64,000 nucleotides of DNA from NCBI GenBank assembly GCA_946557785.1, contig CAMNTH010000001.1, forward strand, positions 124,001 to 188,000, given 5' to 3'. Below the pieces are notes generated by a model, which did not search any database, was not told the DNA's origin, and was given only the letters and a program-made list of their open reading frames with translations. The translations under genes were made by a program, and so were the position numbers. How positions within the stretch are numbered: the stretch's first letter is position 1; each line of letters begins with the position of its first letter. Shown one piece after another: positions 1 through 64,000 of this stretch. The DNA is from an uncultured Blautia sp. (GTDB taxonomy: Bacteria > Bacillota > Clostridia > Lachnospirales > Lachnospiraceae).

Positions 1-1
1 T

Positions 2-376
2 AAAATGAAAGAAATGGGTCTTAGCAATTCTGAAGGATATTATGATCTGGAATACCGCCACGGCCCTATGAGTCTTGTGGATGAAAACACCCTGATCATT
101 TGCCTGAGCAATCAGGCATGCAGAGAAGGAGATAAGGCTCTTATGGAGCAGATGAAGAGCTATGGGGCCGCAGTTGCAGTTGTTGGCGGGGCATTGGGCG
201 ATACATTTGACCATATTGCAGATTATGCATATTCCATGGATGAAGGATGGAATGATATGCAGTATAGTGCTATGATCGGATTTATCGGTCAGCTTCTTGG
301 ATATTATATTGCACAGAGCAAAGGACTGGACGCAGATTCTCCAAGACATCTTACACAGGCAATCGTATTAAAATAG
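2..376 (+). CDS. SIS-domain sugar-phosphate isomerase/deaminase, C-terminal part (AgaS-like)
   Basis: The reading frame is already open at the window edge, so only the last ~124 codons are present. The segment has the end of a SIS (sugar isomerase) fold; the stretch LEYRHGPMS is typical of the AgaS/GlmS-like group that binds phosphosugars, and the C-terminal helix carries the usual HLT..IVL ending. AgaS enzymes deaminate or isomerise galactosamine-6-phosphate in the cytoplasm. That fits the NagA, NagB-like and aldolase genes beyond the LacI gene. Substrate cannot be fixed from this fragment. Confidence 0.8.
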   Translation, partial: KMKEMGLSNSEGYYDLEYRHGPMSLVDENTLIICLSNQACREGDKALMEQMKSYGAAVAVVGGALGDTFDHIADYAYSMDEGWNDMQYSAMIGFIGQLLGYYIAQSKGLDADSPRHLTQAIVLK

Positions 377-382
377 AAAAAT

Positions 383-1438
383 CTATTTTTTTAGGTCTTC
401 AAAGGTTTTTCGGTTCCTGTTCAGCTTGCAGCAGCTATCTCTTTTGGCAATATAGAAAGGCAGTGTAATACGCATGGGAAGCCTGTGGCCGCCGTTAATG
501 CGGTCAATGAGAGTTTTTGCGGCAATCTTCCCCAGATCCTCCAAGGGGATGTGGATGGTGGTAAGCATGGGAGAAAGGTACTGGGCAGTATCAATATCAT
601 CCACACTGATAACGGAAATATCTTCAGGAATCCGAAAACCTTTTTCTTTCAGGGCATGAATCACACCGATAGCTGTAGTATCATTGGCGCAGAAAATGGC
701 AGAAATATCTGCTCTGTTATGTATCAAAGTATTGGCTCCTTTATATCCTCCGTCAGCAGAAAGACGCACGTTGGCAGTGTTTTTCTGAAGAAAAGAAAGG
801 CCAAGCTTCCCGAGGGCTTCCTTATAGCCGCTGAAACGTACTTCGTTGTTTTGCTCTCCTACATAGCCTATTTTGGTGTGCCCGAGGTTTGCCAGGTAAG
901 AGACTGCAGTGTAGGAGATATCGCTTCCGTCGCATACAACCTGGTCATACTGATTTCCCATGGGATTCAGCCCTGCATAGATAACGTTTTTATAATTTTG
1001 GGTAAAAAAATGCAGAAGCTGCTGTTCGTAACGGCCTAAAATAACAATGCCGTCCACAGGAAACTGGGAAAGCTGACGTGCGATGTCAGGGTTGGCAATA
1101 TCCATAGCTGTAAAAGAATGGCGGATAAAATAGCTGTTTTTGAAGGCTTCCTGTTCAATAGATTTGGCAATCTGGGAAAAGAAAGGATCGGAAACAGCGG
1201 AATTACTTCTTGCGTAAATACACGCAATGGATTTGGGTACAGCAGTTTGGAATTGGGTATTGTTCCCCATTTTCAAGTTGCGTGCCGTGGCATTTGGCGT
1301 ATACCCGCTTTTGCGTACGATATTCCATATTCGCTCCTGTACCTCAGGACTTGCGGCCTTTGTATTTTTTTGATTAATAACTCTGGAAACAGTGGAAATA
1401 GACACATTTGCTTCCTTGGCGATTTCTTTCAGCGTCAT
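383..1438 (-). CDS. LacI-family transcriptional regulator
   Basis: A 351-residue repressor. Residues 1-50 hold the LacI helix-turn-helix (TLKEIAKEANVSISTVSRV) followed by the hinge; the rest is a periplasmic-binding-protein-like sugar sensor with IFCANDTTAIGVIHAL and the late VDDIDTAQYLSPMLTTI segment. I chose ATG 1438 because GGGGGG lies just upstream; an ATG at 1456 would add six residues. It is transcribed away from the nagB-nagA-aldolase operon and probably controls it, with an amino-sugar phosphate as the likely effector (inference). Confidence 0.93.
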   Translation of the reverse strand: MTLKEIAKEANVSISTVSRVINQKNTKAASPEVQERIWNIVRKSGYTPNATARNLKMGNNTQFQTAVPKSIACIYARSNSAVSDPFFSQIAKSIEQEAFKNSYFIRHSFTAMDIANPDIARQLSQFPVDGIVILGRYEQQLLHFFTQNYKNVIYAGLNPMGNQYDQVVCDGSDISYTAVSYLANLGHTKIGYVGEQNNEVRFSGYKEALGKLGLSFLQKNTANVRLSADGGYKGANTLIHNRADISAIFCANDTTAIGVIHALKEKGFRIPEDISVISVDDIDTAQYLSPMLTTIHIPLEDLGKIAAKTLIDRINGGHRLPMRITLPFYIAKRDSCCKLNRNRKTFEDLKK

Positions 1439-1527
1439 AAAGCCCCCCGGATTCATTAAAAAACTTTACAGAAATTATATATAAAATTATACAAGAAATT
1501 CCTTTAAATTACAAGCTATATTAGGAC

Positions 1528-1561
1528 AACGTTTGCGTACTTTTGGGGTAAATTTGCGTTG
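1528..1561 (+). promoter_or_regulatory. Candidate tandem LacI-type operator
   Basis: Two related motifs, AACGTTTGCGT at 1528 and AAATTTGCGTTG at 1550, share TTTGCGT and lie between the divergent LacI gene and the nagB promoter. They resemble LacI-family sites in place and size, but the symmetry is imperfect, so this is a suggestion only. Confidence 0.3.
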
Positions 1562-1567
1562 ATTTTG

Positions 1568-1596
1568 TTGAATAAGAATGGGGAATAAATTATAAT
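1568..1596 (+). promoter_or_regulatory. Promoter of the amino-sugar operon
   Basis: TTGAAT (1568-1573), a 17-base spacer and a perfect TATAAT (1591-1596), 55 bases before the nagB-like start. It lies directly downstream of the candidate LacI operator. Confidence 0.65.
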
Positions 1597-1650
1597 AAAA
1601 GTAGTTAATGAGAAGGTCTAAAAAGCAAAAATAAAGGGAGGAAAAATCAC

Positions 1651-2475
1651 ATGGGACATAGTTATTATAGCTATACAAAGGAAGAGCTGACAGGGAATCA
1701 TCCGAAACTTCCTGTGATCGTCATGGAGGATAATGAGGCGGTATTTCGTTCCATGGCAGAAGAGATGGCAAAAGAGATTAAGGAGCACAATGAAAAGGGG
1801 AAAAAGACAGTGCTTATCTGTCCGGTAGGACCAGTAGGCCAGTATCCTTTTTTTGTTGAGATGGTGAATGAGCAGAATATCAGCTTGAAAAATGTCTGGT
1901 TTATTAACATGGACGAGTATCTGGATGATGAGAAGCAGTGGATTGCCAAAGACCATCCTTTAAGCTTCAGAGGATTTATGCAGCGTTCTGTTTACGATAA
2001 GATTCGCAAAGATCTTTTAATGCCGGAAGAACAGAGGGTATTCCCGGATCCGGAACGTCCGGAATATGTTCCGGAGCTGATTGAAAAGCTTGGAGGCGTT
2101 GACATTTGTTTTGGAGGTATTGGAATTAACGGGCATGTGGCATTTAATGAGGCTGATCCTTCTATGACCAATGAAGCGTTTTTGTCTCAGAAGACCCGTG
2201 TGCTTGAAATTACAAAAGAAACCAGAACGGCAAATGCCATCGGAGATTTTAACGGTGCATTAGAGGATATGCCAAATTATTGCGTTACCATTGGCATTTA
2301 TGAGATTGCCCATGCAAGAAAGATCCGCCTGGGATGTTTTAGAAACTGGCATCGTGCAGTTGTGCGAAGGGCAGCATATGGAGAAGCATCTTCTGATTTC
2401 CCGGTGTCCCTTTTGACTGCACACCCGGATATTAATCTAAAGATCACACAGTTTGTTGCAGCGCTGCATGATTAA
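1651..2475 (+). CDS. Glucosamine-6-phosphate deaminase/isomerase-like protein (NagB family)
   Basis: A 274-residue NagB-family protein that would convert an amino-sugar 6-phosphate to the ketose phosphate plus ammonia in the cytoplasm. The INMDEYL segment carries the conserved Asp near residue 90, and GIGINGHVAFNEA matches the catalytic GxNGHxAFNE loop. The C-terminal third (KIRLGCFRNWHRAVVRRA) differs from classical E. coli-type NagB and suggests a divergent subfamily, so the exact amino sugar is open. Start ATG follows AAAGGGAGGAAAAATCAC. It is the first gene of the operon and is followed after 30 bases by nagA. Confidence 0.85.
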   Translation: MGHSYYSYTKEELTGNHPKLPVIVMEDNEAVFRSMAEEMAKEIKEHNEKGKKTVLICPVGPVGQYPFFVEMVNEQNISLKNVWFINMDEYLDDEKQWIAKDHPLSFRGFMQRSVYDKIRKDLLMPEEQRVFPDPERPEYVPELIEKLGGVDICFGGIGINGHVAFNEADPSMTNEAFLSQKTRVLEITKETRTANAIGDFNGALEDMPNYCVTIGIYEIAHARKIRLGCFRNWHRAVVRRAAYGEASSDFPVSLLTAHPDINLKITQFVAALHD

Positions 2476-2505
2476 AGAAAACAGTGCGCAGAAAGAAGGG
2501 TGGGT

Positions 2506-3654
2506 ATGAGTATACGGATTACCAATGGAAAAGTTTATAGAAATGGAACTTTTACGCAGGAAGATCTTGTTCTGGAAAATGGAAAGATTGTTTGTCCGGA
2601 GGGGATACATACAAAAGAAATTTATGATGCAGATGGAAATTATGTAGTACCCGGTTTTATAGATGTACATACTCACGGAGGAGCCGGTGTAGATGTCAAT
2701 GCTGCGGATCAGGACGGATTAAAGAAAATTGGAAAATTTTTTGCAGCACAGGGAACAACGTCATGGCTGTGTTCCATACTGACAGATACCAGGGAACAAA
2801 CCCTCACAGCGATTAAAGAAGCGGTGAAACACAGGGAGGCACAGAGAGAGGGACATGAGAACTGTGCAGATCTTCTTGGGATCCACCTGGAGGGACCTTT
2901 TCTGGCTAAAGAATACAAAGGGGCTATGCCGGAGCATTTGCTTATTTCCCCTGATATGGAGCTTCTGAAAGAATACCAGAAAGAAGCCAAAGGATGTATC
3001 CGGTATATTACCGTTTCCCCGGAAGTACCGGGTGTGCCTGACTCCATCGGGGAAATGACAAAGCTGGGGATGAAGGTAGCGATCGGCCATTCCGGAGCGG
3101 ATTATGATACGTCATGGAAGTGCATCAGAGAAGGAGCGGTATCGGCAACCCATGTGTTTAATGCAATGAAGCTCCTCCATCAGCATTATCCTGCCATTAT
3201 GGGAGCAGTACTGGAGTCAGATGCTTATTGTGAGGCCATATGTGATGGGCTGCATCTCCATCCAGGAACAGTGCGTTTTCTTCTGAAAATGAAGGGAATG
3301 GATAAAGTGGTTGCCATAACAGATTCCATTATGGCTGCCGGACTCCCGGACGGAGAATATATGCTGGGGGTCAATGAGGTGGTTGTAAAGGATGGAGACG
3401 CCAAATTAAAATATGGGGACTCCAGAGCGGGAAGCACCCTTACCACAGGACTGGCTCTTAAAAATCTCATTTCGTTTACAGGGAAATCTTTAGAAGAAGT
3501 ATTGCCCCTTTTAACTGTAAATCCTGCAAAAATGCTGGGGGCTGATGATCGCATCGGCAGCCTTGATACAGGAAAAGACGGGGATGTTGTAATCCTTAAT
3601 AAAGAGTATTCCGTTATAGATACATTTGTGAAAGGAAGACAAATAGAAAGATAA
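2506..3654 (+). CDS. nagA: N-acetylglucosamine-6-phosphate deacetylase
   Basis: A 382-residue amidohydrolase. IDVHTHGGAG is the first metal-binding loop, HLEGPF carries the conserved Glu, IGHSGADYD and THVFNAM give the metal-binding histidines, ICDGLHLHP follows, and AITDSIMAAG holds the catalytic Asp. It removes acetate from an N-acetyl-amino-sugar 6-phosphate, feeding the NagB-like enzyme. ATG 2506 is chosen since AAGAAGG sits at normal spacing; a GTG at 2500 is in frame. Second gene in the operon. It could prefer GalNAc-6-phosphate (AgaA) because a class II aldolase follows. Confidence 0.93.
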   Translation: MSIRITNGKVYRNGTFTQEDLVLENGKIVCPEGIHTKEIYDADGNYVVPGFIDVHTHGGAGVDVNAADQDGLKKIGKFFAAQGTTSWLCSILTDTREQTLTAIKEAVKHREAQREGHENCADLLGIHLEGPFLAKEYKGAMPEHLLISPDMELLKEYQKEAKGCIRYITVSPEVPGVPDSIGEMTKLGMKVAIGHSGADYDTSWKCIREGAVSATHVFNAMKLLHQHYPAIMGAVLESDAYCEAICDGLHLHPGTVRFLLKMKGMDKVVAITDSIMAAGLPDGEYMLGVNEVVVKDGDAKLKYGDSRAGSTLTTGLALKNLISFTGKSLEEVLPLLTVNPAKMLGADDRIGSLDTGKDGDVVILNKEYSVIDTFVKGRQIER

Positions 3655-3709
3655 GGAATAGAAAGATAACTATTAAATATTAAAGAATAACTATTAAAGG
3701 AGGAAGGAT

Positions 3710-4864
3710 ATGCCATTAATACCATTAAGACCATTGCTGGAAACTGTAGATAAATATCACTTTGCCCAGGGAGCTTTTAATGTAAATGCGGTAGCCCAGG
3801 CAAAAGCAGCAATTGAGGTTCATGAAATGTTCCGTTCCGCAGCCATCCTTCAGGGTGCGGATTTGGCAAATGGATTCATGGGAGGAAAAACAGATTTCTT
3901 AAATGCCACACTGGAAGATAAGAAAGCGGGAGCAAAAAATATTGCGGCTGCAGTAAGAAAATATGCGGAAAATTCTCCAATTCCGGTTGTTCTTCATCTT
4001 GATCATGGAAAGAATTTTGATTCATGTAAAGCTGCGATTGAAGGGGGATATACATCTGTTATGATTGATGGATCCAGCCTTCCGTTTGAAGAAAATGTGG
4101 AGCTTACCAGGGAAGTGGTAAAATATGCTCATGAGAGAGGCGTTTCTGTAGAAGGCGAGCTGGGAGTTCTGGCGGGCGTGGAGGACCATGTATTTTCCAG
4201 CACATCTACTTATACAAATCCTTTAAAGGCAGTAGAGTTTTTCAGGAAAACAGGCTGTGATGCATTGGCGATTTCTTATGGAACCATGCATGGTGCTTCC
4301 AAAGGAAAAAACGTAAAGCTTAGAAAGGAAATTGCCATTGCCATTAAAGAATGCCTGATGCATGAAGGGATTTTCGGGGTGCTGGTATCCCATGGCTCTT
4401 CTACAGTGCCGAAGTATATCGTAGATGAGATCAATGCACTTGGGGGAAACATTCAGAATGCTTATGGAATTTCTATTGATGAGTTAAAAGCAGCAATTCC
4501 GTGCGGCATTGGAAAGATCAATGTGGATACGGACATCCGCCTTGCAGTTACGAGAAATTTAAAGGAGTTTTTTGTAAAATACCCGGATAAGAGAGAAAGC
4601 AGCTCCATTGGCGGGGTATACCGCCTGCTTGAAGAGAAAAGAGAGCAGTTTGATCCCAGGGCATTCCTGACACCGATTATGGATACGGTTATGTATGGGG
4701 TGGTTCCGAATGAAGACGTAGCAGCTCTTGTGACAGCGGTTGAGAAGGGCGTAAAAGAGGCAATAGGCACCTTGATCGTTGAATTTGGTTCTTACGGAAA
4801 GGCTCCTCTGGTAGAAATGGCCGGCCTGGAAGAAATGGCAGAACGCTATGGAAAAGGCTTGTGA
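3710..4864 (+). CDS. Class II fructose/tagatose-bisphosphate aldolase-like protein
   Basis: A 384-residue zinc-dependent aldolase. HLDHGKNFD holds a zinc-binding His and catalytic Asp, VEGELGVLAGVED the metal-binding Glu region, YGTMHGASKG and VSHGSS the phosphate and zinc loops, and INVDTDIRLA the terminal substrate loop. It would split a ketose bisphosphate into dihydroxyacetone phosphate and an aldehyde. It is longer than the ~285-310 residues of GatY/KbaY and belongs to a long subgroup. In this operon a tagatose-type substrate from a galactosamine route is plausible. Start follows AAAGGAGGAAGGAT. Confidence 0.85.
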   Translation: MPLIPLRPLLETVDKYHFAQGAFNVNAVAQAKAAIEVHEMFRSAAILQGADLANGFMGGKTDFLNATLEDKKAGAKNIAAAVRKYAENSPIPVVLHLDHGKNFDSCKAAIEGGYTSVMIDGSSLPFEENVELTREVVKYAHERGVSVEGELGVLAGVEDHVFSSTSTYTNPLKAVEFFRKTGCDALAISYGTMHGASKGKNVKLRKEIAIAIKECLMHEGIFGVLVSHGSSTVPKYIVDEINALGGNIQNAYGISIDELKAAIPCGIGKINVDTDIRLAVTRNLKEFFVKYPDKRESSSIGGVYRLLEEKREQFDPRAFLTPIMDTVMYGVVPNEDVAALVTAVEKGVKEAIGTLIVEFGSYGKAPLVEMAGLEEMAERYGKGL

Positions 4865-4881
4865 TCAGAGCGGGCGGATTC

Positions 4882-5598
4882 ATGACATATATATGGACTG
4901 CAATGATCGCTGCTGCGGGAAGCTTTGTACAAAGCAGCAGCGGATTCGGATATGCGATTATCTGCATGGCTGTGTGGCCTTTGTTTATGCCTTTTTATAC
5001 AGCGTCAATTTTAGAAACAATAGCGGCATTTTTTATGGTGGTCTATATTGCGGTAAAACTGCGGAAATCTATTGACTGGAAGCTTCTTCTGCCCCCTGTG
5101 ATCATGGCTGCGGCAACCGGTTTTCTGGGCGTGAATACATTGATGGCCTTGAATGAGGAGATTCTGTCAAAAATCATGGGAACGGTACTCCTTGTGCTGG
5201 CGTCTTACTTTATTTTTTTCAGCAGCAAGGTACATTTCAAAGGAGGTATTGTTTCCGGCCTGATGGTTGGTGCAGTCAGTGGATTCTGCGGAGGGCTTTT
5301 TAATATTGGAGGTCCCCCCATGGTGGCGTATTTTCTTTCGGCTATGGAAGACAAAGAAAAATACAACGCAACTCTGCAGGCTTTTTTTACCATAAATACT
5401 ATGAGTATTTTTTTGATCCATGTATTTCAGGGACATGTATCCGTATCCATGGTTCCGTTAATGGCAGCGGCTTTGGCCGGGACAGCAGTGGGAACTGCAG
5501 GTGGAATGGCTGTGTTCCGGAGATTGACCATGGCAGGAGTTCGAAAAGCAGTACATACCTTTATGGTGTGTGCGGGGATTTATCTTATTTTGACATAA
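4882..5598 (+). CDS. TauE/SafE-family membrane transporter
   Basis: A 238-residue integral membrane protein with about seven hydrophobic segments and the family's repeated glycine-rich helices, GSFVQSSSGFGYAI near the N-terminus and GAVSGFCGGLFNIGGPP in the middle. TauE/SafE proteins move small anions such as sulfite or sulfonated organic acids, usually outward. ATG 4882 is preferred since GCGGGCGG precedes it; a GTG at 4861 overlaps the aldolase stop and would add seven residues. Its place in an amino-sugar operon is unusual. The transported molecule is unknown. Confidence 0.85.
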   Translation: MTYIWTAMIAAAGSFVQSSSGFGYAIICMAVWPLFMPFYTASILETIAAFFMVVYIAVKLRKSIDWKLLLPPVIMAAATGFLGVNTLMALNEEILSKIMGTVLLVLASYFIFFSSKVHFKGGIVSGLMVGAVSGFCGGLFNIGGPPMVAYFLSAMEDKEKYNATLQAFFTINTMSIFLIHVFQGHVSVSMVPLMAAALAGTAVGTAGGMAVFRRLTMAGVRKAVHTFMVCAGIYLILT

Positions 5599-5603
5599 TA
5601 TGA

Positions 5604-5815
5604 TACCAGCAGGGAGTCATTCCGGTACCTGCAGTTATGAATATTATACAGCAGCATCCGCTTTCCCTGTGTATTACGGAGGTTCAGGGAGAGTTGGTTA
5701 CTCCCACGGGAGCGGCCATTGCGGCGGCAATACGTACATCAGATAAGCTTCAGGAGGGCTTTGCATTAAAAAAGTAGGGCTTGGAGCAGAAAACAATAAA
5801 AACAACGATATGTAA
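5604..5815 (+). pseudogene. larC: Relic of larC (nickel-pincer cofactor protein)
   Basis: After the permease stop, the frame from 5604 reads IPVPAVMNIIQQ... VQGELVTPTGAAIAAAI ... ALKK and then a stop at 5775. VPAP..., EGELVTPTGAA is a hallmark of LarC1, the nickel-loading protein needed to make the LarA cofactor. The last codons are tt A_AAA_AAG, a classic -1 slippery heptamer (5768-5774); the -1 frame continues VGLGAENNKNNDM before stopping at 5813, and VG(L/Y)GAG is the usual next LarC motif. LarC is about 400 residues long; here only ~70 codons remain, with both the 5' and 3' parts gone. It directly precedes the larA-like gene. Confidence 0.7.
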
Positions 5816-5830
5816 TGAAGGGAGATCACT

Positions 5831-7309
5831 ATGAAAATTGATTTTGAGTATGGTCAGGGAACAATGACAGCAGAGCTGCCAGATAATACAGATGTTTTTA
5901 TCCCGGGTGAAACAGTAAAGGATCCGGATTATATCCCGGAGGCTCAGCTTGAAGCAGCTTATCTGGAAAGTCTGGCAAATCCTATTGGAATGCCTACGCT
6001 GACAGAATTGGCAGGAAAAGGAAAAACGGTTACCATCATTGTACCGGATCGCGTAAAGGGCGGAGAACAGGCTACCAGCCACAGAAAATTAAGCATTAAA
6101 TATATTTTAAAAGAGCTGTATGCAGCAGGCGTTGCCAAGCATGATATCCTTTTTATCATTTCTAACGGCCTTCATCCAAGAAGCAAAGAATCTGATGCAA
6201 AAGCAATCTTTGGAGAAGAATTATTTAATGAATTCTGGCATACAGGCCAGATCATCAGCCATGACAGTGAAGATAAGGAACATATGGTATATCTGGGTAC
6301 TACCAGAAGAGGCGACCCTGTATATATGAATAAATTCGTATTTGAAAGTGACATTCCTATTCTGATCGGTCATGTACAGGGAAATCCTTACGGCGGCTAT
6401 TCAGGCGGATATAAGCACAGTGCAACAGGAATTACCAACTGGCAGTGTATTGCGAGTCATCATGTACCGTCTGTTATGCATAGAGAAGATTTTACTCCGG
6501 TAAACGGCGGAAGCCTGATGCGTAATAAATTTGATGAGATAAGTATGCATATGGAAGAAAAAATGGGTCATCCGTTTTTCTGTTGTGATGCAGTTCTGGA
6601 TACCCAGTCCCGGCAGATTGCAATCTATTCAGGCTATGCAAAAGAGATGATGCCTATAAGCTGGAAACTGGCAGATGAGAGAACCTATGTACACTGGGCA
6701 GAAAAGAAGTATGATGTTCTTGTTTTCGGTATGCCTCAGAAATTTCATTATGGTGATGGAATGGGAACCAACCCAATCATGATGATGCAGGCTTTAAGTG
6801 CACAGGTGCTTCGCTATAAACGTATTATGAGCGATAACTGTGTGATCATCTGTTCCTCTATTTGCAACGGATACTTCCATGATGAGCTATGGCCTTATTT
6901 AAGAGAACAATACAATTTGTTCCAGCATGATTATATGAATACTTTGCCGGATATGAACCGTCTTGGCGAATATTTTGCGACGAATGAAGAATATATCCGT
7001 AAGTATCGTTTTACAAATGCTTTCCATCCTTTCCACGGATTTTCTATGATGTCCTGCGGACATATTGCAGAAATGAATACCAGCGCCATTTATATTGTAG
7101 GCGCTCAGGAGCCGGGATATGCAAGGGGCATGGGCTTAAAGACAAGGGCTACCTTTGAGGAAGCACTGGAAGATGCCAAGAAGAAATATGTGGGCAAAGA
7201 GCCGAATATTCTGGCGCTGCCAATGACCTTTAAGAAAGCGGCTGTACATCTTTGTATGAAAGATCCTCAGGAAGACAGCATGGATGCATATGGACATCGC
7301 CCAATGTAA
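5831..7309 (+). CDS. LarA-like nickel-dependent hydroxyacid racemase/epimerase (DUF2088 family)
   Basis: A 492-residue cytoplasmic protein of the lactate racemase family. Candidate catalytic and cofactor residues are H115 in NGLHPRSKE, H181 in LIGHVQGNP, K195 in GGYSGGYKHS (the lysine that binds the pincer cofactor in LarA) and H210/H211. Family members racemise or epimerise many 2-hydroxyacids, not only lactate, and this one is longer than LarA of Lactobacillus (~425 residues), so substrate is undetermined. GAAGGGAGATCACT precedes the ATG. The larC remnant beside it means cofactor genes must lie elsewhere if the enzyme is active. Confidence 0.85.
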   Translation: MKIDFEYGQGTMTAELPDNTDVFIPGETVKDPDYIPEAQLEAAYLESLANPIGMPTLTELAGKGKTVTIIVPDRVKGGEQATSHRKLSIKYILKELYAAGVAKHDILFIISNGLHPRSKESDAKAIFGEELFNEFWHTGQIISHDSEDKEHMVYLGTTRRGDPVYMNKFVFESDIPILIGHVQGNPYGGYSGGYKHSATGITNWQCIASHHVPSVMHREDFTPVNGGSLMRNKFDEISMHMEEKMGHPFFCCDAVLDTQSRQIAIYSGYAKEMMPISWKLADERTYVHWAEKKYDVLVFGMPQKFHYGDGMGTNPIMMMQALSAQVLRYKRIMSDNCVIICSSICNGYFHDELWPYLREQYNLFQHDYMNTLPDMNRLGEYFATNEEYIRKYRFTNAFHPFHGFSMMSCGHIAEMNTSAIYIVGAQEPGYARGMGLKTRATFEEALEDAKKKYVGKEPNILALPMTFKKAAVHLCMKDPQEDSMDAYGHRPM

Positions 7310-7399
7310 GAATCATAAGGATACAGAAAAGAGTTGACTTTAGAAAACAGGCGTATATACTGGTATAAGAGCAAAATACGAAAGCAAAGGAGAGTAGAC

Positions 7400-8884
7400 A
7401 TGGCTTGTACAACAATGCTTGTTGGAAAAAAGGCAACTTATGACGGATCTACTATGATCGCCAGAAATGATGATTCCTGTTCCGGACATTTTACCCCGAA
7501 GAAATTTGTGGTGGTTCATCCAAAGGAGCAGCCAATACATTATAAATCCGTAATTTCCCATGTGGAAATAGAGCTTCCTGAAAATCCAATGAGGTATACC
7601 TCTATGCCTAATGCTTTGAAGGGGGAGGGAATCTGGGGCGGAAGCGGGGTCAATGAAGCGCAGGTTGGGATCACGGCAACGGAGACACTTACCTCCAATC
7701 CCAGAGTACTTGGGGCAGACCCGCTGGTGGTTTACCAGCCGGCAAAAGACGGAAAGGAAGAAGTTCCTGGAGGAATTGGGGAAGAAGATATTGTTTCCAT
7801 AGTTCTTCCATACATTCATAGTGCAAGGGAAGGCGTGCAGAGACTCGGAATACTTCTGGAAAAATACGGTACATATGAAATGAACGGAATTGCTTTTCAG
7901 GATAAAGATGAGATCTGGTGGCTGGAAACAATCGGAGGGCATCATTGGATTGCAAGACGTGTTCCGGATGATGCATATGTGGTAATGCCAAATCAGCTTG
8001 GACTGGATACGTTTGACCTGGAAGATGCACTGAACGGGCAGAAGGAATTTATGTGTTCTCCGGATATGAGAGAATTTATAGAGACAAATCACCTTGACCT
8101 TTCTCTTGACGGAAAATTGAATCCAAGAGATGCGTTTGGAAGCCATGATGATTCTGATCATGTATACAACACACCCCGGGCGTGGTATATGCTGCGCTGC
8201 ATGAATCCCCGGACAAAAATATGGGACGGACCTAATGCAGAGTATACACCTGCTTCAGATGATCTGCCCTGGTGCATGGTTCCGGAGAAGAAAATCACGG
8301 CGGAAGATGTGAAGTATGTGCTTTCTTCTCATTATCAGGGAACGCCCTATGATCCGTACGGGGCTTATGGTGACAAAGCCCTGCAGGGTGCTTATCGTTC
8401 CATCGGGATCAACCGGAATGACTTTATTTCATTGATTCAGATGAGGCCGGAGCATGAAAAGGACAGCAGAACGATTGAGTGGGTTGCATATGCTTCTAAT
8501 GCCTTTAATGCAATGGTTCCTTTTTATGCGGATGTGGAGGAGACGCCGGAATACCTGTCCAATACTGAAAAAACGGTTTCTACAGATAATTTTTACTGGA
8601 CCAGCAGAATGATTGCTGCCATGGCGGATGCTTCCTACAAAAGCTCTGTTTTCCATGTAGAACGGTATCAGGAGTATGTGGCTTCCAAAGGACATGAGCT
8701 GATCCATAGATATGATGTATTGCTGGAACAGGAGAAAGATGCAGAAAAACGCATGGCATTGAAAACAGAAGCAAATGAGCAAATTGCAAAGATGCTGAAG
8801 GAGGCTTCCCTGGATACCCTGGATAAAGTCTTGTATGAACTGAGCTGCCAGATGAAAAATTCATATTCAAGATCAGACGCATAA
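7400..8884 (+). CDS. C69-family dipeptidase (PepD-like)
   Basis: A 494-residue N-terminal-nucleophile hydrolase that cleaves dipeptides. The N-terminus MACTTMLVGKKATYDGSTM matches family C69, with Cys3 the predicted nucleophile after processing; ARNDDS follows as expected. ATG 7400 has a perfect AAAGGAGAG upstream; an earlier in-frame start at 7334 would bury the nucleophile and is rejected. No signal peptide is seen, so it is cytoplasmic. It lies 90 bases after the larA-like gene and is probably co-transcribed. Role in the operon is unclear. Confidence 0.92.
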   Translation: MACTTMLVGKKATYDGSTMIARNDDSCSGHFTPKKFVVVHPKEQPIHYKSVISHVEIELPENPMRYTSMPNALKGEGIWGGSGVNEAQVGITATETLTSNPRVLGADPLVVYQPAKDGKEEVPGGIGEEDIVSIVLPYIHSAREGVQRLGILLEKYGTYEMNGIAFQDKDEIWWLETIGGHHWIARRVPDDAYVVMPNQLGLDTFDLEDALNGQKEFMCSPDMREFIETNHLDLSLDGKLNPRDAFGSHDDSDHVYNTPRAWYMLRCMNPRTKIWDGPNAEYTPASDDLPWCMVPEKKITAEDVKYVLSSHYQGTPYDPYGAYGDKALQGAYRSIGINRNDFISLIQMRPEHEKDSRTIEWVAYASNAFNAMVPFYADVEETPEYLSNTEKTVSTDNFYWTSRMIAAMADASYKSSVFHVERYQEYVASKGHELIHRYDVLLEQEKDAEKRMALKTEANEQIAKMLKEASLDTLDKVLYELSCQMKNSYSRSDA

Positions 8885-8924
8885 AGAAGCGTATAAGAAA
8901 GCGCAGTTATATAGAAGAAAAGGC

Positions 8925-8954
8925 TTGACTTCCCCGTATTTGCTGTGATAAAAT
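8925..8954 (+). promoter_or_regulatory. Promoter of the rpmG-secE-nusG-rplK-rplA operon
   Basis: TTGACT (8925-8930), an 18-base spacer and TAAAAT (8949-8954), about 110 bases before rpmG and just after the dipeptidase gene. It is the only convincing promoter ahead of the block. Confidence 0.65.
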
Positions 8955-9062
8955 AAACAAGCGACATGGAAGTTAGGTCTTTTTTTTATGCCCGAAAATG
9001 ATACGGATACATTTTCAGCAGATGAGAAGGCCGTGCAAATGAAAACACTGGAGGTGGAAGTT

Positions 9063-9212
9063 GTGCGCGTTAAAATTACATTAGCATGCACTGAGTGCAA
9101 GCAGCGTAACTACAATATGACTAAGGAAAAGAAAAACCATCCTGAGAGATTGGAAACCAAGAAATATTGTAAGTTCTGTCATAGACACACAATGCACAAG
9201 GAAACAAAATAA
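9063..9212 (+). CDS. rpmG: 50S ribosomal protein L33
   Basis: Forty-nine residues, the normal L33 size, starting at GTG 9063 with GGAGG seven bases upstream. Two Cys pairs, CTEC near residue 9 and CKFC near residue 37, form the zinc ribbon of the C+ type L33. It binds 23S rRNA near the E site. An upstream in-frame ATG at 8988 would add 25 unrelated residues and lacks a good ribosome site, so the GTG is the real start. First gene of the transcription/translation block. Confidence 0.95.
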
Positions 9213-9265
9213 TCCCAAGGTAACTATGGTTTAATAGTTGCTTACGAGAATTGTGAGGTCACACA

Positions 9266-9475
9266 ATGCAAGAAAAGGAAAAATCTGCTGGCAAAGGCCA
9301 GAAGAAGAGTTGGTTTCAGGGACTTCAATCAGAATTTAAAAAGATTATTTGGACAGACAAGGAAACTTTAGCAAAACAGACAGTTGCAGTAGTTGTAATC
9401 ACGGTAATTCTGGGTGCGCTAATCAGCATTATGGATGCAGGTATTCTGGAAGCCATTAATCTTTTAATGAAATAA
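9266..9475 (+). CDS. secE: Preprotein translocase subunit SecE
   Basis: A 69-residue single-span membrane protein. The cytosolic stretch SWFQGLQSEFKKIIWTDKET contains the conserved F..E.KKI.WP-like motif (here WT), then one transmembrane helix at about residues 42-62. SecE clamps SecY in the export channel. Its position between rpmG and nusG is standard in Bacillota. Confidence 0.96.
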   Translation: MQEKEKSAGKGQKKSWFQGLQSEFKKIIWTDKETLAKQTVAVVVITVILGALISIMDAGILEAINLLMK

Positions 9476-9491
9476 GGACAAAGGTGATTGT

Positions 9492-10019
9492 ATGTCAGAA
9501 GCAAAATGGTACGTTGTCCATACTTATTCCGGGTATGAGAACAAAGTAAAGGCTAACATTGAAAAGACAATCGAAAACCGACACCTGGAAGACCAGATCC
9601 TGGAAGTCCGTGTTCCTCTTGAAGAGGTCATTGAGATGAAAAATGGAATGGCCAAGCAGGTTCAGAAGAAATTGTTTCCTGGATATGTGCTGCTCAACAT
9701 GATCATGAATGACGATACATGGTACGTTGTCCGTAATACCAGAGGTGTTACAGGTTTCGTTGGGCCGGGCTCTAAGCCAGTAGCGCTGCCGGAGGAAGAA
9801 ATGGCTCGCTTTGGTATCAGCTTTGGCAGTATGAGCGAAGCGGTAACGGTAGATTTCGCAGAGGGAGACCAGGTGGTTGTAACCGGAGGAGTCTGGAAGG
9901 ATACCGCAGGCGTTATTGCAGCGATCAACATGCAGAAACAGGTTGTTACTATTAATGTTGAGCTTTTCGGCCGCGAGACGCCGGTAGAAATAAGTTTCGC
10001 AGAAATCAAGAAATTATAA
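9492..10019 (+). CDS. nusG: Transcription termination/antitermination factor NusG
   Basis: A 175-residue NusG. The NGN domain begins AKWYVVHTYSGYENKVK and continues through LFPGYVLLNM; the C-terminal KOW domain starts near FAEGDQVVVTGGVWKDTAG. NusG binds RNA polymerase and couples transcription to other factors. Normal length. Start ATG 17 bases after secE, preceded by AAGGTGATTGT. Confidence 0.97.
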   Translation: MSEAKWYVVHTYSGYENKVKANIEKTIENRHLEDQILEVRVPLEEVIEMKNGMAKQVQKKLFPGYVLLNMIMNDDTWYVVRNTRGVTGFVGPGSKPVALPEEEMARFGISFGSMSEAVTVDFAEGDQVVVTGGVWKDTAGVIAAINMQKQVVTINVELFGRETPVEISFAEIKKL

Positions 10020-10034
10020 CAGGTTATCATTATA

Positions 10035-10064
10035 GTGGGAGGGACATACCCCCGCCAATACCAC
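10035..10064 (+). promoter_or_regulatory. L1-binding mRNA leader ahead of rplK
   Basis: GTGGGAGGG followed by a short loop and CCCCCGCCAATACCAC. The outer GTGG/CCAC and inner G-rich/C-rich strands pair, and the GUGGGAGG plus AAUACCAC arms copy the L1-stalk base of 23S rRNA (GGUGGGAGG ... GAAAUACCACC). It ends seven bases before the rplK ribosome site, so bound L1 could block translation, as in the classical L11-L1 autoregulation. Confidence 0.75.
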
Positions 10065-10080
10065 ATAGGAGGTGCCGAAA

Positions 10081-10506
10081 ATGGCAAAGAAAGTAACAGG
10101 ATATATCAAATTACAGATTCCGGCTGGTAAAGCAACTCCAGCACCACCAGTTGGTCCGGCTCTTGGACAGCATGGTGTAAATATTGTTCAGTTTACAAAA
10201 GAGTTCAATGCAAGAACAGCAGATCAGGATGGTATGATCATTCCGGTTGTTATTACTGTTTATGCAGACAGAAGTTTCAGCTTCATAACCAAGACTCCGC
10301 CGGCAGCCGTTCTTCTGAAGAAAGCCGCTAACATCAAATCCGGTTCCGGTGTTCCGAACAAAACAAAGGTTGCAAAAGTAACCAGAGCGCAGGTTCAGGA
10401 AATCGCAGAACTGAAAATGAAAGACCTGAATGCAGCATCTGTTGAAGCAGCTACAAGCATGATCGCAGGTACTGCAAGAAGTATGGGAATCGAAGTAGTA
10501 GACTAA
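10081..10506 (+). CDS. rplK: 50S ribosomal protein L11
   Basis: A 141-residue L11, the normal length. The N-terminal domain starts [19 protein letters not shown] and includes [15 protein letters not shown]; the C-terminal rRNA-binding domain ends [10 protein letters not shown]. It binds the GTPase-associated centre of 23S rRNA. ATG 10081 follows AGGAGGTGCCGAAA; an in-frame GTG at 10072 overlaps that site and is rejected. Confidence 0.97.
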
Positions 10507-10518
10507 TACAAATAGGAA

Positions 10519-10546
10519 GTGGGAGGGAAATCCCCGCCAATACCAC
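10519..10546 (+). promoter_or_regulatory. Second L1-binding mRNA leader, ahead of rplA
   Basis: GTGGGAGGGAAATCCCCGCC then AATACCAC: nearly the same as the element before rplK, with a shorter loop and the same GTGG/CCAC closing stem. It sits right before the AGGAGG of rplA. The two copies are much more alike than the flanking DNA, arguing for selection on the RNA structure. Confidence 0.75.
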
Positions 10547-10560
10547 AGGAGGTTATAGAA

Positions 10561-11253
10561 ATGAAACGAGGAAAGAAATACGTGGAAGCTGCAAAAGCAG
10601 TAAACCGCGCAACATTATATGATACCGCAGAAGCTATCAGCTTAGCGAAAAAAACTGCAGTTGCAAAATTTGATGAGACTATCGAAGCTCATATCCGTAC
10701 AGGCTGCGATGGCCGTCATGCAGATCAGCAGATTCGTGGTGCAGTAGTACTGCCTCACGGAACTGGTAAGAGCGTACGCGTTTTAGTATTTGCAAAAGAC
10801 GCAAAAGCTGAGGAAGCAAAGGCAGCAGGCGCTGAATTCGTTGGAGCAGAAGAACTGATTCCGAGAATCCAGCATGAAGGATGGCTGGACTTTGACGTTG
10901 TTGTTGCAACTCCTGATATGATGGGTGTTGTAGGTCGTCTTGGCCGTATCCTTGGACCGAAAGGTTTAATGCCAAACCCGAAAGCTGGTACTGTAACTAT
11001 GGACGTTACAAAAGCGGTTCATGACATCAAAGCTGGTAAGATTGAATACCGTCTTGATAAAACCAACATTATCCATGTTCCGATCGGTAAAGCTTCCTTT
11101 ACTGAGGAACAGTTAAGCGACAACTTCCAGACGCTGATTGAAGCCATCATTAAGGCTAGACCGAGCACATTAAAGGGACAGTTCCTGAAGAGCGTAGTAA
11201 TTGCTCCTACAATGGGTCCTGGTGTGAAGATCAACCCGATGAAATTAGGCTAG
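10561..11253 (+). CDS. rplA: 50S ribosomal protein L1
   Basis: A 230-residue L1, normal length. Recognisable segments are [18 protein letters not shown], the [20 protein letters not shown] signature and the ending [17 protein letters not shown]. It binds the L1 stalk of 23S rRNA and probably the two leaders in this operon. ATG 10561 follows AGGAGGTTATAGAA. It is the last gene before a terminator; rplJ and rplL, which usually follow, are absent. Confidence 0.97.
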
Positions 11254-11263
11254 ATAGATTTTT

Positions 11264-11295
11264 TAAAAGGACGTTCCTTTGGGGATGTCCTTTTT
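11264..11295 (+). terminator. Intrinsic terminator after rplA
   Basis: AAAGGAC pairs with GTCCTTT across a 14-base loop, followed by a run of Ts ending near 11295. It separates the ribosomal block from the carboxypeptidase gene. Confidence 0.7.
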
Positions 11296-11323
11296 GCATC
11301 ATAAGAAATCATATAGGGAGGTG

Positions 11324-12298
11324 ATGGCTTTGGCTGGACGGAAAAAGAAAAAAAAGATGAATAAGACCAAGCTTTTGATGTGCTTTATGGTAGAGCTGGC
11401 AGTGATTTTCGTCCTGGGTGTAATGATCGGATGGGACTATGGCGTAGAGGATTGGATCCTGGAGATAACCAGGCCGGTTGTGAAGGAAGTGGACCTTAGC
11501 GGGGTGAATAGCTCCCATGCCGTGCTGATGACGGCAAAGGGAGGAAAGGTACTTGGTGAGCTGAATGGGGACGAACGAATCTACCCGGCTTCTATGACAA
11601 AGATTATGACGGCAATTGTGGCGATTGAGGAATTGGATGACCTGGAAACGGGAATTACGCTGGATGCGGGGATTTTTCCGGATCTGTATTCTAGTGACGC
11701 TATGCAGGCGGGATTCCAGCCTGGGGAAACTGTCAGAGCCATTGATTTACTCTATGGGGTTCTCCTTCCTTCAGGGGCGGAGTGCTGTTTGGGGCTTGCG
11801 AAGGAGACTGCAGGCTCTGAGAAAGGGTTTGTGGAGCTGATGAACCAGAAGGCACAAAAGCTTGGAATGGACGGAACCCATTTCTGTGATACTACAGGGC
11901 TGCATGATCCGGAGCATTATAGTACTGCAAGTGATATAGCGGTGCTTTTGAAATATGCCATAAGAAATGATGTTTTTCGGGAAATAATAGAAAGTTCGAG
12001 GCATTCCACAGGGATCACCAATGTGCATCCGGACGGGATTACTTATTACAGCACTTTGTTTAAGAACCTGAATGATCCCTCTGTTACAGGAGGAAAAATC
12101 CTGGGCGGCAAGACTGGCTTTACCAATGATGCAGGGCTTTGCCTGGCCAGTTTCGCACAAATCTCAGGGAGAGAATATATTCTTGTAACTGCCGGGGCGC
12201 CGGGAAGCACCGGGGAACCGCTGCATATTTACGATGCGGTAAATATTTATAATCGGCTTGGGGCGGCGGCTTTAGCCCTGGAGAACAGGGAAGGATAG
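11324..12298 (+). CDS. D-alanyl-D-alanine carboxypeptidase (S11 family)
   Basis: A ~324-residue penicillin-binding protein that trims the terminal D-Ala of peptidoglycan stem peptides outside the membrane. A basic N-terminus (RKKKKKMNKTK) leads into one membrane span of about 20 residues, an uncleaved anchor or signal. The serine nucleophile motif is SMTK in YPASMTKIMTA; the second motif reads SGA (LLPSGAECC) where SGN is classical; KTG is present as GGKTGFT. ATG 11324 lies only two bases from GGGAGG, whereas an in-frame TTG at 11330 has eight-base spacing, so TTG may be the true start. Confidence 0.9.
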   Translation: MALAGRKKKKKMNKTKLLMCFMVELAVIFVLGVMIGWDYGVEDWILEITRPVVKEVDLSGVNSSHAVLMTAKGGKVLGELNGDERIYPASMTKIMTAIVAIEELDDLETGITLDAGIFPDLYSSDAMQAGFQPGETVRAIDLLYGVLLPSGAECCLGLAKETAGSEKGFVELMNQKAQKLGMDGTHFCDTTGLHDPEHYSTASDIAVLLKYAIRNDVFREIIESSRHSTGITNVHPDGITYYSTLFKNLNDPSVTGGKILGGKTGFTNDAGLCLASFAQISGREYILVTAGAPGSTGEPLHIYDAVNIYNRLGAAALALENREG

Positions 12299-12322
12299 GC
12301 GCTGCCCGGCAGATATGTGCAT

Positions 12323-13201
12323 TTACTGGGGAATCCGCGATTTATAATACAGGGGAGAGATTCCATAATATTTTTTAAACAGCTTACTGAAGTGATAAGC
12401 GTCTTCATATCCTACAGCTGCTGCAACGGATTGGATAGATTTCTCCGGATCCAGGTCCAGGAGCTCCTTGGCCTTTTGCATGCGCAGGCTGATAAGATAA
12501 TTAATGGGGGTGTCCCCTGTTTCGCTTTTAAAAAGCTTGGATATATAGAAAGAGCTTAAGTACATATTTGCGGCAATCTGATCCAGAGAAATTTTTTCGT
12601 GGTAGTGCTCTTCCATATATTTCATGATCTGCGAAATCACATATTTTTTATTGAAAGACATGAACTCATATCTGGAGTTCATGTCTCTTTTTTGTGCATC
12701 TTCTCGTTCCTGCTTCTGGAAACGTCCCAAAAGACAGAGTATCTGGATCAGATAAGCCTTCAGAATAAAATAACGGCCTACTTCTGCAGACTTGGATTCT
12801 GCTGCAATGGAATTGCATAAATGGAAAATTTCTTTTTTCCATGCCTCGGGCAATTTGGTGATAAGCTTATAGCCATGGAACAGGGGGAAAAAGTTTTTTG
12901 GGCAGTTAATAAAATCCACATCTGTAAAAGCAAGGTAGCATTCTGTGAAGGCTTGGGAACGTTCTGCATCAGGGATGCTTTTGTGATAGGTTCCCGGATT
13001 CAGAAGGATAATGTTTCCTTCCCCAATGGGATGTTCTTTTCCATCAATAACAAAATGGCCTCTTCCTTTTAGGATAATTACCAGTTCTATGAAATCATGG
13101 CAGTGATAATTGGTTTCCTCTTCCGTCCGCTGCTGGATACAGGAGAAGAGAAACTTTGGGTTCAGATCCGTATAAGTTAAGTCATAAGATGTATTGCACA
13201 T
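12323..13201 (-). CDS. AraC-family regulator with N-terminal cupin domain
   Basis: A 292-residue regulator. Residues ~20-90 form a cupin-like sugar sensor (HCHDFIELVIILKGRGHF, then LLNPGTYHKS); the C-terminal ~100 residues are two helix-turn-helix units (ISLDQIAANMYLSSFYISKL and IQSVAAAVGYEDAYHFSKLF). ATG 13201 has GAAGGG upstream; the longer open frame to 13411 lacks one. Divergent from the MATE exporter; the effector is unknown. Confidence 0.92.
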   Translation of the reverse strand: MCNTSYDLTYTDLNPKFLFSCIQQRTEEETNYHCHDFIELVIILKGRGHFVIDGKEHPIGEGNIILLNPGTYHKSIPDAERSQAFTECYLAFTDVDFINCPKNFFPLFHGYKLITKLPEAWKKEIFHLCNSIAAESKSAEVGRYFILKAYLIQILCLLGRFQKQEREDAQKRDMNSRYEFMSFNKKYVISQIMKYMEEHYHEKISLDQIAANMYLSSFYISKLFKSETGDTPINYLISLRMQKAKELLDLDPEKSIQSVAAAVGYEDAYHFSKLFKKYYGISPLYYKSRIPQ

Positions 13202-13460
13202 AAGCAGCCCTTCTTTCTGTAAGATAGTCCTTGATGATTTTTTGCCGGTGCAGAAGATAGTACTGAGAATTATACCATAGATACTAAAGCTTGGAAATAG
13301 AAAATTGGCCTTCATTTTTATAAGAAGACTACAAAATAAGACATCCAGAGTACAAGAAATTACATTCCACTTTTTATAGAAGATTCTATAATGGGGGATA
13401 CAAGAATACATTGCTAAAGTGTTGCGGTAAACTGCATTAAGCAGAGAGGGAGGTAAAAAA

Positions 13461-14855
13461 ATGACAAGAAGAATGACATCTGGGAATCCGGCAAAATTAA
13501 TTTTACTGTTTGCGCTTCCCTTAATTGTGGGGAATATTTTTCAACAGTTTTACAGTATGGCGGATACGGTAATCGTGGGAAGAACCATAGGAGTGCATGC
13601 ACTGGCGGCAGTAGGATGTACGGGAAGCATTTCGTTTTTAATTTTAGGCTTTGTAATGGGATTTACTTCGGGTTTGTCCATTATAACGGCACAGAAGTTC
13701 GGTGCTCAGGACGAGGAGGGGGTTAAACGAAGCTTTGCAATAAGTATTTTGCTAAGTGCTGCAGTAACCGTAGTTATGACTGTCCTTTCCCTGATGCTGG
13801 TTCGTCCCATTCTGGAGATATTGCAGACGCCGCCGGAGATCATTGAGGATGCGGCTTCGTATCTGTTTATAATTTTTTGCGGTATTGGAGCTTCGGTGCT
13901 GTTTAACCTGGCATCTAATATGCTGAGGGCATTGGGGGACGCCAAAACGCCGCTGTATTTTCTGGTTCTTGCATGTTGTATTAATATTGTTTTGGATTTG
14001 GTGCTTATCCTGGCATTTCATCTTGGCGTGTCCGGGGCAGGCCTTGCTACCATTTTGTCGCAGATGCTTTCCGGGATATGCTGTTTCGTTTTTATCATGA
14101 AGAAAACACCTATGCTCTGGGTGGAAAAGCGGCACTTTGCGGAGGGGATGGGTGAACTTCGGAAGCACCTGACTACAGCCTTTCCAATGGCTTTTCAGAT
14201 GTCCATTATTGCCGTGGGGGCTTTGATTCTGCAGTTTGCACTGAATGGTTTAGGATCTGTTTCTGTGGCAGCGTATACGGCAGCGCAGAAGATCGACAGT
14301 ATTGCTACAATGCCAATGAATTCCCTGGGAGCGGCCATGGCCACTTATGCAGCCCAGAATTATGGTGCGAGTAAACCTATGAGAATCCGCAAGGGTGTTT
14401 TTCAGTGTATATTGATTTCTGTCAGCTTCAGTATACTGATGGGGCTGATGAATATTTTTGCAGGAAGCAGCCTGGCGGCAGTATTTGTTGGAAAAGGGGA
14501 AAAGGAAGTTCTTCACCTGGCACGGGTTTATCTGGGAATCAATGGAACATTTTATCCTGTGCTTGCCCTTTTGTTTATTTATCGCTTTACTTTGCAGGGG
14601 TTGGGAAAGAGTGTGATTCCTACAGTTGCAGGAACTATGGAGCTGGTAATGAGAGCTTTGGCGGCGGCCATCTTGGTACATTATCTTGGATTTGCAGGAG
14701 CCTGTGCAGCCAATCCGCTGGCCTGGATCGGGGCTTGTATTCCTCTTGCAGGGGCCTATTATGTTTCCCTTAATAAGATTGCGCCTATGGAAAGCTGCAA
14801 AAGTGAAAAGGGACGATTTAGGATCAGCAGGAAACACAGAATTGCGGGGATTTAA
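13461..14855 (+). CDS. MATE-family multidrug exporter
   Basis: A 464-residue inner-membrane protein with about 12 hydrophobic helices in two similar halves. The N-terminus (LILLFALPLIVGNIFQQFYS, MADTVIVGRTIG) and the second-half motif around AAYTAAQKIDSIATMPMNSLG are typical of NorM/DinF-type exporters, which expel cations or drugs in exchange for Na+ or H+. Ribosome site AGAGAGGGAGGTAAAAAA. It diverges from the AraC regulator, which may control it. Substrate unknown. Confidence 0.93.
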   Translation: MTRRMTSGNPAKLILLFALPLIVGNIFQQFYSMADTVIVGRTIGVHALAAVGCTGSISFLILGFVMGFTSGLSIITAQKFGAQDEEGVKRSFAISILLSAAVTVVMTVLSLMLVRPILEILQTPPEIIEDAASYLFIIFCGIGASVLFNLASNMLRALGDAKTPLYFLVLACCINIVLDLVLILAFHLGVSGAGLATILSQMLSGICCFVFIMKKTPMLWVEKRHFAEGMGELRKHLTTAFPMAFQMSIIAVGALILQFALNGLGSVSVAAYTAAQKIDSIATMPMNSLGAAMATYAAQNYGASKPMRIRKGVFQCILISVSFSILMGLMNIFAGSSLAAVFVGKGEKEVLHLARVYLGINGTFYPVLALLFIYRFTLQGLGKSVIPTVAGTMELVMRALAAAILVHYLGFAGACAANPLAWIGACIPLAGAYYVSLNKIAPMESCKSEKGRFRISRKHRIAGI

Positions 14856-14867
14856 AGTAAGCGTAAT

Positions 14868-14906
14868 AAAAAAGGCTCCGGAAGCATTTGCTTCGGGAGC
14901 CTTTTA
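14868..14906. terminator. Bidirectional terminator between MATE and rubrerythrin genes
   Basis: AAAGGCTCCGGAAGC and GCTTCGGGAGCCTTT form a 15-base stem with one wobble pair and a four-base loop; A- and T-rich tails on both sides let it serve both convergent genes. Confidence 0.9.
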
Positions 14907-14930
14907 GAACCAATAAGGAAAGGGGAGAAA

Positions 14931-15467
14931 TTAATAGTTTTCTGCTTTTCGTTCAAAATAAGCCTTGGGATGTGCGCAGACAGGACATACCTCAGGCGCT
15001 TCATCAGCCATGTGGACATATCCGCAGTTGCGGCATTTCCATCCAAGGGGAGCATCGCCCTTAAAGGTCTTGTCTGCTTTGTAGGATTCCAGCAGTTTTT
15101 TATAGCGCTGTTCATGAGCGGCTTCCACTCTGGCAACTCCTTCGAATTTCAGTGCAAGCTCTTCAAAGCCTTCTTCCCTTGCTTCTCGTGCCATGCGGGC
15201 ATACATATCCGTCCACTCAAAGTTCTCGCCTGCAGCGGCATCTTCCAGGTTAGCGGCAACATCGTGGATGCCGTGGAATTCCTTGAACCACATTTTTGCA
15301 TGTTCCTTTTCCTGATCTGCAGTTTCCAGATAAAGGGCGGCAAGCTGTTCATAGCCGGCTTTTTTTGCTGCGGAAGCATAGTATGTATATTTGTTCCTTG
15401 CCTGGGATTCTCCGGCAAATGCGTCCATTAAGTTTTGTTCTGTTTTTGTTCCTGCGTATTTTGACAT
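14931..15467 (-). CDS. rbr: Rubrerythrin
   Basis: A 178-residue peroxide-scavenging iron protein. The N-terminal ferritin-like four-helix part has the di-iron ligands in [26 protein letters not shown] and EAAHEQRY; the C-terminal rubredoxin-like domain holds CRNCGY and [11 protein letters not shown] for one Fe(Cys)4 site. It reduces hydrogen peroxide in the cytoplasm. AAAAGGAGGACAAATC precedes the start. It follows the reverse rubrerythrin gene across a terminator, so it may be read by partial read-through. Confidence 0.96.
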
Positions 15468-15496
15468 GATTTGTCCTCCTTTTGGGATTTAGGTTT

Positions 15497-15527
15497 AAAA
15501 AAAGGACCTGGGATTGCTCCCAGATCC
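15497..15527 (-). terminator. Terminator/attenuator between the two rubrerythrin genes
   Basis: On the minus strand GGATCTGGG pairs with CCCAGGTCC around a six-base loop, followed by seven Ts. It ends most transcripts of the reverse rubrerythrin gene before rbr. Confidence 0.8.
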
Positions 15528-15552
15528 CTATGGTATTGTCAAGCTGTAAAAT

Positions 15553-16095
15553 TTAACCGAAATATCTCTTCAGAAGACCAGCGAATGCTTTACCGTGTCT
15601 AGCCTCGTCTTTAGCCATTTCATGAACAGTGTCATGGATTGCGTCAAGATTTGCTTCTTTTGCACGTTTTGCAAGATCAAATTTACCAGCGGTAGCACCG
15701 TTTTCTGCTGCAACACGCATTTCAAGGTTTTTCTTAGTGCTGTCAGTAACAACTTCGCCAAGGAGTTCAGCAAATTTTGCTGCATGTTCTGCTTCTTCGT
15801 AAGCAGCTTTTTCCCAGTATAAGCCGATTTCCGGATAGCCTTCTCTGTGGGCAACTCTTGCCATTGCAAGGTACATACCAACTTCGGAGCATTCTCCTTC
15901 GAAGTTTGCTCTTAAATCAGCAAGAATGTCTTCGCTGACGCCCTGTGCAACGCCAACAACATGTTCTGCAGCCCAGGAAAGTTCAGAATCCTGTTTGGAA
16001 AATTTTTCAGCAGGTGCTTTACAGATAGGACATGCTTCCGGAGCGGAATCTCCTTCATGAACATAACCACATACATTACATACCCATTTTGCCAT
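15553..16095 (-). CDS. Reverse rubrerythrin (rubredoxin domain first)
   Basis: A 180-residue protein with the domain order swapped: rubredoxin at residues 1-35 ([21 protein letters not shown]), then a ferritin-like di-iron domain with [18 protein letters not shown] and [13 protein letters not shown]. Such proteins act as terminal peroxide reductases in clostridia and are often under PerR. GAAAAGGAGATACAACT precedes the ATG. Its promoter region carries a palindrome and PerR is the next gene upstream. Confidence 0.95.
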
Positions 16096-16144
16096 AGTTG
16101 TATCTCCTTTTCTTTATTTAATATATTTTTTAGTATTTAATAAT

Positions 16145-16191
16145 AGTAATTATTACTGTTTTAAGTTAACATAAAAAACTGGACTTGTCAA
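16145..16191 (-). promoter_or_regulatory. Promoter and candidate PerR operator of reverse rubrerythrin
   Basis: On the minus strand TTGACA (16186-16191) is a clear -35; a weak -10 (TAACTT) follows after 17 bases. Close downstream, AGTAAT-T-ATTACT (16145-16157) is a perfect 6-1-6 palindrome, similar in layout to the PerR box TTATAATnATTATAA. A regulator bound there would block transcription start. Confidence 0.55.
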
Positions 16192-16198
16192 GGGGAAT

Positions 16199-16597
16199 TT
16201 AATTGTTTTTTTGTTTTTTTATACACTCTTCACAAAGTCCGAAGAATCTGGCGCTGCAGCCAGTAATCTTTCCATTAAAATGTTCTTCTGCTTCCCGGAG
16301 AAGGACATCGGTTGTCTGAACATGCAGATCCATAACTTTTCCGCATTCTGTACATATGAAATGACAGTGCGGATGGGTTCGGGCATCATAGCGGTCAGCA
16401 CCGCCCATACAGGACAGCTTCTGAATGTCTCCAAGCTCAGTGAGAAGGGAGAGATTGCGGTATACGGTACCCAGACTGATATTGGGGTAAATCTGTTTCA
16501 TATTTTCATATACCATATCTGCTGTTGGATGAGTGGTTTGTTCCATGAGAAACTCTTTAATGGATTCCCGCTGGCGGCTATACTTCAGTGCTGCCAT
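16199..16597 (-). CDS. perR: Fur-family peroxide regulator (PerR-like)
   Basis: A 132-residue metal-dependent repressor. The winged helix covers residues ~1-80 (HPTADMVYENMKQIYP, ISLGTVYRNLSLL); the dimerisation domain has the regulatory cluster DARTHPHCHF and two structural-zinc pairs, CTECGKV and CEEC. Peroxide-sensing PerR derepresses rubrerythrins and similar genes. ATG 16597 is six bases from AGGAGG; the ATG at 16600 is only three away. Adjacent rubrerythrin genes support PerR rather than Fur or Zur, but metal choice is an inference. Confidence 0.88.
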   Translation of the reverse strand: MAALKYSRQRESIKEFLMEQTTHPTADMVYENMKQIYPNISLGTVYRNLSLLTELGDIQKLSCMGGADRYDARTHPHCHFICTECGKVMDLHVQTTDVLLREAEEHFNGKITGCSARFFGLCEECIKKQKNN

Positions 16598-16670
16598 CAT
16601 ATGCCTCCTTTCTCATTCGTAGTTAGTGATACTTCAAAAAGAGTCCGTGTATCTTTTAAGTATCTTCAGT

Positions 16671-16724
16671 AACAATAACGATTACTGATATTGTTATCAT
16701 ACAATACTGACCTTAAATTGTCAA
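16671..16724 (-). promoter_or_regulatory. perR promoter with overlapping inverted repeat
   Basis: Minus-strand TTGACA (16719-16724), a 17-base spacer and TATGAT (16696-16701): near-consensus. The inverted repeat AACAATA/TATTGTT (16671-16677 and 16689-16695) begins at the -10, consistent with autorepression. The rest of the gap to 16918 shows only the AT-rich leader of the response-regulator gene. Confidence 0.65.
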
Positions 16725-16918
16725 GATATATTTGATGTAAATATCAGGGATGTTATAGAATTGTAGGAATAAAAGTTACTGCTGTGGGCAGAGGTTATGG
16801 TTGTCAGAAGGGGATTTTTATTGTATCATCGTTTATCATAAGAAAAACTTAAGATTTTGCCCCTTTCATTTTAAATTTTCTTTGATATTCTAATACCAGC
16901 AAGAGGGAGGTGAGTGAA

Positions 16919-17611
16919 ATGGCAAATATTCTGATTTGTGATGACGATAAAGACATCGTGGAGGCAATTGACATCTATCTGACCCAGGAAGGTTATCATA
17001 CACTGAAGGCATATGACGGCGAGGCAGCCCTGAAGATGCTTCGGAATAATTCCGTAGATCTTTTAATCATTGATGTGATGATGCCGAAGCTTGACGGTAT
17101 TCGGGCAACGCTGAAGATACGGGAGGAAAATTCTCTTCCCATTATTATTCTTTCTGCGAAATCCGAAGATGCTGACAAAATTTTGGGATTAAACGTAGGC
17201 GCTGACGATTATGTGACCAAGCCGTTTAACCCACTGGAACTGGTAGCCAGGGTGAAATCCCAGCTTAGGAGATATACCAGGCTTGGGGCAGCAGTGCAGA
17301 AAAACGGGCATGTTTACGAAACAGGCGGGCTGTCTGTGAACGATGAACTTAAGGAAGTCTGTGTAGACGGGGAGCCTGTGAAGCTGACACCTATAGAATA
17401 TAATATTTTGCTTTTGCTGATCAAGAATCAGGGACGGGTTTTTTCTATAAATCAGATCTACGAAAGCATCTGGAACGAGGATGCCATAGCAGCTGATAAT
17501 ACGGTTGCTGTACATATCCGTCATATCAGAGAAAAGATCGAGATCAATCCCAAGGAACCCCGGTATCTCAAAGTAGTATGGGGGCTGGGATATAAGGTGG
17601 AAAAACTTTAG
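16919..17611 (+). CDS. OmpR/PhoB-family response regulator
   Basis: A 230-residue regulator with a receiver domain at residues 1-120 (acidic pocket CDDD at 7-10, phosphorylated Asp52 in LIIDVMMPKLDG, conserved Lys in LSAKSED) and a winged-helix DNA-binding domain at ~130-230 (KLTPIEYNILLLLIKN, ending VWGLGYKVEKL). ATG 16919 has GGGAGG eight bases upstream; GTG 16910 overlaps it. Paired with the next gene. The sequence resembles VanR-type regulators, but the target is unknown. Confidence 0.94.
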   Translation: MANILICDDDKDIVEAIDIYLTQEGYHTLKAYDGEAALKMLRNNSVDLLIIDVMMPKLDGIRATLKIREENSLPIIILSAKSEDADKILGLNVGADDYVTKPFNPLELVARVKSQLRRYTRLGAAVQKNGHVYETGGLSVNDELKEVCVDGEPVKLTPIEYNILLLLIKNQGRVFSINQIYESIWNEDAIAADNTVAVHIRHIREKIEINPKEPRYLKVVWGLGYKVEKL

Positions 17612-17668
17612 GCCGGAATATGGGACAGCAGATGATTATTTGGAAACAAGCAGACGAAAGGGGAAAAA

Positions 17669-20275
17669 ATGAAAAAGTGGTATAGAAGCAATATTGTAAA
17701 ATTGATTTTGGTTGTGGCTCTTCTGGGGGCAGTGGTGCTTGGTGCAGCCTGCGGCGCTCTGGCAGTGGGAATGGCATCCCAGGATTATCTTTTGTGGGAA
17801 GACAGTAGTGATACTTATATTGAGTCAGAGGGATTTACCAGCAAGGTTTTTACGGATGTACAATGGATATTAAGGGGACTGGAAGCTGGGAATATGCTTT
17901 CTTTGGAGCAAGCTGGAGGAAAGGGCAGGATCATTGACCTTCAGGAAGTTTATGATGGAAAGGATCCCACTTTTCAGAATACATCAGGCCTTGCCTATTC
18001 TATTGGGGACCTGAAGGACTGGGCCGGATCCATAGAAAGTGCGGATTTGACGGATAAGAACGTAATCGTATGTGTGCCTGAAGACGGAAGGGAAGAAGAT
18101 TATTACTATTATTATGATGAGTTCTGCAGCATGGTGGAGAATGGTGATATTGAGCTTGAACTGGAAGAAATGGAGCTGGATGGCGCATCTGAGGAAGAAG
18201 TCATAAAGGAACTTCTTGGAGAAGTGAAACATGTACAGCTTTATAGTACAGATTATGCCCTCCGATCTATCACAGATAAAAAAAGGAATATGAGATATGA
18301 GTGTGTTTTCCCGGTGGGTTCTGCCTGTTTTATGGAAAAATATCCTCCTGTAGGGGCAGATAACCTTTTGGAGGTTTTGAATAAAAATCCAAATTGGCAG
18401 GGAAGGATCATGGATGCATATAGCGCTTTGGAGCAGATCATGATGGAAATCATGGGAATGACCGAGGCGGAAGATGTTCTTGCAGACAATTATCAGGAGG
18501 GAAATACAAACCTTACTTATTTTTATGTGGATCCGGATAGGGGAAGAGTCTATACAAATAAGAGTATATTTGCTGAAAAGCCATATGGATTTGAAGACTA
18601 TAATAAGGTTCTGGAAGAAGTTGCAGGAATGGAGGCATTTGCCATTATTAAGCCCAAGCTTGAGGAATGCGTATCTAATATGAACTTTGGCGATGAGTCA
18701 GGACTTATGGTATGGCAGCATACAGTGAAAAATAATAGCTTTTCTGATGACTGTATTTTTGCGGTAGCTGCAGATGGGGAATTTTCCATTGAAGATTCCT
18801 ATGCAAGTGCAAATAGATATTATGAAAGTTATATAAGGTTAAGAAGGCCTGTAATGGGGCTGTTTGTCCTGTCAATTGTGCTATTTCTCATAAGCGCCGT
18901 ATGGCTGACCGTTATAGCGGGAAAAAGGGGAGGGGATGAAGAAATTCATCTCAATGGATTTGACCGGATTTATACGGAGATTGCTGCTGCGGTAGTATGT
19001 GCAGCTGGTGCGCTTCCCCCAGCAGGGGTGATTGAGCTGGCAGGATATAAAGTGCATGCAAGTGACACAGTATTTCCTTTCCTGCTTGCAGGAATAGGAC
19101 TTTATGTGGCTATGGTATGCCTGGCAGGATACCTCAGCTTTGTAAGAAGATTAAAGGCAAGGACTCTTTGGAAAAACAGTGTTTTGAGGCATATTCTAAA
19201 AGCTGCAAGAATAGTGCTTAGAAAGCTGATGGCTGTCCTTGAAGTTTACTCAAGAAATACGCTCAGCAAAATAAAACTGACACTGATGGCAGGCGTGTTC
19301 CTGTTGGTGCAGTTTATGCTTACCGGATTTTTTATGGGAGGAATGGTTCCGTTTTTCTTCCTGCTGATAGTCTTTGATGGGGCTGCCCTTGTTTATGTTC
19401 TTTGGAAAGCAGACGGGATCGATAAAATCCTGGAAGGCCTGAAACGTATTTTTGGAGGTGATCTTCAGTATAAGATCCCTACAGACCGGCTGAGAGGTGA
19501 TCAGAAGAACATGGCGGAATATATCAATAATATTGGAAGCGGACTTGATGCAGCAGTGGACAGCAGTCTGAAAAACGAGCGAATGAAGACGGAACTGATT
19601 ACCAACGTGTCCCACGATATCAAAACTCCTCTGACATCCATTATCAATTATGTAGATTTATTAAAAAGAGAAAACTTTCAGGATCCGAAAATCTGCGGAT
19701 ATCTGGAGGTTCTGGAAGCAAAAGCCCAGAGGCTGAAGGTTTTGACAGAGGATGTTGTGGAGGCCTCCAAAGCCAGCTCAGGTACATTAACCCTTGAAAT
19801 GGTGAACCTGGATTTTTCCGAAATGCTCTATCAGGTCATGGGCGAATTTGAAGAGAAATTTGAAGAGAGAAATCTAACGCTGATGGTGCACCTGACAGAG
19901 GAACCCGGGATTATCCGTGCAGACGGCAGAAGACTGTGGCGTGTTTTGGAAAACGTGTTCAACAATGTGGTAAAATATGCATTGGAAGGAACCAGGGTTT
20001 ATGTGCAGACAACGCCGGAGAAAGGAAGAATTGTATTCTCCCTGAAAAATATCTCCGCCCAGGCTCTGAATATTTCTGCAGAGCAGCTTACAGAACGATT
20101 TATCCGGGGCGATGTCTCCAGAAATACAGAGGGAAGCGGCCTTGGCTTATCCATAGCAAAGAGCCTGACAGAGCTTCAGGGCGGTGATTTCCGCCTGTAT
20201 GTAGACGGAGATTTGTTTAAGGTAATCATTACGTTCCCCCTGGTGAAAACAGGGGAGAAGGGGAAGACTAAATAA
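17669..20275 (+). CDS. Large membrane sensor histidine kinase
   Basis: An 868-residue kinase. An N-terminal membrane span (residues ~10-35) is followed by a ~350-residue outside domain rich in acidic residues, a second span near 395-415, and several more hydrophobic segments (about 440-490 and 540-590). Then come a HisKA domain with phospho-acceptor H649 in NVSHDIKTPLTSI and an ATPase domain with N-box NVFNNVVKYA and G-box GSGLGLSIAK. It partners the response regulator 57 bases upstream. The signal is unknown; the extra membrane helices are typical of a Lachnospiraceae subgroup. Confidence 0.93.
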   Translation: MKKWYRSNIVKLILVVALLGAVVLGAACGALAVGMASQDYLLWEDSSDTYIESEGFTSKVFTDVQWILRGLEAGNMLSLEQAGGKGRIIDLQEVYDGKDPTFQNTSGLAYSIGDLKDWAGSIESADLTDKNVIVCVPEDGREEDYYYYYDEFCSMVENGDIELELEEMELDGASEEEVIKELLGEVKHVQLYSTDYALRSITDKKRNMRYECVFPVGSACFMEKYPPVGADNLLEVLNKNPNWQGRIMDAYSALEQIMMEIMGMTEAEDVLADNYQEGNTNLTYFYVDPDRGRVYTNKSIFAEKPYGFEDYNKVLEEVAGMEAFAIIKPKLEECVSNMNFGDESGLMVWQHTVKNNSFSDDCIFAVAADGEFSIEDSYASANRYYESYIRLRRPVMGLFVLSIVLFLISAVWLTVIAGKRGGDEEIHLNGFDRIYTEIAAAVVCAAGALPPAGVIELAGYKVHASDTVFPFLLAGIGLYVAMVCLAGYLSFVRRLKARTLWKNSVLRHILKAARIVLRKLMAVLEVYSRNTLSKIKLTLMAGVFLLVQFMLTGFFMGGMVPFFFLLIVFDGAALVYVLWKADGIDKILEGLKRIFGGDLQYKIPTDRLRGDQKNMAEYINNIGSGLDAAVDSSLKNERMKTELITNVSHDIKTPLTSIINYVDLLKRENFQDPKICGYLEVLEAKAQRLKVLTEDVVEASKASSGTLTLEMVNLDFSEMLYQVMGEFEEKFEERNLTLMVHLTEEPGIIRADGRRLWRVLENVFNNVVKYALEGTRVYVQTTPEKGRIVFSLKNISAQALNISAEQLTERFIRGDVSRNTEGSGLGLSIAKSLTELQGGDFRLYVDGDLFKVIITFPLVKTGEKGKTK

Positions 20276-20290
20276 TTGGATGATCATCCA

Positions 20291-21121
20291 TCATTCTTCC
20301 TTCCCAAGTTCCCAGAACGCTACAGCGCTTGCAGCGGCAACATTCAGGGAATCTACTCCATGGGACATGGGGATGCGGACAGTGTAATCACAGTCTTGGA
20401 TGGTACAGGGAGAGAGTCCATCTCCCTCTGTACCAAGAATCAAAGCTAATTTTTCCTCGGCTTTCAGCCGGGGATTTTTAATGCTTATGGAATTGTCACT
20501 TAATGCCATTGCTGCGGTTTTAAAGCCCAGCTCCTTTAAAAGCTTCATGCCTTTTCCAGGCCAGTCATCCGGACGCTGTCCAAGAAATGTCCATGGAATC
20601 TGGAAAACAGTACCCATACTGACTCTGCTTGCACGTCTGTACAGCGGATTGCTGCATCCAGGGGTAAGAAGAACAGCATCCATGTTGAGGGCAGCAGCAG
20701 AACGGAAAATGGCTCCTACATTGGTAGGATTTACAACATTTTCTAATACGGCAATGCGGCGGGCATTGGCGCATACTTCCCAGACAGCAGGAAGAGGCGG
20801 CCTTTTCATGGCGCACAACATACCTCTGGTAAGCTGAAAACCTGTAAGCTGTGTCAAAACATCAAATTCAGCAGTAAAAACAGGAATGTCCCCGCATCGC
20901 CCAATTACGCCTTTTCCCTGGCCTCCAATATGCTTCCGTTCCAATAACAGAGAAGCAGGAACACATCCAGCGTCCAGGGCACGTTCAATAACCATGGGGC
21001 TCTCCGCAATGAAAAGTCCCTTTTCCGGTTCATGACGGTTCAGAAGCTGGTTTTCAGTAAGACGGGCATAAACGTCCAGTTCAGGCGCACCGAAGTTGGT
21101 TATTTCAATAATATTTGACAT
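20291..21121 (-). CDS. TrmH/SpoU-family RNA methyltransferase
   Basis: A 276-residue SPOUT-fold enzyme that methylates a ribose 2'-OH of tRNA or rRNA using S-adenosylmethionine. The three SpoU motifs are NPTNVGAIFRSAAALN, LILGTEGDGLSP and IPMSHGVDSLNVAAA; a short N-terminal substrate-binding part precedes them. ATG 21121 follows AAGGAG at seven bases; the longer frame to 21199 overlaps the DUF2461 gene. Exact RNA target is not predictable. Confidence 0.92.
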   Translation of the reverse strand: MSNIIEITNFGAPELDVYARLTENQLLNRHEPEKGLFIAESPMVIERALDAGCVPASLLLERKHIGGQGKGVIGRCGDIPVFTAEFDVLTQLTGFQLTRGMLCAMKRPPLPAVWEVCANARRIAVLENVVNPTNVGAIFRSAAALNMDAVLLTPGCSNPLYRRASRVSMGTVFQIPWTFLGQRPDDWPGKGMKLLKELGFKTAAMALSDNSISIKNPRLKAEEKLALILGTEGDGLSPCTIQDCDYTVRIPMSHGVDSLNVAAASAVAFWELGKEE

Positions 21122-21167
21122 AGAGATCTCCTTAATTCTTAGTTTTACTGCCGGTGTCTGACAGGAA

Positions 21168-21854
21168 TCATGATCTTGCGGGCATCTGGAAGTTGGCAAG
21201 GGCTTTGTTCAAATAGTCGTTGAAAGGCTTCATAATTTTGAAAAGCTCCGCTGCCTTTAGGGTAAATGCCTTTGCATCGTACAGTTCTTCATCTTTCACA
21301 GGGTATTCCAGATACCAGCTCTTATACTTCAAAAATTCTGCCTGAGGGTGATCCTTCTCGAAGCCTGCAGGAACCTTCTTCAGTGCTGCTCCCTTTACAG
21401 TGAAATATTGTTCAAATGTCGGCTCATGAATGATCTTTTCCCATTCCCCGCCATTTTGGGCAATATAATTTCGTATCATCGTGGTTGCATCTTTGAACAT
21501 ATCTGCAAATAAGCCGCCTCCTAAGAAAGATTGTCCGCCGGGTTTTATCATAAGATAATATCCCACAGGGACGGGAAGTTTTCCTTTAGAGGAGATATGA
21601 GCGCGAAAAGCAGGATTATACGGCGATTTATCATGGCTGAATCGGGTATCTCTTACAATTTTAAATGTGAGATCTTTCGGAACATTATGTAAGATACTTC
21701 CGTCAAATTTCCCTATTTCCAATATCAATGTCTGCAATAGTTCCTCAAACTGGCCATTTGCCCTTTTATAGTCTTCCTTGTTGGCATGATACCATTCGCG
21801 GCTGTTATTCTTGCTTAATGCCCATAAATAGTCCATAATGAACTGTGTATTCAT
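21168..21854 (-). CDS. DUF2461-family protein
   Basis: A 228-residue protein of the DUF2461/TIGR02453 family: N-terminal LWALSKNNSREWYHANKEDY, then FKIVRDTRFSHDKSPYNPAFRA and GGGLFADM. No enzymatic activity is established for the family. No signal peptide or membrane span. AAAGGAG lies upstream of the ATG. Between the sigma factor and the methyltransferase on the same strand, so likely co-transcribed. Confidence 0.88.
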   Translation of the reverse strand: MNTQFIMDYLWALSKNNSREWYHANKEDYKRANGQFEELLQTLILEIGKFDGSILHNVPKDLTFKIVRDTRFSHDKSPYNPAFRAHISSKGKLPVPVGYYLMIKPGGQSFLGGGLFADMFKDATTMIRNYIAQNGGEWEKIIHEPTFEQYFTVKGAALKKVPAGFEKDHPQAEFLKYKSWYLEYPVKDEELYDAKAFTLKAAELFKIMKPFNDYLNKALANFQMPARS

Positions 21855-21869
21855 AATTTTTTATCTCCT

Positions 21870-22721
21870 TTATGAATTTTCGATAATAGAAAATTGTGTG
21901 GAATTTAAAAATTCCTGTATCAAATGCTTCGTGCGTTCAGGAGATTTGTAGGGTTTGCAGAAAGAAAAATCCTGAGAGAGGTCGTCAATATCCTCCATAG
22001 CGCATTTTACATCAAGGATGGTTCTAATGGGGAACTCCTGGGCTGTTGTATAATCAAGATGAAGGGGATTGATCCTGTGGTTTTGGATGGCATAATTGAT
22101 TCTGTCTTTACACTTGCATCTGCTGCTGCCATATTCTCCGCAATACTGACCAAGAAAATCCGCCATTTTTTTCCGCACCCGTGAAAGCCGCTGACGATAA
22201 GTTTCCGGTGTTATTCCCAAAATATCTCCTGCAATGCGGCTGTCAAGCTTGAACATGGTTCCCAGTATGAAAATACATCTGCTTTCCCCGTCGAGGCATT
22301 GCAGCATGACGTTTGTACAGGCCATTTTTAGTTCCTCTGCAAGAATACCCTTATCTACATTCTGGGTTAAATCCGGCACATCTTCTATCTTTCCGTTTGC
22401 TATGTCATCCCCGTAGTATTCAAAACTTAGGGGACAGTGGGCAAACATATGCTTTCTATAGTTTTTCAGATGATTCACTGCAATGCGAAATACCCATGTT
22501 GTAAAGGAACTGTCACCTCGAAAAGAGGAGAGATGGGTGATCATTTTCAGCAAAATGTCTTGTGCTGCATCTTCCGCATCTGCAAATGTGCCTAGCATAC
22601 GCAGGGATATGCTGAATACAATATCCTGCACTTTTGCAACAAGAGATTCAAGGGATTCTTTGTCTCCGGCCAAGGCTTTATCAACCAAAGCCTGTAGTTC
22701 TTCATTCGCTTGTTTATTCAT
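21870..22721 (-). CDS. ECF-type sigma-70 factor with C-terminal extension
   Basis: A 283-residue sigma factor. Region 2 spans residues ~20-90 (FADAEDAAQDILLKMITHLS, SFTTWVFRIAVNHLKNYRK) and region 4 ~130-185 (SRIAGDILGITPETYRQRLSR). Typical ECF factors are ~160-200 residues; here ~95 more residues follow, beginning with a Cys cluster CGEYGSSRCKCKD and a segment NHRINPLHLDYTTAQEFPI. The extension may sense a signal or replace an anti-sigma factor; none is seen nearby. Start preceded by AGGAGGTAAAAAAAT. Confidence 0.88.
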   Translation of the reverse strand: MNKQANEELQALVDKALAGDKESLESLVAKVQDIVFSISLRMLGTFADAEDAAQDILLKMITHLSSFRGDSSFTTWVFRIAVNHLKNYRKHMFAHCPLSFEYYGDDIANGKIEDVPDLTQNVDKGILAEELKMACTNVMLQCLDGESRCIFILGTMFKLDSRIAGDILGITPETYRQRLSRVRKKMADFLGQYCGEYGSSRCKCKDRINYAIQNHRINPLHLDYTTAQEFPIRTILDVKCAMEDIDDLSQDFSFCKPYKSPERTKHLIQEFLNSTQFSIIENS

Positions 22722-22891
22722 ATTTTTTTACCTCCTGTTTAATTAGACAACATATCCGGGTCTGTGTGACAGAAAAATGAACGGACTCCAAATGTTTTAC
22801 AGTGAACAATAAAATAGTAGCAAGGTTTTATTTATGTGTCAACACAGGGTGGAGAGAAAAAGAGATGTTAGGAACATGCTGCGGAAGGAAA

Positions 22892-23422
22892 ATGGAAAAG
22901 TATATACCGGACTATATTGTTTTTGACCTGGAAACAACGGGAGTATCTGTAAATTCCGATGAGATTATTGAAATATCTGCTTTAAAAATAGAAAAGGGGA
23001 GGGTAATAGAGGAATTTACAACACTGGTAAATCCCCTGCGGCCCATTCCTTATGCTGCAAGTATGGTAAATGGAATTACAGATGAAATGGTTGCACAGGC
23101 TCCTGTACTTCAGGAGGCCTTAGCAGATTTCCTAGATTTTGCGGGAAATTCCGTGCTTGTGGGGCACAATATCCATACCTTTGATATGAAATTCATATAC
23201 AGGGCTGTGCAGGAGTTTTACGGGAAAACATGGAGCAACGACTATGTGGATACCTTGAGCATGGCCAGAAGCTGCCTTCCCAAGCTTAGACGTTACAGAT
23301 TGGTAGATTTGGTAGAACATTAAAGAATGAGAAGCGGCAGATACGGCGAGTTCTGGGGCTGCAGCGTATATCCCCAATGCAGATATACGGAAAATATACG
23401 CTCTGAAGGAAGCCGTGTATAG
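22892..23422 (+). pseudogene. DEDDh 3'-5' exonuclease with zinc-ribbon tail, degraded
   Basis: DnaQ-like exonuclease of the epsilon/PolC type. Exo I VFDLETTG and Exo II VGHNIHTFDMKF are intact, but the protein stops at VEH (23321) just before the expected final motif HRALxD. The same frame, without any shift, continues after the stop as GRYGEFWGCSVYPQCRYTEN up to 23420; that is the second half of a topoisomerase-type zinc ribbon that ends many clostridial proteins of this kind. So the stretch with the catalytic Asp/His and the first CxxC has been lost and a stop now lies at the scar. The 143-residue product is probably inactive. Confidence 0.7.
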
Positions 23423-23432
23423 AACGGCTTCC
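23408..23432 (+). terminator. Hairpin at the end of the exonuclease remnant
   Basis: GGAAGCCGT and ACGGCTTCC form a perfect nine-base stem with a seven-base loop. No T-run follows, so terminator activity is uncertain. It lies between convergent genes. Confidence 0.45.
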
Positions 23433-23443
23433 AGGCAGGGCGG

Positions 23444-24445
23444 TTATTGGTTAATATTACAATGTATCATATGCTTTCTATATTCAGAAGGCGTCTTATT
23501 AAACTCTTCCTGGAAAAATTTGTAGAAGCTTGTTATATTGGTGTATCCTACTGCAGCGGCAATTTCATCTACAGACATGTTTGTCTTTGTAAGCAGACTT
23601 TCAGCCTGCTTCATACGAATTTTTTTGATCATGGTTTGGTAGGATATCCCAAATTTCTGGCGGATTAATCTGGATAAATATTTTTCATTATATCCAAAAA
23701 GATAGGAAATTTCTTTTAATGTTACTTTGTTATAATGTTTGTAAATGTAGGTAATAATACTGGAGAGCTGCATGGTATTGGGAAGCATATCCGTGAAGCC
23801 TTCCTGCTTCCAATAATCACGGGACATATATGCAAAGCAAAGCTCCAGCATTTTTTGCATGATAAAATAAAAATCTTGATTTTTATTGAAGAATTCCCAA
23901 ATCATTTGATCTAATAAAATATTTAAATGTGATTCTGGCTGGTGGTTTATAATAAGATAATCGGAAACCGTGTCAATCTGATACATAAGATTTACAATAA
24001 AGTTTGAGACACAGTTATCGGACATCAAGGAAGTAAAGATACTATGAAACCTCTTTTTCGGAATCAGAAAGTTAAAAATAATAGTATCTGAGGAGTCTGT
24101 ATATAACCCATGCAGAGTCATGGGATTTAAAAGCATAACATCCCCCTGCGACAAGGTGATAGTATATTGGGGAAATCGGTTGATACAGCTTCCGCGGTAT
24201 AAATAAACCATTTCAAAGTAATCATGATTATGAAAATATTGTATGCCCATCTTACTTTCCGCAGGATGCATGGAAAGTTCAATAGGTCCTGACAAATCTT
24301 CATTTCCAAGGGGCGCTATGGTATAATATCCCTTTTCCTTCAGCTCGCGAAGGGCACGATTTTTATAGGCCTTGAACTGCTTTTGACTTTGGGGCTCTTC
24401 CTGTAAGGATTTTAGTTTTTCTACAATTTCTCTAAGCTCAACCAT
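23444..24445 (-). CDS. AraC-family regulator with cupin domain
   Basis: A 333-residue regulator. The N-terminal region has a cupin sensor (HNHDYFEMVYLYRGSCINRF, then LSQGDVMLLNPMTLHGLY); the C-terminal 100 residues carry paired helix-turn-helix units (VTLKEISYLFGYNEKYLSRL, then MSVDEIAAAVGYTNITSFYK). It diverges from the secreted GH106-like gene and most likely activates it in response to a plant or host glycan sugar (inference). Confidence 0.93.
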   Translation of the reverse strand: MVELREIVEKLKSLQEEPQSQKQFKAYKNRALRELKEKGYYTIAPLGNEDLSGPIELSMHPAESKMGIQYFHNHDYFEMVYLYRGSCINRFPQYTITLSQGDVMLLNPMTLHGLYTDSSDTIIFNFLIPKKRFHSIFTSLMSDNCVSNFIVNLMYQIDTVSDYLIINHQPESHLNILLDQMIWEFFNKNQDFYFIMQKMLELCFAYMSRDYWKQEGFTDMLPNTMQLSSIITYIYKHYNKVTLKEISYLFGYNEKYLSRLIRQKFGISYQTMIKKIRMKQAESLLTKTNMSVDEIAAAVGYTNITSFYKFFQEEFNKTPSEYRKHMIHCNINQ

Positions 24446-24635
24446 ATGTTTTTCTTCCCATCCATATAACCGTATTCTTTACCACCTACTTTCATAATAT
24501 ACTTGCGTTTCCTTGCATGTCAATTTTTATTGGCTTTTAAGTCACCTTTCGTTATAGAAATAGTGACGCTTTGATAGTGCTGTTTTTAGTGCGGTAAAGT
24601 ATAATCTATTTACTAAAACGAAGGAGGGTTTTCTT

Positions 24636-27600
24636 ATGAAAAACAAGATTGTGTTGTCGCTGCTCCTGGCATCTATGCTGGGAACAGGAATTACCCCTGT
24701 TATGGCTGAGGAGGCGAATGGAGCAGCCCCAGATGCACAGGCGATTGTAGAATTGTTTCAAAATCCGGATACAGCCTCCAAAGGTATGTTCCGTTACTGG
24801 CTTCCTGATGGAGGAGAAAGCTACGAACGCCTTGAAACTGAAATGACGGATATGTATAACTCAGGCTTTGGAGGCGTAGAAATAGCTTTCTTTCCGGGTA
24901 CTACAAAATTTGATAACAGTACATATGGCTGGGCAACGGAAAACTGGCGTACCGTTATGAAGAATATTTTAAAGATTGCAGCTTCTTTTGAAACACCATT
25001 TGTGGTGGACTTTACGATTACACCGGGATGGCCGGTGGCTTTCAATAGCATCGACCCTAATGATGAAGCGGCAGATAAGGAGCTGGTAACTTCTTATACA
25101 AAGATTACTTCCGCAGATGCTGTCATGGAGATTCCCATGGCGGATATTGTCACAGGCGATGCTGTAGAAAATCCGTTTATTATCAGGAACGATTTGATTG
25201 CGGCTGTGATCGGACGCGTAAAATCTGCAGATGAAAATGGGGTTCCGGTTTTGGATGTGGAATCACTTCAGACAGTGGAAACAAGCACCACAGGAAAAAC
25301 AACGGTAGCAGGCATTCCAAGCGTAGAAGGGTTAGATAAGGAATCTGAGGAGTACAAATATATTGTAGGGCTGTATGAAGGACAGGAGCCGGATACTTCC
25401 ATATATTTCAAGGATTCCGCAGGCAACCCTATAGATGTGAGGACAGCAAGAAAAGATACACAGGAATATTATCAGACAGATTTAGCGGCAGTAGACTTTG
25501 GCGAATATACGCCAAGCGAAGGAGAGGGACTTGCAGAAGGAGACTATGTTCTTTATGGATTCTACCAGAAGGGAACCGGCGCAACTACCCTTTCTATGGG
25601 AAATTATGCACCCTTTGAAGCGCCTCAGCCCGGTGTTCCCTATGAAACAAGCCCCTTTAGCAACGCAGCGGCAGATGAGATTAAATCCTTCCTGGATGAG
25701 AATATTTTTTGTGATGAGGAGCTTGTTTCTCTGATGCAGGATGCTGCTGTAAGATGCGGCGGAGCTATTTTTGAAGACTCGCTGGAAAATGGATATCCCA
25801 ATGGAATTGCCTGGAACGGCGAACTGGCTCAGTCCTTCCAGGAAGAGATGAATTATGATATTTTGAAATATCTTCCTCTGATAACCGGAAAGGCGTCCTC
25901 AGAAGAGGCAGTTGATTCCGTTAAAAATGATTATAATACAGTGATCAGCCATATGTATCAGAAGTACCATATTACGCCTGTACAGGAATATGTTAACGAG
26001 AAGACAGGATTTGCATACCGTGCGCAGCCATATCTGACAAGAACCGGATTTGAGCTTGACTTAAGTGCAAATGCGGCACAGGTTGACATTGCGGAAGGAG
26101 AATCCCTGGCATTTGGAACAAATTACGATTCCTTCAGATTAGTTTCCGGAGGCGTGCATATTGCCGATAAAAAATATGTATCCAGCGAGTCCTTTGCAAT
26201 CCAGGAAGGTATTTCCTATAACCTTCCATGGGAACGCGTTGTAAAAATCATGAACGGTGACTTTGCAGCAGGCGTAAACAGGCTTATTTTCCACGGATCA
26301 TCTCCGATGTTGTCTGAAGCCTGTGACCCGGAGGCGTCATACTTTAATAACTGGCCAGGATGGTCTGCATTCTCATTTGTATGTACAGACGACTGGAATG
26401 CAAGGCAGCCTCATTGGGAGAACATTCATATTCTTTCTGATTATATTGCACGTAATCAAAGCGTACTGCAGAATGGTACTGCAAAAATGGATCTGTTGGT
26501 TTATGATACAGATGCATATGATTACAGCACCAGAAAGAGGGACGGTGATAATTCAGCTTTGACAAAGCTTTTGGACGCAGGATATACATATGATGCTGTT
26601 TCTACAGACGGACTTCTTTTAGATCAGCTTACTGCAGCTGAGGGGACGCTTGCATCTGCGGAATACAAAGCAGTTATTGTAAATAATATTGAACAAACAA
26701 CCATTGGGGCAATGAAACAGCTGCTGAACTTTGCGGAAGCCGGAATACCGATCGTATTCTATGATGCAGTACCGGGCAGAGGCATTGGAAGCAATGACAG
26801 CGCAGAAGAAATTCAGAATCTGTTATCTCAAATTATGGAGACGGGATGCGGATATCAGGCCGATAGTCAGGCTGAAGTCTTAAGGGTTCTGATTAAGGAG
26901 GATATTACGCCAAATGCTTCCTATATCCAGCAGAATCTGCGCAACATCATGCGTGAAGATACAGACGGAAGCAGATATTATTATCTGTATAATAATTCAG
27001 AAGATGAGATTGAGATTGATCTTGACCTTGCAGGAGAAGGAAATCTGTATTTGCTTAATGCATGGACAGGGGATATCCTTCCGTATGAGTGCGAACAGGA
27101 CGAAGATGTGATTCATACGACCTTGGCTTTAGACGGATATGGAACGGTTATTGCAGCCATTTCTCCCGATGATTCCGGATTCCAGGCTTCAGATGCCAGT
27201 GCAGCTGCTTTCAGAGGAAGAAAAGCGGTGAGTGAAACAGTGGCTCTTGATAATTGGAAGCTTTCCATTGAGAGCTGGGGACCTGATGCAGAGGCACCGG
27301 AATTATATGCAACAAAGAAAACAACAGTTGATTTCGGAGAAACTGCTTTGATGTCATGGGATAATCTGGCTGTAAGCGATGAGCAGCTGGCTGAGCTTGG
27401 GGTGGAAAGCATGGAGGCCGTTTCCGGAATTGGTTATTACACAACGGAAATAGAGCTGGAAAATGCGGGCGAGGCCTACCTGCGGCTTGACCATGGTACA
27501 GATATGATTACAGAAATCACGGTTAATGGACAGCCGGTAAAAGAACTGGATCCAACCAATACCCGCTATTATCTTGGCGATATGCTGACAACTGGAACCA

Positions 27601-27719
27601 ATACGATTCAGATTAAGTTAAACAGCACCCTGATTAACAGGATGAGAATAGAAAATCCGATGTATGAGTCCCTGGCAAAAGGTACCTACGGACTTACAGA
27701 AGCAGTGATAGAGTTCTAA
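24636..27719 (+). CDS. Secreted glycoside hydrolase, GH106-like (alpha-L-rhamnosidase family)
   Basis: A 1027-residue exported protein. Residues 1-24 are a signal peptide ending VMA. The mature N-terminal part (FRYWLPDGG, then MYNSGFGGVEIAFFPG, FVVDFTITPGWPVAF) matches the start of the GH106 catalytic barrel, and a beta-rich jelly-roll region with LRLDHGTDMITEITVNGQPV closes the protein as in glycosidases with galactose-binding-like domains. GH106 enzymes release L-rhamnose from pectins or glycosides. No membrane anchor or sortase motif is visible, so it may be free or loosely bound. Assignment is by overall pattern, not by a confirmed catalytic pair. Confidence 0.72.
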   Translation: MKNKIVLSLLLASMLGTGITPVMAEEANGAAPDAQAIVELFQNPDTASKGMFRYWLPDGGESYERLETEMTDMYNSGFGGVEIAFFPGTTKFDNSTYGWATENWRTVMKNILKIAASFETPFVVDFTITPGWPVAFNSIDPNDEAADKELVTSYTKITSADAVMEIPMADIVTGDAVENPFIIRNDLIAAVIGRVKSADENGVPVLDVESLQTVETSTTGKTTVAGIPSVEGLDKESEEYKYIVGLYEGQEPDTSIYFKDSAGNPIDVRTARKDTQEYYQTDLAAVDFGEYTPSEGEGLAEGDYVLYGFYQKGTGATTLSMGNYAPFEAPQPGVPYETSPFSNAAADEIKSFLDENIFCDEELVSLMQDAAVRCGGAIFEDSLENGYPNGIAWNGELAQSFQEEMNYDILKYLPLITGKASSEEAVDSVKNDYNTVISHMYQKYHITPVQEYVNEKTGFAYRAQPYLTRTGFELDLSANAAQVDIAEGESLAFGTNYDSFRLVSGGVHIADKKYVSSESFAIQEGISYNLPWERVVKIMNGDFAAGVNRLIFHGSSPMLSEACDPEASYFNNWPGWSAFSFVCTDDWNARQPHWENIHILSDYIARNQSVLQNGTAKMDLLVYDTDAYDYSTRKRDGDNSALTKLLDAGYTYDAVSTDGLLLDQLTAAEGTLASAEYKAVIVNNIEQTTIGAMKQLLNFAEAGIPIVFYDAVPGRGIGSNDSAEEIQNLLSQIMETGCGYQADSQAEVLRVLIKEDITPNASYIQQNLRNIMREDTDGSRYYYLYNNSEDEIEIDLDLAGEGNLYLLNAWTGDILPYECEQDEDVIHTTLALDGYGTVIAAISPDDSGFQASDASAAAFRGRKAVSETVALDNWKLSIESWGPDAEAPELYATKKTTVDFGETALMSWDNLAVSDEQLAELGVESMEAVSGIGYYTTEIELENAGEAYLRLDHGTDMITEITVNGQPVKELDPTNTRYYLGDMLTTGTNTIQIKLNSTLINRMRIENPMYESLAKGTYGLTEAVIEF

Positions 27720-27725
27720 AATTTG

Positions 27726-27764
27726 ATACCCCATTCTACGTTATGGCGGCGCAGAATGGGGTAT
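27726..27764 (+). terminator. Hairpin terminator after the GH106-like gene
   Basis: ATACCCCATTCT pairs perfectly with AGAATGGGGTAT (12 bases) around a 15-base loop. Only a weak T-rich tail follows. Confidence 0.65.
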
Positions 27765-27816
27765 TACTTAGGTGTTTATGGGATGGTCCCTTTGGAGCTT
27801 GGGAATAATCAATAGA

Positions 27817-28410
27817 TTACTGCTGTAATAACCGGATCAATTCTTCCTTCGTATATTCCTGGAGTGTGATTTGTTTTCCGTCAATATAAAGCGTGGGGAC
27901 GCAGCCTACCTGAAGTTCATTCTTTGCATAGGCAACAGCTTCTTTTTCCTTTGCGGCATATTTGCCTGAAACAAGTGCTTCTTTAAATTCACTTTGATTT
28001 AATCCAAGGCTTCCGGCCAGCTGCGTAAGCACATCCAGATCTCCGATATCTTTTTCATCAATAAAATAAGCATGATACATAAGGTCACTGTAAGCATCTG
28101 CGCACCCTTGGCCCTGTGCGAAATGAAATCCCTCAAATGCAAGCCTGGTATAAGGCCTGGGAGAAACTGCGGGGGGGAATTTGGCGTCTAATCCAAGCTG
28201 CCTGGAAGGCTCTTCCAATACACGATAGCGAATCTTTCTTTCTTCATCATGATAAGTATCCACACGTTCATTGGGCTCCTCTGTCAGCTCATAAGGCTGT
28301 GTAATGATTTTGGCTGAAATGCCGGTTTCTTTTAATGCTTCCTTTAATGCTGCCTTGGCAACAATACAGTAGGGGCACACAAAATCCGTTACAAATACAA
28401 TTTCCTTCAT
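27817..28410 (-). CDS. DsbA-family thioredoxin-fold oxidoreductase
   Basis: A 197-residue protein with CPYC near the N-terminus (VTDFVCPYCIVAKAAL), a helical insertion, and the cis-proline loop GCVPTLYIDGK, as in the FrnE/DsbA-like group. No signal peptide, so it acts in the cytoplasm, perhaps as a thiol oxidoreductase or glutathione-S-transferase kappa-like enzyme. ATG 28410 has AGGGAG upstream; the longer frame lacks one. Confidence 0.88.
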   Translation of the reverse strand: MKEIVFVTDFVCPYCIVAKAALKEALKETGISAKIITQPYELTEEPNERVDTYHDEERKIRYRVLEEPSRQLGLDAKFPPAVSPRPYTRLAFEGFHFAQGQGCADAYSDLMYHAYFIDEKDIGDLDVLTQLAGSLGLNQSEFKEALVSGKYAAKEKEAVAYAKNELQVGCVPTLYIDGKQITLQEYTKEELIRLLQQ

Positions 28411-28612
28411 ATGCAATCTCCCTTCAAAAGAAATATAATGGTATATTTGATGTTGTTGGGGGCAAAAAGCCTCTATAACTATGATACTGTCTGAAAAGGA
28501 AAGTGTCAACCTGTACAATACGGAAGATGCCTGCCTGTGAACAGTAATGATTGGCGGATGAGGAAAAATAGGATATAATTGACAATAACATTAAAAAAGA
28601 AGGTGAATGCAT

Positions 28613-29614
28613 ATGAAGTACAAAAAATTATACGGTACGGATATGGTTTTAAGCAATCTGTGCCTTGGAACTGCCGGTTTTGGTGAAAAACTCACAAAGG
28701 AACAGTCCTTTGAAATGCTGGATGCTTTTGTGCGCAGGGGAGGAAACTTTATTGATACGGCGAATGTATATTGCCGCTGGGTACCTGGGCTTAATAACTG
28801 CAGCGAAAAGATTATCGGAGAGTGGCTGAAAAGCCGGGGAGCATACCGGAATGTGGTAATTGCAACAAAGGGCGGCCATTATACTATGGGAGATCCTAAC
28901 CGTACCTCCAGAGTAAATGAAACAGAGATTCGAAAAGATCTGGAGGAAAGTCTGCATACGCTGGGGCTTGAACAGATGGATTTCTACTGGCTTCATCGGG
29001 ACGATCCGGACAGGCCGGTGGAAGAAATCATAGATATCCTGGAGAAGTTAAAAGCTGAGGGAAAAATACGCTATTACGGATTATCCAATTACCATACTGA
29101 CCGTTTAAAACAGGCATATGATTATTTGAAAAAACGCGGGCTTAACGGTTCCTATGCCGTATCCAATCAATGGAGCCTTGCACAAGCAAATAAAAACATA
29201 AATACAAACCAGGATCCTACAATGGTAACCTTTTCAAAGGAAGAATATGAGTGGCATAAGGAGACAAAGGTTCCTGTAATTCCATTTACATCCACTGCCC
29301 TTGGCTTCTTTGAAAAGCTGAAAAAAGCAGGAGTTCTGGTGGAAGCGGGCAGGCTGGCTGCAAAGGGAAATCAGGACATGATTCCGGCTTCCATCCGGGC
29401 TGTTTACTGGAATGATGAGAATCTTAAAACCTACGAAATACTATTGAAGCTTCAAAAGGAAACAGGACACTGTCTCCAGGCGTTGTCAGCAGCCTTTTTC
29501 TTCGCCCAGCCTTTCCAGGCAATTCCAATCGGCAGCGGCAGAACGCTGGAACAGCTGGAAGGTTTCCTGGAAGCCAGTGAGATAGAGCTTTCTTTGGAGC
29601 AGTTTGGGAAATAG
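28613..29614 (+). CDS. Aldo/keto reductase
   Basis: A 333-residue NAD(P)H-dependent reductase with the AKR barrel: FIDTANVYC (catalytic Asp and Tyr), VIATKGGH (Lys), DFYWLHRDDP (His), and the cofactor loop GSGRTLEQLEGFLEA at the C-terminus. It reduces aldehydes or keto sugars. ATG 28613 is nine bases from GAAGG; ATG 28607 is only three away. It sits next to rhamnosidase genes, so a sugar-derived substrate is plausible. Confidence 0.92.
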   Translation: MKYKKLYGTDMVLSNLCLGTAGFGEKLTKEQSFEMLDAFVRRGGNFIDTANVYCRWVPGLNNCSEKIIGEWLKSRGAYRNVVIATKGGHYTMGDPNRTSRVNETEIRKDLEESLHTLGLEQMDFYWLHRDDPDRPVEEIIDILEKLKAEGKIRYYGLSNYHTDRLKQAYDYLKKRGLNGSYAVSNQWSLAQANKNINTNQDPTMVTFSKEEYEWHKETKVPVIPFTSTALGFFEKLKKAGVLVEAGRLAAKGNQDMIPASIRAVYWNDENLKTYEILLKLQKETGHCLQALSAAFFFAQPFQAIPIGSGRTLEQLEGFLEASEIELSLEQFGK

Positions 29615-29637
29615 CTTCAACAGGAAAGAATCAGCTT

Positions 29638-30687
29638 TTAGCTTCCGGAAATTCCTTCCTTTATCCCATTTAGTTTACGAAAACAGCTGGGAGTAATCCG
29701 CCTGTGACGTTTAAACATACGGATGAAGGTTTCTGGATTTTTGAAGCCAATTTTTTCGCTGATATCAGCTACACTTAGCTGAGTATATAATAAATAATTT
29801 TCGCTTTGCTGCAGCCGGATATTTTCCTGAAGTTCAGAAAAAGTGCAGCCTGCAATTTCCTTGATGATCTTGGAACAATAGGGCACAGAGAAATGAAAAT
29901 GTCCTGCAATTTCCTCTAAAGAGGTTTCTGCATAGTTGTTGACAATATAATTAAAAAGATCATTTTCGTAGGAGTTTTTTGCCCTGTAGCACTCAGGAAC
30001 TTCAAGGTTCTTCTTATGGCGGCGGATAAGCTGAGTGAAAAAGATAGTCATAATACTGCAGATAATACGATCAGAATATTCGTCAGGCTGCATCTGTTCC
30101 ATGTGCATATCCAAAATATAGTTTTGGATAACAGGGTCTTTTCCTGTATGAAACAGCAGATAAGGCATTTTCTTCTTGGCATAAATATTGTTAAGGAAGA
30201 ACATGGAAATCTGGGTTTTGTCCCTGACTGTATTAATAAAAATATCCATAAAAGTACTGTGACGGATGAGAATATTCAGAACCAGGCTATTGTCAAATAC
30301 TTCAATAGCATGGGTCACATCAGGAGCCATAATGCACAGATCCCCTTCGGATAGTTCTATAGTTTTGTTGGAAAAGTGCTGGATACATTTCCCGGAAAAT
30401 ACATAAATCATTTCAAAAAAAGAATGCTCATGATGAAAAACAGGGAAGTATCTGGGATGTTTTATAATAGCCGTATTTCTGTTTGGGGCGAAAAATTCCT
30501 CTTCCGGCCGTTTATTCTCCAGATCTTCCGGATGTAGGACATAACCTAGATATTCCTTTTTAGATTGGTTTTTTTGAAGAAATTCCTCCACAGACTGTCC
30601 AGCTTTTTTTAGCTCATAAAATTCCTTATAAAATAATTCTTCTTCACTAAATTGATTTAGATTTTCGATGACCAGTTGGTAATTCAT
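29638..30687 (-). CDS. AraC-family regulator with cupin domain
   Basis: A ~349-residue regulator: cupin sensor HHEHSFFEMIYVFSGKCIQH and LSEGDLCIMAPDVTHAIEV, then a C-terminal DNA-binding domain with TSLEEIAGHFHFSVPYCSKI and LSVADISEKIGFKNPETFI. Start is uncertain: no ideal ribosome site is present before ATG 30687, and a TTG at 30699 or GTG at 30741 could be used. It diverges from the GH78 gene and probably controls it. Confidence 0.9.
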   Translation of the reverse strand: MNYQLVIENLNQFSEEELFYKEFYELKKAGQSVEEFLQKNQSKKEYLGYVLHPEDLENKRPEEEFFAPNRNTAIIKHPRYFPVFHHEHSFFEMIYVFSGKCIQHFSNKTIELSEGDLCIMAPDVTHAIEVFDNSLVLNILIRHSTFMDIFINTVRDKTQISMFFLNNIYAKKKMPYLLFHTGKDPVIQNYILDMHMEQMQPDEYSDRIICSIMTIFFTQLIRRHKKNLEVPECYRAKNSYENDLFNYIVNNYAETSLEEIAGHFHFSVPYCSKIIKEIAGCTFSELQENIRLQQSENYLLYTQLSVADISEKIGFKNPETFIRMFKRHRRITPSCFRKLNGIKEGISGS

Positions 30688-30901
30688 AAAATTTTTCAAG
30701 ATTCCTTTCAGTTTGTAAAATATACCAGAATATGTGTTCACGGAAGTCGTATTATTTAATTATAAAAGAAATGATATGTAAAGTCAATTCGATTGATAAT
30801 ACACGGTCATGGTATGAGGAAGCTTCTTTTTATATAATAAACTCAGGAATTGCACTGAATTTAAGAAAAGAAAGCAGAGCTGCAGAAAGGATGATCAGAT
30901 C

Positions 30902-33616
30902 ATGAGTCAAAAACTTATATTAAAGGATTTTTCGGTAGAGCATCAAAAATCACCCATAGGAATTGACTGCCGAAAGCCGCTATTTGGCTGGAAGTTGGTA
31001 AGCCAGGAGAAAAATATTGTCCAGACTGCCTGTCGGCTTAAGGTTTATTCAGACGGAATTTTGGAAGCAGATACAGGAAAAATAGAGTCCGGGAATAGTA
31101 TAGAAGTGATGATACAGGAGTGGGAAACAAAACCTATGACTGCTTACCAGGTATTGGTGACTGTTTGGGATAACTATGGAAATCAGGCAGAAACAGAAGG
31201 CACTTTTGAAACGGGACGCCTTGGGGTTCCTTTTACTGCAGTCTGGGTGGAACCGGAACAGATTCCCACAGAAAACAGCTGGAAGAACAAGAGCATGAAT
31301 TCTGAAACAGTAGGTGCTAACGTATTTGCTGGGATAGAAAGGGATTTTGCAGAATTTCAGCCAGCACAGTATATCAGGATTCCCTTCCAGGTAAATAAAG
31401 AGCTGAAAAAAGCACGGGTATATGCTACTGCCCATGGCCTTTATCAACTGGAAGTAAACGGAATCCGTGGGGATGACCGGGAGTTTGCACCGGAGAATAC
31501 CACCTATCATAAAATCCTTCAGTACCAGACCTATGATGTAACCGGTTTGCTGCAAAAAGGAAAGAATGTCTTTGGTGTGATTCTTGGTGACGGATGGTGG
31601 TCCGGACGCGTGGGGGTAAGCGGGGATTCCTGCCAGTATGGGGATAAGCTGGGTCTGCTTTTGGAAGCGGTTCTGACTTATGAGGATGGAACGCAAGAAA
31701 TTGTTTGTGCGGATCAGGGGCTTTCCACAACAGGACCAATTGTCTATTCGGATCTTTTTGTAGGGGAAAAATACGATGCAGGGAAGGAACTGCAAGGATG
31801 GAGTCAGGCAGATTATGATGATTCCTTTTGGAAACCTGTAAAAAAGGCAGAGTATTCCATGGATAATCTGCTCGGTCAGTATGCACCGCCTGTGCGGATT
31901 GCTGGGTGCTTTACCCCAAAGGAAATCTTCCGTTCACCTAAGGGAAAAGTGATTCTGGACATTGGCCAGGTAGTTGCCGGACAGCTGGAATTTACGCTGG
32001 AGGCAAAAGCAGGAATCGAAATAAAGCTGGAACATTCAGAAATTTTGGATGAGGAAGGGAACTATTTTAACAACATTTTAGGAACCAATAAAGAGCAGAC
32101 GGATGTTTATATTACAAAGGATGGATGGCAGATATTCCGGCCTCATTTTACCTATCATGGATTCAGGTATGTGCGTATAAGCGGATGGCCCGGCAGCATT
32201 TCTCTGGAGCAGTTCAAGGTCTATGTTTATGCCAGTGAGATGGAGGATATTGGAGAATTTGAGACCTCTGATGAGCGCATTAACCGCCTGCAGAAAAATA
32301 TTTGGTGGAGCCAGGTTTCGAATACTATTTCCATTCCAACAGACTGCCCTCAGAGGGAAAAAGCCGGGTGGACAGGAGATATTATGGCATATGCTCCAAC
32401 AATGTGTTTCCTTCGAAATGCAGATGCATTTTTAACTGGATGGATGGCTAATGTACGGGCAGACCAGCTGGAAAATGGAGCGGTTCCTATGATCGTTCCC
32501 TATTTGAAAGCCTATGAAATTTTTGTAAATAATTCTACGCATACGGACACAAGCTGCGGCTGGGGAGATGCGGTGATACTGGTTCCATATGCCGTTTATC
32601 AGGCATATGGGGACAAGAGGATTCTGGAAGAAAACTATCAAGCCATGAAGAAATGGATGGATTATATCCGGGATCGGGCGGCAAACCATCATCCGGAAGA
32701 ATATGAAACGTGGACGGAAGAGAGGAAAAAACGCAGCCGATATCTTTGGAATACAGATTTCCATTATGGCGACTGGCTGATTCCAAGCCTGGTGCTTGGA
32801 AACCCTGATGGCGAAGCGATGATGCAGACTGCTTATGCAACAATGGAAATTGTTGCCCCGGCCTATTATGCCTTTAGTGCAAAGACAATGGTTCTGGTAG
32901 CAGAAGCTCTTAGCAGGGAAGATGATGCTGCTTATTACCAGTCCTTATATGAAAAAATCAGGACTGCATTTATAGAAGAGTATGTACATGAAGACGGAAC
33001 CATGGATGCAGATTTTCAGGGAATCTATGTGATTGCTTTGAAAAACGGTCTTGTTCCTGAAAAGATCCGGCCGCTGATGACAGAGCATCTTTGCAGTATG
33101 ATTGAGAAAAATAACGGATGTCTTGATACGGGATTTTTAAGTGTTTTGTTCCTGATGGATGTACTGTGTGAAAATGGCAGACGGGATATGGCGTATAAAC
33201 TGATGTTCCAGACCAAGTGCCCAAGCTGGCTGTACGAGGTGGAAAAGGGTGCAACGACTATGTGGGAAAGCTGGGGAGCTATTGGAGAAGACGGGGCGGT
33301 TAGTACATACAGCTATAACCATTATGCATTTGGCTGCGTAGGGGATTGGATGTACCGGGAAATGGGCGGTCTGCAGGCTATTGAACCGGGATATAAAAAG
33401 ATACGGGTAGCTCCTGCACTGGACTGTGGCTTAAGCTGGGCGAAGGTAAAGGAAGAGACTCCTTATGGAGAGGCCTCTGTAGAATGGAAAATAGAGGACA
33501 AAAAGATTTCTGTGTCTCTGTTGATTCCGGCAAACACAACGGCGCAGGTCATTTTGCCAGGCAGAGAGACGGAGACTGTGGGAAGCGGAAGATATACCGT
33601 TATTTTGGATAGATAA
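30902..33616 (+). CDS. Alpha-L-rhamnosidase, GH78 family
   Basis: A 904-residue enzyme without signal peptide, so cytoplasmic. Domain order follows GH78: N-terminal beta domains (with DGWWSGRVG and VILDIGQVVAGQLEF), the (alpha/alpha)6 catalytic barrel starting near residue 470, and a C-terminal beta domain (GYKKIRVAPAL). The active-site stretch SIPTDCPQREKAGWTGDI holds the general-acid region and TTMWESWGA the conserved Glu. It hydrolyses terminal rhamnose from imported oligosaccharides or flavonoid glycosides. It probably works downstream of the secreted GH106-like enzyme. Confidence 0.95.
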   Translation: MSQKLILKDFSVEHQKSPIGIDCRKPLFGWKLVSQEKNIVQTACRLKVYSDGILEADTGKIESGNSIEVMIQEWETKPMTAYQVLVTVWDNYGNQAETEGTFETGRLGVPFTAVWVEPEQIPTENSWKNKSMNSETVGANVFAGIERDFAEFQPAQYIRIPFQVNKELKKARVYATAHGLYQLEVNGIRGDDREFAPENTTYHKILQYQTYDVTGLLQKGKNVFGVILGDGWWSGRVGVSGDSCQYGDKLGLLLEAVLTYEDGTQEIVCADQGLSTTGPIVYSDLFVGEKYDAGKELQGWSQADYDDSFWKPVKKAEYSMDNLLGQYAPPVRIAGCFTPKEIFRSPKGKVILDIGQVVAGQLEFTLEAKAGIEIKLEHSEILDEEGNYFNNILGTNKEQTDVYITKDGWQIFRPHFTYHGFRYVRISGWPGSISLEQFKVYVYASEMEDIGEFETSDERINRLQKNIWWSQVSNTISIPTDCPQREKAGWTGDIMAYAPTMCFLRNADAFLTGWMANVRADQLENGAVPMIVPYLKAYEIFVNNSTHTDTSCGWGDAVILVPYAVYQAYGDKRILEENYQAMKKWMDYIRDRAANHHPEEYETWTEERKKRSRYLWNTDFHYGDWLIPSLVLGNPDGEAMMQTAYATMEIVAPAYYAFSAKTMVLVAEALSREDDAAYYQSLYEKIRTAFIEEYVHEDGTMDADFQGIYVIALKNGLVPEKIRPLMTEHLCSMIEKNNGCLDTGFLSVLFLMDVLCENGRRDMAYKLMFQTKCPSWLYEVEKGATTMWESWGAIGEDGAVSTYSYNHYAFGCVGDWMYREMGGLQAIEPGYKKIRVAPALDCGLSWAKVKEETPYGEASVEWKIEDKKISVSLLIPANTTAQVILPGRETETVGSGRYTVILDR

Positions 33617-33645
33617 TGTTTTGAAACAAGTAGGAAGGAAAAAGC

Positions 33646-34027
33646 ATGGAATATAAGAATTTTAAAGACGAAATTAAATTATCCAGACTGGGCTTAGGGA
33701 ACATGCGTCTTCCTGTAAAAGCAGATGAGCAAGGCCAGCCCATTGATTATGAAAAGGCAAAAGAGATTATTGATTATTCGTTGAAGCATGGGATTAATTA
33801 CTACGATACAGCGTATATTTACCATAATGGAGAATCAGAAGGGTTTGTTGGAAAAGCTCTGGCTGAGTATCCAAGAGACAGCTATTATGTGGCGGATAAA
33901 TATAATTTTCAGGCGAAACCGGATTACAGGGCACAGTTTGCAGAGCAGCTTGAACGGCTTCAAATGGATTATATCGACTTTTACTGAGTATATGAAGGAA
34001 CTGGCAAAAATGATGGAGGAATTATGA
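33646..34027 (+). pseudogene. Aldo/keto reductase, truncated remnant
   Basis: The first 113 residues match an AKR of the ferredoxin-containing type (LSRLGLGNMRLP, YYDTAYIYHNGESE, LQMDYIDFY), but a stop comes right after DFY, where LLH would follow; normal length is ~330-380. A different frame then gives EYMKELAKMMEEL and a stop that overlaps the next start as ATGA at 34024. The pattern suggests that the interior was deleted and only the two ends of the original gene (or of two genes) remain. The catalytic His and the cofactor domain are missing. Confidence 0.75.
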
Positions 34028-34569
34028 GAAAAATACTGGTAGTTGTAGGAAGCGGAATAAAAGGAGGAAATACAGATAAGCTTGCGGATGCTTTTATAAA
34101 AGGAGCATCTGAAACAGGTCACCAGGTGGATAAGATTTTCCTTGGAGATATGGAGCTTCACGGCTGCCGTGGGTGTGCAGCCTGCCAGAGGAACGGAAAT
34201 CAGTGTATTGTCAAGGACATTATGCAGGAGATATATCCTCTTGTAGAACAGTGCGATACGATTGTAATGGCGTCACCTTTGTTCTTTTGGACTTTATCTT
34301 CTCAGATCAAGGCATTTTGGGATCGTCTGTATGCGTTATCTACAGAGAATAGATACCCGTATAAGGAAAGTGCTCTTCTGATGACAGCAGATGATGATAG
34401 TGCCTGGACCTTTGAAAAACCGGATAATTACTACCGCTTTATTACCAATGCTATTGGCTGGAAGAGTCTGGGCGGTTATTTTGCCGGAGGCTGTCACGGA
34501 GCAGCAGAGAAACGATTTATAGATGAGAAACATCTTCGGGGAGCCTATGAATTTGGAAAATTCATCTAA
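34024..34569 (+). CDS. NAD(P)H-dependent FMN reductase / flavodoxin-fold protein
   Basis: A 181-residue flavoprotein. The FMN phosphate loop is VVGSGIKGGNTDKLADAF; GCRGCAACQRNGNQC is the Cys-rich segment of iron-sulfur flavoprotein-like members; MASPLFFWTLSSQIKAFWDR contacts the flavin. It likely transfers electrons from NAD(P)H to small acceptors in the cytoplasm. Overlap of four bases with the upstream frame implies translational coupling. Confidence 0.9.
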   Translation: MRKILVVVGSGIKGGNTDKLADAFIKGASETGHQVDKIFLGDMELHGCRGCAACQRNGNQCIVKDIMQEIYPLVEQCDTIVMASPLFFWTLSSQIKAFWDRLYALSTENRYPYKESALLMTADDDSAWTFEKPDNYYRFITNAIGWKSLGGYFAGGCHGAAEKRFIDEKHLRGAYEFGKFI

Positions 34570-34602
34570 GAAAATGGAATAAGTGAAATCATGTATTTCA
34601 GA

Positions 34603-34645
34603 GGACTGGGGCATATCAAAATATCAAAGCCGCCAGTCCTTTTTG
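34603..34645 (+). terminator. Intrinsic terminator after the flavoprotein gene
   Basis: GGACTGG (34603) and CCAGTCC (34633) pair, followed by five Ts. The next gene converges from the other side. Confidence 0.75.
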
Positions 34646-34656
34646 GGAAAAGATAT

Positions 34657-35943
34657 TTATAGATCATATTCTTCTTTGGGCGCAACTCTTATGATAAAAC
34701 TGAGCAAACCTAAGATAATATAGCAAATTAAGCTCCCTAAATAAGTGCTTTCAATGTCACTGCTTCTTTGGAAGATCGTATGGCAGAAATTAATAAAGTA
34801 TACGGATACAAAATTGCCCAAACTTAGGGAAGCGATGAGGAATGTGGCTGTAACAGGAGCCAGGACGCTGCCTGCCGCTTTTCCATTATATAACTGAAAA
34901 ACAGACATCATGGCATTGAAGGAAATCCCTGCAAGCACAACTCCTGTGAGTATGGATGGGAGCGTAGGCAGAAATAAAATAAGTGCCATGCCAACAGCAA
35001 AAACCATGCACATAATTCCAAGAATCCGGGTTTTCAGCCTTTGAATAAGGGGATGAAAAAACAGATTGATCATAACGCCTGCAAGTCCGTAAGCGGAAAT
35101 CGCAATTCCTGCAAGGAAGGAAGAGCCTATATTATTTGCAGCCATGTAGGAAGAGATTCCCGAAAGCAGCGGGTATAAAGCAGCCGTAGCAATGAACTGC
35201 ATAAGAATATAATAAATAACACGCCAGCTACATTTGACGCCTTTTTTTGTATGACATGGTATGCATTCTGCTTTCAAAGAGTCTGCACTCAGGGCAGCTT
35301 TTGCGGAGGTTATATTCCATTGGGGTTCTTTAAGAAAGAACACCATAATTTCCAATGGGATGATGGCAAGAATATCAATGAGGAAAGGAAAATCCCATCT
35401 AAGCCCTGCAAGAAGTCCTACAATGGGGGCAGCTGCCATAGCACCTGCGTTCATAAGACTTGAACCATAGCCAATGACTTTGGCCTGCTGGTCTTGTGGG
35501 ACTGATTCAAGAATAAGGGAATTGCGCATGGCAATAAATCCAACACCAACTCCAACAAGTGCACGGAAAAATAGAATAAGCATCCAGTTGGATGAAAAGA
35601 AAAAGGGTGCTATTCCAGCAAGCATAATAAGTGCTGTTCCGCAGATGGCGCAGAAACGATAGCTGATCTTCTTCCCGGCAATACTCCCAATAAGAACCGT
35701 TACCGGAAGGGAGACGAGAGAAGGCAGTGAAGTAACCAGGCGTACCTCTGCAGGAGAAAGCTGCGGCCAGGCATCTATCATTGACTGAACAGCAGCATTC
35801 ATAAAGGAACCTGCACCTGAAAATAAAAAAATAGAGAGTATGGCAATTTGATTCCAGCTTAATCCCATGAAGACGGCTCTAAAGGAGTCTGAGGTATATG
35901 TGCTTTGAAAAGATGACCTTTTTGTTTGATTTGCAGATGCCAT
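34657..35943 (-). CDS. Major facilitator superfamily transporter
   Basis: A 428-residue protein with about 12 membrane helices; the loop between helices 2 and 3 is LIGSIAGKKISYRF, a diverged MFS motif A. It belongs to the drug or small-molecule exporter type. ATG 35943 is preceded by TTAGGAGGTACTTT. It is divergent from a TetR gene whose operators fill the shared region, so it is probably induced by its own substrate. Confidence 0.92.
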   Translation of the reverse strand: MASANQTKRSSFQSTYTSDSFRAVFMGLSWNQIAILSIFLFSGAGSFMNAAVQSMIDAWPQLSPAEVRLVTSLPSLVSLPVTVLIGSIAGKKISYRFCAICGTALIMLAGIAPFFFSSNWMLILFFRALVGVGVGFIAMRNSLILESVPQDQQAKVIGYGSSLMNAGAMAAAPIVGLLAGLRWDFPFLIDILAIIPLEIMVFFLKEPQWNITSAKAALSADSLKAECIPCHTKKGVKCSWRVIYYILMQFIATAALYPLLSGISSYMAANNIGSSFLAGIAISAYGLAGVMINLFFHPLIQRLKTRILGIMCMVFAVGMALILFLPTLPSILTGVVLAGISFNAMMSVFQLYNGKAAGSVLAPVTATFLIASLSLGNFVSVYFINFCHTIFQRSSDIESTYLGSLICYIILGLLSFIIRVAPKEEYDL

Positions 35944-36104
35944 AAAGTACCTCCTAATATCGTAATGGATAAGAATCGTATGATACCTGCGGGCAGTTTT
36001 CATGCTTTGCGTTCCCTGGTACCATTTTATATTTGTATTATAGATTTTTGTTTGAAAAAAGAGTATGGCTTCAGATAATCTATTTAATTGACTTTGGTTA
36101 ATTA

Positions 36105-36152
36105 TTGACAAACATACCAGCGGTATGATAATATAAACATACTGATGGTATG
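36105..36152. promoter_or_regulatory. tetR promoter with two TetR operators
   Basis: TTGACA (36105-36110), 18 bases, TAATAT (36129-36134). Operator 1, CATACC-AGC-GGTATG (36113-36127), lies exactly between -35 and -10; operator 2, CATACT-GAT-GGTATG (36138-36152), overlaps the transcription start. Outer arms ACAAACATACC/GGTATGTTTGT form an 11-base inverted repeat. Divergent MFS transcription would be blocked too. Confidence 0.85.
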
Positions 36153-36173
36153 TTTGTGTGGAGGTGAAGTAAA

Positions 36174-36827
36174 ATGGCTAGAAATAAACATCCTGAAGAA
36201 ACAGCAAATCTGATATTGGATACAGCACTGCGCCTGTTTATGGAAAAGGGATATGAGCATACATCTATTCAGGATATTATCAACCAGTTAGGCGGTCTTA
36301 GTAAGGGTGCTATTTATCATCACTTTAAATCTAAGGAAGATATTCTGGCAGCTGTTACGGACAGGATTACTGCAGACTCTAACAGGATGCTTCAGGAAAT
36401 CCGTGACCGCAAAGATATGAACGGGAAGGATAAGCTGAAAGCAATATTCCGGGAATCCCTGCTTCGGCCTGTGCAGGACGAGATTTTTACAGTAGCACCG
36501 GATATGAGCAGCAATCCAAGGCTGATGTACAGTATTTTGAAGGAAACCATGGATTTGACAGTTCCGGACTATATCCAGCCTATTTTGGAAGAAGGAAGTG
36601 CTGACGGTTCCATTTTGGCGGAGCATCCCAAAGAAGTATCGGAGATGCTGATGCTGCTGACAAATTTTTGGCTGAATCCCATGATATTTAATAGCACCGT
36701 GGAGGAGAGCTGCCGGAAGTTCCAGGTTTTGGATCAGGTTCTGCAGGGAATGGGACTGGATGTCTTTGATGAGGATATGAAGAACAGGCTGGAAGAGCTG
36801 ACGCAGATTTACCGGGAACATCAGTAA
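36174..36827 (+). CDS. TetR/AcrR-family repressor
   Basis: A 217-residue repressor. The N-terminal helix-turn-helix (ILDTALRLFMEKGYEHTSI, then GGLSKGAIYHHFKSKEDIL) is classical; the remaining residues form a helical ligand-binding domain. It probably binds the CATACC/GGTATG operators on both sides of its gene and so controls the two MFS exporters. Start follows GGAGGTGAAGTAAA. Confidence 0.95.
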   Translation: MARNKHPEETANLILDTALRLFMEKGYEHTSIQDIINQLGGLSKGAIYHHFKSKEDILAAVTDRITADSNRMLQEIRDRKDMNGKDKLKAIFRESLLRPVQDEIFTVAPDMSSNPRLMYSILKETMDLTVPDYIQPILEEGSADGSILAEHPKEVSEMLMLLTNFWLNPMIFNSTVEESCRKFQVLDQVLQGMGLDVFDEDMKNRLEELTQIYREHQ

Positions 36828-36840
36828 AGCATAAAATATT

Positions 36841-36888
36841 CTGCCCTGATTGATGTGTGGCAAATGCACAAGGGCAGATATATTTTTA
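36841..36888 (+). terminator. Terminator after tetR
   Basis: CTGCCCT (36841) pairs with AGGGCAG (36871) over a 23-base loop that itself can fold; ATATATTTTT follows. It isolates the second MFS gene, which has its own operator. Confidence 0.65.
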
Positions 36889-36896
36889 AACAAATA

Positions 36897-36915
36897 CATA
36901 CCGTCGTTCGGTATG
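36897..36915 (+). promoter_or_regulatory. Third TetR-type operator, ahead of MFS gene
   Basis: CATACCG-TCGTT-CGGTATG, a 7-5-7 palindrome using the same CATACC/GGTATG arms as the two operators upstream of tetR. It sits 28 bases before the second MFS start. Confidence 0.75.
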
Positions 36916-36942
36916 AAATGTGAAAGAAAGGAAAGGATTATT

Positions 36943-38196
36943 ATGAACCCAAAATTATTTTCAAAAGATTTTACACTAGTGGTGATCGGGCAGATTATCT
37001 CTCTGTTGGGAAATGCTGCCATCCGATTCGCACTGCCTTTGTATTTGCTGAACCAAACAGGTTCTTCGGCTCTTTATGGAACAGTAACTGCCTGCGCTTT
37101 TATCCCTGCGATTTTGCTGTCGCCAATAGGGGGAATTGCTGCAGACAGGGTAAATAAAAGGAACATCATGGTTGCGCTGGACTTCTCCACTGCCGGAATG
37201 GTTCTGGCGGTCTCCCTGCTTATGGGAAAGGTAAATCTTGTGGTATTGCTGGCAGCTGCACTGATGCTTTTGTATGGAATTGCAGGAGCTTATCAGCCTT
37301 CCGTGCAGGCCAGTGTTCCGGCTTTGGTACCCCAAAGCCATGTTATGGCGGCAAATTCTGTGATCAATATGGTAAACTCCCTTGCTTCCCTGCTGGGTCC
37401 TGTACTTGGGGGGATTTTATACAGTGCTTATGGTTTACGGCCTGTACTTAAGGGCTGTATGGCATGCTTTTTGGTGTCTGCTGTTATGGAGATCTTTATA
37501 CATATTCCCTTTCAAAAACAGACTGCCAATGGGAATATATGGATGACTGTGAAGGGAGATTTTGGCGAAAGTATTCACTTTATCCGGAAGGAGAAACCGT
37601 TCATTGGAAAGGGGCTGCTGGTCATCTGCGGTATTAATTTATTTTTGTCTGCCATGATCATTGTGGGTCTTCCGTATATGATAACAGAAGTGATGGATTT
37701 TGGGGAAGCCCAGGCCAATATTCTTTATGGATTTTCTCAGGGAGCAATGGCGGCAGGGGGCCTTACAGGCGGGATCTGCGGAGGGATTTTTGCAGAAAAA
37801 TTCAGTATCCATAAGGTGGGGAACCTGCTGATTTTGTGTGCAGCCTGTGCATTTCCCATGGGGCTGGTCTTTGTCTTTGTTTCATCAGAAATATTTTGCT
37901 ATCTCATCATGACAGTGAGCTGTTTTATGATGATGATATTTTCCACTGTATTTGGGATTATGATGCTGTCTTTTGTCCAGACAGAAACGCCGGGACATCT
38001 GGTGGGAAAAGTAATCTCAGTGACCCTTACCGTATCTATGTGCGCCCAGCCTTTAGGGAATGCACTATATGGAGTCCTTTTTGAAGTGTGCAGGGGCTTT
38101 GAATATGGAGTGATTTTATTTTCAGGTATGGCTTCTCTCTGGATTGCACTAAAGGCAGGAAACATATTCGGAAAGCTTTCGTTATCTCATGACTGA
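36943..38196 (+). CDS. Major facilitator superfamily transporter (MdtH/EmrB-like exporter)
   Basis: A 417-residue 12-helix protein of the MFS_3-like exporter group: FTLVVIGQIISLLGNAAIRF starts helix 1, PIGGIAADRVNKRN is motif A, and QPSVQASVPALVPQSHVMAA is the typical family loop. ATG 36943 has AAAGGA upstream. The operator at 36897 links it to the TetR gene, giving one repressor with two exporters of different subfamilies. Confidence 0.92.
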   Translation: MNPKLFSKDFTLVVIGQIISLLGNAAIRFALPLYLLNQTGSSALYGTVTACAFIPAILLSPIGGIAADRVNKRNIMVALDFSTAGMVLAVSLLMGKVNLVVLLAAALMLLYGIAGAYQPSVQASVPALVPQSHVMAANSVINMVNSLASLLGPVLGGILYSAYGLRPVLKGCMACFLVSAVMEIFIHIPFQKQTANGNIWMTVKGDFGESIHFIRKEKPFIGKGLLVICGINLFLSAMIIVGLPYMITEVMDFGEAQANILYGFSQGAMAAGGLTGGICGGIFAEKFSIHKVGNLLILCAACAFPMGLVFVFVSSEIFCYLIMTVSCFMMMIFSTVFGIMMLSFVQTETPGHLVGKVISVTLTVSMCAQPLGNALYGVLFEVCRGFEYGVILFSGMASLWIALKAGNIFGKLSLSHD

Positions 38197-38290
38197 TAAA
38201 AAAAGTGACTATTTTGTCACCGAAAAATTCACGGAAGTGTCATTTGAAAATGGTATACTTTAATTGTAGAAAAACGAAAGGGAGGATACC

Positions 38291-39004
38291 ATGGAGATTT
38301 TAAGATGCGAAAATTTGTCAAAGGTTTACGGTGAAGGGGATACATGTACAAATGCATTAAAAAATATTTCATTTTCTGTGGAGAAAGGGGAATTTGTTTC
38401 GATCGTAGGCCCTTCAGGAAGCGGAAAATCCACGCTTCTGCATATCCTTGGAGGCGTGGATAAGCCCACAAAAGGGAAGGTGTATATTAACGGGACAGAA
38501 ATACATTCCCTGAAAGAAGACAAGCTTGCAATTTTCAGGAGAAGGCAGATCGGTCTGATCTATCAGTTTTATAATCTTCTTCCTATGCTGAATGTGGATG
38601 AAAATATAGGCTTGCCTCACTTGTTGGACGGCAGGAAACTGGACATGGATCGGTTGAATATGATCGTTCGCAGCATGGGACTTGAGGAGAGAAGAAGTCA
38701 TTTGCCGAGCCAGCTTTCCGGAGGCCAGCAGCAGAGAGTTTCCATTGCAAGAGCCTTGTATAATCGACCTGCAATTCTGTTGGCAGATGAACCTACGGGA
38801 AATCTGGATCGGAACACAGGGGCAGAAATTGTAAGCCTTTTAAAGGAATCAAACAGGACTCAGAAACAGACATTGATTCTAATTACCCATGATGAAAATA
38901 TTGCCCTGCAGGCTGACAGGATGCTTTGCATTGAGGACGGAGAGATTACACGTGATGAGAGAATCCGGGTTCTTGGAGGTGGGGAATTTGAAAAAAACAG
39001 TTAA
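38291..39004 (+). CDS. ABC transporter ATP-binding protein (MacB/LolD/BceA type)
   Basis: A 237-residue ATPase. Walker [11 protein letters not shown]-loop YQFYNLLP, signature [15 protein letters not shown], Walker [13 protein letters not shown] and the switch His in ILITHD are all intact. The TGNLD variant marks the family that powers FtsX-like permeases in antimicrobial-peptide or lipoprotein export. It overlaps the permease gene by 17 bases. Since that permease is a chimera, the ATPase may have lost its working partner. An extended -10 (TGGTATACT, 38251-38259) precedes it. Confidence 0.94.
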
Positions 39005-40883
39005 AAAAACATCTCGCTGCTTTTGGGGCAGCTGGGGCAGAAGGAACCAGATCATATATCAGGTGACCTGGAAACATATGAAGATGAACCCCAAAAGGAC
39101 CTGGACTACGTTTCTTGGAATCTTCTTTATGATCCTTCTTATGACCTGTGTGTTTGTAGGGAGAAGGACCGCAGTTGGCTATCTGCAGGAGGTTGGTTCC
39201 CAGAGAAAAGGAAAATGGCACATCAGTATGTATGATGTATCGGGAAAGGAACTGCAGGAGGTCAAAAGCCTTGCCTATGTTAAGGAAATGGCTTGTTCAG
39301 CAGACTTCGGGTATGGGGATTTTGAAGCTTCCAAAGATTCCACTCAGCCTTATCTTTATGTAAAAGCGTATGAGCCTCCATGCTTTGATTGGATGAGCCT
39401 GAAACTAAAGGAAGGACGATTTCCGAAAAACGAAAAAGAGGTTGTGATCAGCCAAAGTGCCCTTGATGATGGAGCGTCCATTGCTATGGGCGATTCCATA
39501 AAAATGAGGTATTTTAACAGAAGCATTACCGGGACGCAGGAGGGAGTGACTACCACCTTTCCTTTTCAGAATCTTTCGGTTCATTTTGGAGAAACTCTTG
39601 ATCTTCCATGGAGTTTTCCATTTTATGAGGAGAACGAAAGCTTTCGTATAGACAGGGAGTATACAGGAGAAGAGATAGAACTGACAGTAGTAGGAATCGT
39701 AGAAACTCCCTGGTTTGAGCAGAAAGATGCAGCCGGTTATACGGCATTTACCCGTTATGAAGATGGAATAAGCAGTACCTTTAATATATCCCTTACACTG
39801 GATATGGAAAAGGCGCCTGGAAATCTGTATGAGGAATTTTTAAAGATTGCAGGGAACCATGAGATGGAGTTTAATAATTATGTGCTTGCATTTACAGGGG
39901 ACTCTTCAGATTCTTCTATGAATTTGATCATTCAGATGATGTCAGCCTTTTTTACCCTTGTAATTATGGCTGCAGCCATCATCCTGATCTATAATGTGTT
40001 TAATATTTCTTTTGAAGAACGAAGCCGGTATCTTGGGATGCTGTGTTCTGTAGGTGCAACAGGAAAACAGAAGAGGAGCAGTGTTTATTTTGAAGCTATT
40101 GTACTGTTTTTTCCGGCTCTTCCCCTGGGATTTTTTGGGGGATGCTGTGTAGTCTTTTTGGGTATGTCTTTGTTCCAGCCTTTTATTTATACTATAATGT
40201 CCATATCAGAGGCGGTGCTTGGAAAAGTTCCTGTTTCTATTGAATTTTCCTATGAGGATATTGCCTTTATTGCCATTATCAGCGCCCTTACAGTGGCTTT
40301 GTCGGCCATTCTCCCTGCCAAAAAGATAAGCAGGATCGGTCCGATGGAGTGTATTCGGGGAAATATAGAAAAGGCAGATCTGAAAAAACAGGCCAGACCC
40401 AAGGCTATGCAGAGACTTCAGGCAGAGAGGCTTCTTGCACAGAATTCTTTGAAGTACCAGAAACGAAAAGCAAGGGGCATGAAGCGGGCGTCATGTGTTT
40501 TTATGGTGATATTGATCATTACAGTATCAGGTACACAGATGATCACCAAACTGGTGAGTTACCGGATTCTGGATAGAGGTGCCTTAAGCACAAGTGATGA
40601 AGACTGGGATTCAAAAGGGCGTGTGATGATTCGGGGAGAGAAGAATAACTTTTCCACAAATATATCCATCCGGGACAATGGGAACGGCATTGCCCCAGAG
40701 GATTTAGGCCATATTTTTGAGCGCTTTTATAAGGGAAAGAATTCATCAGAAGACAGTATCGGAATCGGTCTGCCATTGTCAAAACAGCTTATTATGCTGC
40801 AGAATGGAACAATCCATGCAATGAGTGAATTGAATATAGGAACAGAATTTTATATTAAAATGTATTCTGATATTATCATATAA
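38988..40883 (+). CDS. Chimeric gene: FtsX-like permease fused to histidine-kinase C-terminus
   Basis: About 631 residues from TTG 38988 (GGAGG seven bases upstream). Residues 1-~540 are an FtsX/MacB-type permease: a first membrane span (FLGIFFMILLMTCVFVG), a large outside domain, then helices around 320-450 and one near 515. Where the second half of the permease should follow, the frame runs instead into a kinase ATPase end: ISIRDNGNGIAPEDL (G1), HIFERFYKG (F box) and GIGIGLPLSKQL (G2) at ~559-605. The kinase His and N box are absent. An in-frame deletion between the permease gene and a downstream kinase gene is the simplest origin. Function as permease is doubtful. Confidence 0.85.
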   Translation: MKKTVKKTSRCFWGSWGRRNQIIYQVTWKHMKMNPKRTWTTFLGIFFMILLMTCVFVGRRTAVGYLQEVGSQRKGKWHISMYDVSGKELQEVKSLAYVKEMACSADFGYGDFEASKDSTQPYLYVKAYEPPCFDWMSLKLKEGRFPKNEKEVVISQSALDDGASIAMGDSIKMRYFNRSITGTQEGVTTTFPFQNLSVHFGETLDLPWSFPFYEENESFRIDREYTGEEIELTVVGIVETPWFEQKDAAGYTAFTRYEDGISSTFNISLTLDMEKAPGNLYEEFLKIAGNHEMEFNNYVLAFTGDSSDSSMNLIIQMMSAFFTLVIMAAAIILIYNVFNISFEERSRYLGMLCSVGATGKQKRSSVYFEAIVLFFPALPLGFFGGCCVVFLGMSLFQPFIYTIMSISEAVLGKVPVSIEFSYEDIAFIAIISALTVALSAILPAKKISRIGPMECIRGNIEKADLKKQARPKAMQRLQAERLLAQNSLKYQKRKARGMKRASCVFMVILIITVSGTQMITKLVSYRILDRGALSTSDEDWDSKGRVMIRGEKNNFSTNISIRDNGNGIAPEDLGHIFERFYKGKNSSEDSIGIGLPLSKQLIMLQNGTIHAMSELNIGTEFYIKMYSDIII

Positions 40884-41766
40884 GTGCAGCTCCGTGGCGC
40901 TTTTTGTACTCTGAAGGGCTGATGCCAAAATACCTGGTAAAATATCTGGTATAGTGGGAATGATCATAAAAAGCCAGTGAGAGTCCAACTTCTGTAACAG
41001 ACCCCCCAAGTACCAGGAGCTGGCAGCTTTTTTCCAGCTTGGTTTCGAGGATGAGCTGGGAAAGGGTTGTGTGAAAGGACTGCTTTACCAGTCGGTTTAG
41101 GTACTGAGGATTCAGATCCAGGTGCTGTGCTAAAATTTCAATAATATCCGAAATAGGCTGCTGAATGTTTTCGTAGATCAGGTACAGAATCTTCATATTC
41201 CTGGTAATGGTTTGTTCTTTTTGCGCAGCAGACGGGCGGATCCAGGCTTCACACAAAAGCAGCAGAAGGCTGTTGAAAATGTTTTTATGATATGCATGAA
41301 GAAGCTGCGGGAGCATTTTGGGCGGATCTTGGTAAAGGAAAATAAGATGCTTTACAGCATCCAGCTGTGCTGCTTCCAGCTTCAAATGAATGGGCTGCTC
41401 CTGGTTTTGCATTATGCAGTTTAGAAAAAAATCCATAAATATGCTGTAGGCTTCCATGGGCATTCCCAGACTCTCCGGCAAAATTTTGGGAAGAATATAT
41501 AAGTTCTGTATGGAAAAAGAGTCAAAGGTGTCCAGAGAATGAACGGTACCGATGGGAATCAGGTATGTGGTTCCCGGCTCAAGAGGGATTTTCTGCTGAT
41601 CTACATGGTGCTCCCCGCTGCCTTCCAAAGCAATTCCGATTTCAAAAAATTCATGGCTATGAAAAGAGCCCTGGGATGCCAACGGGTAGTGATAGGTTTC
41701 CGTATAAAAGGGCAGATCCGTATTTTTTTCCACAAAAGATGTTTTGTATTTTACACGATTTTCCAT
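40876..41766 (-). CDS. AraC-family regulator with cupin domain
   Basis: A 296-residue regulator: cupin sensor (SHEFFEIGIALEGSGEHHVD, LEPGTTYLIPIGTVHSL) and C-terminal helix-turn-helix pair (LAQHLDLNPQYLNRL; VTEVGLSLAFYDHSHYTRYF). ATG follows GGAGGTCTTTTT. It overlaps the end of the chimeric gene by eight bases and diverges from the UroD-like gene, a likely target. Confidence 0.92.
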   Translation of the reverse strand: MENRVKYKTSFVEKNTDLPFYTETYHYPLASQGSFHSHEFFEIGIALEGSGEHHVDQQKIPLEPGTTYLIPIGTVHSLDTFDSFSIQNLYILPKILPESLGMPMEAYSIFMDFFLNCIMQNQEQPIHLKLEAAQLDAVKHLIFLYQDPPKMLPQLLHAYHKNIFNSLLLLLCEAWIRPSAAQKEQTITRNMKILYLIYENIQQPISDIIEILAQHLDLNPQYLNRLVKQSFHTTLSQLILETKLEKSCQLLVLGGSVTEVGLSLAFYDHSHYTRYFTRYFGISPSEYKKRHGAALI

Positions 41767-41911
41767 AAAAAGACCTCCAATATGTCTGAATTATACACAA
41801 AATATCTTCTTGTTACAAGAGAAATAAAAAAGAAAAGGATATAATGGATCTTATAAAATAGCTGCGCTTGCGTACAAAGCGGAAGAATGCGGCAGTCAGG
41901 GAGGTTTCGGG

Positions 41912-42979
41912 ATGAAGCAAAGCGAGAAGGTTTTAAAAACATTGGAATTTGAGAAGATGTATGGAGAAGCCAGCGTTCTGGAGACTTTTTTTCCATGGGA
42001 TGAGACAGTAGACCGTTGGACGGAGCAGGGGCTGCCGAAGGAGTATGGTGCAGAGAATCTATATCCTTCCAGCCCCAGATCAGGAAAATCGCAAAATTGC
42101 ATGAATGTAATGGAAACAGAAACCATTGCGGATTATGAGCGCTATATGGGATTTGACGAGCTTCGCCGTATGAGCTTTCAAATTCCTTATGAGAAATTCT
42201 GCAGCCAGGGAGATATTACCGACTGGGAATCCTGGGAAAAACTGAAAGTCAAGCTTTTGGAGGAATTGGAGAAGGACTGCACGGAGGAAAATATAAGAGC
42301 GTTTTTTGAACCCTACAGAGAAGGCCATGAGCGGGGAGATTTTTCCATCCGGATTCGTGCAGGCGGATTCTTCTGGATTCCAAGGGATCTTATGGGAATT
42401 GAGAATCACCTATATGCATTTTACGATGAGCCGGAGCTGATTCATGATATCAGTCAGTTTATCCTGGATGTTTATTTGAAGTATCTGACAAAAGTTACAG
42501 CCATCATTAAGCCGGAGGTTCTTCTTTTACCGGAGGATTTAAGCGGTAAAAACGGCCCTATGCTGTCTCCGGAATGTTTTGACGAATTCATGGGTGCATA
42601 CTATAAAAAATTGTTTCCTGTTCTTAGGGAAAGCGGTGTGAAAAACATTTTTGTAGATACGGACGGTGATTTCAGGCTTCTTATCCCCAATTTCCTGGAG
42701 GCAGGCGTGGATGGCTTTTTGCCTGTGGACGTGAATGCAGGAATGGATATTGTGGAGGTGCGCAAAGCGTTTCCACAGGTGAAATTTATTGGAGGTTTTA
42801 ATAAGCTGACTCTTTTGGATGGGCCGGGGGCTATTGACAGGGAATTTTCACGTATTCTTCCTGTGATATTAGAGGGAGGCTATATCCCTGGTCTGGACCA
42901 TCAGGCAGCACCGGATACAACCCTTGAAAACTATAGATATTACATAAAAAAACTAAAAGAAATCATGGCAATGAGATAG
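41912..42979 (+). CDS. Uroporphyrinogen decarboxylase-like methyltransferase family protein
   Basis: A 355-residue protein with the UroD/MtaA-like barrel. The first ~110 residues are diverged; the later part has PEVLLLPEDLSGKNGPMLSP, VDTDGDFRLLIPNFLEAGVDG, MDIVEVRKAFPQVKFIGGFNK and GGYIPGLDHQAAPDT, the family pattern of corrinoid-dependent methyltransferases rather than heme enzymes. No corrinoid protein is encoded beside it. Substrate unknown; the AraC neighbour suggests induction by a small organic compound. Confidence 0.85.
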   Translation: MKQSEKVLKTLEFEKMYGEASVLETFFPWDETVDRWTEQGLPKEYGAENLYPSSPRSGKSQNCMNVMETETIADYERYMGFDELRRMSFQIPYEKFCSQGDITDWESWEKLKVKLLEELEKDCTEENIRAFFEPYREGHERGDFSIRIRAGGFFWIPRDLMGIENHLYAFYDEPELIHDISQFILDVYLKYLTKVTAIIKPEVLLLPEDLSGKNGPMLSPECFDEFMGAYYKKLFPVLRESGVKNIFVDTDGDFRLLIPNFLEAGVDGFLPVDVNAGMDIVEVRKAFPQVKFIGGFNKLTLLDGPGAIDREFSRILPVILEGGYIPGLDHQAAPDTTLENYRYYIKKLKEIMAMR

Positions 42980-42997
42980 CTGCATGATTTTGTCTTG

Positions 42998-43064
42998 AAA
43001 AATATGCCGGCATTTTTGGGGTCAGTCAACTATGTGGAATCGCCCCAAAATGTCGGTATATTTT
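42998..43064 (+). terminator. Long-stem terminator after the UroD-like gene
   Basis: A stem of about 22 pairs joins AAAATATGCCGGCATTTT...GGGG to CCCCAAAATGTCGGTATATTTT with two wobbles and one bulge; TTTTGATTTT follows. It isolates the polysaccharide operon. Confidence 0.8.
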
Positions 43065-43110
43065 GATTTTAACGTATTTGTAAACAGCAGTGCAATGCTT
43101 CCGATAATTC

Positions 43111-43139
43111 TTGACAAGGCATCTATATATGTATATAGT
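43111..43139 (+). promoter_or_regulatory. Promoter of the polysaccharide operon
   Basis: Perfect TTGACA (43111-43116), 17-base spacer and TATAGT (43134-43139). A leader of about 130 bases separates it from the first gene. Confidence 0.75.
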
Positions 43140-43185
43140 AAGAAGAAACTATATCAAAAAACAATTTTTCGCATTAATCTATAAG

Positions 43186-43227
43186 ATCCCTATTTCTCCT
43201 GCACAGAGATTAACGGGATATTTTTGT
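43186..43227 (+). terminator. Leader hairpin (possible attenuator) of the polysaccharide operon
   Basis: ATCCC/GGGAT and inner TCTC/GAGA stems followed by ATTTTTGTTT inside the leader. It could stop transcription before the first gene unless relieved. No cyclic-di-GMP riboswitch consensus was recognised in the leader. Confidence 0.45.
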
Positions 43228-43274
43228 TTGGATCTGACGGGTGCTCAATATTTTTATACTGCCGAGGAAATAAT

Positions 43275-43982
43275 ATGATAAACCAGGTATTAAGAAAAGA
43301 AAAAAAGTTTCTTCTACAGCAGCAGGAATTTTTCTGTTTAAAAGATCAGCTTGCCAGGGTACTGCCGGGAGATCCGCACAACGGCCCCATGGGCTATCGG
43401 GTGAGATCCCTGTATTTTGATACGATTTACGACAAGGATTATTTTGAAAAGCTGGATGGAGTGGAAACACGCAGAAAGATCCGTCTGCGATGTTATAGTC
43501 CTGACAGTGAATTTGCCATGTTGGAGATAAAGCAAAAGCAGGGGGATCAGCAGCTGAAGCGTTCTCTTAGGGTGGAACGTGAGGATGCCATACGCCTTGC
43601 AAAGGGCGACTACAGTCCGCTTCTTAAAAACAGCGGGGATCGGGAGGATTTTGCTTTGGAATGTTATGGGCTTATGAACAAATCCTGCTATCTTCCCAAA
43701 ACAATTGTGGAATATCAGCGGATGGCGTACCTTGCAAAGGAGAACCGGATCCGCATTACTTTTGATCAGAATATTGTTTCCACAGAAAGCTCGTTTGACC
43801 TGTTTTCACCCAATCTTATTATGAATCCGGTGATGGACAAGGCTTTAGTGGTTTTGGAGGTAAAGTACAATCACTTTTTGCTTGGGTATATACAACAGAT
43901 ATTAAATGGGGCAGACCGTTCTGAGGTGTCTGTGAGTAAATTTTACCTTGCGAGGCAAAACGCATATCGAACACATTTATAA
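43275..43982 (+). CDS. VTC-domain (polyphosphate polymerase-like) protein
   Basis: A 235-residue soluble protein with a VTC catalytic-tunnel fold: RKEKKFLL, YRVRSLYFDT, RRKIRLRCYS, MLEIKQKQGDQQLKRSLRV, TIVEYQRMAY and VVLEVKYNHFLLGY give the ordered basic and acidic residues of the family. VTC proteins polymerise phosphate from ATP or bind polyphosphate and inositol phosphates. ATG 43275 follows GAGGAAATA. In bacteria this gene commonly precedes DUF4956 and CotH genes, as here. First gene of an eight-gene operon; its role there is unproven. Confidence 0.87.
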   Translation: MINQVLRKEKKFLLQQQEFFCLKDQLARVLPGDPHNGPMGYRVRSLYFDTIYDKDYFEKLDGVETRRKIRLRCYSPDSEFAMLEIKQKQGDQQLKRSLRVEREDAIRLAKGDYSPLLKNSGDREDFALECYGLMNKSCYLPKTIVEYQRMAYLAKENRIRITFDQNIVSTESSFDLFSPNLIMNPVMDKALVVLEVKYNHFLLGYIQQILNGADRSEVSVSKFYLARQNAYRTHL

Positions 43983-43994
43983 GGAAGAAAAAAC

Positions 43995-44672
43995 ATGAAA
44001 AGACAAATTTATGAACTGCTGTATAAAGAGGAAGGGCTGATGCCCCAGGAGGTGGCTGCCCACATATTAATGGCAGCGGTCATCGGAATCGTAATTTATC
44101 TTTCCTATGCGATTTCCCATAAAGGAACCATATACAGCAAGAAATTTAATGTTTCACTGCTGGTTCTTACAACCCTGACCGGAACGGTCATGACCGTTAT
44201 CGGAAATAATGTGGCGCTGTCCCTTGGTATGGTAGGTGCGCTGTCTATTGTTCGTTTTCGAACAGCGCTGAAGGATAGCCGTGATACAGTTTATGTATTC
44301 TGGACTATTATTGCAGGCATTTGCTGCGGTGTGGGGGATTACCTGGTGGCAGCCATAGGAAGCGGGGTTACGTTTCTTTTGCTTTTGCTATTTGGAGCAG
44401 TTAAAAATGATAATCGTATGCTGCTGATCATTCGTGCCAGGCGAAATACAGGGAGCAGCATAAAGGCTCTTGTATTTAAGATGTTTGACGGAAATGCACT
44501 TTTGCGTGTGGAAAACACTACTGCGGATACAGTGGAATTGATTTATGAATTTTCAAATAAAACTTTAGCAAAAGCACAGAAGAAAAACGGTGATATATGC
44601 GATGCCATTTATAATGTGGGACAGGTTGAGTATGCCAATCTGGTTCTTCAGAATGATGAAGTGTCCAGTTAA
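43995..44672 (+). CDS. DUF4956 membrane protein
   Basis: A 225-residue protein with four hydrophobic segments in residues ~15-140 and a cytoplasmic C-terminal domain. The segment LGMVGALSIVRFRTALKDSRDT is the family hallmark. Function not established. Twelve bases after the VTC-domain gene and preceded by AAGGAAG, clearly one operon; VTC and DUF4956 proteins are frequent neighbours and may form one membrane module. Confidence 0.88.
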   Translation: MKRQIYELLYKEEGLMPQEVAAHILMAAVIGIVIYLSYAISHKGTIYSKKFNVSLLVLTTLTGTVMTVIGNNVALSLGMVGALSIVRFRTALKDSRDTVYVFWTIIAGICCGVGDYLVAAIGSGVTFLLLLLFGAVKNDNRMLLIIRARRNTGSSIKALVFKMFDGNALLRVENTTADTVELIYEFSNKTLAKAQKKNGDICDAIYNVGQVEYANLVLQNDEVSS

Positions 44673-44695
44673 TGGGAAGGACCGGTGGATAAGCG

Positions 44696-46186
44696 ATGAG
44701 ATATAAACTGGTGGGAGCTGCTGCTGTTGCTGTATCTCTCACGGCGGCTGTATTGGTGCCTGCTTTGATGCCAAAGGAAAGCCGCAGGGTGCACCAGCAT
44801 CAGGTATATGAAGAAAAAGCTGCCTGCAGAAGAGAGCACGCTGTGGGAGAATTGTGCACACACCTTCCGCTGGTGGTGATAGATACCCATGGGGTGGAAA
44901 TCCCGGGAAAGTTCCTGTCCAAAAGCATCGATGAAACCGGACGGGTTGAGAGAAGATATTCAAGGGCTGCAGACGGGGATACACGGATTCAGGCGGAAAT
45001 GAAAGTGATTGACAGCCAGGGCTATAACCATGGGGATGATGAGACGGTGCTGGATACAGATATCCGTATTCGCATAAGGGGACGTTCCTCAAGGTATTTT
45101 GAGAAAAGCAGCTTTGCCATTAACCTGATAAATGAGGATCAGACAAACAATAACCAGAGTGTGATGGGGATGGACGCCCATCATGAATGGGTGCTGTATG
45201 GGCCGTATCTGGATAAGACGGATCTGCGCAATTATATGCTGTACAATATATCCGGGGAGATCATGGATTATGCACCGAATGTGCGATACTGCGAGGTGAT
45301 CCTTAACGGTCAGTATCAGGGATTGTATGTGATGACGGAAAGTATCACAGCAGGAGAAGATGGTTCTCGGCTTGAGCTGGAGGTGAATAAAAAATACCAG
45401 ACCTATACAGGCTATGTGGCGCGGATAGACCAGGATTATGATAGGGAGGGACATGCGGATACATTTACCGGATATACTCATCGAAGAGGTAGTAATGTGG
45501 ACTTTGAGATCGTATATCCGGGATCCTCCAAGCTGACCCCTGAGCTGGACCGCAGCATTGCCCAGGATTTTTCAGATTTCGAGAAAGCCCTGTATTCTTA
45601 TGATTTTGACAGCGATACGCTGGGATATAATAAATACATTGATGCAGAGTCATTTATTGATGCTTTTTTAATAAGTGAAATTACGGCAAATTATGATTTC
45701 GGCGCTCTTTCTACCTATGTGTATAAAAGTACGGATAACCTTCTTAGAGTCTGTATGTGGGATTTTAATAATAGTTGTGATAACTTTTCACAGCCCGTTG
45801 GATGGAAAAGCTTTGAGCTGGATGAGACTATATGGTATGTGATGCTTATGCGGGATGAGGATTTTACAGACCAGATGATTAAGCGGTACCGCGCTTTGCG
45901 GAAGAAGTGGTTCAGTGATGAATATATTGCAGAATATATTGATGAAACAGTTGCGTTTTTGGGTGATGCAGTGGATCGGGACCGCAGGCGCTGGGAGAGT
46001 ACCTATGCCACCGGGCATGGGCTTTTGAAGGATGTAAGCCGGAATCCCCAAACCTATGAGGAAGCCCTTGAACAGCTTAAGGAATATCTGCGGCGGCGCC
46101 TGGAGTGGATGGACGAAAATATAGAATCTCTTCGCCAAAATTCGGCAGAATCCAAAGTCAAGAAATATTCAGAGATTGCAAATTAA
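44696..46186 (+). CDS. CotH-kinase family protein, membrane anchored
   Basis: A 496-residue protein with an N-terminal membrane segment (residues ~5-22) and an outside CotH domain. Conserved parts are IRGRSSRYFEKSSFAINL, HEWVLYGPYLDKTDLRNYML, VILNGQYQGLYVMTESI and LLRVCMWDFNNSCDNF, which carries the metal-binding Asp. CotH proteins are atypical kinases that phosphorylate surface proteins or lie in cellulosome-type and spore-coat assemblies. Between DUF4956 and the glycosidase-like gene. A role in modifying or anchoring the polymer machine is plausible, not shown. Confidence 0.9.
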   Translation: MRYKLVGAAAVAVSLTAAVLVPALMPKESRRVHQHQVYEEKAACRREHAVGELCTHLPLVVIDTHGVEIPGKFLSKSIDETGRVERRYSRAADGDTRIQAEMKVIDSQGYNHGDDETVLDTDIRIRIRGRSSRYFEKSSFAINLINEDQTNNNQSVMGMDAHHEWVLYGPYLDKTDLRNYMLYNISGEIMDYAPNVRYCEVILNGQYQGLYVMTESITAGEDGSRLELEVNKKYQTYTGYVARIDQDYDREGHADTFTGYTHRRGSNVDFEIVYPGSSKLTPELDRSIAQDFSDFEKALYSYDFDSDTLGYNKYIDAESFIDAFLISEITANYDFGALSTYVYKSTDNLLRVCMWDFNNSCDNFSQPVGWKSFELDETIWYVMLMRDEDFTDQMIKRYRALRKKWFSDEYIAEYIDETVAFLGDAVDRDRRRWESTYATGHGLLKDVSRNPQTYEEALEQLKEYLRRRLEWMDENIESLRQNSAESKVKKYSEIAN

Positions 46187-46201
46187 GGGGGACTCTGTTA
46201 G

Positions 46202-48424
46202 ATGAAGAAATTCATTATGATTGTGGGGTCAGTGTTTATGCTCTGTGTTGGCTGGAATTATGCTTACTATCATCTGGGAATTTATATTAATTTCGGGAAG
46301 GAAAAGGAAGTAAGCACCTTTATGAAGACTGACGGCGATGCCATCTATATGTATGATGAGACTGCCGGGGAGTATCTGCCTTTTGAAATCAAAGGAGTGA
46401 ATATGGGATCCGGCGAACCGGGGGAATGGTCAACGGATTTTCACATTGACAAGGATACCTACAAGAGCTGGTTTGCACAGATTCAGGAGCTGGGCGCCAA
46501 TACAGTCCGCATATATACCATACAGGCGGACGATTTTTATAATGCCTTTTACGAATATAACAGCCAGAGGGAGGAGGAAGGAAAGACTCCTTTATGGCTG
46601 CTCCATGGTGTTTGGGTGAATGATTATGTGCAGAATTCATACAGAGACGCCTATGATGATGATTTTTTGAAAACTTTTCTTAATGACTGCCGTATAATGA
46701 TCAATGTGATACATGGAAAGCAGAAGATTTCTCTGGGATGGGCTGCAAGCGCAGGATCGGGCACATATACCCATGACGTTTCCGGATGGGTGATCGGTTA
46801 TATTTTGGGAGTAGAGTGGGAGGATGTGACTGTTGCCTATACAAACCACAAATACGAGGGTATGGAGGGCTATACAAGCTATGAAGGCAAATATCTTCGG
46901 ACCACGCCGGAAGCCACTCCCTTTGAGTGTATGCTTGCTCAGGTGGGAGATACGGTGATCACATATGAATCAGAACGATTTGGTACGCAAAGGCTGCTTG
47001 CCTTTTCCAACTGGCCCACAACGGATCCGTTTGAATATGGAAGGGAAATTAAGAGATTGTTTGAGAAATGTGCCGAAGTGGATGTGGAACGCATTAACAC
47101 AACGGAAGAGTTTCTTGCCGGACAGTTTGCAAGCTACCATGTATATCCCTATTATCCGGATTACCTTCAGTATGAAGATGACTGGACGGTCTTTGGAATC
47201 GGTTCGAAAGCGGGATATTATACGGAAAAGGGAGAGCTAAATACCTATCGTGCTTATCTGGATATGCTTACTGCGCATCATAAGATGCCTGTGGTAATCT
47301 CTGAGTTTGGGGTTTCTACAGGCAGGGGAATGGCTCAAATTGACGCCAATACCAGCCGGAACCAGGGACATATGTCTGAAAGCGAGCAGGGGGAGGCCCT
47401 CATTTTGTGCTATGAGGATATTCAGGCAGCCGGATGTGCAGGATGCTGCGTATTTACCTGGCAGGATGAATGGTTTAAGAGAACCTGGAATACCATGTAT
47501 GCAGTGGATTTAAAAAGAACACCCTACTGGTCAGACTATCAGACAAATGAGCAGTATTTCGGCCTTCTTTCCTTTGATCCGGGAAAAGAAGAGTCTGTGT
47601 GCTATGTGGACGGCGATGTGTCCGAATGGACAGATGAGGATTTGGTGTGCGATAATCACGGCATGTCCTTATCCATGAAGTATGATGAAAAGTTCCTCTA
47701 TTTTCTGGTGGAAAAGGAAGGACTGGATTTGGGAGAAAGAAGTATTTACATTCCCATAGATATCACGCCCAAAAGCGGCAGTACTTTCTGCGCAGAGCAT
47801 GATATCGCTTTTGACAGGGCTGTGGATTTTCTTATTGTGATCAATGGGAAAGAAGACAGCAGGGTTCTGGTACAGGAGCGGTATGAGGCTATTCGGGCCA
47901 ACTATGCGGAAAATGTATACGGATTTGACACCTATTTAAAGGGAAATGAACCGGATATGGATTCCCCATCTTTTATAAATATTGATATGATTTTAAAATT
48001 GGATACCGTATCGGAAAGATACTTGGAGAAGGGAGGGACGGCACAAACTTTTGAGACTGGCCTTTTGAAATATGGAAACGCAAATCCCAAAAGCAGTGAA
48101 TTTGATTCTCTTGCAGATTTCATTTCGGAAGGGGATTTTATTGAGATTAAGATTCCCTGGCAGCTTTTTAATTTTGCAGATCCCTCTAAAATGGAGATCC
48201 ATGATGATTATTATGATGATAACTATGGCGTAGCCTATATTAACATTGACGAAATGTTTGTAGGGATCGGGGATGAGAGTGACAGGGGGACGAAGGACTC
48301 CCTGGCAGTGTCGAGAATCCCCCTGGCCTCATATCCATTAAAGGGATGGGGCAATAAGGTGACCTATCATGAACGGCTGAAGTCTTCTTATTATGAGCTG
48401 CAGAGTATCTGGAGAGAGCACTGA
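46202..48424 (+). CDS. Membrane-anchored glycosidase-like protein with C-terminal carbohydrate-binding-like domain
   Basis: A 740-residue protein. Residues 5-25 form a signal anchor; residues ~45-430 look like a TIM-barrel glycosidase (LGANTVRIYTIQADDFYNAF, GYILGVEWEDVTVAY with a candidate acid Glu, MPVVISEFGVSTG with a candidate nucleophile Glu). Residues ~465-740 begin VDGDVSEW, typical of CBM9/DOMON-like beta domains. It faces outside. In polymer synthesis operons such hydrolases trim or edit the nascent chain. The CAZy family is not assigned by eye. Confidence 0.8.
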   Translation: MKKFIMIVGSVFMLCVGWNYAYYHLGIYINFGKEKEVSTFMKTDGDAIYMYDETAGEYLPFEIKGVNMGSGEPGEWSTDFHIDKDTYKSWFAQIQELGANTVRIYTIQADDFYNAFYEYNSQREEEGKTPLWLLHGVWVNDYVQNSYRDAYDDDFLKTFLNDCRIMINVIHGKQKISLGWAASAGSGTYTHDVSGWVIGYILGVEWEDVTVAYTNHKYEGMEGYTSYEGKYLRTTPEATPFECMLAQVGDTVITYESERFGTQRLLAFSNWPTTDPFEYGREIKRLFEKCAEVDVERINTTEEFLAGQFASYHVYPYYPDYLQYEDDWTVFGIGSKAGYYTEKGELNTYRAYLDMLTAHHKMPVVISEFGVSTGRGMAQIDANTSRNQGHMSESEQGEALILCYEDIQAAGCAGCCVFTWQDEWFKRTWNTMYAVDLKRTPYWSDYQTNEQYFGLLSFDPGKEESVCYVDGDVSEWTDEDLVCDNHGMSLSMKYDEKFLYFLVEKEGLDLGERSIYIPIDITPKSGSTFCAEHDIAFDRAVDFLIVINGKEDSRVLVQERYEAIRANYAENVYGFDTYLKGNEPDMDSPSFINIDMILKLDTVSERYLEKGGTAQTFETGLLKYGNANPKSSEFDSLADFISEGDFIEIKIPWQLFNFADPSKMEIHDDYYDDNYGVAYINIDEMFVGIGDESDRGTKDSLAVSRIPLASYPLKGWGNKVTYHERLKSSYYELQSIWREH

Positions 48425-48450
48425 CGCAGGGAAAAGGGCAGAGTTAAGTT

Positions 48451-49560
48451 ATGAAAATAGAAGTATTGATGTATTTTTATATGGGCGTATGTGCAGCCAT
48501 GATTCTGTTTAATTGTGCTGTCCTGTTGGTAAACGTTCTTCGTAAGAAGCGGATTAACAGAAGAGATAGGAGACTGGAGCCTGAAATAAAGGTGCAGCTT
48601 GAGAGACTGGAACGTGGGGAGGAGCCTGAAGAGGAGCATCTTGCGCAGATGAATAAAATTTTCGGAAAGCTGGAGCACCTTCGAAGTTTTGAGGAGAGTA
48701 TGGACACTTTAAGGGAAGAAAAACCAGAGCTGTGCCGGCAATATTTGAAGGCGCTTTGTCCCTGCTTTATAAAAGCGGCCCCTGATTATTTTTCCAAGGA
48801 TATTATGGAAGTGACTTATTTTGCCTGGCTGATTCGGAAGTGTGAAGTGGCAGAACAGGGAACCAGGGACTTCTGGATAAAGGAAATGAGGAAGCTTTTG
48901 CAGATGCCAAACGTCTATTGCCGGGAAAATGCCCTGCATATTATGTATCGTATGGGTAACGGGAAAGATATTATGGATGCGCTGCTCCTGCTGGATGAAC
49001 GTCAGGCTTTTCATCACTCCAAGCTGATTCACGACGGCCTTCTGAAATTCAAGGGGAACAAAGAAGAGCTTTTGAAGGAAATATGGCTGGTATTTCATCA
49101 GTTTTCTGCAAATATGCAGGTTACGCTGATTTCTTATATGCGTCTGGCATCTATGGATTGCTGTGAGCAGATTTTTGAAGTGATGATGCGTCCCCGACAG
49201 GATGATGAAGTGTATTTTGCCTGTATGAGGTATTTCGGGAAATTTTATTATGAGCCGGTGTATCCCGTACTTTTGAACGCTCTTTCGGATCGTGCCGGAC
49301 AGCGCTGGGAAAAGGCTGCAATTGCGGCCACTGTACTTCGGAATTACCGGTCTGAGCGTACGGTAGATGTGCTGGAACAGGCACTTCACAGCTCCAATTG
49401 GTATATTCGGAATAATGCAGCAGAGACGCTGGAAAGTTTTGGACTGACCTATGCAGATATGGCAGAGGTGTTTGAAGGGAATGACAGGTATGCAAGAGAG
49501 ATCCTTCAGTACTGGATGGATTGCCGTTCTATAAAGGAAGTGGAGGTGGAGAATCCATGA
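48451..49560 (+). CDS. HEAT-repeat protein with N-terminal membrane anchor
   Basis: A 369-residue protein: one membrane helix at residues ~5-27, a basic stretch (RKKRINRRDRR), then helical repeats through the C-terminus, with clearest HEAT-like units near 270-350 (YPVLLNALSDRAGQRWEKAA, TVDVLEQALHSSNWYIRNNA). HEAT proteins are scaffolds; here it may tether partners to the synthase. Its last four bases overlap the synthase start (ATGA), implying coupled translation. Confidence 0.82.
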   Translation: MKIEVLMYFYMGVCAAMILFNCAVLLVNVLRKKRINRRDRRLEPEIKVQLERLERGEEPEEEHLAQMNKIFGKLEHLRSFEESMDTLREEKPELCRQYLKALCPCFIKAAPDYFSKDIMEVTYFAWLIRKCEVAEQGTRDFWIKEMRKLLQMPNVYCRENALHIMYRMGNGKDIMDALLLLDERQAFHHSKLIHDGLLKFKGNKEELLKEIWLVFHQFSANMQVTLISYMRLASMDCCEQIFEVMMRPRQDDEVYFACMRYFGKFYYEPVYPVLLNALSDRAGQRWEKAAIAATVLRNYRSERTVDVLEQALHSSNWYIRNNAAETLESFGLTYADMAEVFEGNDRYAREILQYWMDCRSIKEVEVENP

Positions 49561-50972
49561 TGAATGGGACTATGGATACGATTAAAGTGTTCCTGGATGG
49601 CGTAGGCGTATTTTTTATTATATATCTCATCGGGTATTCCACGTTTCTCTTTGCTTCTGTTGTAGTAGGTTCGATTACTTTGTTTCAGGAAGAAAGAAAG
49701 CGCAGGCTCAAGAACGTTCTTACATCGGATTTTTATATTCCGATCAGTATTATTGTGCCGGCATATAATGAGGAAATAACAGTGGTTGCTACTGTAAAAT
49801 CTCTTTTATCCCTGGACTACAAAAGCTATGAGATCATTGTAGTGGACGATGGCTCAAAAGACAAAACCTCACAGAAATTGATAGAGGCTTTTGATATGCA
49901 TCAGGTACAGATGCCCATCCATAGGCAGATTCCCTGCCAGCAGGAAGAGTTTGTATTTTTAAGTACAGCAGGGAAGGTAAAGCTGACATTAATCCGTAAG
50001 CGGAACGGCGGGAAGGCGGACTCCCTGAATATGGGAATCAACGCTGCTATTTATCCCTATTTCATATGTATTGATGCAGACTCAGTGCTTCAATACAATT
50101 CCTTGACAAATATTGCAAAGCCAATTTTGGAAAATGAAGATGTGGTTGCGGTAGGGGGATGCGTGCGTCCCTGCAACGGGATTGAATTTGAAAACTGCAG
50201 GGTAAAGAAGTATCGTCTGCCAAAAAATCTGCTGGCTTGTATGCAGGTGTTGGAATATGACCGTTCTTTTCTTGCTTCCCGTATCCTGTTTGACAAGTTT
50301 AACGGCTCCATGATCATATCGGGCGCTTTTGGACTTTTCAGGAAGGATGTTGTGATCTCAGCAGGGGGATATGATGCACACACCATGGGAGAGGATATGG
50401 AGCTTGTGGTAAAGCTTCACGATTACTGTGTCTCCAATAATCTGCCTTATCTGATTCATTATGCAGTGGACGCCATATGCTGGAGCCAGGTGCCGGAATC
50501 CTATAAGGATCTGTGCAAGCAGAGAAGACGCTGGCATGTGGGGCTTTTCCAGAGCCTGTATAAGCACAGGAGAATGCTGGGCAGCACAAAATACGGTGCT
50601 TTGGGTTATGTATCGTATATTTATTTCCTGCTGTATGAATTTCTTTCCCCATATATTGAGATATTCGGTGTTTTTACCATGGCAGTGGCTTATGCGGTAG
50701 ACCTGATCAATGTGCCTTTTATGATGCTGTTTATGCTTATATATGCAGTATATGGGGCGGTATTGTCGCTGACTGCCTTTTTTGCCAGAATTTATACGGC
50801 AGATCTCCATACAACATGGAAGGATATGGGAAAGGCAGTTCTGCTTTGTTTATTTGAGGTAACAGTACTGCGGTTTGGGCTGGCCTTTGTGCGGGCAACA
50901 GCGCTCATTGGATATAAAAAGAAAAGACAGGTATGGGGGCGTATTGAAAGAAAGAAAATTGATATCCGATAA
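49557..50972 (+). CDS. Processive family 2 glycosyltransferase (polysaccharide synthase)
   Basis: A 471-residue membrane synthase. The GT-A domain has SIIVPAYNEE, VVDDGSKD, FICIDADS (DxD), GAFGLFRKDVV, GEDMELV (catalytic base region) and KQRRRWHVG, the Q/RxxRW motif of processive enzymes such as cellulose, hyaluronan and chitin synthases. One membrane span precedes (~15-40) and about four follow (~360-460). It would elongate a sugar polymer on the inside and push it out. No PilZ domain is seen, so cyclic-di-GMP would act through another protein. Polymer identity unknown. Confidence 0.92.
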   Translation: MMNGTMDTIKVFLDGVGVFFIIYLIGYSTFLFASVVVGSITLFQEERKRRLKNVLTSDFYIPISIIVPAYNEEITVVATVKSLLSLDYKSYEIIVVDDGSKDKTSQKLIEAFDMHQVQMPIHRQIPCQQEEFVFLSTAGKVKLTLIRKRNGGKADSLNMGINAAIYPYFICIDADSVLQYNSLTNIAKPILENEDVVAVGGCVRPCNGIEFENCRVKKYRLPKNLLACMQVLEYDRSFLASRILFDKFNGSMIISGAFGLFRKDVVISAGGYDAHTMGEDMELVVKLHDYCVSNNLPYLIHYAVDAICWSQVPESYKDLCKQRRRWHVGLFQSLYKHRRMLGSTKYGALGYVSYIYFLLYEFLSPYIEIFGVFTMAVAYAVDLINVPFMMLFMLIYAVYGAVLSLTAFFARIYTADLHTTWKDMGKAVLLCLFEVTVLRFGLAFVRATALIGYKKKRQVWGRIERKKIDIR

Positions 50973-50993
50973 AACAGGGGAGGAAATTCTGAA

Positions 50994-52919
50994 ATGAAAA
51001 AGCTGGGGTCTAAAATAAAGTTATTTTTCTTTGTGTGTATGCTTCTTGCCGGAAGCCTGATCCTGGCAGCAAAGACTTATGGAAAGGTTGCGGCTACGGA
51101 AAGCTCTTTCGGGCAGGCTGGTATGGTTTTTGTAGCTGGGAACCCGGATTTGTATCCACTGGAATATTATGATAAAAAAGATGAATGCTATAAGGGAGCT
51201 ATGCCTTTGCTCCTTGAGGAGATTTCCAGAGAGCTGGGCACGGATTTTGTCTATATAAGCTCCGGAACTTCGGATAAAAGGGATCAGCTTGCAGAAAACA
51301 GACAGGTGGAAGTGGTTTCGGGATGTATGATCAGCAAAGATTTGCCGGATCATACCGCTGCCGGATCCCCCTTGTTTCCTATTACTATTGACGGGAAAAC
51401 TTATGAGGTGGGATTTGCGTATACGGAGCTGGCGTCCGAAGAGCTTCGGGATAAAATGGAAGAGTATTTAGATGGGAAGTCTTCCAGAGAGCTGATGAAT
51501 TTGGTGGCATCGGAGGCTGCAAGGGGACAGAGCGATGGCATAAGCCTGGGAGCTAAGCTTGTGCTTGGAGCCGAAGCGCTTCTGCTTCTGGGAGCGGTTC
51601 TTGTTTGGAGATGCCGCAGGAAACGCAGTGAAGAAAAAGAGGAGATTGACAAAATGGTTGATCCTGTAACAGGCGTGGGAAATAAGGATTATTTTCTCCG
51701 TCAGTTTTCTTCCTTTATTTCTGACAGCACAAGGCCGCTGTATTACATGTTGTATCTGTGCTTTGACGTTGAACGCGTGAATTCTTATTATGGCGAGGGG
51801 GAGACAGAGGACATTCTTCGCTATGCTGCTGATGTTTTAAGCAGCTATGTAGAAGATTCGGATTTTTTTGCCAGGGTGACGGAAGGCGGATTTGCGGCGG
51901 CATGCCAGAAAGTCGGCAAAGAGAGAATGGAAGAATGGACGAAGCTGGTGCTGAAAAAGGTTAACGAATACAGTGAAAAATTTAATAAGGACTACAGACC
52001 GGATTTCTGTGCTGGGATTTACAAATTAAAAAGTGATGATACCAGTTATGAGACTGTTTTCTATGCAGCGCAGCAGGGGTACCGGGAGGCTTTGCACAGC
52101 AGACAATCCTATGTGTTTTGCAATGAAGGGATTTTGCGTTCAGCCAGAGAAAGGCAGCAGCTTGGCAGGGACATGCTTCAGGCCATTGCGGGACATCAGT
52201 TTCATAGCTATCTTCAGTTTATGACAGATGGAAAAACGGGGAAAATTTTGGGAGCGGAAGTACTTTCCAGATGGCAGCATCCCCAAAGGGGGCTTCTTAT
52301 GCCAGGAAAATATATTGAAGATATGGAGAAAAATGAAACAGTCATTGACCTGGATTTTTATATGTTTGAACAGGTTTGCAGGCTTTTGCAGAGATTTCAG
52401 GAAGAAGGAAAGGATTATTTGATTCTGTTTTGCAATATTTCCAGAAAGACGGTGTCCTTTTCCGGTTTTGCAGATAAGATTTACAGCATTGCCGGGAGGT
52501 ACCATTTTGACCATCATAAGCTTTGCATGGAAATAACGGAGAGCAGTATGTTTGAAAATGATAAGGTTTCCATTATAAATATACAGAAATGCAAAGATAT
52601 GGGCTTTATGATCGCTATGGATGATGTGGGAAGCGGGTATTCTTCTTTACAGGATATGATTCAGTATCCCATAGACCTGGTCAAAATTGACAGAGGGGTG
52701 CTTCTGGCCGCTGCGCATGAAAAAGGGAGGCTTTTGCTGCAGGGAATGAATGAGCTGTTTCATAGGATTCAGATTCAGACTTTATGTGAAGGTATTGAAA
52801 CGAAGGGACAGTATGAGATGATCCAGGAAATAGGGATAGACTATATGCAGGGATTTTATATCCAGAGGGCTTTGCCTGTAAAGGAGGCTATGCGGTGGTT
52901 GAAGGAAAGAGAAGGCTGA
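50994..52919 (+). CDS. Membrane protein with outside sensor, degenerate GGDEF and EAL domain
   Basis: A 641-residue protein. An N-terminal signal/anchor is followed by a ~150-residue outside domain resembling an amino-acid-binding fold (PLEYYDKKDECYKGAMP), a membrane span near 182-202, a GGDEF-like domain (VDPVTGVGNKDYFLRQF) whose signature is GGFAA, so not a cyclase, and an EAL domain. The EAL part keeps GAEVLSRW, CNISRK, MEITES, MDDVGSGYSS, LVKIDRG and CEGIET, so it may cleave or at least bind cyclic-di-GMP. It probably links a signal to polymer synthesis. Confidence 0.88.
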   Translation: MKKLGSKIKLFFFVCMLLAGSLILAAKTYGKVAATESSFGQAGMVFVAGNPDLYPLEYYDKKDECYKGAMPLLLEEISRELGTDFVYISSGTSDKRDQLAENRQVEVVSGCMISKDLPDHTAAGSPLFPITIDGKTYEVGFAYTELASEELRDKMEEYLDGKSSRELMNLVASEAARGQSDGISLGAKLVLGAEALLLLGAVLVWRCRRKRSEEKEEIDKMVDPVTGVGNKDYFLRQFSSFISDSTRPLYYMLYLCFDVERVNSYYGEGETEDILRYAADVLSSYVEDSDFFARVTEGGFAAACQKVGKERMEEWTKLVLKKVNEYSEKFNKDYRPDFCAGIYKLKSDDTSYETVFYAAQQGYREALHSRQSYVFCNEGILRSARERQQLGRDMLQAIAGHQFHSYLQFMTDGKTGKILGAEVLSRWQHPQRGLLMPGKYIEDMEKNETVIDLDFYMFEQVCRLLQRFQEEGKDYLILFCNISRKTVSFSGFADKIYSIAGRYHFDHHKLCMEITESSMFENDKVSIINIQKCKDMGFMIAMDDVGSGYSSLQDMIQYPIDLVKIDRGVLLAAAHEKGRLLLQGMNELFHRIQIQTLCEGIETKGQYEMIQEIGIDYMQGFYIQRALPVKEAMRWLKEREG

Positions 52920-53806
52920 TTTTTATAGTAGGGGCAGTGCTTGTGGCGGCTGGTTTAGGGATGTTTATGAAGATGCGAAGAGAATCTGAGAAGGGAAGCC
53001 GTAATGGACTGTATAACTGGAGCTCCGTTGTAACGGAAGAGGATTTGGAGGAGCTTCTTCAGGTGATAGAAGAAGTGCCTGTAGGCGAACTATATCAGTA
53101 TTATAGGGAAGAGGAACTGCAGGATCGGATTCCTGAGGAGATGATAGCCAGACTATCTGAAAAGAAGATCGATGTGTGGTATTTGATCGGAGCTCCGGAA
53201 TGGGGAATTGATGAAACCGGGGAGGAAATACGAAGGGCAGTCTCCATGGTGGCTCTTTATAACCATATGGTTCCGAAAAAGGGAAGGTTTGCTGGGATCC
53301 AGCTGGATGTGGAGCCTTATCTTACACAGGAGTGGGATGAGGATAAGCAGGAGGTAATGGAATTATGGTACAAAGCTTTGCACAGGGGAAAGACTCTGGC
53401 AAAAAAGTATGATGTTCCGGTTATGCTGTGCGTGCCCCGCTGGATGGATGCTGTGAATAAAGACATATTTGAAAAGATGCTTCGTGACTGCTGCGATGAA
53501 GTTGCGATTATGAATTATGACCGCAGAGATGAGTCAGAAGGAATTAAGCCGGAAATGGAACTGGCTCTTAAATATCAGAGACCTGTAATCTGTGCTTCAG
53601 AACTGACGCGGCCGGGAAAGCATGACCTTACGGAGGATCATACCTATTATTATGCTGGACTTGAAGAGCTGCATAAATCATGGCAGAGGCTTTCCGAAGA
53701 TTATCCTGACAATGACTTAAGATTTGCATATCATTATCTGGCTCCCTTAAAGGAAATTACCGGACAATCTGGACTGCATGAGAAAAATGTAGTACACTGT
53801 GAATAA
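52895..53806 (+). CDS. Membrane-anchored TIM-barrel protein, unknown (glycosidase-like)
   Basis: A 303-residue protein starting at GTG 52895, seven bases after AAAGGAGG and overlapping the EAL gene by 25 bases. Residues ~7-25 are a membrane anchor; the rest is outside. GIQLDVEPYLTQEW, VPVMLCVPRWMD and VAIMNYDRR resemble strands of glycoside-hydrolase-like TIM barrels with an acidic DxE pair. I cannot name the family. Last gene of the operon, so it may edit or process the exported polymer. Confidence 0.75.
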   Translation: MVEGKRRLIFIVGAVLVAAGLGMFMKMRRESEKGSRNGLYNWSSVVTEEDLEELLQVIEEVPVGELYQYYREEELQDRIPEEMIARLSEKKIDVWYLIGAPEWGIDETGEEIRRAVSMVALYNHMVPKKGRFAGIQLDVEPYLTQEWDEDKQEVMELWYKALHRGKTLAKKYDVPVMLCVPRWMDAVNKDIFEKMLRDCCDEVAIMNYDRRDESEGIKPEMELALKYQRPVICASELTRPGKHDLTEDHTYYYAGLEELHKSWQRLSEDYPDNDLRFAYHYLAPLKEITGQSGLHEKNVVHCE

Positions 53807-53873
53807 AAGGCAGCGTAAATTTGTGTGCTGTGGAAAACAGCTTTTCTGCCGTTGAATTAAGGAAGAGGATAGG

Positions 53874-55121
53874 ATGGATATGATGAACAGAAAGCAGATT
53901 GACGGTCAGCGTCAGATGGACTTTGCAGCGAAATTTAACTATGTGAGGGAAGCAGGAACCCCAGGAGAGGAGAAGGCGGCGAAATTTATCAGAAAAGAAC
54001 TTGAGAGCTTTGGTGCGGACAGCCGTGAGGAGACATTTACCTTTGAAGCTTTCAAGATGAAGAAAGCAAGTCTGGCAGTGCTGGAACCCTATGAAAAGGA
54101 GTATGCGGTTACCGGGTACGCACGATGCGGTAGTACGCCGGAAGAGGGGATAGAGGCGCCATTTTTATACATTGAAAACGGTGATGATATCAGTCTTTCT
54201 TATGCAAAGGATAAGATTGCCATGGTGAATGCACCTGTGAGGAAGGACATGTATGAGAAGCTCGCTGGAGCAGGAGCAGCAGGCTTTGTCAGCATTGCAG
54301 GAACACCTCTTGACGAAGGAGAGGATTTGATTCCCCGTGCATATAACCTGCCCAAATCTATAGAAGCTCCTATCCAGGGCGTTTCAATTCATTATAAAGA
54401 TGCAGCAGAAATGGTGACAAAAGGGGCCTCCAGAGCAAAACTGATTGTGTCTCAGGAGAAAGAGGAACGTACCTCCAGAAACGTAATCGCAAGGATTGGA
54501 GGTACTGATAAAGCAGAGGAGATTCTTACTCTTACAGCGCATTTTGACTCTGTAAAAGAAGGACCCGGAGCCTACGATAACATGGCAGCTTGTGCGATCA
54601 TTATGGAATTATGCCGCTTTTTTAAAGCGAACAGACCGCGCAGGACAATGGAATTTATATGGTTTGGAGCAGAAGAAAAGGGGCTTCTGGGAAGCCAGAA
54701 TTATGTGAAAGTTCATGAAAAAGAGCTTGCACATCACCAGTTTAACATGAATGTAGACCTTGCAGGACAGCTTGTAGGAGGAAATGTAATCGGTGTTACA
54801 GGAGCTGCGTCAATCTGTGAAATGCTCACTTATCTGGCACATGAGATTGGCATTGGAATGATAACCACAAATTCTATTTGGGGAAGCGATTCCAATACGT
54901 TTGCATGGAAGGGAGTTCCAGCAATGACATTAAATCGTGATGGATTTGGAATGCACACACGCCATGATACTGTGGACCTTCTGTCACCCTGGTCCCTTGA
55001 ACGCAGTGCCGTACTTCTGGGGCATATTGCGGAGCGTCTGGCAAATATAGAAGTTATGCCGTTTACGAAGAAAATACCGGAAGAATTTTGCCGTCAGCTG
55101 GATGAATATTTTAATTCTTAG
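53874..55121 (+). CDS. M28-family zinc aminopeptidase
   Basis: A 415-residue peptidase without signal peptide. The zinc site residues are in TLTAHFDSVKEGPGAYDNMA, WFGAEEKGLLGSQNY, VDLAGQ and GMHTRHDTVD; a protease-associated-like insert spans ~80-190. It removes N-terminal residues from peptides. A cytoplasmic place is inferred. Stands alone: 67 bases after the polymer operon and before a MerR-like relic. An in-frame ATG at 53880 is an alternative start. Confidence 0.92.
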   Translation: MDMMNRKQIDGQRQMDFAAKFNYVREAGTPGEEKAAKFIRKELESFGADSREETFTFEAFKMKKASLAVLEPYEKEYAVTGYARCGSTPEEGIEAPFLYIENGDDISLSYAKDKIAMVNAPVRKDMYEKLAGAGAAGFVSIAGTPLDEGEDLIPRAYNLPKSIEAPIQGVSIHYKDAAEMVTKGASRAKLIVSQEKEERTSRNVIARIGGTDKAEEILTLTAHFDSVKEGPGAYDNMAACAIIMELCRFFKANRPRRTMEFIWFGAEEKGLLGSQNYVKVHEKELAHHQFNMNVDLAGQLVGGNVIGVTGAASICEMLTYLAHEIGIGMITTNSIWGSDSNTFAWKGVPAMTLNRDGFGMHTRHDTVDLLSPWSLERSAVLLGHIAERLANIEVMPFTKKIPEEFCRQLDEYFNS

Positions 55122-55130
55122 AAAAATGTA

Positions 55131-55161
55131 TTGACTGTAAACCTTATTGCTATCCTATAAT
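55131..55161 (+). promoter_or_regulatory. Long-spacer promoter, MerR-like
   Basis: TTGACT (55131-55136), 19-base spacer and TATAAT (55156-55161). Spacers of 19-20 bases are a hallmark of MerR-controlled promoters, and a MerR-like fragment follows. Confidence 0.5.
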
Positions 55162-55187
55162 TCCTGCGAAAGGAAGGTGACTTAGGT

Positions 55188-55264
55188 ATGACGATTAAGG
55201 AAGCGGAACAGATGCGGAATCCCCGGAGCTGAAATATGAGATGATGCAGTATGAAGTGATTGGA
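55188..55264 (+). pseudogene. Remnant of a short regulator gene, possibly MerR-type
   Basis: Behind AAGGAAGG, ATG 55188 opens MTIKEAEQ, much like the first residues of MerR proteins, then stops after 14 codons. A second frame at 55211 reads DAESPELKYEMMQYEVIG and stops, a plausible C-terminal end. The whole middle of the gene would be missing. Family call is weak; it rests on eight residues and the promoter type. Confidence 0.4.
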
Positions 55265-55290
55265 TGAAAATAGGAACATACCGCATGTAA

Positions 55291-55336
55291 AAAACAGAGA
55301 TTTTTAACGGATACGTTGGAAATCTCTGTTTTTTTA
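55291..55336 (+). terminator. Intrinsic terminator
   Basis: AACAGAGATTT and AAATCTCTGTT form an 11-base stem followed by seven Ts. It ends the remnant unit. Confidence 0.85.
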
Positions 55337-55349
55337 TAATGATTGCATA

Positions 55350-55378
55350 TTGACAAAATCCGATCATTACAGTAAGAT
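55350..55378 (+). promoter_or_regulatory. Promoter of the toxin-antitoxin operon
   Basis: TTGACA (55350-55355), 17-base spacer, TAAGAT (55373-55378), 54 bases before the toxin start. Confidence 0.65.
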
Positions 55379-55431
55379 GATGATAGGAAAAGCAAAAAAT
55401 ACCATCATAGATGCCAAGGGAGGAAGGGCGA

Positions 55432-55818
55432 TTGCAGCTTCAGTCCAGAGACATTGAGGCTTATCTTACAGAAGTGAAAATGGCAGTTCATGAAGGACGC
55501 TATCGTCTTGAGAGAAATGATAAAAGGCGGAGGAACAGAGAATTATTTATCAAATACGTGATCAATGAGCGGAAAACGGAAGAGATTTTGCAAAGCCTTA
55601 CCCTGCACGATTTTTCAGGGATCGTACAGAATGAGCATAGGGGATATGAGAATGAACTGCTGTATATATTCGGCAGGAATGTTCAGCTTCTGGAAAGATT
55701 CGGTTCCCGTATGAAAACAGTTCCTCTGTACATAAAACTGAATAGATTGGATAATGAATTCGTGATAGTGATTTCTTTCCATGAGCAGGAGTATCCGCTG
55801 ACATATTATTTCCAATAA
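55432..55818 (+). CDS. Toxin candidate, MqsR/RelE-like fold (PanT-type)
   Basis: A 128-residue protein from TTG 55432, which has GGAGGAAGGG upstream; ATG 55411 has no site. The layout ELFIKYVINERKTEEILQSL, LTLHDFSGIV, LYIFGRNVQLLERFG, PLYIKLN and VIVISFHEQEYPLTYYF resembles MqsR-like ribosome-dependent RNases, with ISFH near the end where catalytic residues are expected. It precedes a Panacea-domain antitoxin with 59 bases between. Toxicity is inferred from the neighbour and fold pattern. Confidence 0.75.
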   Translation: MQLQSRDIEAYLTEVKMAVHEGRYRLERNDKRRRNRELFIKYVINERKTEEILQSLTLHDFSGIVQNEHRGYENELLYIFGRNVQLLERFGSRMKTVPLYIKLNRLDNEFVIVISFHEQEYPLTYYFQ

Positions 55819-55877
55819 CAAGAAGAGAAGACAGAAGGCAGGGAAAAGAGATGATTAGGTATAAGGAGACAGACACA

Positions 55878-56888
55878 ATGGAAGAGAATGGAAGAATGGA
55901 TTTCTGCACCGTATGCAGGAAGAATACGGAGTATGTACTGAAGAGAGCACATATTTTGCAGACCATCAGAGATCGGGAGTATGAGTTTGCAATTACTTCA
56001 GCCGTCTGCAGAGAGTGCGGAAAAGAGATGGATATTCCCGGTCTGACTGACCAGAATGTCAAAGAGATTGATGAACAGTTCAGGGTTATGGAGAATCTTG
56101 TCACTGTGAGAGATATTGAGAAGCTGATGAAAATCTACAATATAGGAAAGGCTCCTCTTTCCCTGGCTCTTGGCTTTGGCGAGGTTACGATCTCACGATA
56201 TCTGGCTGGTCAGATCCCTTCAGGGGAATATTCGCATATTATGAGAAATGCCCTGTCCTCTCCTGATTTTATGCAGGAGATGCTGGAAGAAAACAGAAAT
56301 AGAATTGCAGACAGTGCCTATAAGAAGGCGAAAGCTTCTGTTGAAGAACTGCAGAATTTGTTTAAGGTATCCGATAGGCTGCTTATGGTGATCTCATATG
56401 TATTTGAACGTCTGGAAGAGGTGACTCCGCTGATGCTGCAGAAGCTTTTGTATTTCATTCAGGGAATTTATTATACCCTGTACGGAAGGCCGATTTTTAC
56501 AGAGGAATGTGAAGCCTGGGTGCACGGACCTGTATACAGGAAGGTCTATGAGCTGTTTAAAGATTTTAAGTATAACCCCATTGAGGACGACCGCTTTGTG
56601 TTGCTGAAAGGAAGAGCTGAAGAACTGTCCCATAACGAAAAACATGTAATTGACCTTGTGGTAAATACATTTGGTATGTATGGAGGAAAGACATTAGAGA
56701 GAATTACCCATAAAGAAGAACCATGGAAAAATGCCAGAGAAGGGCTCCTGCAGAATACCCTGTCCAGAGAGGAAGTGCCCAAAGAAGCCATTCGGAGATA
56801 CTTTTCCGGTGTAAACATAGTCTATGGAATTGATACGGAAGAGGGGCTAAACCGATATATTCGGGATATGCTGCGTGCCGATTTGTAA
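55878..56888 (+). CDS. Panacea-domain antitoxin with zinc-finger and HTH domains (PanA-type)
   Basis: A 336-residue protein in three parts: an N-terminal zinc-ribbon-like segment (CTVCRKNTEY, CRECGKEMDIPG), an Xre-like helix-turn-helix at ~75-120 (MKIYNIGKAPLSLALGFGEV, TISRYLAGQIPSGEY), and a Panacea/DUF4065 domain at ~175-300 (LQKLLYFIQGIYYTLYGRP, EAWVHGPVYRKVYELF). The domain is known to neutralise many unrelated toxins. It likely also represses the operon. ATG 55878 has AAGGAG; ATG 55851 would add nine residues. Confidence 0.87.
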   Translation: MEENGRMDFCTVCRKNTEYVLKRAHILQTIRDREYEFAITSAVCRECGKEMDIPGLTDQNVKEIDEQFRVMENLVTVRDIEKLMKIYNIGKAPLSLALGFGEVTISRYLAGQIPSGEYSHIMRNALSSPDFMQEMLEENRNRIADSAYKKAKASVEELQNLFKVSDRLLMVISYVFERLEEVTPLMLQKLLYFIQGIYYTLYGRPIFTEECEAWVHGPVYRKVYELFKDFKYNPIEDDRFVLLKGRAEELSHNEKHVIDLVVNTFGMYGGKTLERITHKEEPWKNAREGLLQNTLSREEVPKEAIRRYFSGVNIVYGIDTEEGLNRYIRDMLRADL

Positions 56889-56924
56889 GAGAGAAAACAG
56901 GAACATGAAAGGAAGAGGACAGAT

Positions 56925-57803
56925 ATGGAAAGTTTAAAGGTAGCATTACTGCAGATCATGCCGGGAACTTCGCAGGAGGAAAATCTGAAGAAGGGACTTG
57001 ACTGCTGCAGAAAGGCCAGGGCAATGGGAGCAGATATTGCTTTGTTTCCGGAAATGTGGAATGTAGGGTATTATATTCCTCAGAATGAAGAGGAACTAAA
57101 TGGGACCGCTATTGCGGAGAATAGTGGATTTGTCAGTGCATTTGGGGATATTGCCAAGGAATTACATATGGCTGTGGGGATAACTTTCCTTGAGAAACAC
57201 GGAACGGCTTTTCGAAATAGTCTTTCTCTGTTTGACAGATTTGGGAAAAAGGTATTCACTTATGCCAAGGTACATACCTGCGATTTTGGCGATGAATGTG
57301 TGCTTATGCCGGGGGAAGATTTTTTCGTGGCTGATTTAGATACGGAGCAGGGAAATGTAAAGGTTGGCGCCATGATCTGCTATGACAGAGAGTTTCCGGA
57401 AAGTGCAAGAATCCTGATGCTGAAAGGAGCGGAGATCATTCTGGTTCCCAATGCATGTCCAATGGAGATCAACCGCCTTTCTCAGCTTCGGGCAAGGGCC
57501 TATGAGAATATGGTAGGAATCGCCACAGTGAATTATCCGGAAGGACAGCCGGACTGCAATGGCCATTCGTCTGCCTTCGATGGAATTGCTTATAAACCTT
57601 CTGAGCCGGTTTCCAGGGATACTTTGATTTTGGAAGCAGGAGGACGGGAAGGTATTTATATGGCGGATTTTCCCATGGATGAAATCAGGGAGTACAGGAG
57701 TCAGGAGGTACATGGAAATGCATACCGTCATCCACATAAGTATAAACTTCTTGCTGAGGAAAAGATCGAGAAACCATTTATCAGAGAAGATTACAGAAGA
57801 TGA
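56925..57803 (+). CDS. Carbon-nitrogen hydrolase (nitrilase superfamily amidase)
   Basis: A 292-residue cytoplasmic hydrolase with the Glu-Lys-Cys triad: E43 in FPEMWNVGYY, K115 in YAKVHTCDF and C152 in MICYDREFPES. It hydrolyses a C-N bond in a small amide or N-carbamoyl compound. Length is normal. Following 36 bases after the antitoxin, and 25 bases before the alkyltransferase-like gene, so the two may be co-transcribed. Confidence 0.92.
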   Translation: MESLKVALLQIMPGTSQEENLKKGLDCCRKARAMGADIALFPEMWNVGYYIPQNEEELNGTAIAENSGFVSAFGDIAKELHMAVGITFLEKHGTAFRNSLSLFDRFGKKVFTYAKVHTCDFGDECVLMPGEDFFVADLDTEQGNVKVGAMICYDREFPESARILMLKGAEIILVPNACPMEINRLSQLRARAYENMVGIATVNYPEGQPDCNGHSSAFDGIAYKPSEPVSRDTLILEAGGREGIYMADFPMDEIREYRSQEVHGNAYRHPHKYKLLAEEKIEKPFIREDYRR

Positions 57804-57828
57804 AAGGAATTGAAAGGGAGATTTTGTT

Positions 57829-58194
57829 ATGGATTTTTATAAGCGTATGCAGTGTGTATGCACCAGAATTCCTTATGGGAAGGTGGCAACCTATGGCCAG
57901 ATTGCCCTCTTATGCGGAATGCCTAAGAACGCACGCCAGGTAGGTTATGGGCTGCATACAGGTCTGGCTGGAGAGGAGATACCGGCCCATAGGGTGGTAA
58001 ACTCCAGCGGAGTATTAACTGGGACTGCTTCTTTTGAATATCCGGATATGCAGAAGCTGCTTTTGGAAGAGGAGGGCGTGCCGGTTATAAGATATGAGGC
58101 CGGTTTTAAAGTATCTTTGAAGCAATTTGGCTGGAAAAATACCCTCCAAGATACAGAAGAGCTTCAAAGACTTTATAAGAAAATGGGAATTTAA
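57829..58194 (+). CDS. Alkyltransferase-like protein (MGMT fold, lacking the acceptor Cys)
   Basis: A 121-residue protein with the DNA-binding domain of O6-alkylguanine-DNA alkyltransferases: RIPYGKVATYGQIALLCG and NARQVGYGLHT (Arg finger region). The active-site motif PCHR reads PAHRVV, with Ala53 in place of the acceptor Cys, so it cannot take the alkyl group. Such ATL proteins bind alkylated guanine and call nucleotide excision repair. Start follows AAAGGGAGATTTTGTT. Confidence 0.92.
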   Translation: MDFYKRMQCVCTRIPYGKVATYGQIALLCGMPKNARQVGYGLHTGLAGEEIPAHRVVNSSGVLTGTASFEYPDMQKLLLEEEGVPVIRYEAGFKVSLKQFGWKNTLQDTEELQRLYKKMGI

Positions 58195-58227
58195 TAGAAG
58201 CGAAGGATTTATGAAGCCTTGACTCCT

Positions 58228-58333
58228 TCAATTCACTATCTGAACTGTATTGGTATTTTCCATTTCCATAACTACCTCCGTTTGGAATAATATTTTTTAT
58301 TTTAAGTCTAGCGAAAGTTACAGATATGGTCAA
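58228..58333 (-). other. Promoter, ribosome site and 13-codon open frame: 5' remnant of a lost gene
   Basis: Minus-strand TTGACC (58328-58333), 17 bases, TAGACT (58305-58310), then GGAGG and ATG 58269 opening MEMENTNTVQIVN and a stop at 58228. Good signals for a protein too short to be one; the gene body seems deleted. Could also be a leader peptide. The remaining gap to 58455 is AT-rich with nothing recognised. Confidence 0.35.
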
Positions 58334-58455
58334 CCCAGATTTTTATAAATTTGAAAATATGATTTTCAATAAAAGTTTAAGTCCATCCAGGTCGTTATTT
58401 TGTGAAAAATGTAGTGTAATTTTTTTGCAGATTTATGGGAAAATCTGATAAATTA

Positions 58456-58484
58456 TTGACAAAGTTCCGGAAAAGTGCTATATT
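58456..58484 (+). promoter_or_regulatory. Promoter of the riboswitch operon
   Basis: TTGACA (58456-58461), 17-base spacer, TATATT (58479-58484). Transcription would start only a few bases before the aptamer. Confidence 0.75.
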
Positions 58485-58493
58485 TTTTTCAAG

Positions 58494-58627
58494 CAAATGA
58501 AAGGGAGTAGCTGAACACTCAGAAATGAGTGGGTTTGAAACCGTCACCCGATGCCGAGAGGCATCCGTATCAAATGAGATGGCAAGACTTTTATTGTGGC
58601 AGACGTCATGATAGGAGTCTTTTTTTA
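58494..58627 (+). ncRNA. yybP-ykoY (manganese) riboswitch with terminator
   Basis: The aptamer region has the family marks AAAGGGAGTAGC at the 5' side, an ACCGTCA loop and GGCAAGACTTTT at the 3' side. Stem P1 pairs CAAATGAAAG with CTTTTATTG with one bulge. The 3' strand of P1 also forms the left arm of a 15-base terminator (58584-58598 with 58607-58621, loop GCAGACGT) followed by eight Ts; the two are exclusive. Stabilising P1 by Mn2+ would therefore turn the downstream genes on. Call is by remembered consensus, not a covariance model. Confidence 0.78.
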
Positions 58628-58697
58628 TATCAAATGAAATTGCTCCATATATGGTGAGCTGCCGCATAGACTTGCAGAAGAAAGGGAGGATATTATC

Positions 58698-59129
58698 ATG
58701 AGTAATGAATTAGTAAGAAGAGAGATTCAGGAAGCAGTTATGGCCGGGGAGAGGGCGCTTACAAGCCTGCGCCTGGCAAAAGAAAAACTGGACAGCGCAA
58801 GAAACTGGGGAATCATTGATCTGTTTGGAGGAGGCTTTATTACAGATGTGATTAAACACTCTAAATTAGGTGATGCATCGTCTTATGTGGAGAATGCAAA
58901 AAGGGATTTGCTGATTTTCCAGACAGAATTAAGAGATGTGCAGGGGATCAGGGATATTAAAATTGAAGTAGGAGGCTTCCTTTCATTTGCGGACTTTTTC
59001 TTTGATGGGCTTGTTGCAGATTATCTGGTGCAGTCAAAGATTTCGGAAGCGAGACAGCAGGTTGACGATGCAATTTATCGTGTAGAGGGACTGCTCAAGC
59101 AACTGAAAAATGCTAATGGCTATGACTAA
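58698..59129 (+). CDS. Small protein of unknown function under the riboswitch
   Basis: A 143-residue protein, no signal peptide or clear membrane span. Helix-rich with heptad-like ends: residues ~5-35 (REIQEAVMAGERALTSLRLA) and ~120-140 (VDDAIYRVEGLLKQLK). The centre, NWGIIDLFGGGFITDVIKHS, then KLGDASSYVENAKRDL, looks like a conserved signature but I cannot name it. First gene after the riboswitch, preceded by GAAAGGGAGGATATTATC. A role in manganese or metal stress is inferred only from that control. Confidence 0.8.
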   Translation: MSNELVRREIQEAVMAGERALTSLRLAKEKLDSARNWGIIDLFGGGFITDVIKHSKLGDASSYVENAKRDLLIFQTELRDVQGIRDIKIEVGGFLSFADFFFDGLVADYLVQSKISEARQQVDDAIYRVEGLLKQLKNANGYD

Positions 59130-59147
59130 AGGATTGGAGGAATGATG

Positions 59148-59507
59148 ATGGGATGTTTAGGTAATTTATTGTGGTTCATTTTCGGAGGAGCGTTAAGCGG
59201 ATTAAGCTGGTGTATGGCAGGGTGCCTCTGGTGTATAACAGTGATTGGAATCCCTGTTGGAATGCAGTGCTTTAAATTTGCAGCATTAAGCTTTTTTCCT
59301 TTTGGGAAAGAGGTCCGCTATGGGGGCGGTGCCGGTTCCCTGCTGTTAAATATTATTTGGCTGCTGGTTTCCGGTGTTCCCCTTGCCCTTGAACATGCTG
59401 CCTGGGGAATTGTTTTGTGTGTGACAGTGGTTGGAATCCCATTTGGGCTGCAGCAGTTTAAGCTGGCAAAACTGGCCTTGATGCCATTTGGATCAGAAGT
59501 AATCTAA
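59148..59507 (+). CDS. YccF-domain membrane protein
   Basis: A 119-residue protein with two copies of the YccF repeat: CLWCITVIGIPVGMQCFKFA, LSFFPFGKEV and VLCVTVVGIPFGLQQFKLAK, LALMPFGSEV, each after hydrophobic stretches that should span the membrane. Function of the family is unknown. ATG 59148 is seven bases from GGAGG; ATGs at 59142 and 59145 are too near. Eighteen bases after the unknown gene, so both are under the riboswitch. Confidence 0.88.
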   Translation: MGCLGNLLWFIFGGALSGLSWCMAGCLWCITVIGIPVGMQCFKFAALSFFPFGKEVRYGGGAGSLLLNIIWLLVSGVPLALEHAAWGIVLCVTVVGIPFGLQQFKLAKLALMPFGSEVI

Positions 59508-59510
59508 AGC

Positions 59511-59666
59511 CTGTAAAAAACTATTCCCTTCATTGGAAAAACGGCTGGTACAACAATCCTTATGATAATGATAATAGGCTTATGGTGCCTGACAGGATGT
59601 GAGGAATGAATTATTCCTCCAATATGGCAAAGCCTAATGGTACCAGGCAATTTGGGAAAAATTAAC
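59511..59666 (+). pseudogene. Remnant of a DUF5808-type protein with internal stop
   Basis: In the frame through 59535 the bases encode HWKNGWYNNPYDNDNRLMV, then PDRM, TGA, GMNYSSNMAKPNG. This follows the DUF5808 pattern (W..G..Y.NP.D.RL.VP.R.GMN...NMA.P), with one in-frame stop in the middle. No start codon with ribosome site is present. A fragment, not an active gene. Confidence 0.5.
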
Positions 59667-59705
59667 ACAGAACATGGGCATATTGAGCTAATGGAGAAGG
59701 GAGTG

Positions 59706-59994
59706 ATGGGAAACGGAGTATCCTGTCATTGATGTAAAAGCAACAGGAAGAAATATTAGAGATCTGTGCAGAGAGAAAAGGGTCAGTGCAAAAGAAATCA
59801 GTGAATACATGAATTTCAGCAATGTGCAGTCAGTATATAACTGGTTTCGTGGAAGAACAATGCCGTCCCTGGATAATTTTTATGCGTTGTCCAGATTGCT
59901 GAATGTACCGATGGAAGAAATGATAGCAGCTTCTGACAAAGAAGTGCAGGGAGTGCTGCAGTACGGCAGGAGCGATCTTAAAAAAAGTGCATAG
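59706..59994 (+). pseudogene. Xre-type helix-turn-helix gene with frameshifted start
   Basis: The frame ending at 59994 encodes IRDLCREKRVSAKEISEYMN, FSNVQSVYNWFRGRTMPSLD, NFYALSRLLNVPMEEMIAAS: a complete Xre-like HTH. Upstream it lacks any start and meets a TGA. At 59706 ATGGGAAACG stands where ATGGAAACG would give METEYPVIDVKATGRNIR in frame, so one extra G seems to have broken the gene. Translation from ATG 59809 would give only 61 residues without helix 1. Confidence 0.6.
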
Positions 59995-60023
59995 GAAGCG
60001 GAAGATAAAAAAGACAAAAGAGG

Positions 60024-60093
60024 AGCTGTTGAATATATGGTATATCATCAGAAAATGAACGATGATGCATATATTCGGCAGCTTTGTTTTTTT
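60024..60093 (+). terminator. Strong intrinsic terminator after the HTH pseudogene
   Basis: AGCTGTTGAATATATG pairs with CATATATTCGGCAGCT over 16 positions including two wobbles, followed by a T-rich tail. Confidence 0.85.
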
Positions 60094-60130
60094 ATAAATG
60101 TTTTCCCACTTTTATTTAGGAGGTGAGGGG

Positions 60131-60178
60131 ATGAAAGCTGTTTCTAAATATGAAGTACTGACTAAAGAACCAGAGTGA
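60131..60178 (+). other. Short open frame with good ribosome site (gene remnant)
   Basis: AGGAGGTGAGGGG leads into ATG 60131: MKAVSKYEVLTKEPE, then stop. Fifteen residues of no known family, probably the start of a deleted gene. The stretch from 60179 to 60400 is AT-rich and holds only a weak ACCTG/CAGGT hairpin. Confidence 0.3.
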
Positions 60179-60412
60179 GCAGGCAGAGTACCGGAGTGCG
60201 TAAAATGTCTATTTCTATATGGTTGGTAAAAATCAAAAAAATGTGTACCTGAAACAGGTTTCAATATTCTTGGAAAAGTTAAATTGTATACACAAAATAC
60301 AAAATAATTAGATATTGAAATGAAATAAATTGTAGGATAATATCAGGATATGAAGAAAAAAACGCCGATGATTGTACAAAATGACATTGTTGGGGGGAAA
60401 ACAACTATAAAT

Positions 60413-60420
60413 TGTATAAT
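60413..60420 (+). promoter_or_regulatory. Extended -10 promoter of the sugar ABC operon
   Basis: TGTATAAT with a perfect TATAAT (60415-60420) and TG just upstream; no good -35 at the right distance. About 100 bases before the binding-protein gene. Confidence 0.5.
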
Positions 60421-60518
60421 CGGCTAGAATTACAGTGAGGAGGCGAGAGACAAAAGAAAAGTTAATTTGCAGCATCTGTTCACAAAAAAATAAAAAAAGA
60501 CAATGAAAGGGGATTTTT

Positions 60519-61778
60519 ATGAAGAAAGCATTAAGTATTTTATTAACTGCAAGTATGGTATGTTCCGCAGCTCCTGCAATAGTAATGGCAGATAATGAGG
60601 AAAAGGTGACTTTGGAATTTGCCCAGTGGTGGGAAAACGAACTGCCTGAGGGTAAGATGGCGGAGATTATTGCAAACTTTGAAGAGCAGCATCCCAATAT
60701 TGAAATTAAACTTGTGACTAATCCATATTCAAGTACCCACGATGCTTTGGTAGCGGGTGCTGCAACAGGAACTATGTCGGATGTCTGCGGCGTTGATGGT
60801 ACCTGGATCTATGATTTATCCAAAATGAATGCTCTTCTGGATCTGGATGCTTATGTAGAAGGTGAAGAGAAGTTTACAGCGGATGATGTGTCATGTGTAC
60901 AGGTTGGCGGAACTACTTATATGATTCCGGTTGTTGTATATTCCTATCATATGTATGCAAACATGACTCTTTTGAAAGAACATGGAATTACAGAACTTCC
61001 GACTACTTTTGATGAATTCCTCGCAGACTGTGAAGCAGTTAATGATCCTGATAATAATGTATATGGATGGATTACAGCTCTTTCAGAAGCATTCCCGTCA
61101 TCTTCACAGGATCAGTTTATGAGCTGGGTATGGGCTAATCAGGGGGCGATGATCGGTGAGGACGGTAAAGCTGCATTTGCCAGTGACCAGTCAGCTTCCG
61201 ACACTTTGGAATTTTTCAAAAAATGTTATGATGCAGGTGTTATGAATCCTGGTATCTTTTCTATGACTTCCTCTGATATGCAGGATACATTTGCAAATGG
61301 ATATGCAGCATTTATGCTGACAACCTGTTCAACAATTAATACGCTTCGTGCGTCAAATCCGAATCTTGAATTTACAATGGGAGCAGTACCGGTGAAGGAC
61401 GGTCTGGAAGGCGAAAATGGCGTTATGTATGCTCCATGGGGACTTGGCATTTCAGCTAATACTGAGCATCCGGACGAGGCATGGGAGTTTGTGTCATATC
61501 TGTTAAGCCCGGAAGTAAACACTGAATTTGCAGGATATGCAAATGCATTTCCTGGAAATACAAAGGCAGAAGTTGTATCAGAAGACGAAGCTTTTGCTAA
61601 CGCATATAAATTGGTTCAGGAAAATTATCTGATTAACCAGATGCAGGGACTTCCTTCAGCAGAAGAATTGATGAAGAACCTCACTGTTCAGCTTCAGCTT
61701 ACGCTCACCGGAGAGCAGGAGGCTTCAGAATCTCTTACAGCTGCACAGGATTACTGGAATAGTATCATCGAAGGATGA
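60519..61778 (+). CDS. Extracellular solute-binding protein of a sugar ABC transporter
   Basis: A 419-residue family 1 binding protein. Residues 1-25 are a signal peptide ending IVMA; the mature part opens VTLEFAQWWENE and includes FEEQHPNIEIKLV, AWGLGISANTEHPDEAWEFV near the C-terminal hinge. In Bacillota these are normally lipoproteins, but no lipobox LxxC with a small residue before Cys is seen (SMVCSAA), so it may be secreted free. Ligand probably a sugar or small oligosaccharide. Confidence 0.92.
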   Translation: MKKALSILLTASMVCSAAPAIVMADNEEKVTLEFAQWWENELPEGKMAEIIANFEEQHPNIEIKLVTNPYSSTHDALVAGAATGTMSDVCGVDGTWIYDLSKMNALLDLDAYVEGEEKFTADDVSCVQVGGTTYMIPVVVYSYHMYANMTLLKEHGITELPTTFDEFLADCEAVNDPDNNVYGWITALSEAFPSSSQDQFMSWVWANQGAMIGEDGKAAFASDQSASDTLEFFKKCYDAGVMNPGIFSMTSSDMQDTFANGYAAFMLTTCSTINTLRASNPNLEFTMGAVPVKDGLEGENGVMYAPWGLGISANTEHPDEAWEFVSYLLSPEVNTEFAGYANAFPGNTKAEVVSEDEAFANAYKLVQENYLINQMQGLPSAEELMKNLTVQLQLTLTGEQEASESLTAAQDYWNSIIEG

Positions 61779-61821
61779 TGAAAAGACGGCAGCAGGACCG
61801 CCGTTGGGAATTTAAGCAGCA

Positions 61822-61851
61822 GGGCGCCAAATGACTGTGTATTTGGCGCCC
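61822..61851 (+). other. Stable mRNA hairpin between binding protein and permease genes
   Basis: GGGCGCCAAAT and ATTTGGCGCCC form a perfect 11-base stem with an 8-base loop and no T-run. Such hairpins protect the upstream message, giving more binding protein than permease. Confidence 0.7.
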
Positions 61852-61917
61852 CAGTCTGTTAAATACAAACGGATGAGTTTGGACATAAGGGTAAAGCCTA
61901 GAAAAGAAAGGAAAGAT

Positions 61918-62772
61918 ATGAATAGAAAAAAAATAACGCCATATCTCTACTTGTCCCCGATTATTATCGTTTTTTGTATACTGCTGGTATATCCCATTTA
62001 TCAGGTGATCAGCTTTTCAGTAAAAGATAATGTAATTGTAAACCCAACACCTCATTTTGTGGGGCTGGCAAATTTTTCAAAAATCATAAGTTCAGGTGAA
62101 TTTTGGAAGTCTTTGAAGAATTCTCTGGAATTTTCTGTTGTATCACTTATTTTTCATATGATACTGGGAATTGCGTTTGCACTAATGCTGAACTCAAGCT
62201 TGCTGAACAGCAGATTCAGGGGAATCGTCAGGGCTCTGTATATTGTGCCATGGACATTTACAGTATCTATTGTAGCAATCCTTTGGCGTTTAATGCTGAA
62301 TAACAGCGGCATTATCAATACAATCTTGGGACTTAGTATAGACTGGTTCGGCAACAGGGCGCTGGCTGCGAAAACAGTAATTTTTGTTAATATCTGGTGT
62401 TCTTATCCATTTTATATGATTAGTATTCTTGCGGCTCTGCAAGGGATATCTCCTGTATATTATGAAGCTGCCAGCATTGATGGGGCTAACAGTATCCAGA
62501 GATTTTTCAAAATTACTATACCGCACCTAAGACCGGTAATGATAAGTCTGATGCTGTTGGACTTCATTTGGTCAATGCAGCAGTTGTCTTTAACATATAT
62601 TACTACCGGAGGCGGACCCATTGGCTCTTCAGAAACGATAGGTACTTATACGTATAATCTGGCGTTTAAAAATTATCAGTTTTCTATGGCATCCGCCAGT
62701 GCTGTGATTATGATGCTGCTATGCCTGGTAATTGCAATCTTTTATGTAAGAAGGCAATCCAGGCTGGATTAA
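61918..62772 (+). CDS. Sugar ABC transporter permease (MalF/UgpA-like)
   Basis: A 284-residue membrane protein with six helices; the EAA loop that contacts the ATPase reads YYEAASIDGANSIQRFFKIT. ATG 61918 has AAGGAAAG upstream; the longer frame from 61831 would begin inside the hairpin. It pairs with the next permease. No ATPase gene is seen in the window, so a shared ATPase such as MsmX is likely used. Confidence 0.95.
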   Translation: MNRKKITPYLYLSPIIIVFCILLVYPIYQVISFSVKDNVIVNPTPHFVGLANFSKIISSGEFWKSLKNSLEFSVVSLIFHMILGIAFALMLNSSLLNSRFRGIVRALYIVPWTFTVSIVAILWRLMLNNSGIINTILGLSIDWFGNRALAAKTVIFVNIWCSYPFYMISILAALQGISPVYYEAASIDGANSIQRFFKITIPHLRPVMISLMLLDFIWSMQQLSLTYITTGGGPIGSSETIGTYTYNLAFKNYQFSMASASAVIMMLLCLVIAIFYVRRQSRLD

Positions 62773-62788
62773 CACTGGGAGAAAAAAC

Positions 62789-63628
62789 ATGAAGAAATCA
62801 ACAAAAACCCGCCTTACGAAAATATTAATAGAAATAGGCTTGCTGGTTGGGCTTATTTATGCGTTGTTCCCGGTTATATGGATGATTAGCTGCGCATTCA
62901 AGACCAATACAGAGGTGTTCACAGTGCCCCAGCGGATTATCCCGCGCAATCCTACGGCAGATGCATTTACAAGCGTGCTGACTGACAGTGCGAAACTGCG
63001 TTATTTTCTGAACAGTTATGTAGTTGCCCTGGTTACCACCGCAATTACTTTGTTTGTTGCCATACTGGCGGGATACGCATTAAGCCGTTATGATTTTAAG
63101 GGAAAAAAACCGTTAAATGCATTTATCATCATTACCCAGGCAGTTCCGCCTATTACTTTGCTGATTCCGTATTTTGGAATGCTGGTTTTGTTCGGGCTGT
63201 ATGATTCTTACTGGGCTATGATCGTTACTTATCTTGTATTCACGCTTCCATATGCAACAATTATGATTACAGGGTATATTAATACCCTGCCCAAGGATTT
63301 GGATGAGGCCGTAGCCATTGATGGAGGGTCAACATGGTGCGTGTTATGGAGGGTGCTGGTGCCAATATCCAAGCCGGGACTTGTAGCCACAGCAATTTAC
63401 ACTTTCCTTCAGTGCTGGAATGAATATTTGTTTGCATTGTGTCTGACAAAATCAGGAGAAATGCGGACGGTTCCTATTGGTATCCAGTTGTTAATGGGAC
63501 AGATTACCTATAGCTGGAATGAGATGATGGCTATGAGTATTCTTGGTTCAATTCCCATTATAATTTTGTTTGTGTTTGCACAAAATTATTTTATTGCCGG
63601 ACTTTCGGCCGGAGCAATTAAGAGCTGA
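62789..63628 (+). CDS. Sugar ABC transporter permease (MalG/UgpE-like)
   Basis: A 279-residue permease with six helices and the EAA loop LDEAVAIDGGSTWCVLWRVL. The N-terminus (LIYALFPVIWMISCAFKTNT) is typical of the MalG group. Seventeen bases after the partner permease. Confidence 0.95.
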   Translation: MKKSTKTRLTKILIEIGLLVGLIYALFPVIWMISCAFKTNTEVFTVPQRIIPRNPTADAFTSVLTDSAKLRYFLNSYVVALVTTAITLFVAILAGYALSRYDFKGKKPLNAFIIITQAVPPITLLIPYFGMLVLFGLYDSYWAMIVTYLVFTLPYATIMITGYINTLPKDLDEAVAIDGGSTWCVLWRVLVPISKPGLVATAIYTFLQCWNEYLFALCLTKSGEMRTVPIGIQLLMGQITYSWNEMMAMSILGSIPIIILFVFAQNYFIAGLSAGAIKS

Positions 63629-63661
63629 CAGATATATATTATGATACCAGGAGGAAAAAAA

Positions 63662-64000
63662 ATGTGGTTTTGTGAGAAGATCCAAGACTTGAAGATTGAG
63701 GAAGCAGTGATTAATTTTCTTCCATCATGGTGGTATAAGCACTATGGAATTTCCTACGGAAAAGAGATGTATTTTGATCCAGACTATAGGCTGGATGCTT
63801 ATTTGCATATGAAAGACTTCTATTATAAGCGGTTTGGAAAGGAAACAGGAACAGGCTGCCCGAACCCGAAGCCTATTGTGATTCAGCCGGATTTTGACAA
63901 TACATTTTATCAGTCCATGCTTGGGTTGGAGGTTCAATATCCAGTTGATCAGTACCCTATGGGGATCGGAGCGTTAACACAGGAGCAGATTATGGGATTA
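63662..64000 (+). CDS. Uroporphyrinogen decarboxylase-like protein, N-terminal part
   Basis: The gene starts behind AGGAGGAAAAAAA and runs off the window after 113 codons. PSWWYKHYGISYGKEMYFDP and DYRLDAYLHMKDFYYKRFG resemble the opening of UroD-family methyltransferase-like proteins found beside sugar or choline-type transporters. Only a partial domain is visible, so the call is tentative. Same operon as the ABC transporter (33 bases). Confidence 0.55.
   Translation, partial: MWFCEKIQDLKIEEAVINFLPSWWYKHYGISYGKEMYFDPDYRLDAYLHMKDFYYKRFGKETGTGCPNPKPIVIQPDFDNTFYQSMLGLEVQYPVDQYPMGIGALTQEQIMGL

Follow-up and report, generated by a model that had tools for sequence, protein, structure and literature searches.

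The window examined here, a stretch of 64,000 nucleotides from a 3.17-Mb genome (G000), carries between positions 58456 and 59507 of its forward strand a promoter, a structured leader and two genes, all in the same orientation. The promoter is of the sigma-70 type (58456-58484) and, as the preliminary description had it, reads as a consensus, with TTGACA at 58456-58461, a 17-nt spacer and TATATT at 58479-58484; under a permissive pattern allowing at most one mismatch per hexamer, a promoter-like pair also lies upstream at 32 of the 35 related loci that bear the element described below. Between this promoter and the first open reading frame lies the leader (58490-58626), which contains a yybP-ykoY-type aptamer (58490-58599 being the stretch used in our models) and an intrinsic terminator (58584-58626). 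The first gene (58698-59129) encodes a 143-residue protein, a predicted four-helix bundle, and the second (59142-59507) a YccF-family membrane protein of 121 residues.

The 143-residue protein reached the cut-off of no Pfam or NCBIfam family, and we call it DUF143 for the purposes of this analysis only. Its neighbor belongs to PF03733 (E 4.7e-38, 130 bits against a threshold of 27), a named family without an assigned function, so that the earlier characterization of the pair as an unfamiliar protein and a YccF protein, neither resembling an exporter, holds. The closest copy of the 143-residue gene among the best 80 of 396 relatives is 89% identical and is found in a genome of the same genus. 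Within 420 nt upstream of the gene, AGGGAGTAG is present at 32 of these 80 loci, and a covariance model (R1) finds the element at 35, a fraction that applies to close relatives because the best 80 of the 396 were used; no element was found at the remaining 45 of the 80, a few of whose contigs end too soon. A yccF gene follows DUF143 within 700 nt at 23 of the 35 loci with the element versus 6 of the 45 without it (best 80 of 396), Fisher tests on these loci having counted related loci as independent. At one of the loci (L042) the element precedes a flotillin gene (identified by Pfam), with DUF143 and yccF further down. At several loci of other families (L022, L023, L024 and L027-L031), DUF143 forms the C-terminal part of a coiled-coil-looking protein of 288-319 residues that likewise has no named family.

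The aptamer can be described as a series of helices whose pairing is conserved. The switch helix P1.1 joins 58493-58503 to 58588-58597 with one bulged base, and leads to the internal loop L1 (GGAGUA at 58504-58509 on the 5' side, AAGA at 58584-58587 on the 3' side), the columns of which are invariant in an alignment (A1) of 33 of the 35 aptamers, L075 and L091 having been omitted for their long inserts. P1.2 (58510-58513 with 58580-58583) and P3.1 (58533-58543 with 58566-58575) are drawn from pair counts and from RNAalifold, the hairpin P2 (58516-58531) shows both-side changes in 5 of its 6 pairs, and the metal-binding loop L3 (58544-58549) is followed by the hairpin P3.2 (58550-58565), which has a GAGA loop and is drawn from pair counts in A1. 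Overall, 93.8% of pair cells in A1 are standard and 16 of 34 pairs have changed on both sides; none of 500 shuffles, which do not control for relatedness, matched this pairing, and it drops to about 40% when partners are slid by one to three columns. P1.1 is paired in 88.5% of cells in A1 with zero double changes, and in a wider set (A4) double changes appear in 3 of its 8 pairs. Unaided, RNAalifold recovers P1.2, P2, P3.1 and P3.2 from A1, with the P1 region in another register; from A4 it predicts a fold that lacks P3.2. We see no P4 in the aptamer, A1 leaving about GAGAU between P3.1 and P1.2, so that the junction is three-way, as against the four-way junction that has been published.

Elements of this type stand before a variety of genes. 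R1 matches are present in 89 of 299 genomes of the bacterial family to which the window belongs (E<=0.01, strict filters), and we sorted 113 loci, namely 112 of 125 R1 matches together with the MntP-linked L113 (13 matches fell outside the sort), by the next gene, with gene groups assigned by Pfam on one to three representatives each: P-type ATPase at 33 loci, DUF143/YccF at 28, SPFH at 16, Na/Ca exchanger at 11, OadB/CNNM at 10, and other genes at 15. Mn exporters had been named beforehand as the usual targets; the range seen here is wider, extending to SPFH, DUF143/YccF, OadB/CNNM and exchanger genes. The SPFH genes are flotillin or HflK/HflC-like (for example at L119, L120, L130, L152, L154, L157 and L170), and OAD_beta, the beta subunit of the Na+-pumping decarboxylase, lies behind the element at L177, L188, L189, L197, L204, L212, L247, L250 and L254. 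On one contig, a Mn-type element precedes mntP (L053:1073-1176) about 2.6 kb upstream of a DUF143-linked element, placing the two types side by side.

Does this RNA belong to the yybP-ykoY class? It shares with the Mn2+ riboswitches of that class (RF00080; L. lactis and X. oryzae, PMC6754395; E. coli alx) the L1 letters GGGAGUAG ... (A/G)AGAC, found at 58503-58510 and 58584-58588 and invariant in A1 (GGGAGUA and AGAC are also invariant in A4), as well as the order P1.1, P1.2, P2, P3.1, an asymmetric L3 on the 5' side and P3.2, an A at the third position of L3, and a switch helix that overlaps a terminator. It differs from them in its downstream genes, which are not exporters, in the lack of P4 and in the absence of a match to the Rfam model. 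We do not count P4 and the four-way junction as defining, because MntP-linked copies (L113, L115 and L053) also seem, by eye, to have a three-way junction without P4.

The covariance check proposed in the preliminary description failed: RF00080 gave no match in the window even at E<=10, its gathering score of 45 bits was not reached, and no other Rfam family reached its own gathering score there. The same model (Rfam 15) does not list E. coli alx (L230) at E<=1, scores E. coli mntP (L231) at 41.6 bits, below its cut-off, and gives the MntP-linked L113 and L115 28.1 and 21.4 bits; hence we do not treat its cut-off as defining, and its silence at the window says little. At E<=1 it likewise gave no match at the related loci L159, L160, L165, L171, L189, L119, L120 and L180, nor at L053, L033, L039, L111 and L088, and over 100 genomes of the window's family it gave five matches at E<=0.01, none above the cut-off, while among 14 control genomes three were positive and two above the cut-off. 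The Rfam Mn model thus failed to detect the majority of the related elements examined, and since it misses alx and such loci, we set aside its non-match as evidence against the class.

The match came instead from a second model, R2, built from elements before other genes: 43 of 59 eligible elements with the structure predicted afresh, linked to P-type ATPase (19), OadB/CNNM (7), exchanger (6), SPFH (4) and other genes (7), and including no DUF143/YccF-linked member. R2, whose members were originally picked up with R1 and whose calibration is rough, matches the window with 51.1 bits (E 8.1e-9) and all three MntP-linked elements given to it with 50.1, 34.8 and 33.9 bits (MntP being PF02659 by Pfam). 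Together with the covariation in A1, this bears out the claim of a yybP-ykoY-like aptamer; of the broader claim, a Mn-type switch before two genes, the aptamer class and both genes stand and the RF00080 match does not. E. coli alx and mntP are missed by both R1 (E<=1) and R2 (E<=10), so that the tie to experimentally proven elements consists of the conserved letters and the MntP-linked relatives; alx, an annotated Mn2+ exporter gene, has the same CG-L3-P3.2-CG layout, with UCAUUAC as its L3.

An RNA of a different riboswitch class with a convergent likeness to yybP-ykoY would account for the zero Rfam match, and the OadB and Na/Ca exchanger genes found downstream also suit sodium biology, oxaloacetate decarboxylase genes being among those that occur behind Na+ riboswitches (PMC9337991). 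We regard such convergence as highly improbable, however, as the Na+ (DUF1646) motif is described as two extended helices, P1 and P2 (PMC9337991), in contrast to the three-way junction with P3 in the window; L1, P1.2, P2, the P3 order and L3 are common to several gene classes, and a model without the window's own gene family matches the window significantly and MntP-linked copies as well. Judged by its sequence, the RNA in the window is a divergent form of the Mn (yybP-ykoY) riboswitch, lacking P4 and having a short L3.

The window also departs from the solved structures in the length of L3. In these, L3 is 7 nt long (UCAAUUC in L. lactis, ACAUACU in X. oryzae), and its third base, an invariable adenosine, contacts Mn2+ through N7, alongside five phosphates (PMC6754395). 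In the window, L3 is the 6-nt UCACCC, with an adenosine at 58546 in the position equivalent to A41 of L. lactis and A48 of X. oryzae (correspondence from PMC6754395). Of the 28 DUF143/YccF-linked elements, 22 have a 6-nt and 6 a 7-nt L3, and 26 carry A at the Mn-contacting position. By comparison, L3 is 7-8 nt in all 52 scored of the 54 elements linked to P-type ATPase, exchanger or OadB/CNNM genes and 6 nt in none (the scored P-type ATPase-linked copies numbering 31 of 33); a 6-nt L3 occurs in 3 of the 16 SPFH-linked elements, and the other 15 elements comprise five with 6 nt, nine with 7 nt and one unscored. The script that read L3 misread the letters of L156 and left L113, L175 and L217 unscored. 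In two DUF143-linked elements (L148:1501-1630 and L149:1501-1610) L3 is UCUUCUU, with U replacing the Mn-contacting A; the corresponding substitutions are reported to remove the Mn-stabilized docked state (A48U; PMC6754395) and the effect of Mn on pausing (A41U; PMC11087558). The 6-nt L3 of DUF143/YccF-linked elements appears to be new.

These differences raise the possibility that the RNA family is the same and its specificity has changed, such that a 6-nt L3 accepts a different ion, or Mn2+ at a shifted affinity, in keeping with a role in membrane stress. Besides the contrast of 22 of 28 with 0 of 52 and the loss of the adenosine in L148 and L149, no exporter gene has been assigned behind any 6-nt copy among the 113 loci (L142 being without an assignment). 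We nevertheless find a change of specificity unlikely: the adenosine is retained in 26 of 28 elements, transporter-linked loops themselves range from 7 to 8 nt, and L3 length varies inside a single gene family. On a tree of DUF143 proteins (53 rows, 50 of them different, 47 with a 6-nt and 6 with a 7-nt L3; 34 of the 35 model-found loci, without L042, and 19 of 22 sorted loci, without L124, L131 and L132), L3 length changes five times, four of these changes being forced by starred branches in a bootstrap that had not settled and with very long branches for L138 and L111, and it clusters no more strongly than in shuffles (89 of 500 were as low). That L3 can change in length without a change of gene argues for one unchanged ligand.

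Downstream of the aptamer, the intrinsic terminator consists of a 17-pair hairpin (58584-58621; -19.0 kcal/mol on its own) followed by a T run, and its 5' arm (58584-58600) contains the whole 3' strand of P1.1 (58588-58597). The overlap between terminator and P1 that had been described is thus real, while the number of pairs is 17 rather than 15. A terminator-like arm and T run lie 3' of the aptamer at 32 of the 35 loci. The computed energy of the leader is -45.2 kcal/mol when folded freely, which gives the terminator fold, versus -30.2 kcal/mol with the aptamer forced, suggesting that the terminator wins without ligand and hence that the element is an ON switch. The far greater stability of the terminator fold would also suit a conserved leader that is constitutive or protein-responsive rather than ion-responsive. 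Such a leader seems extremely unlikely to us, given that the loops contain invariant letters for which pairing does not account and that the terminator-like arm with its T run recurs 3' of the aptamer at so many loci.

We think it likely that the locus is a Mn2+ ON switch of the yybP-ykoY family driving a membrane-stress module. Without ligand, the strand 58588-58597 would join the terminator hairpin and transcription would end near 58626; a metal, most likely Mn2+, bound between L1 and L3 would dock the aptamer so that P1.1 retains this strand, allowing transcription to proceed into the genes for the helical-bundle protein and YccF. Because L3 lacks one nucleotide relative to the two solved structures and an RF00080 match is absent, Mn2+ sensing is put forward here as a prediction. 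The proposed direction resembles that of L. lactis, where Mn2+ docking stabilizes P1.1 and prevents the terminator (PMC11087558); a review calls Mn riboswitches OFF switches (PMC11477304), contrary to that antitermination.

In its own genome, the RNA precedes not only the DUF143-yccF pair but also a flotillin gene (C7), an HflK/HflC-like pair (C3) and, at C1:74939, a Na/Ca exchanger assigned by its likeness to other exchangers. Before a P-type ATPase-like gene at C21:2836-2948 (L235; 25 bits, E 0.13), only the 3' half of the element is present, comprising the end of P3.2, the P1.1 3' strand and the terminator, with the 5' half replaced, by eye, by the end of a metG-like gene, which could reflect a deletion or an assembly fault. 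The mntP gene of this genome is preceded by another gene, with no such element in front. A search of the class with R1 found 28 of 291 genomes positive (E<=0.001, strict filters), with no strong DUF143-type element elsewhere in these 291 genomes, the 27 other genomes among the 28 scoring 30-50 bits. Of 19 loci inspected from this search, two lie in the window's family (one HflK/C-like, one exchanger) and 17 outside it (eight exchangers, three P-type ATPases, three OadB and three without assignment); since none of these 17 showed an SPFH, DUF143 or YccF gene downstream of the RNA, such links have so far been observed only within the family of the window.

The presence of membrane-scaffold genes and of the helical-bundle protein/YccF pair in a Mn riboswitch regulon appears to be new. 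We found no literature linking the RNA to YccF or HflC, in a search whose scope did not extend to the gene tables of Dambach 2015, Price 2015 and Martin 2019; YccF with riboswitch returned a single paper, on cold stress in Listeria, yybP-ykoY with flotillin returned only work on TerC, and two RNA discovery papers, surveying 26 and 50 genomes, contained none of the terms looked for in their main texts. Psp (phage-shock) modules with PspC and SPFH partners have reportedly been described. PspC (PF04024) lies near DUF143 at three of the best 80 of 396 loci (L048, L075 and L055), downstream of both the element and DUF143 in L048 and L075, whereas no PspA-like protein was identified and DUF143 itself has no family match.

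Known Mn systems also provide parallels. Mn2+ riboswitches precede P-type ATPases in L. lactis and C. difficile (CD2503) (PMC11477304), as does the same RNA type, with its longer L3 in scored copies, in our sort. In B. subtilis, YqgP together with FtsH protects against Mn2+ (PMC7231995), and FtsH, FloT and FloA co-purify with TerC proteins, which serve to load exported enzymes with Mn (PMC10550928); both systems tie Mn excess or metalation to membrane proteostasis or flotillins through physical or genetic links, as these sources describe them, whereas here the flotillin and HflK/C-like genes themselves lie behind the RNA. These links make a Mn-responsive membrane-quality module a coherent reading, and the metal-stress module suggested in the preliminary description is in keeping with the genes that this RNA type precedes. 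The DUF143/YccF pair may support the membrane when manganese is in excess: the two proteins would most likely protect or remodel it, acting alongside the SPFH scaffolds (flotillin and HflK/HflC-like) whose genes follow RNAs of this type in the window's own genome. It is doubtful, in our estimation, that the element is instead an offshoot of the Mn riboswitch with a reshaped pocket (the 6-nt L3, and A to U in two genomes) that senses another ion or range and is dedicated to a regulon for membrane integrity made up of YccF, flotillin, HflK/C, PspC and the DUF143 bundle.

The natural 6-, 7- and 8-nt L3 loops and the A-to-U variants offer direct material on metal selectivity by RNA. If the reading as a Mn2+ ON switch is true, the regulation of YccF and the DUF143 family would hint at what they do, and the Mn riboswitch regulon would reach beyond ion pumps to proteins of membrane scaffolding and stress (SPFH, YccF and PspC).
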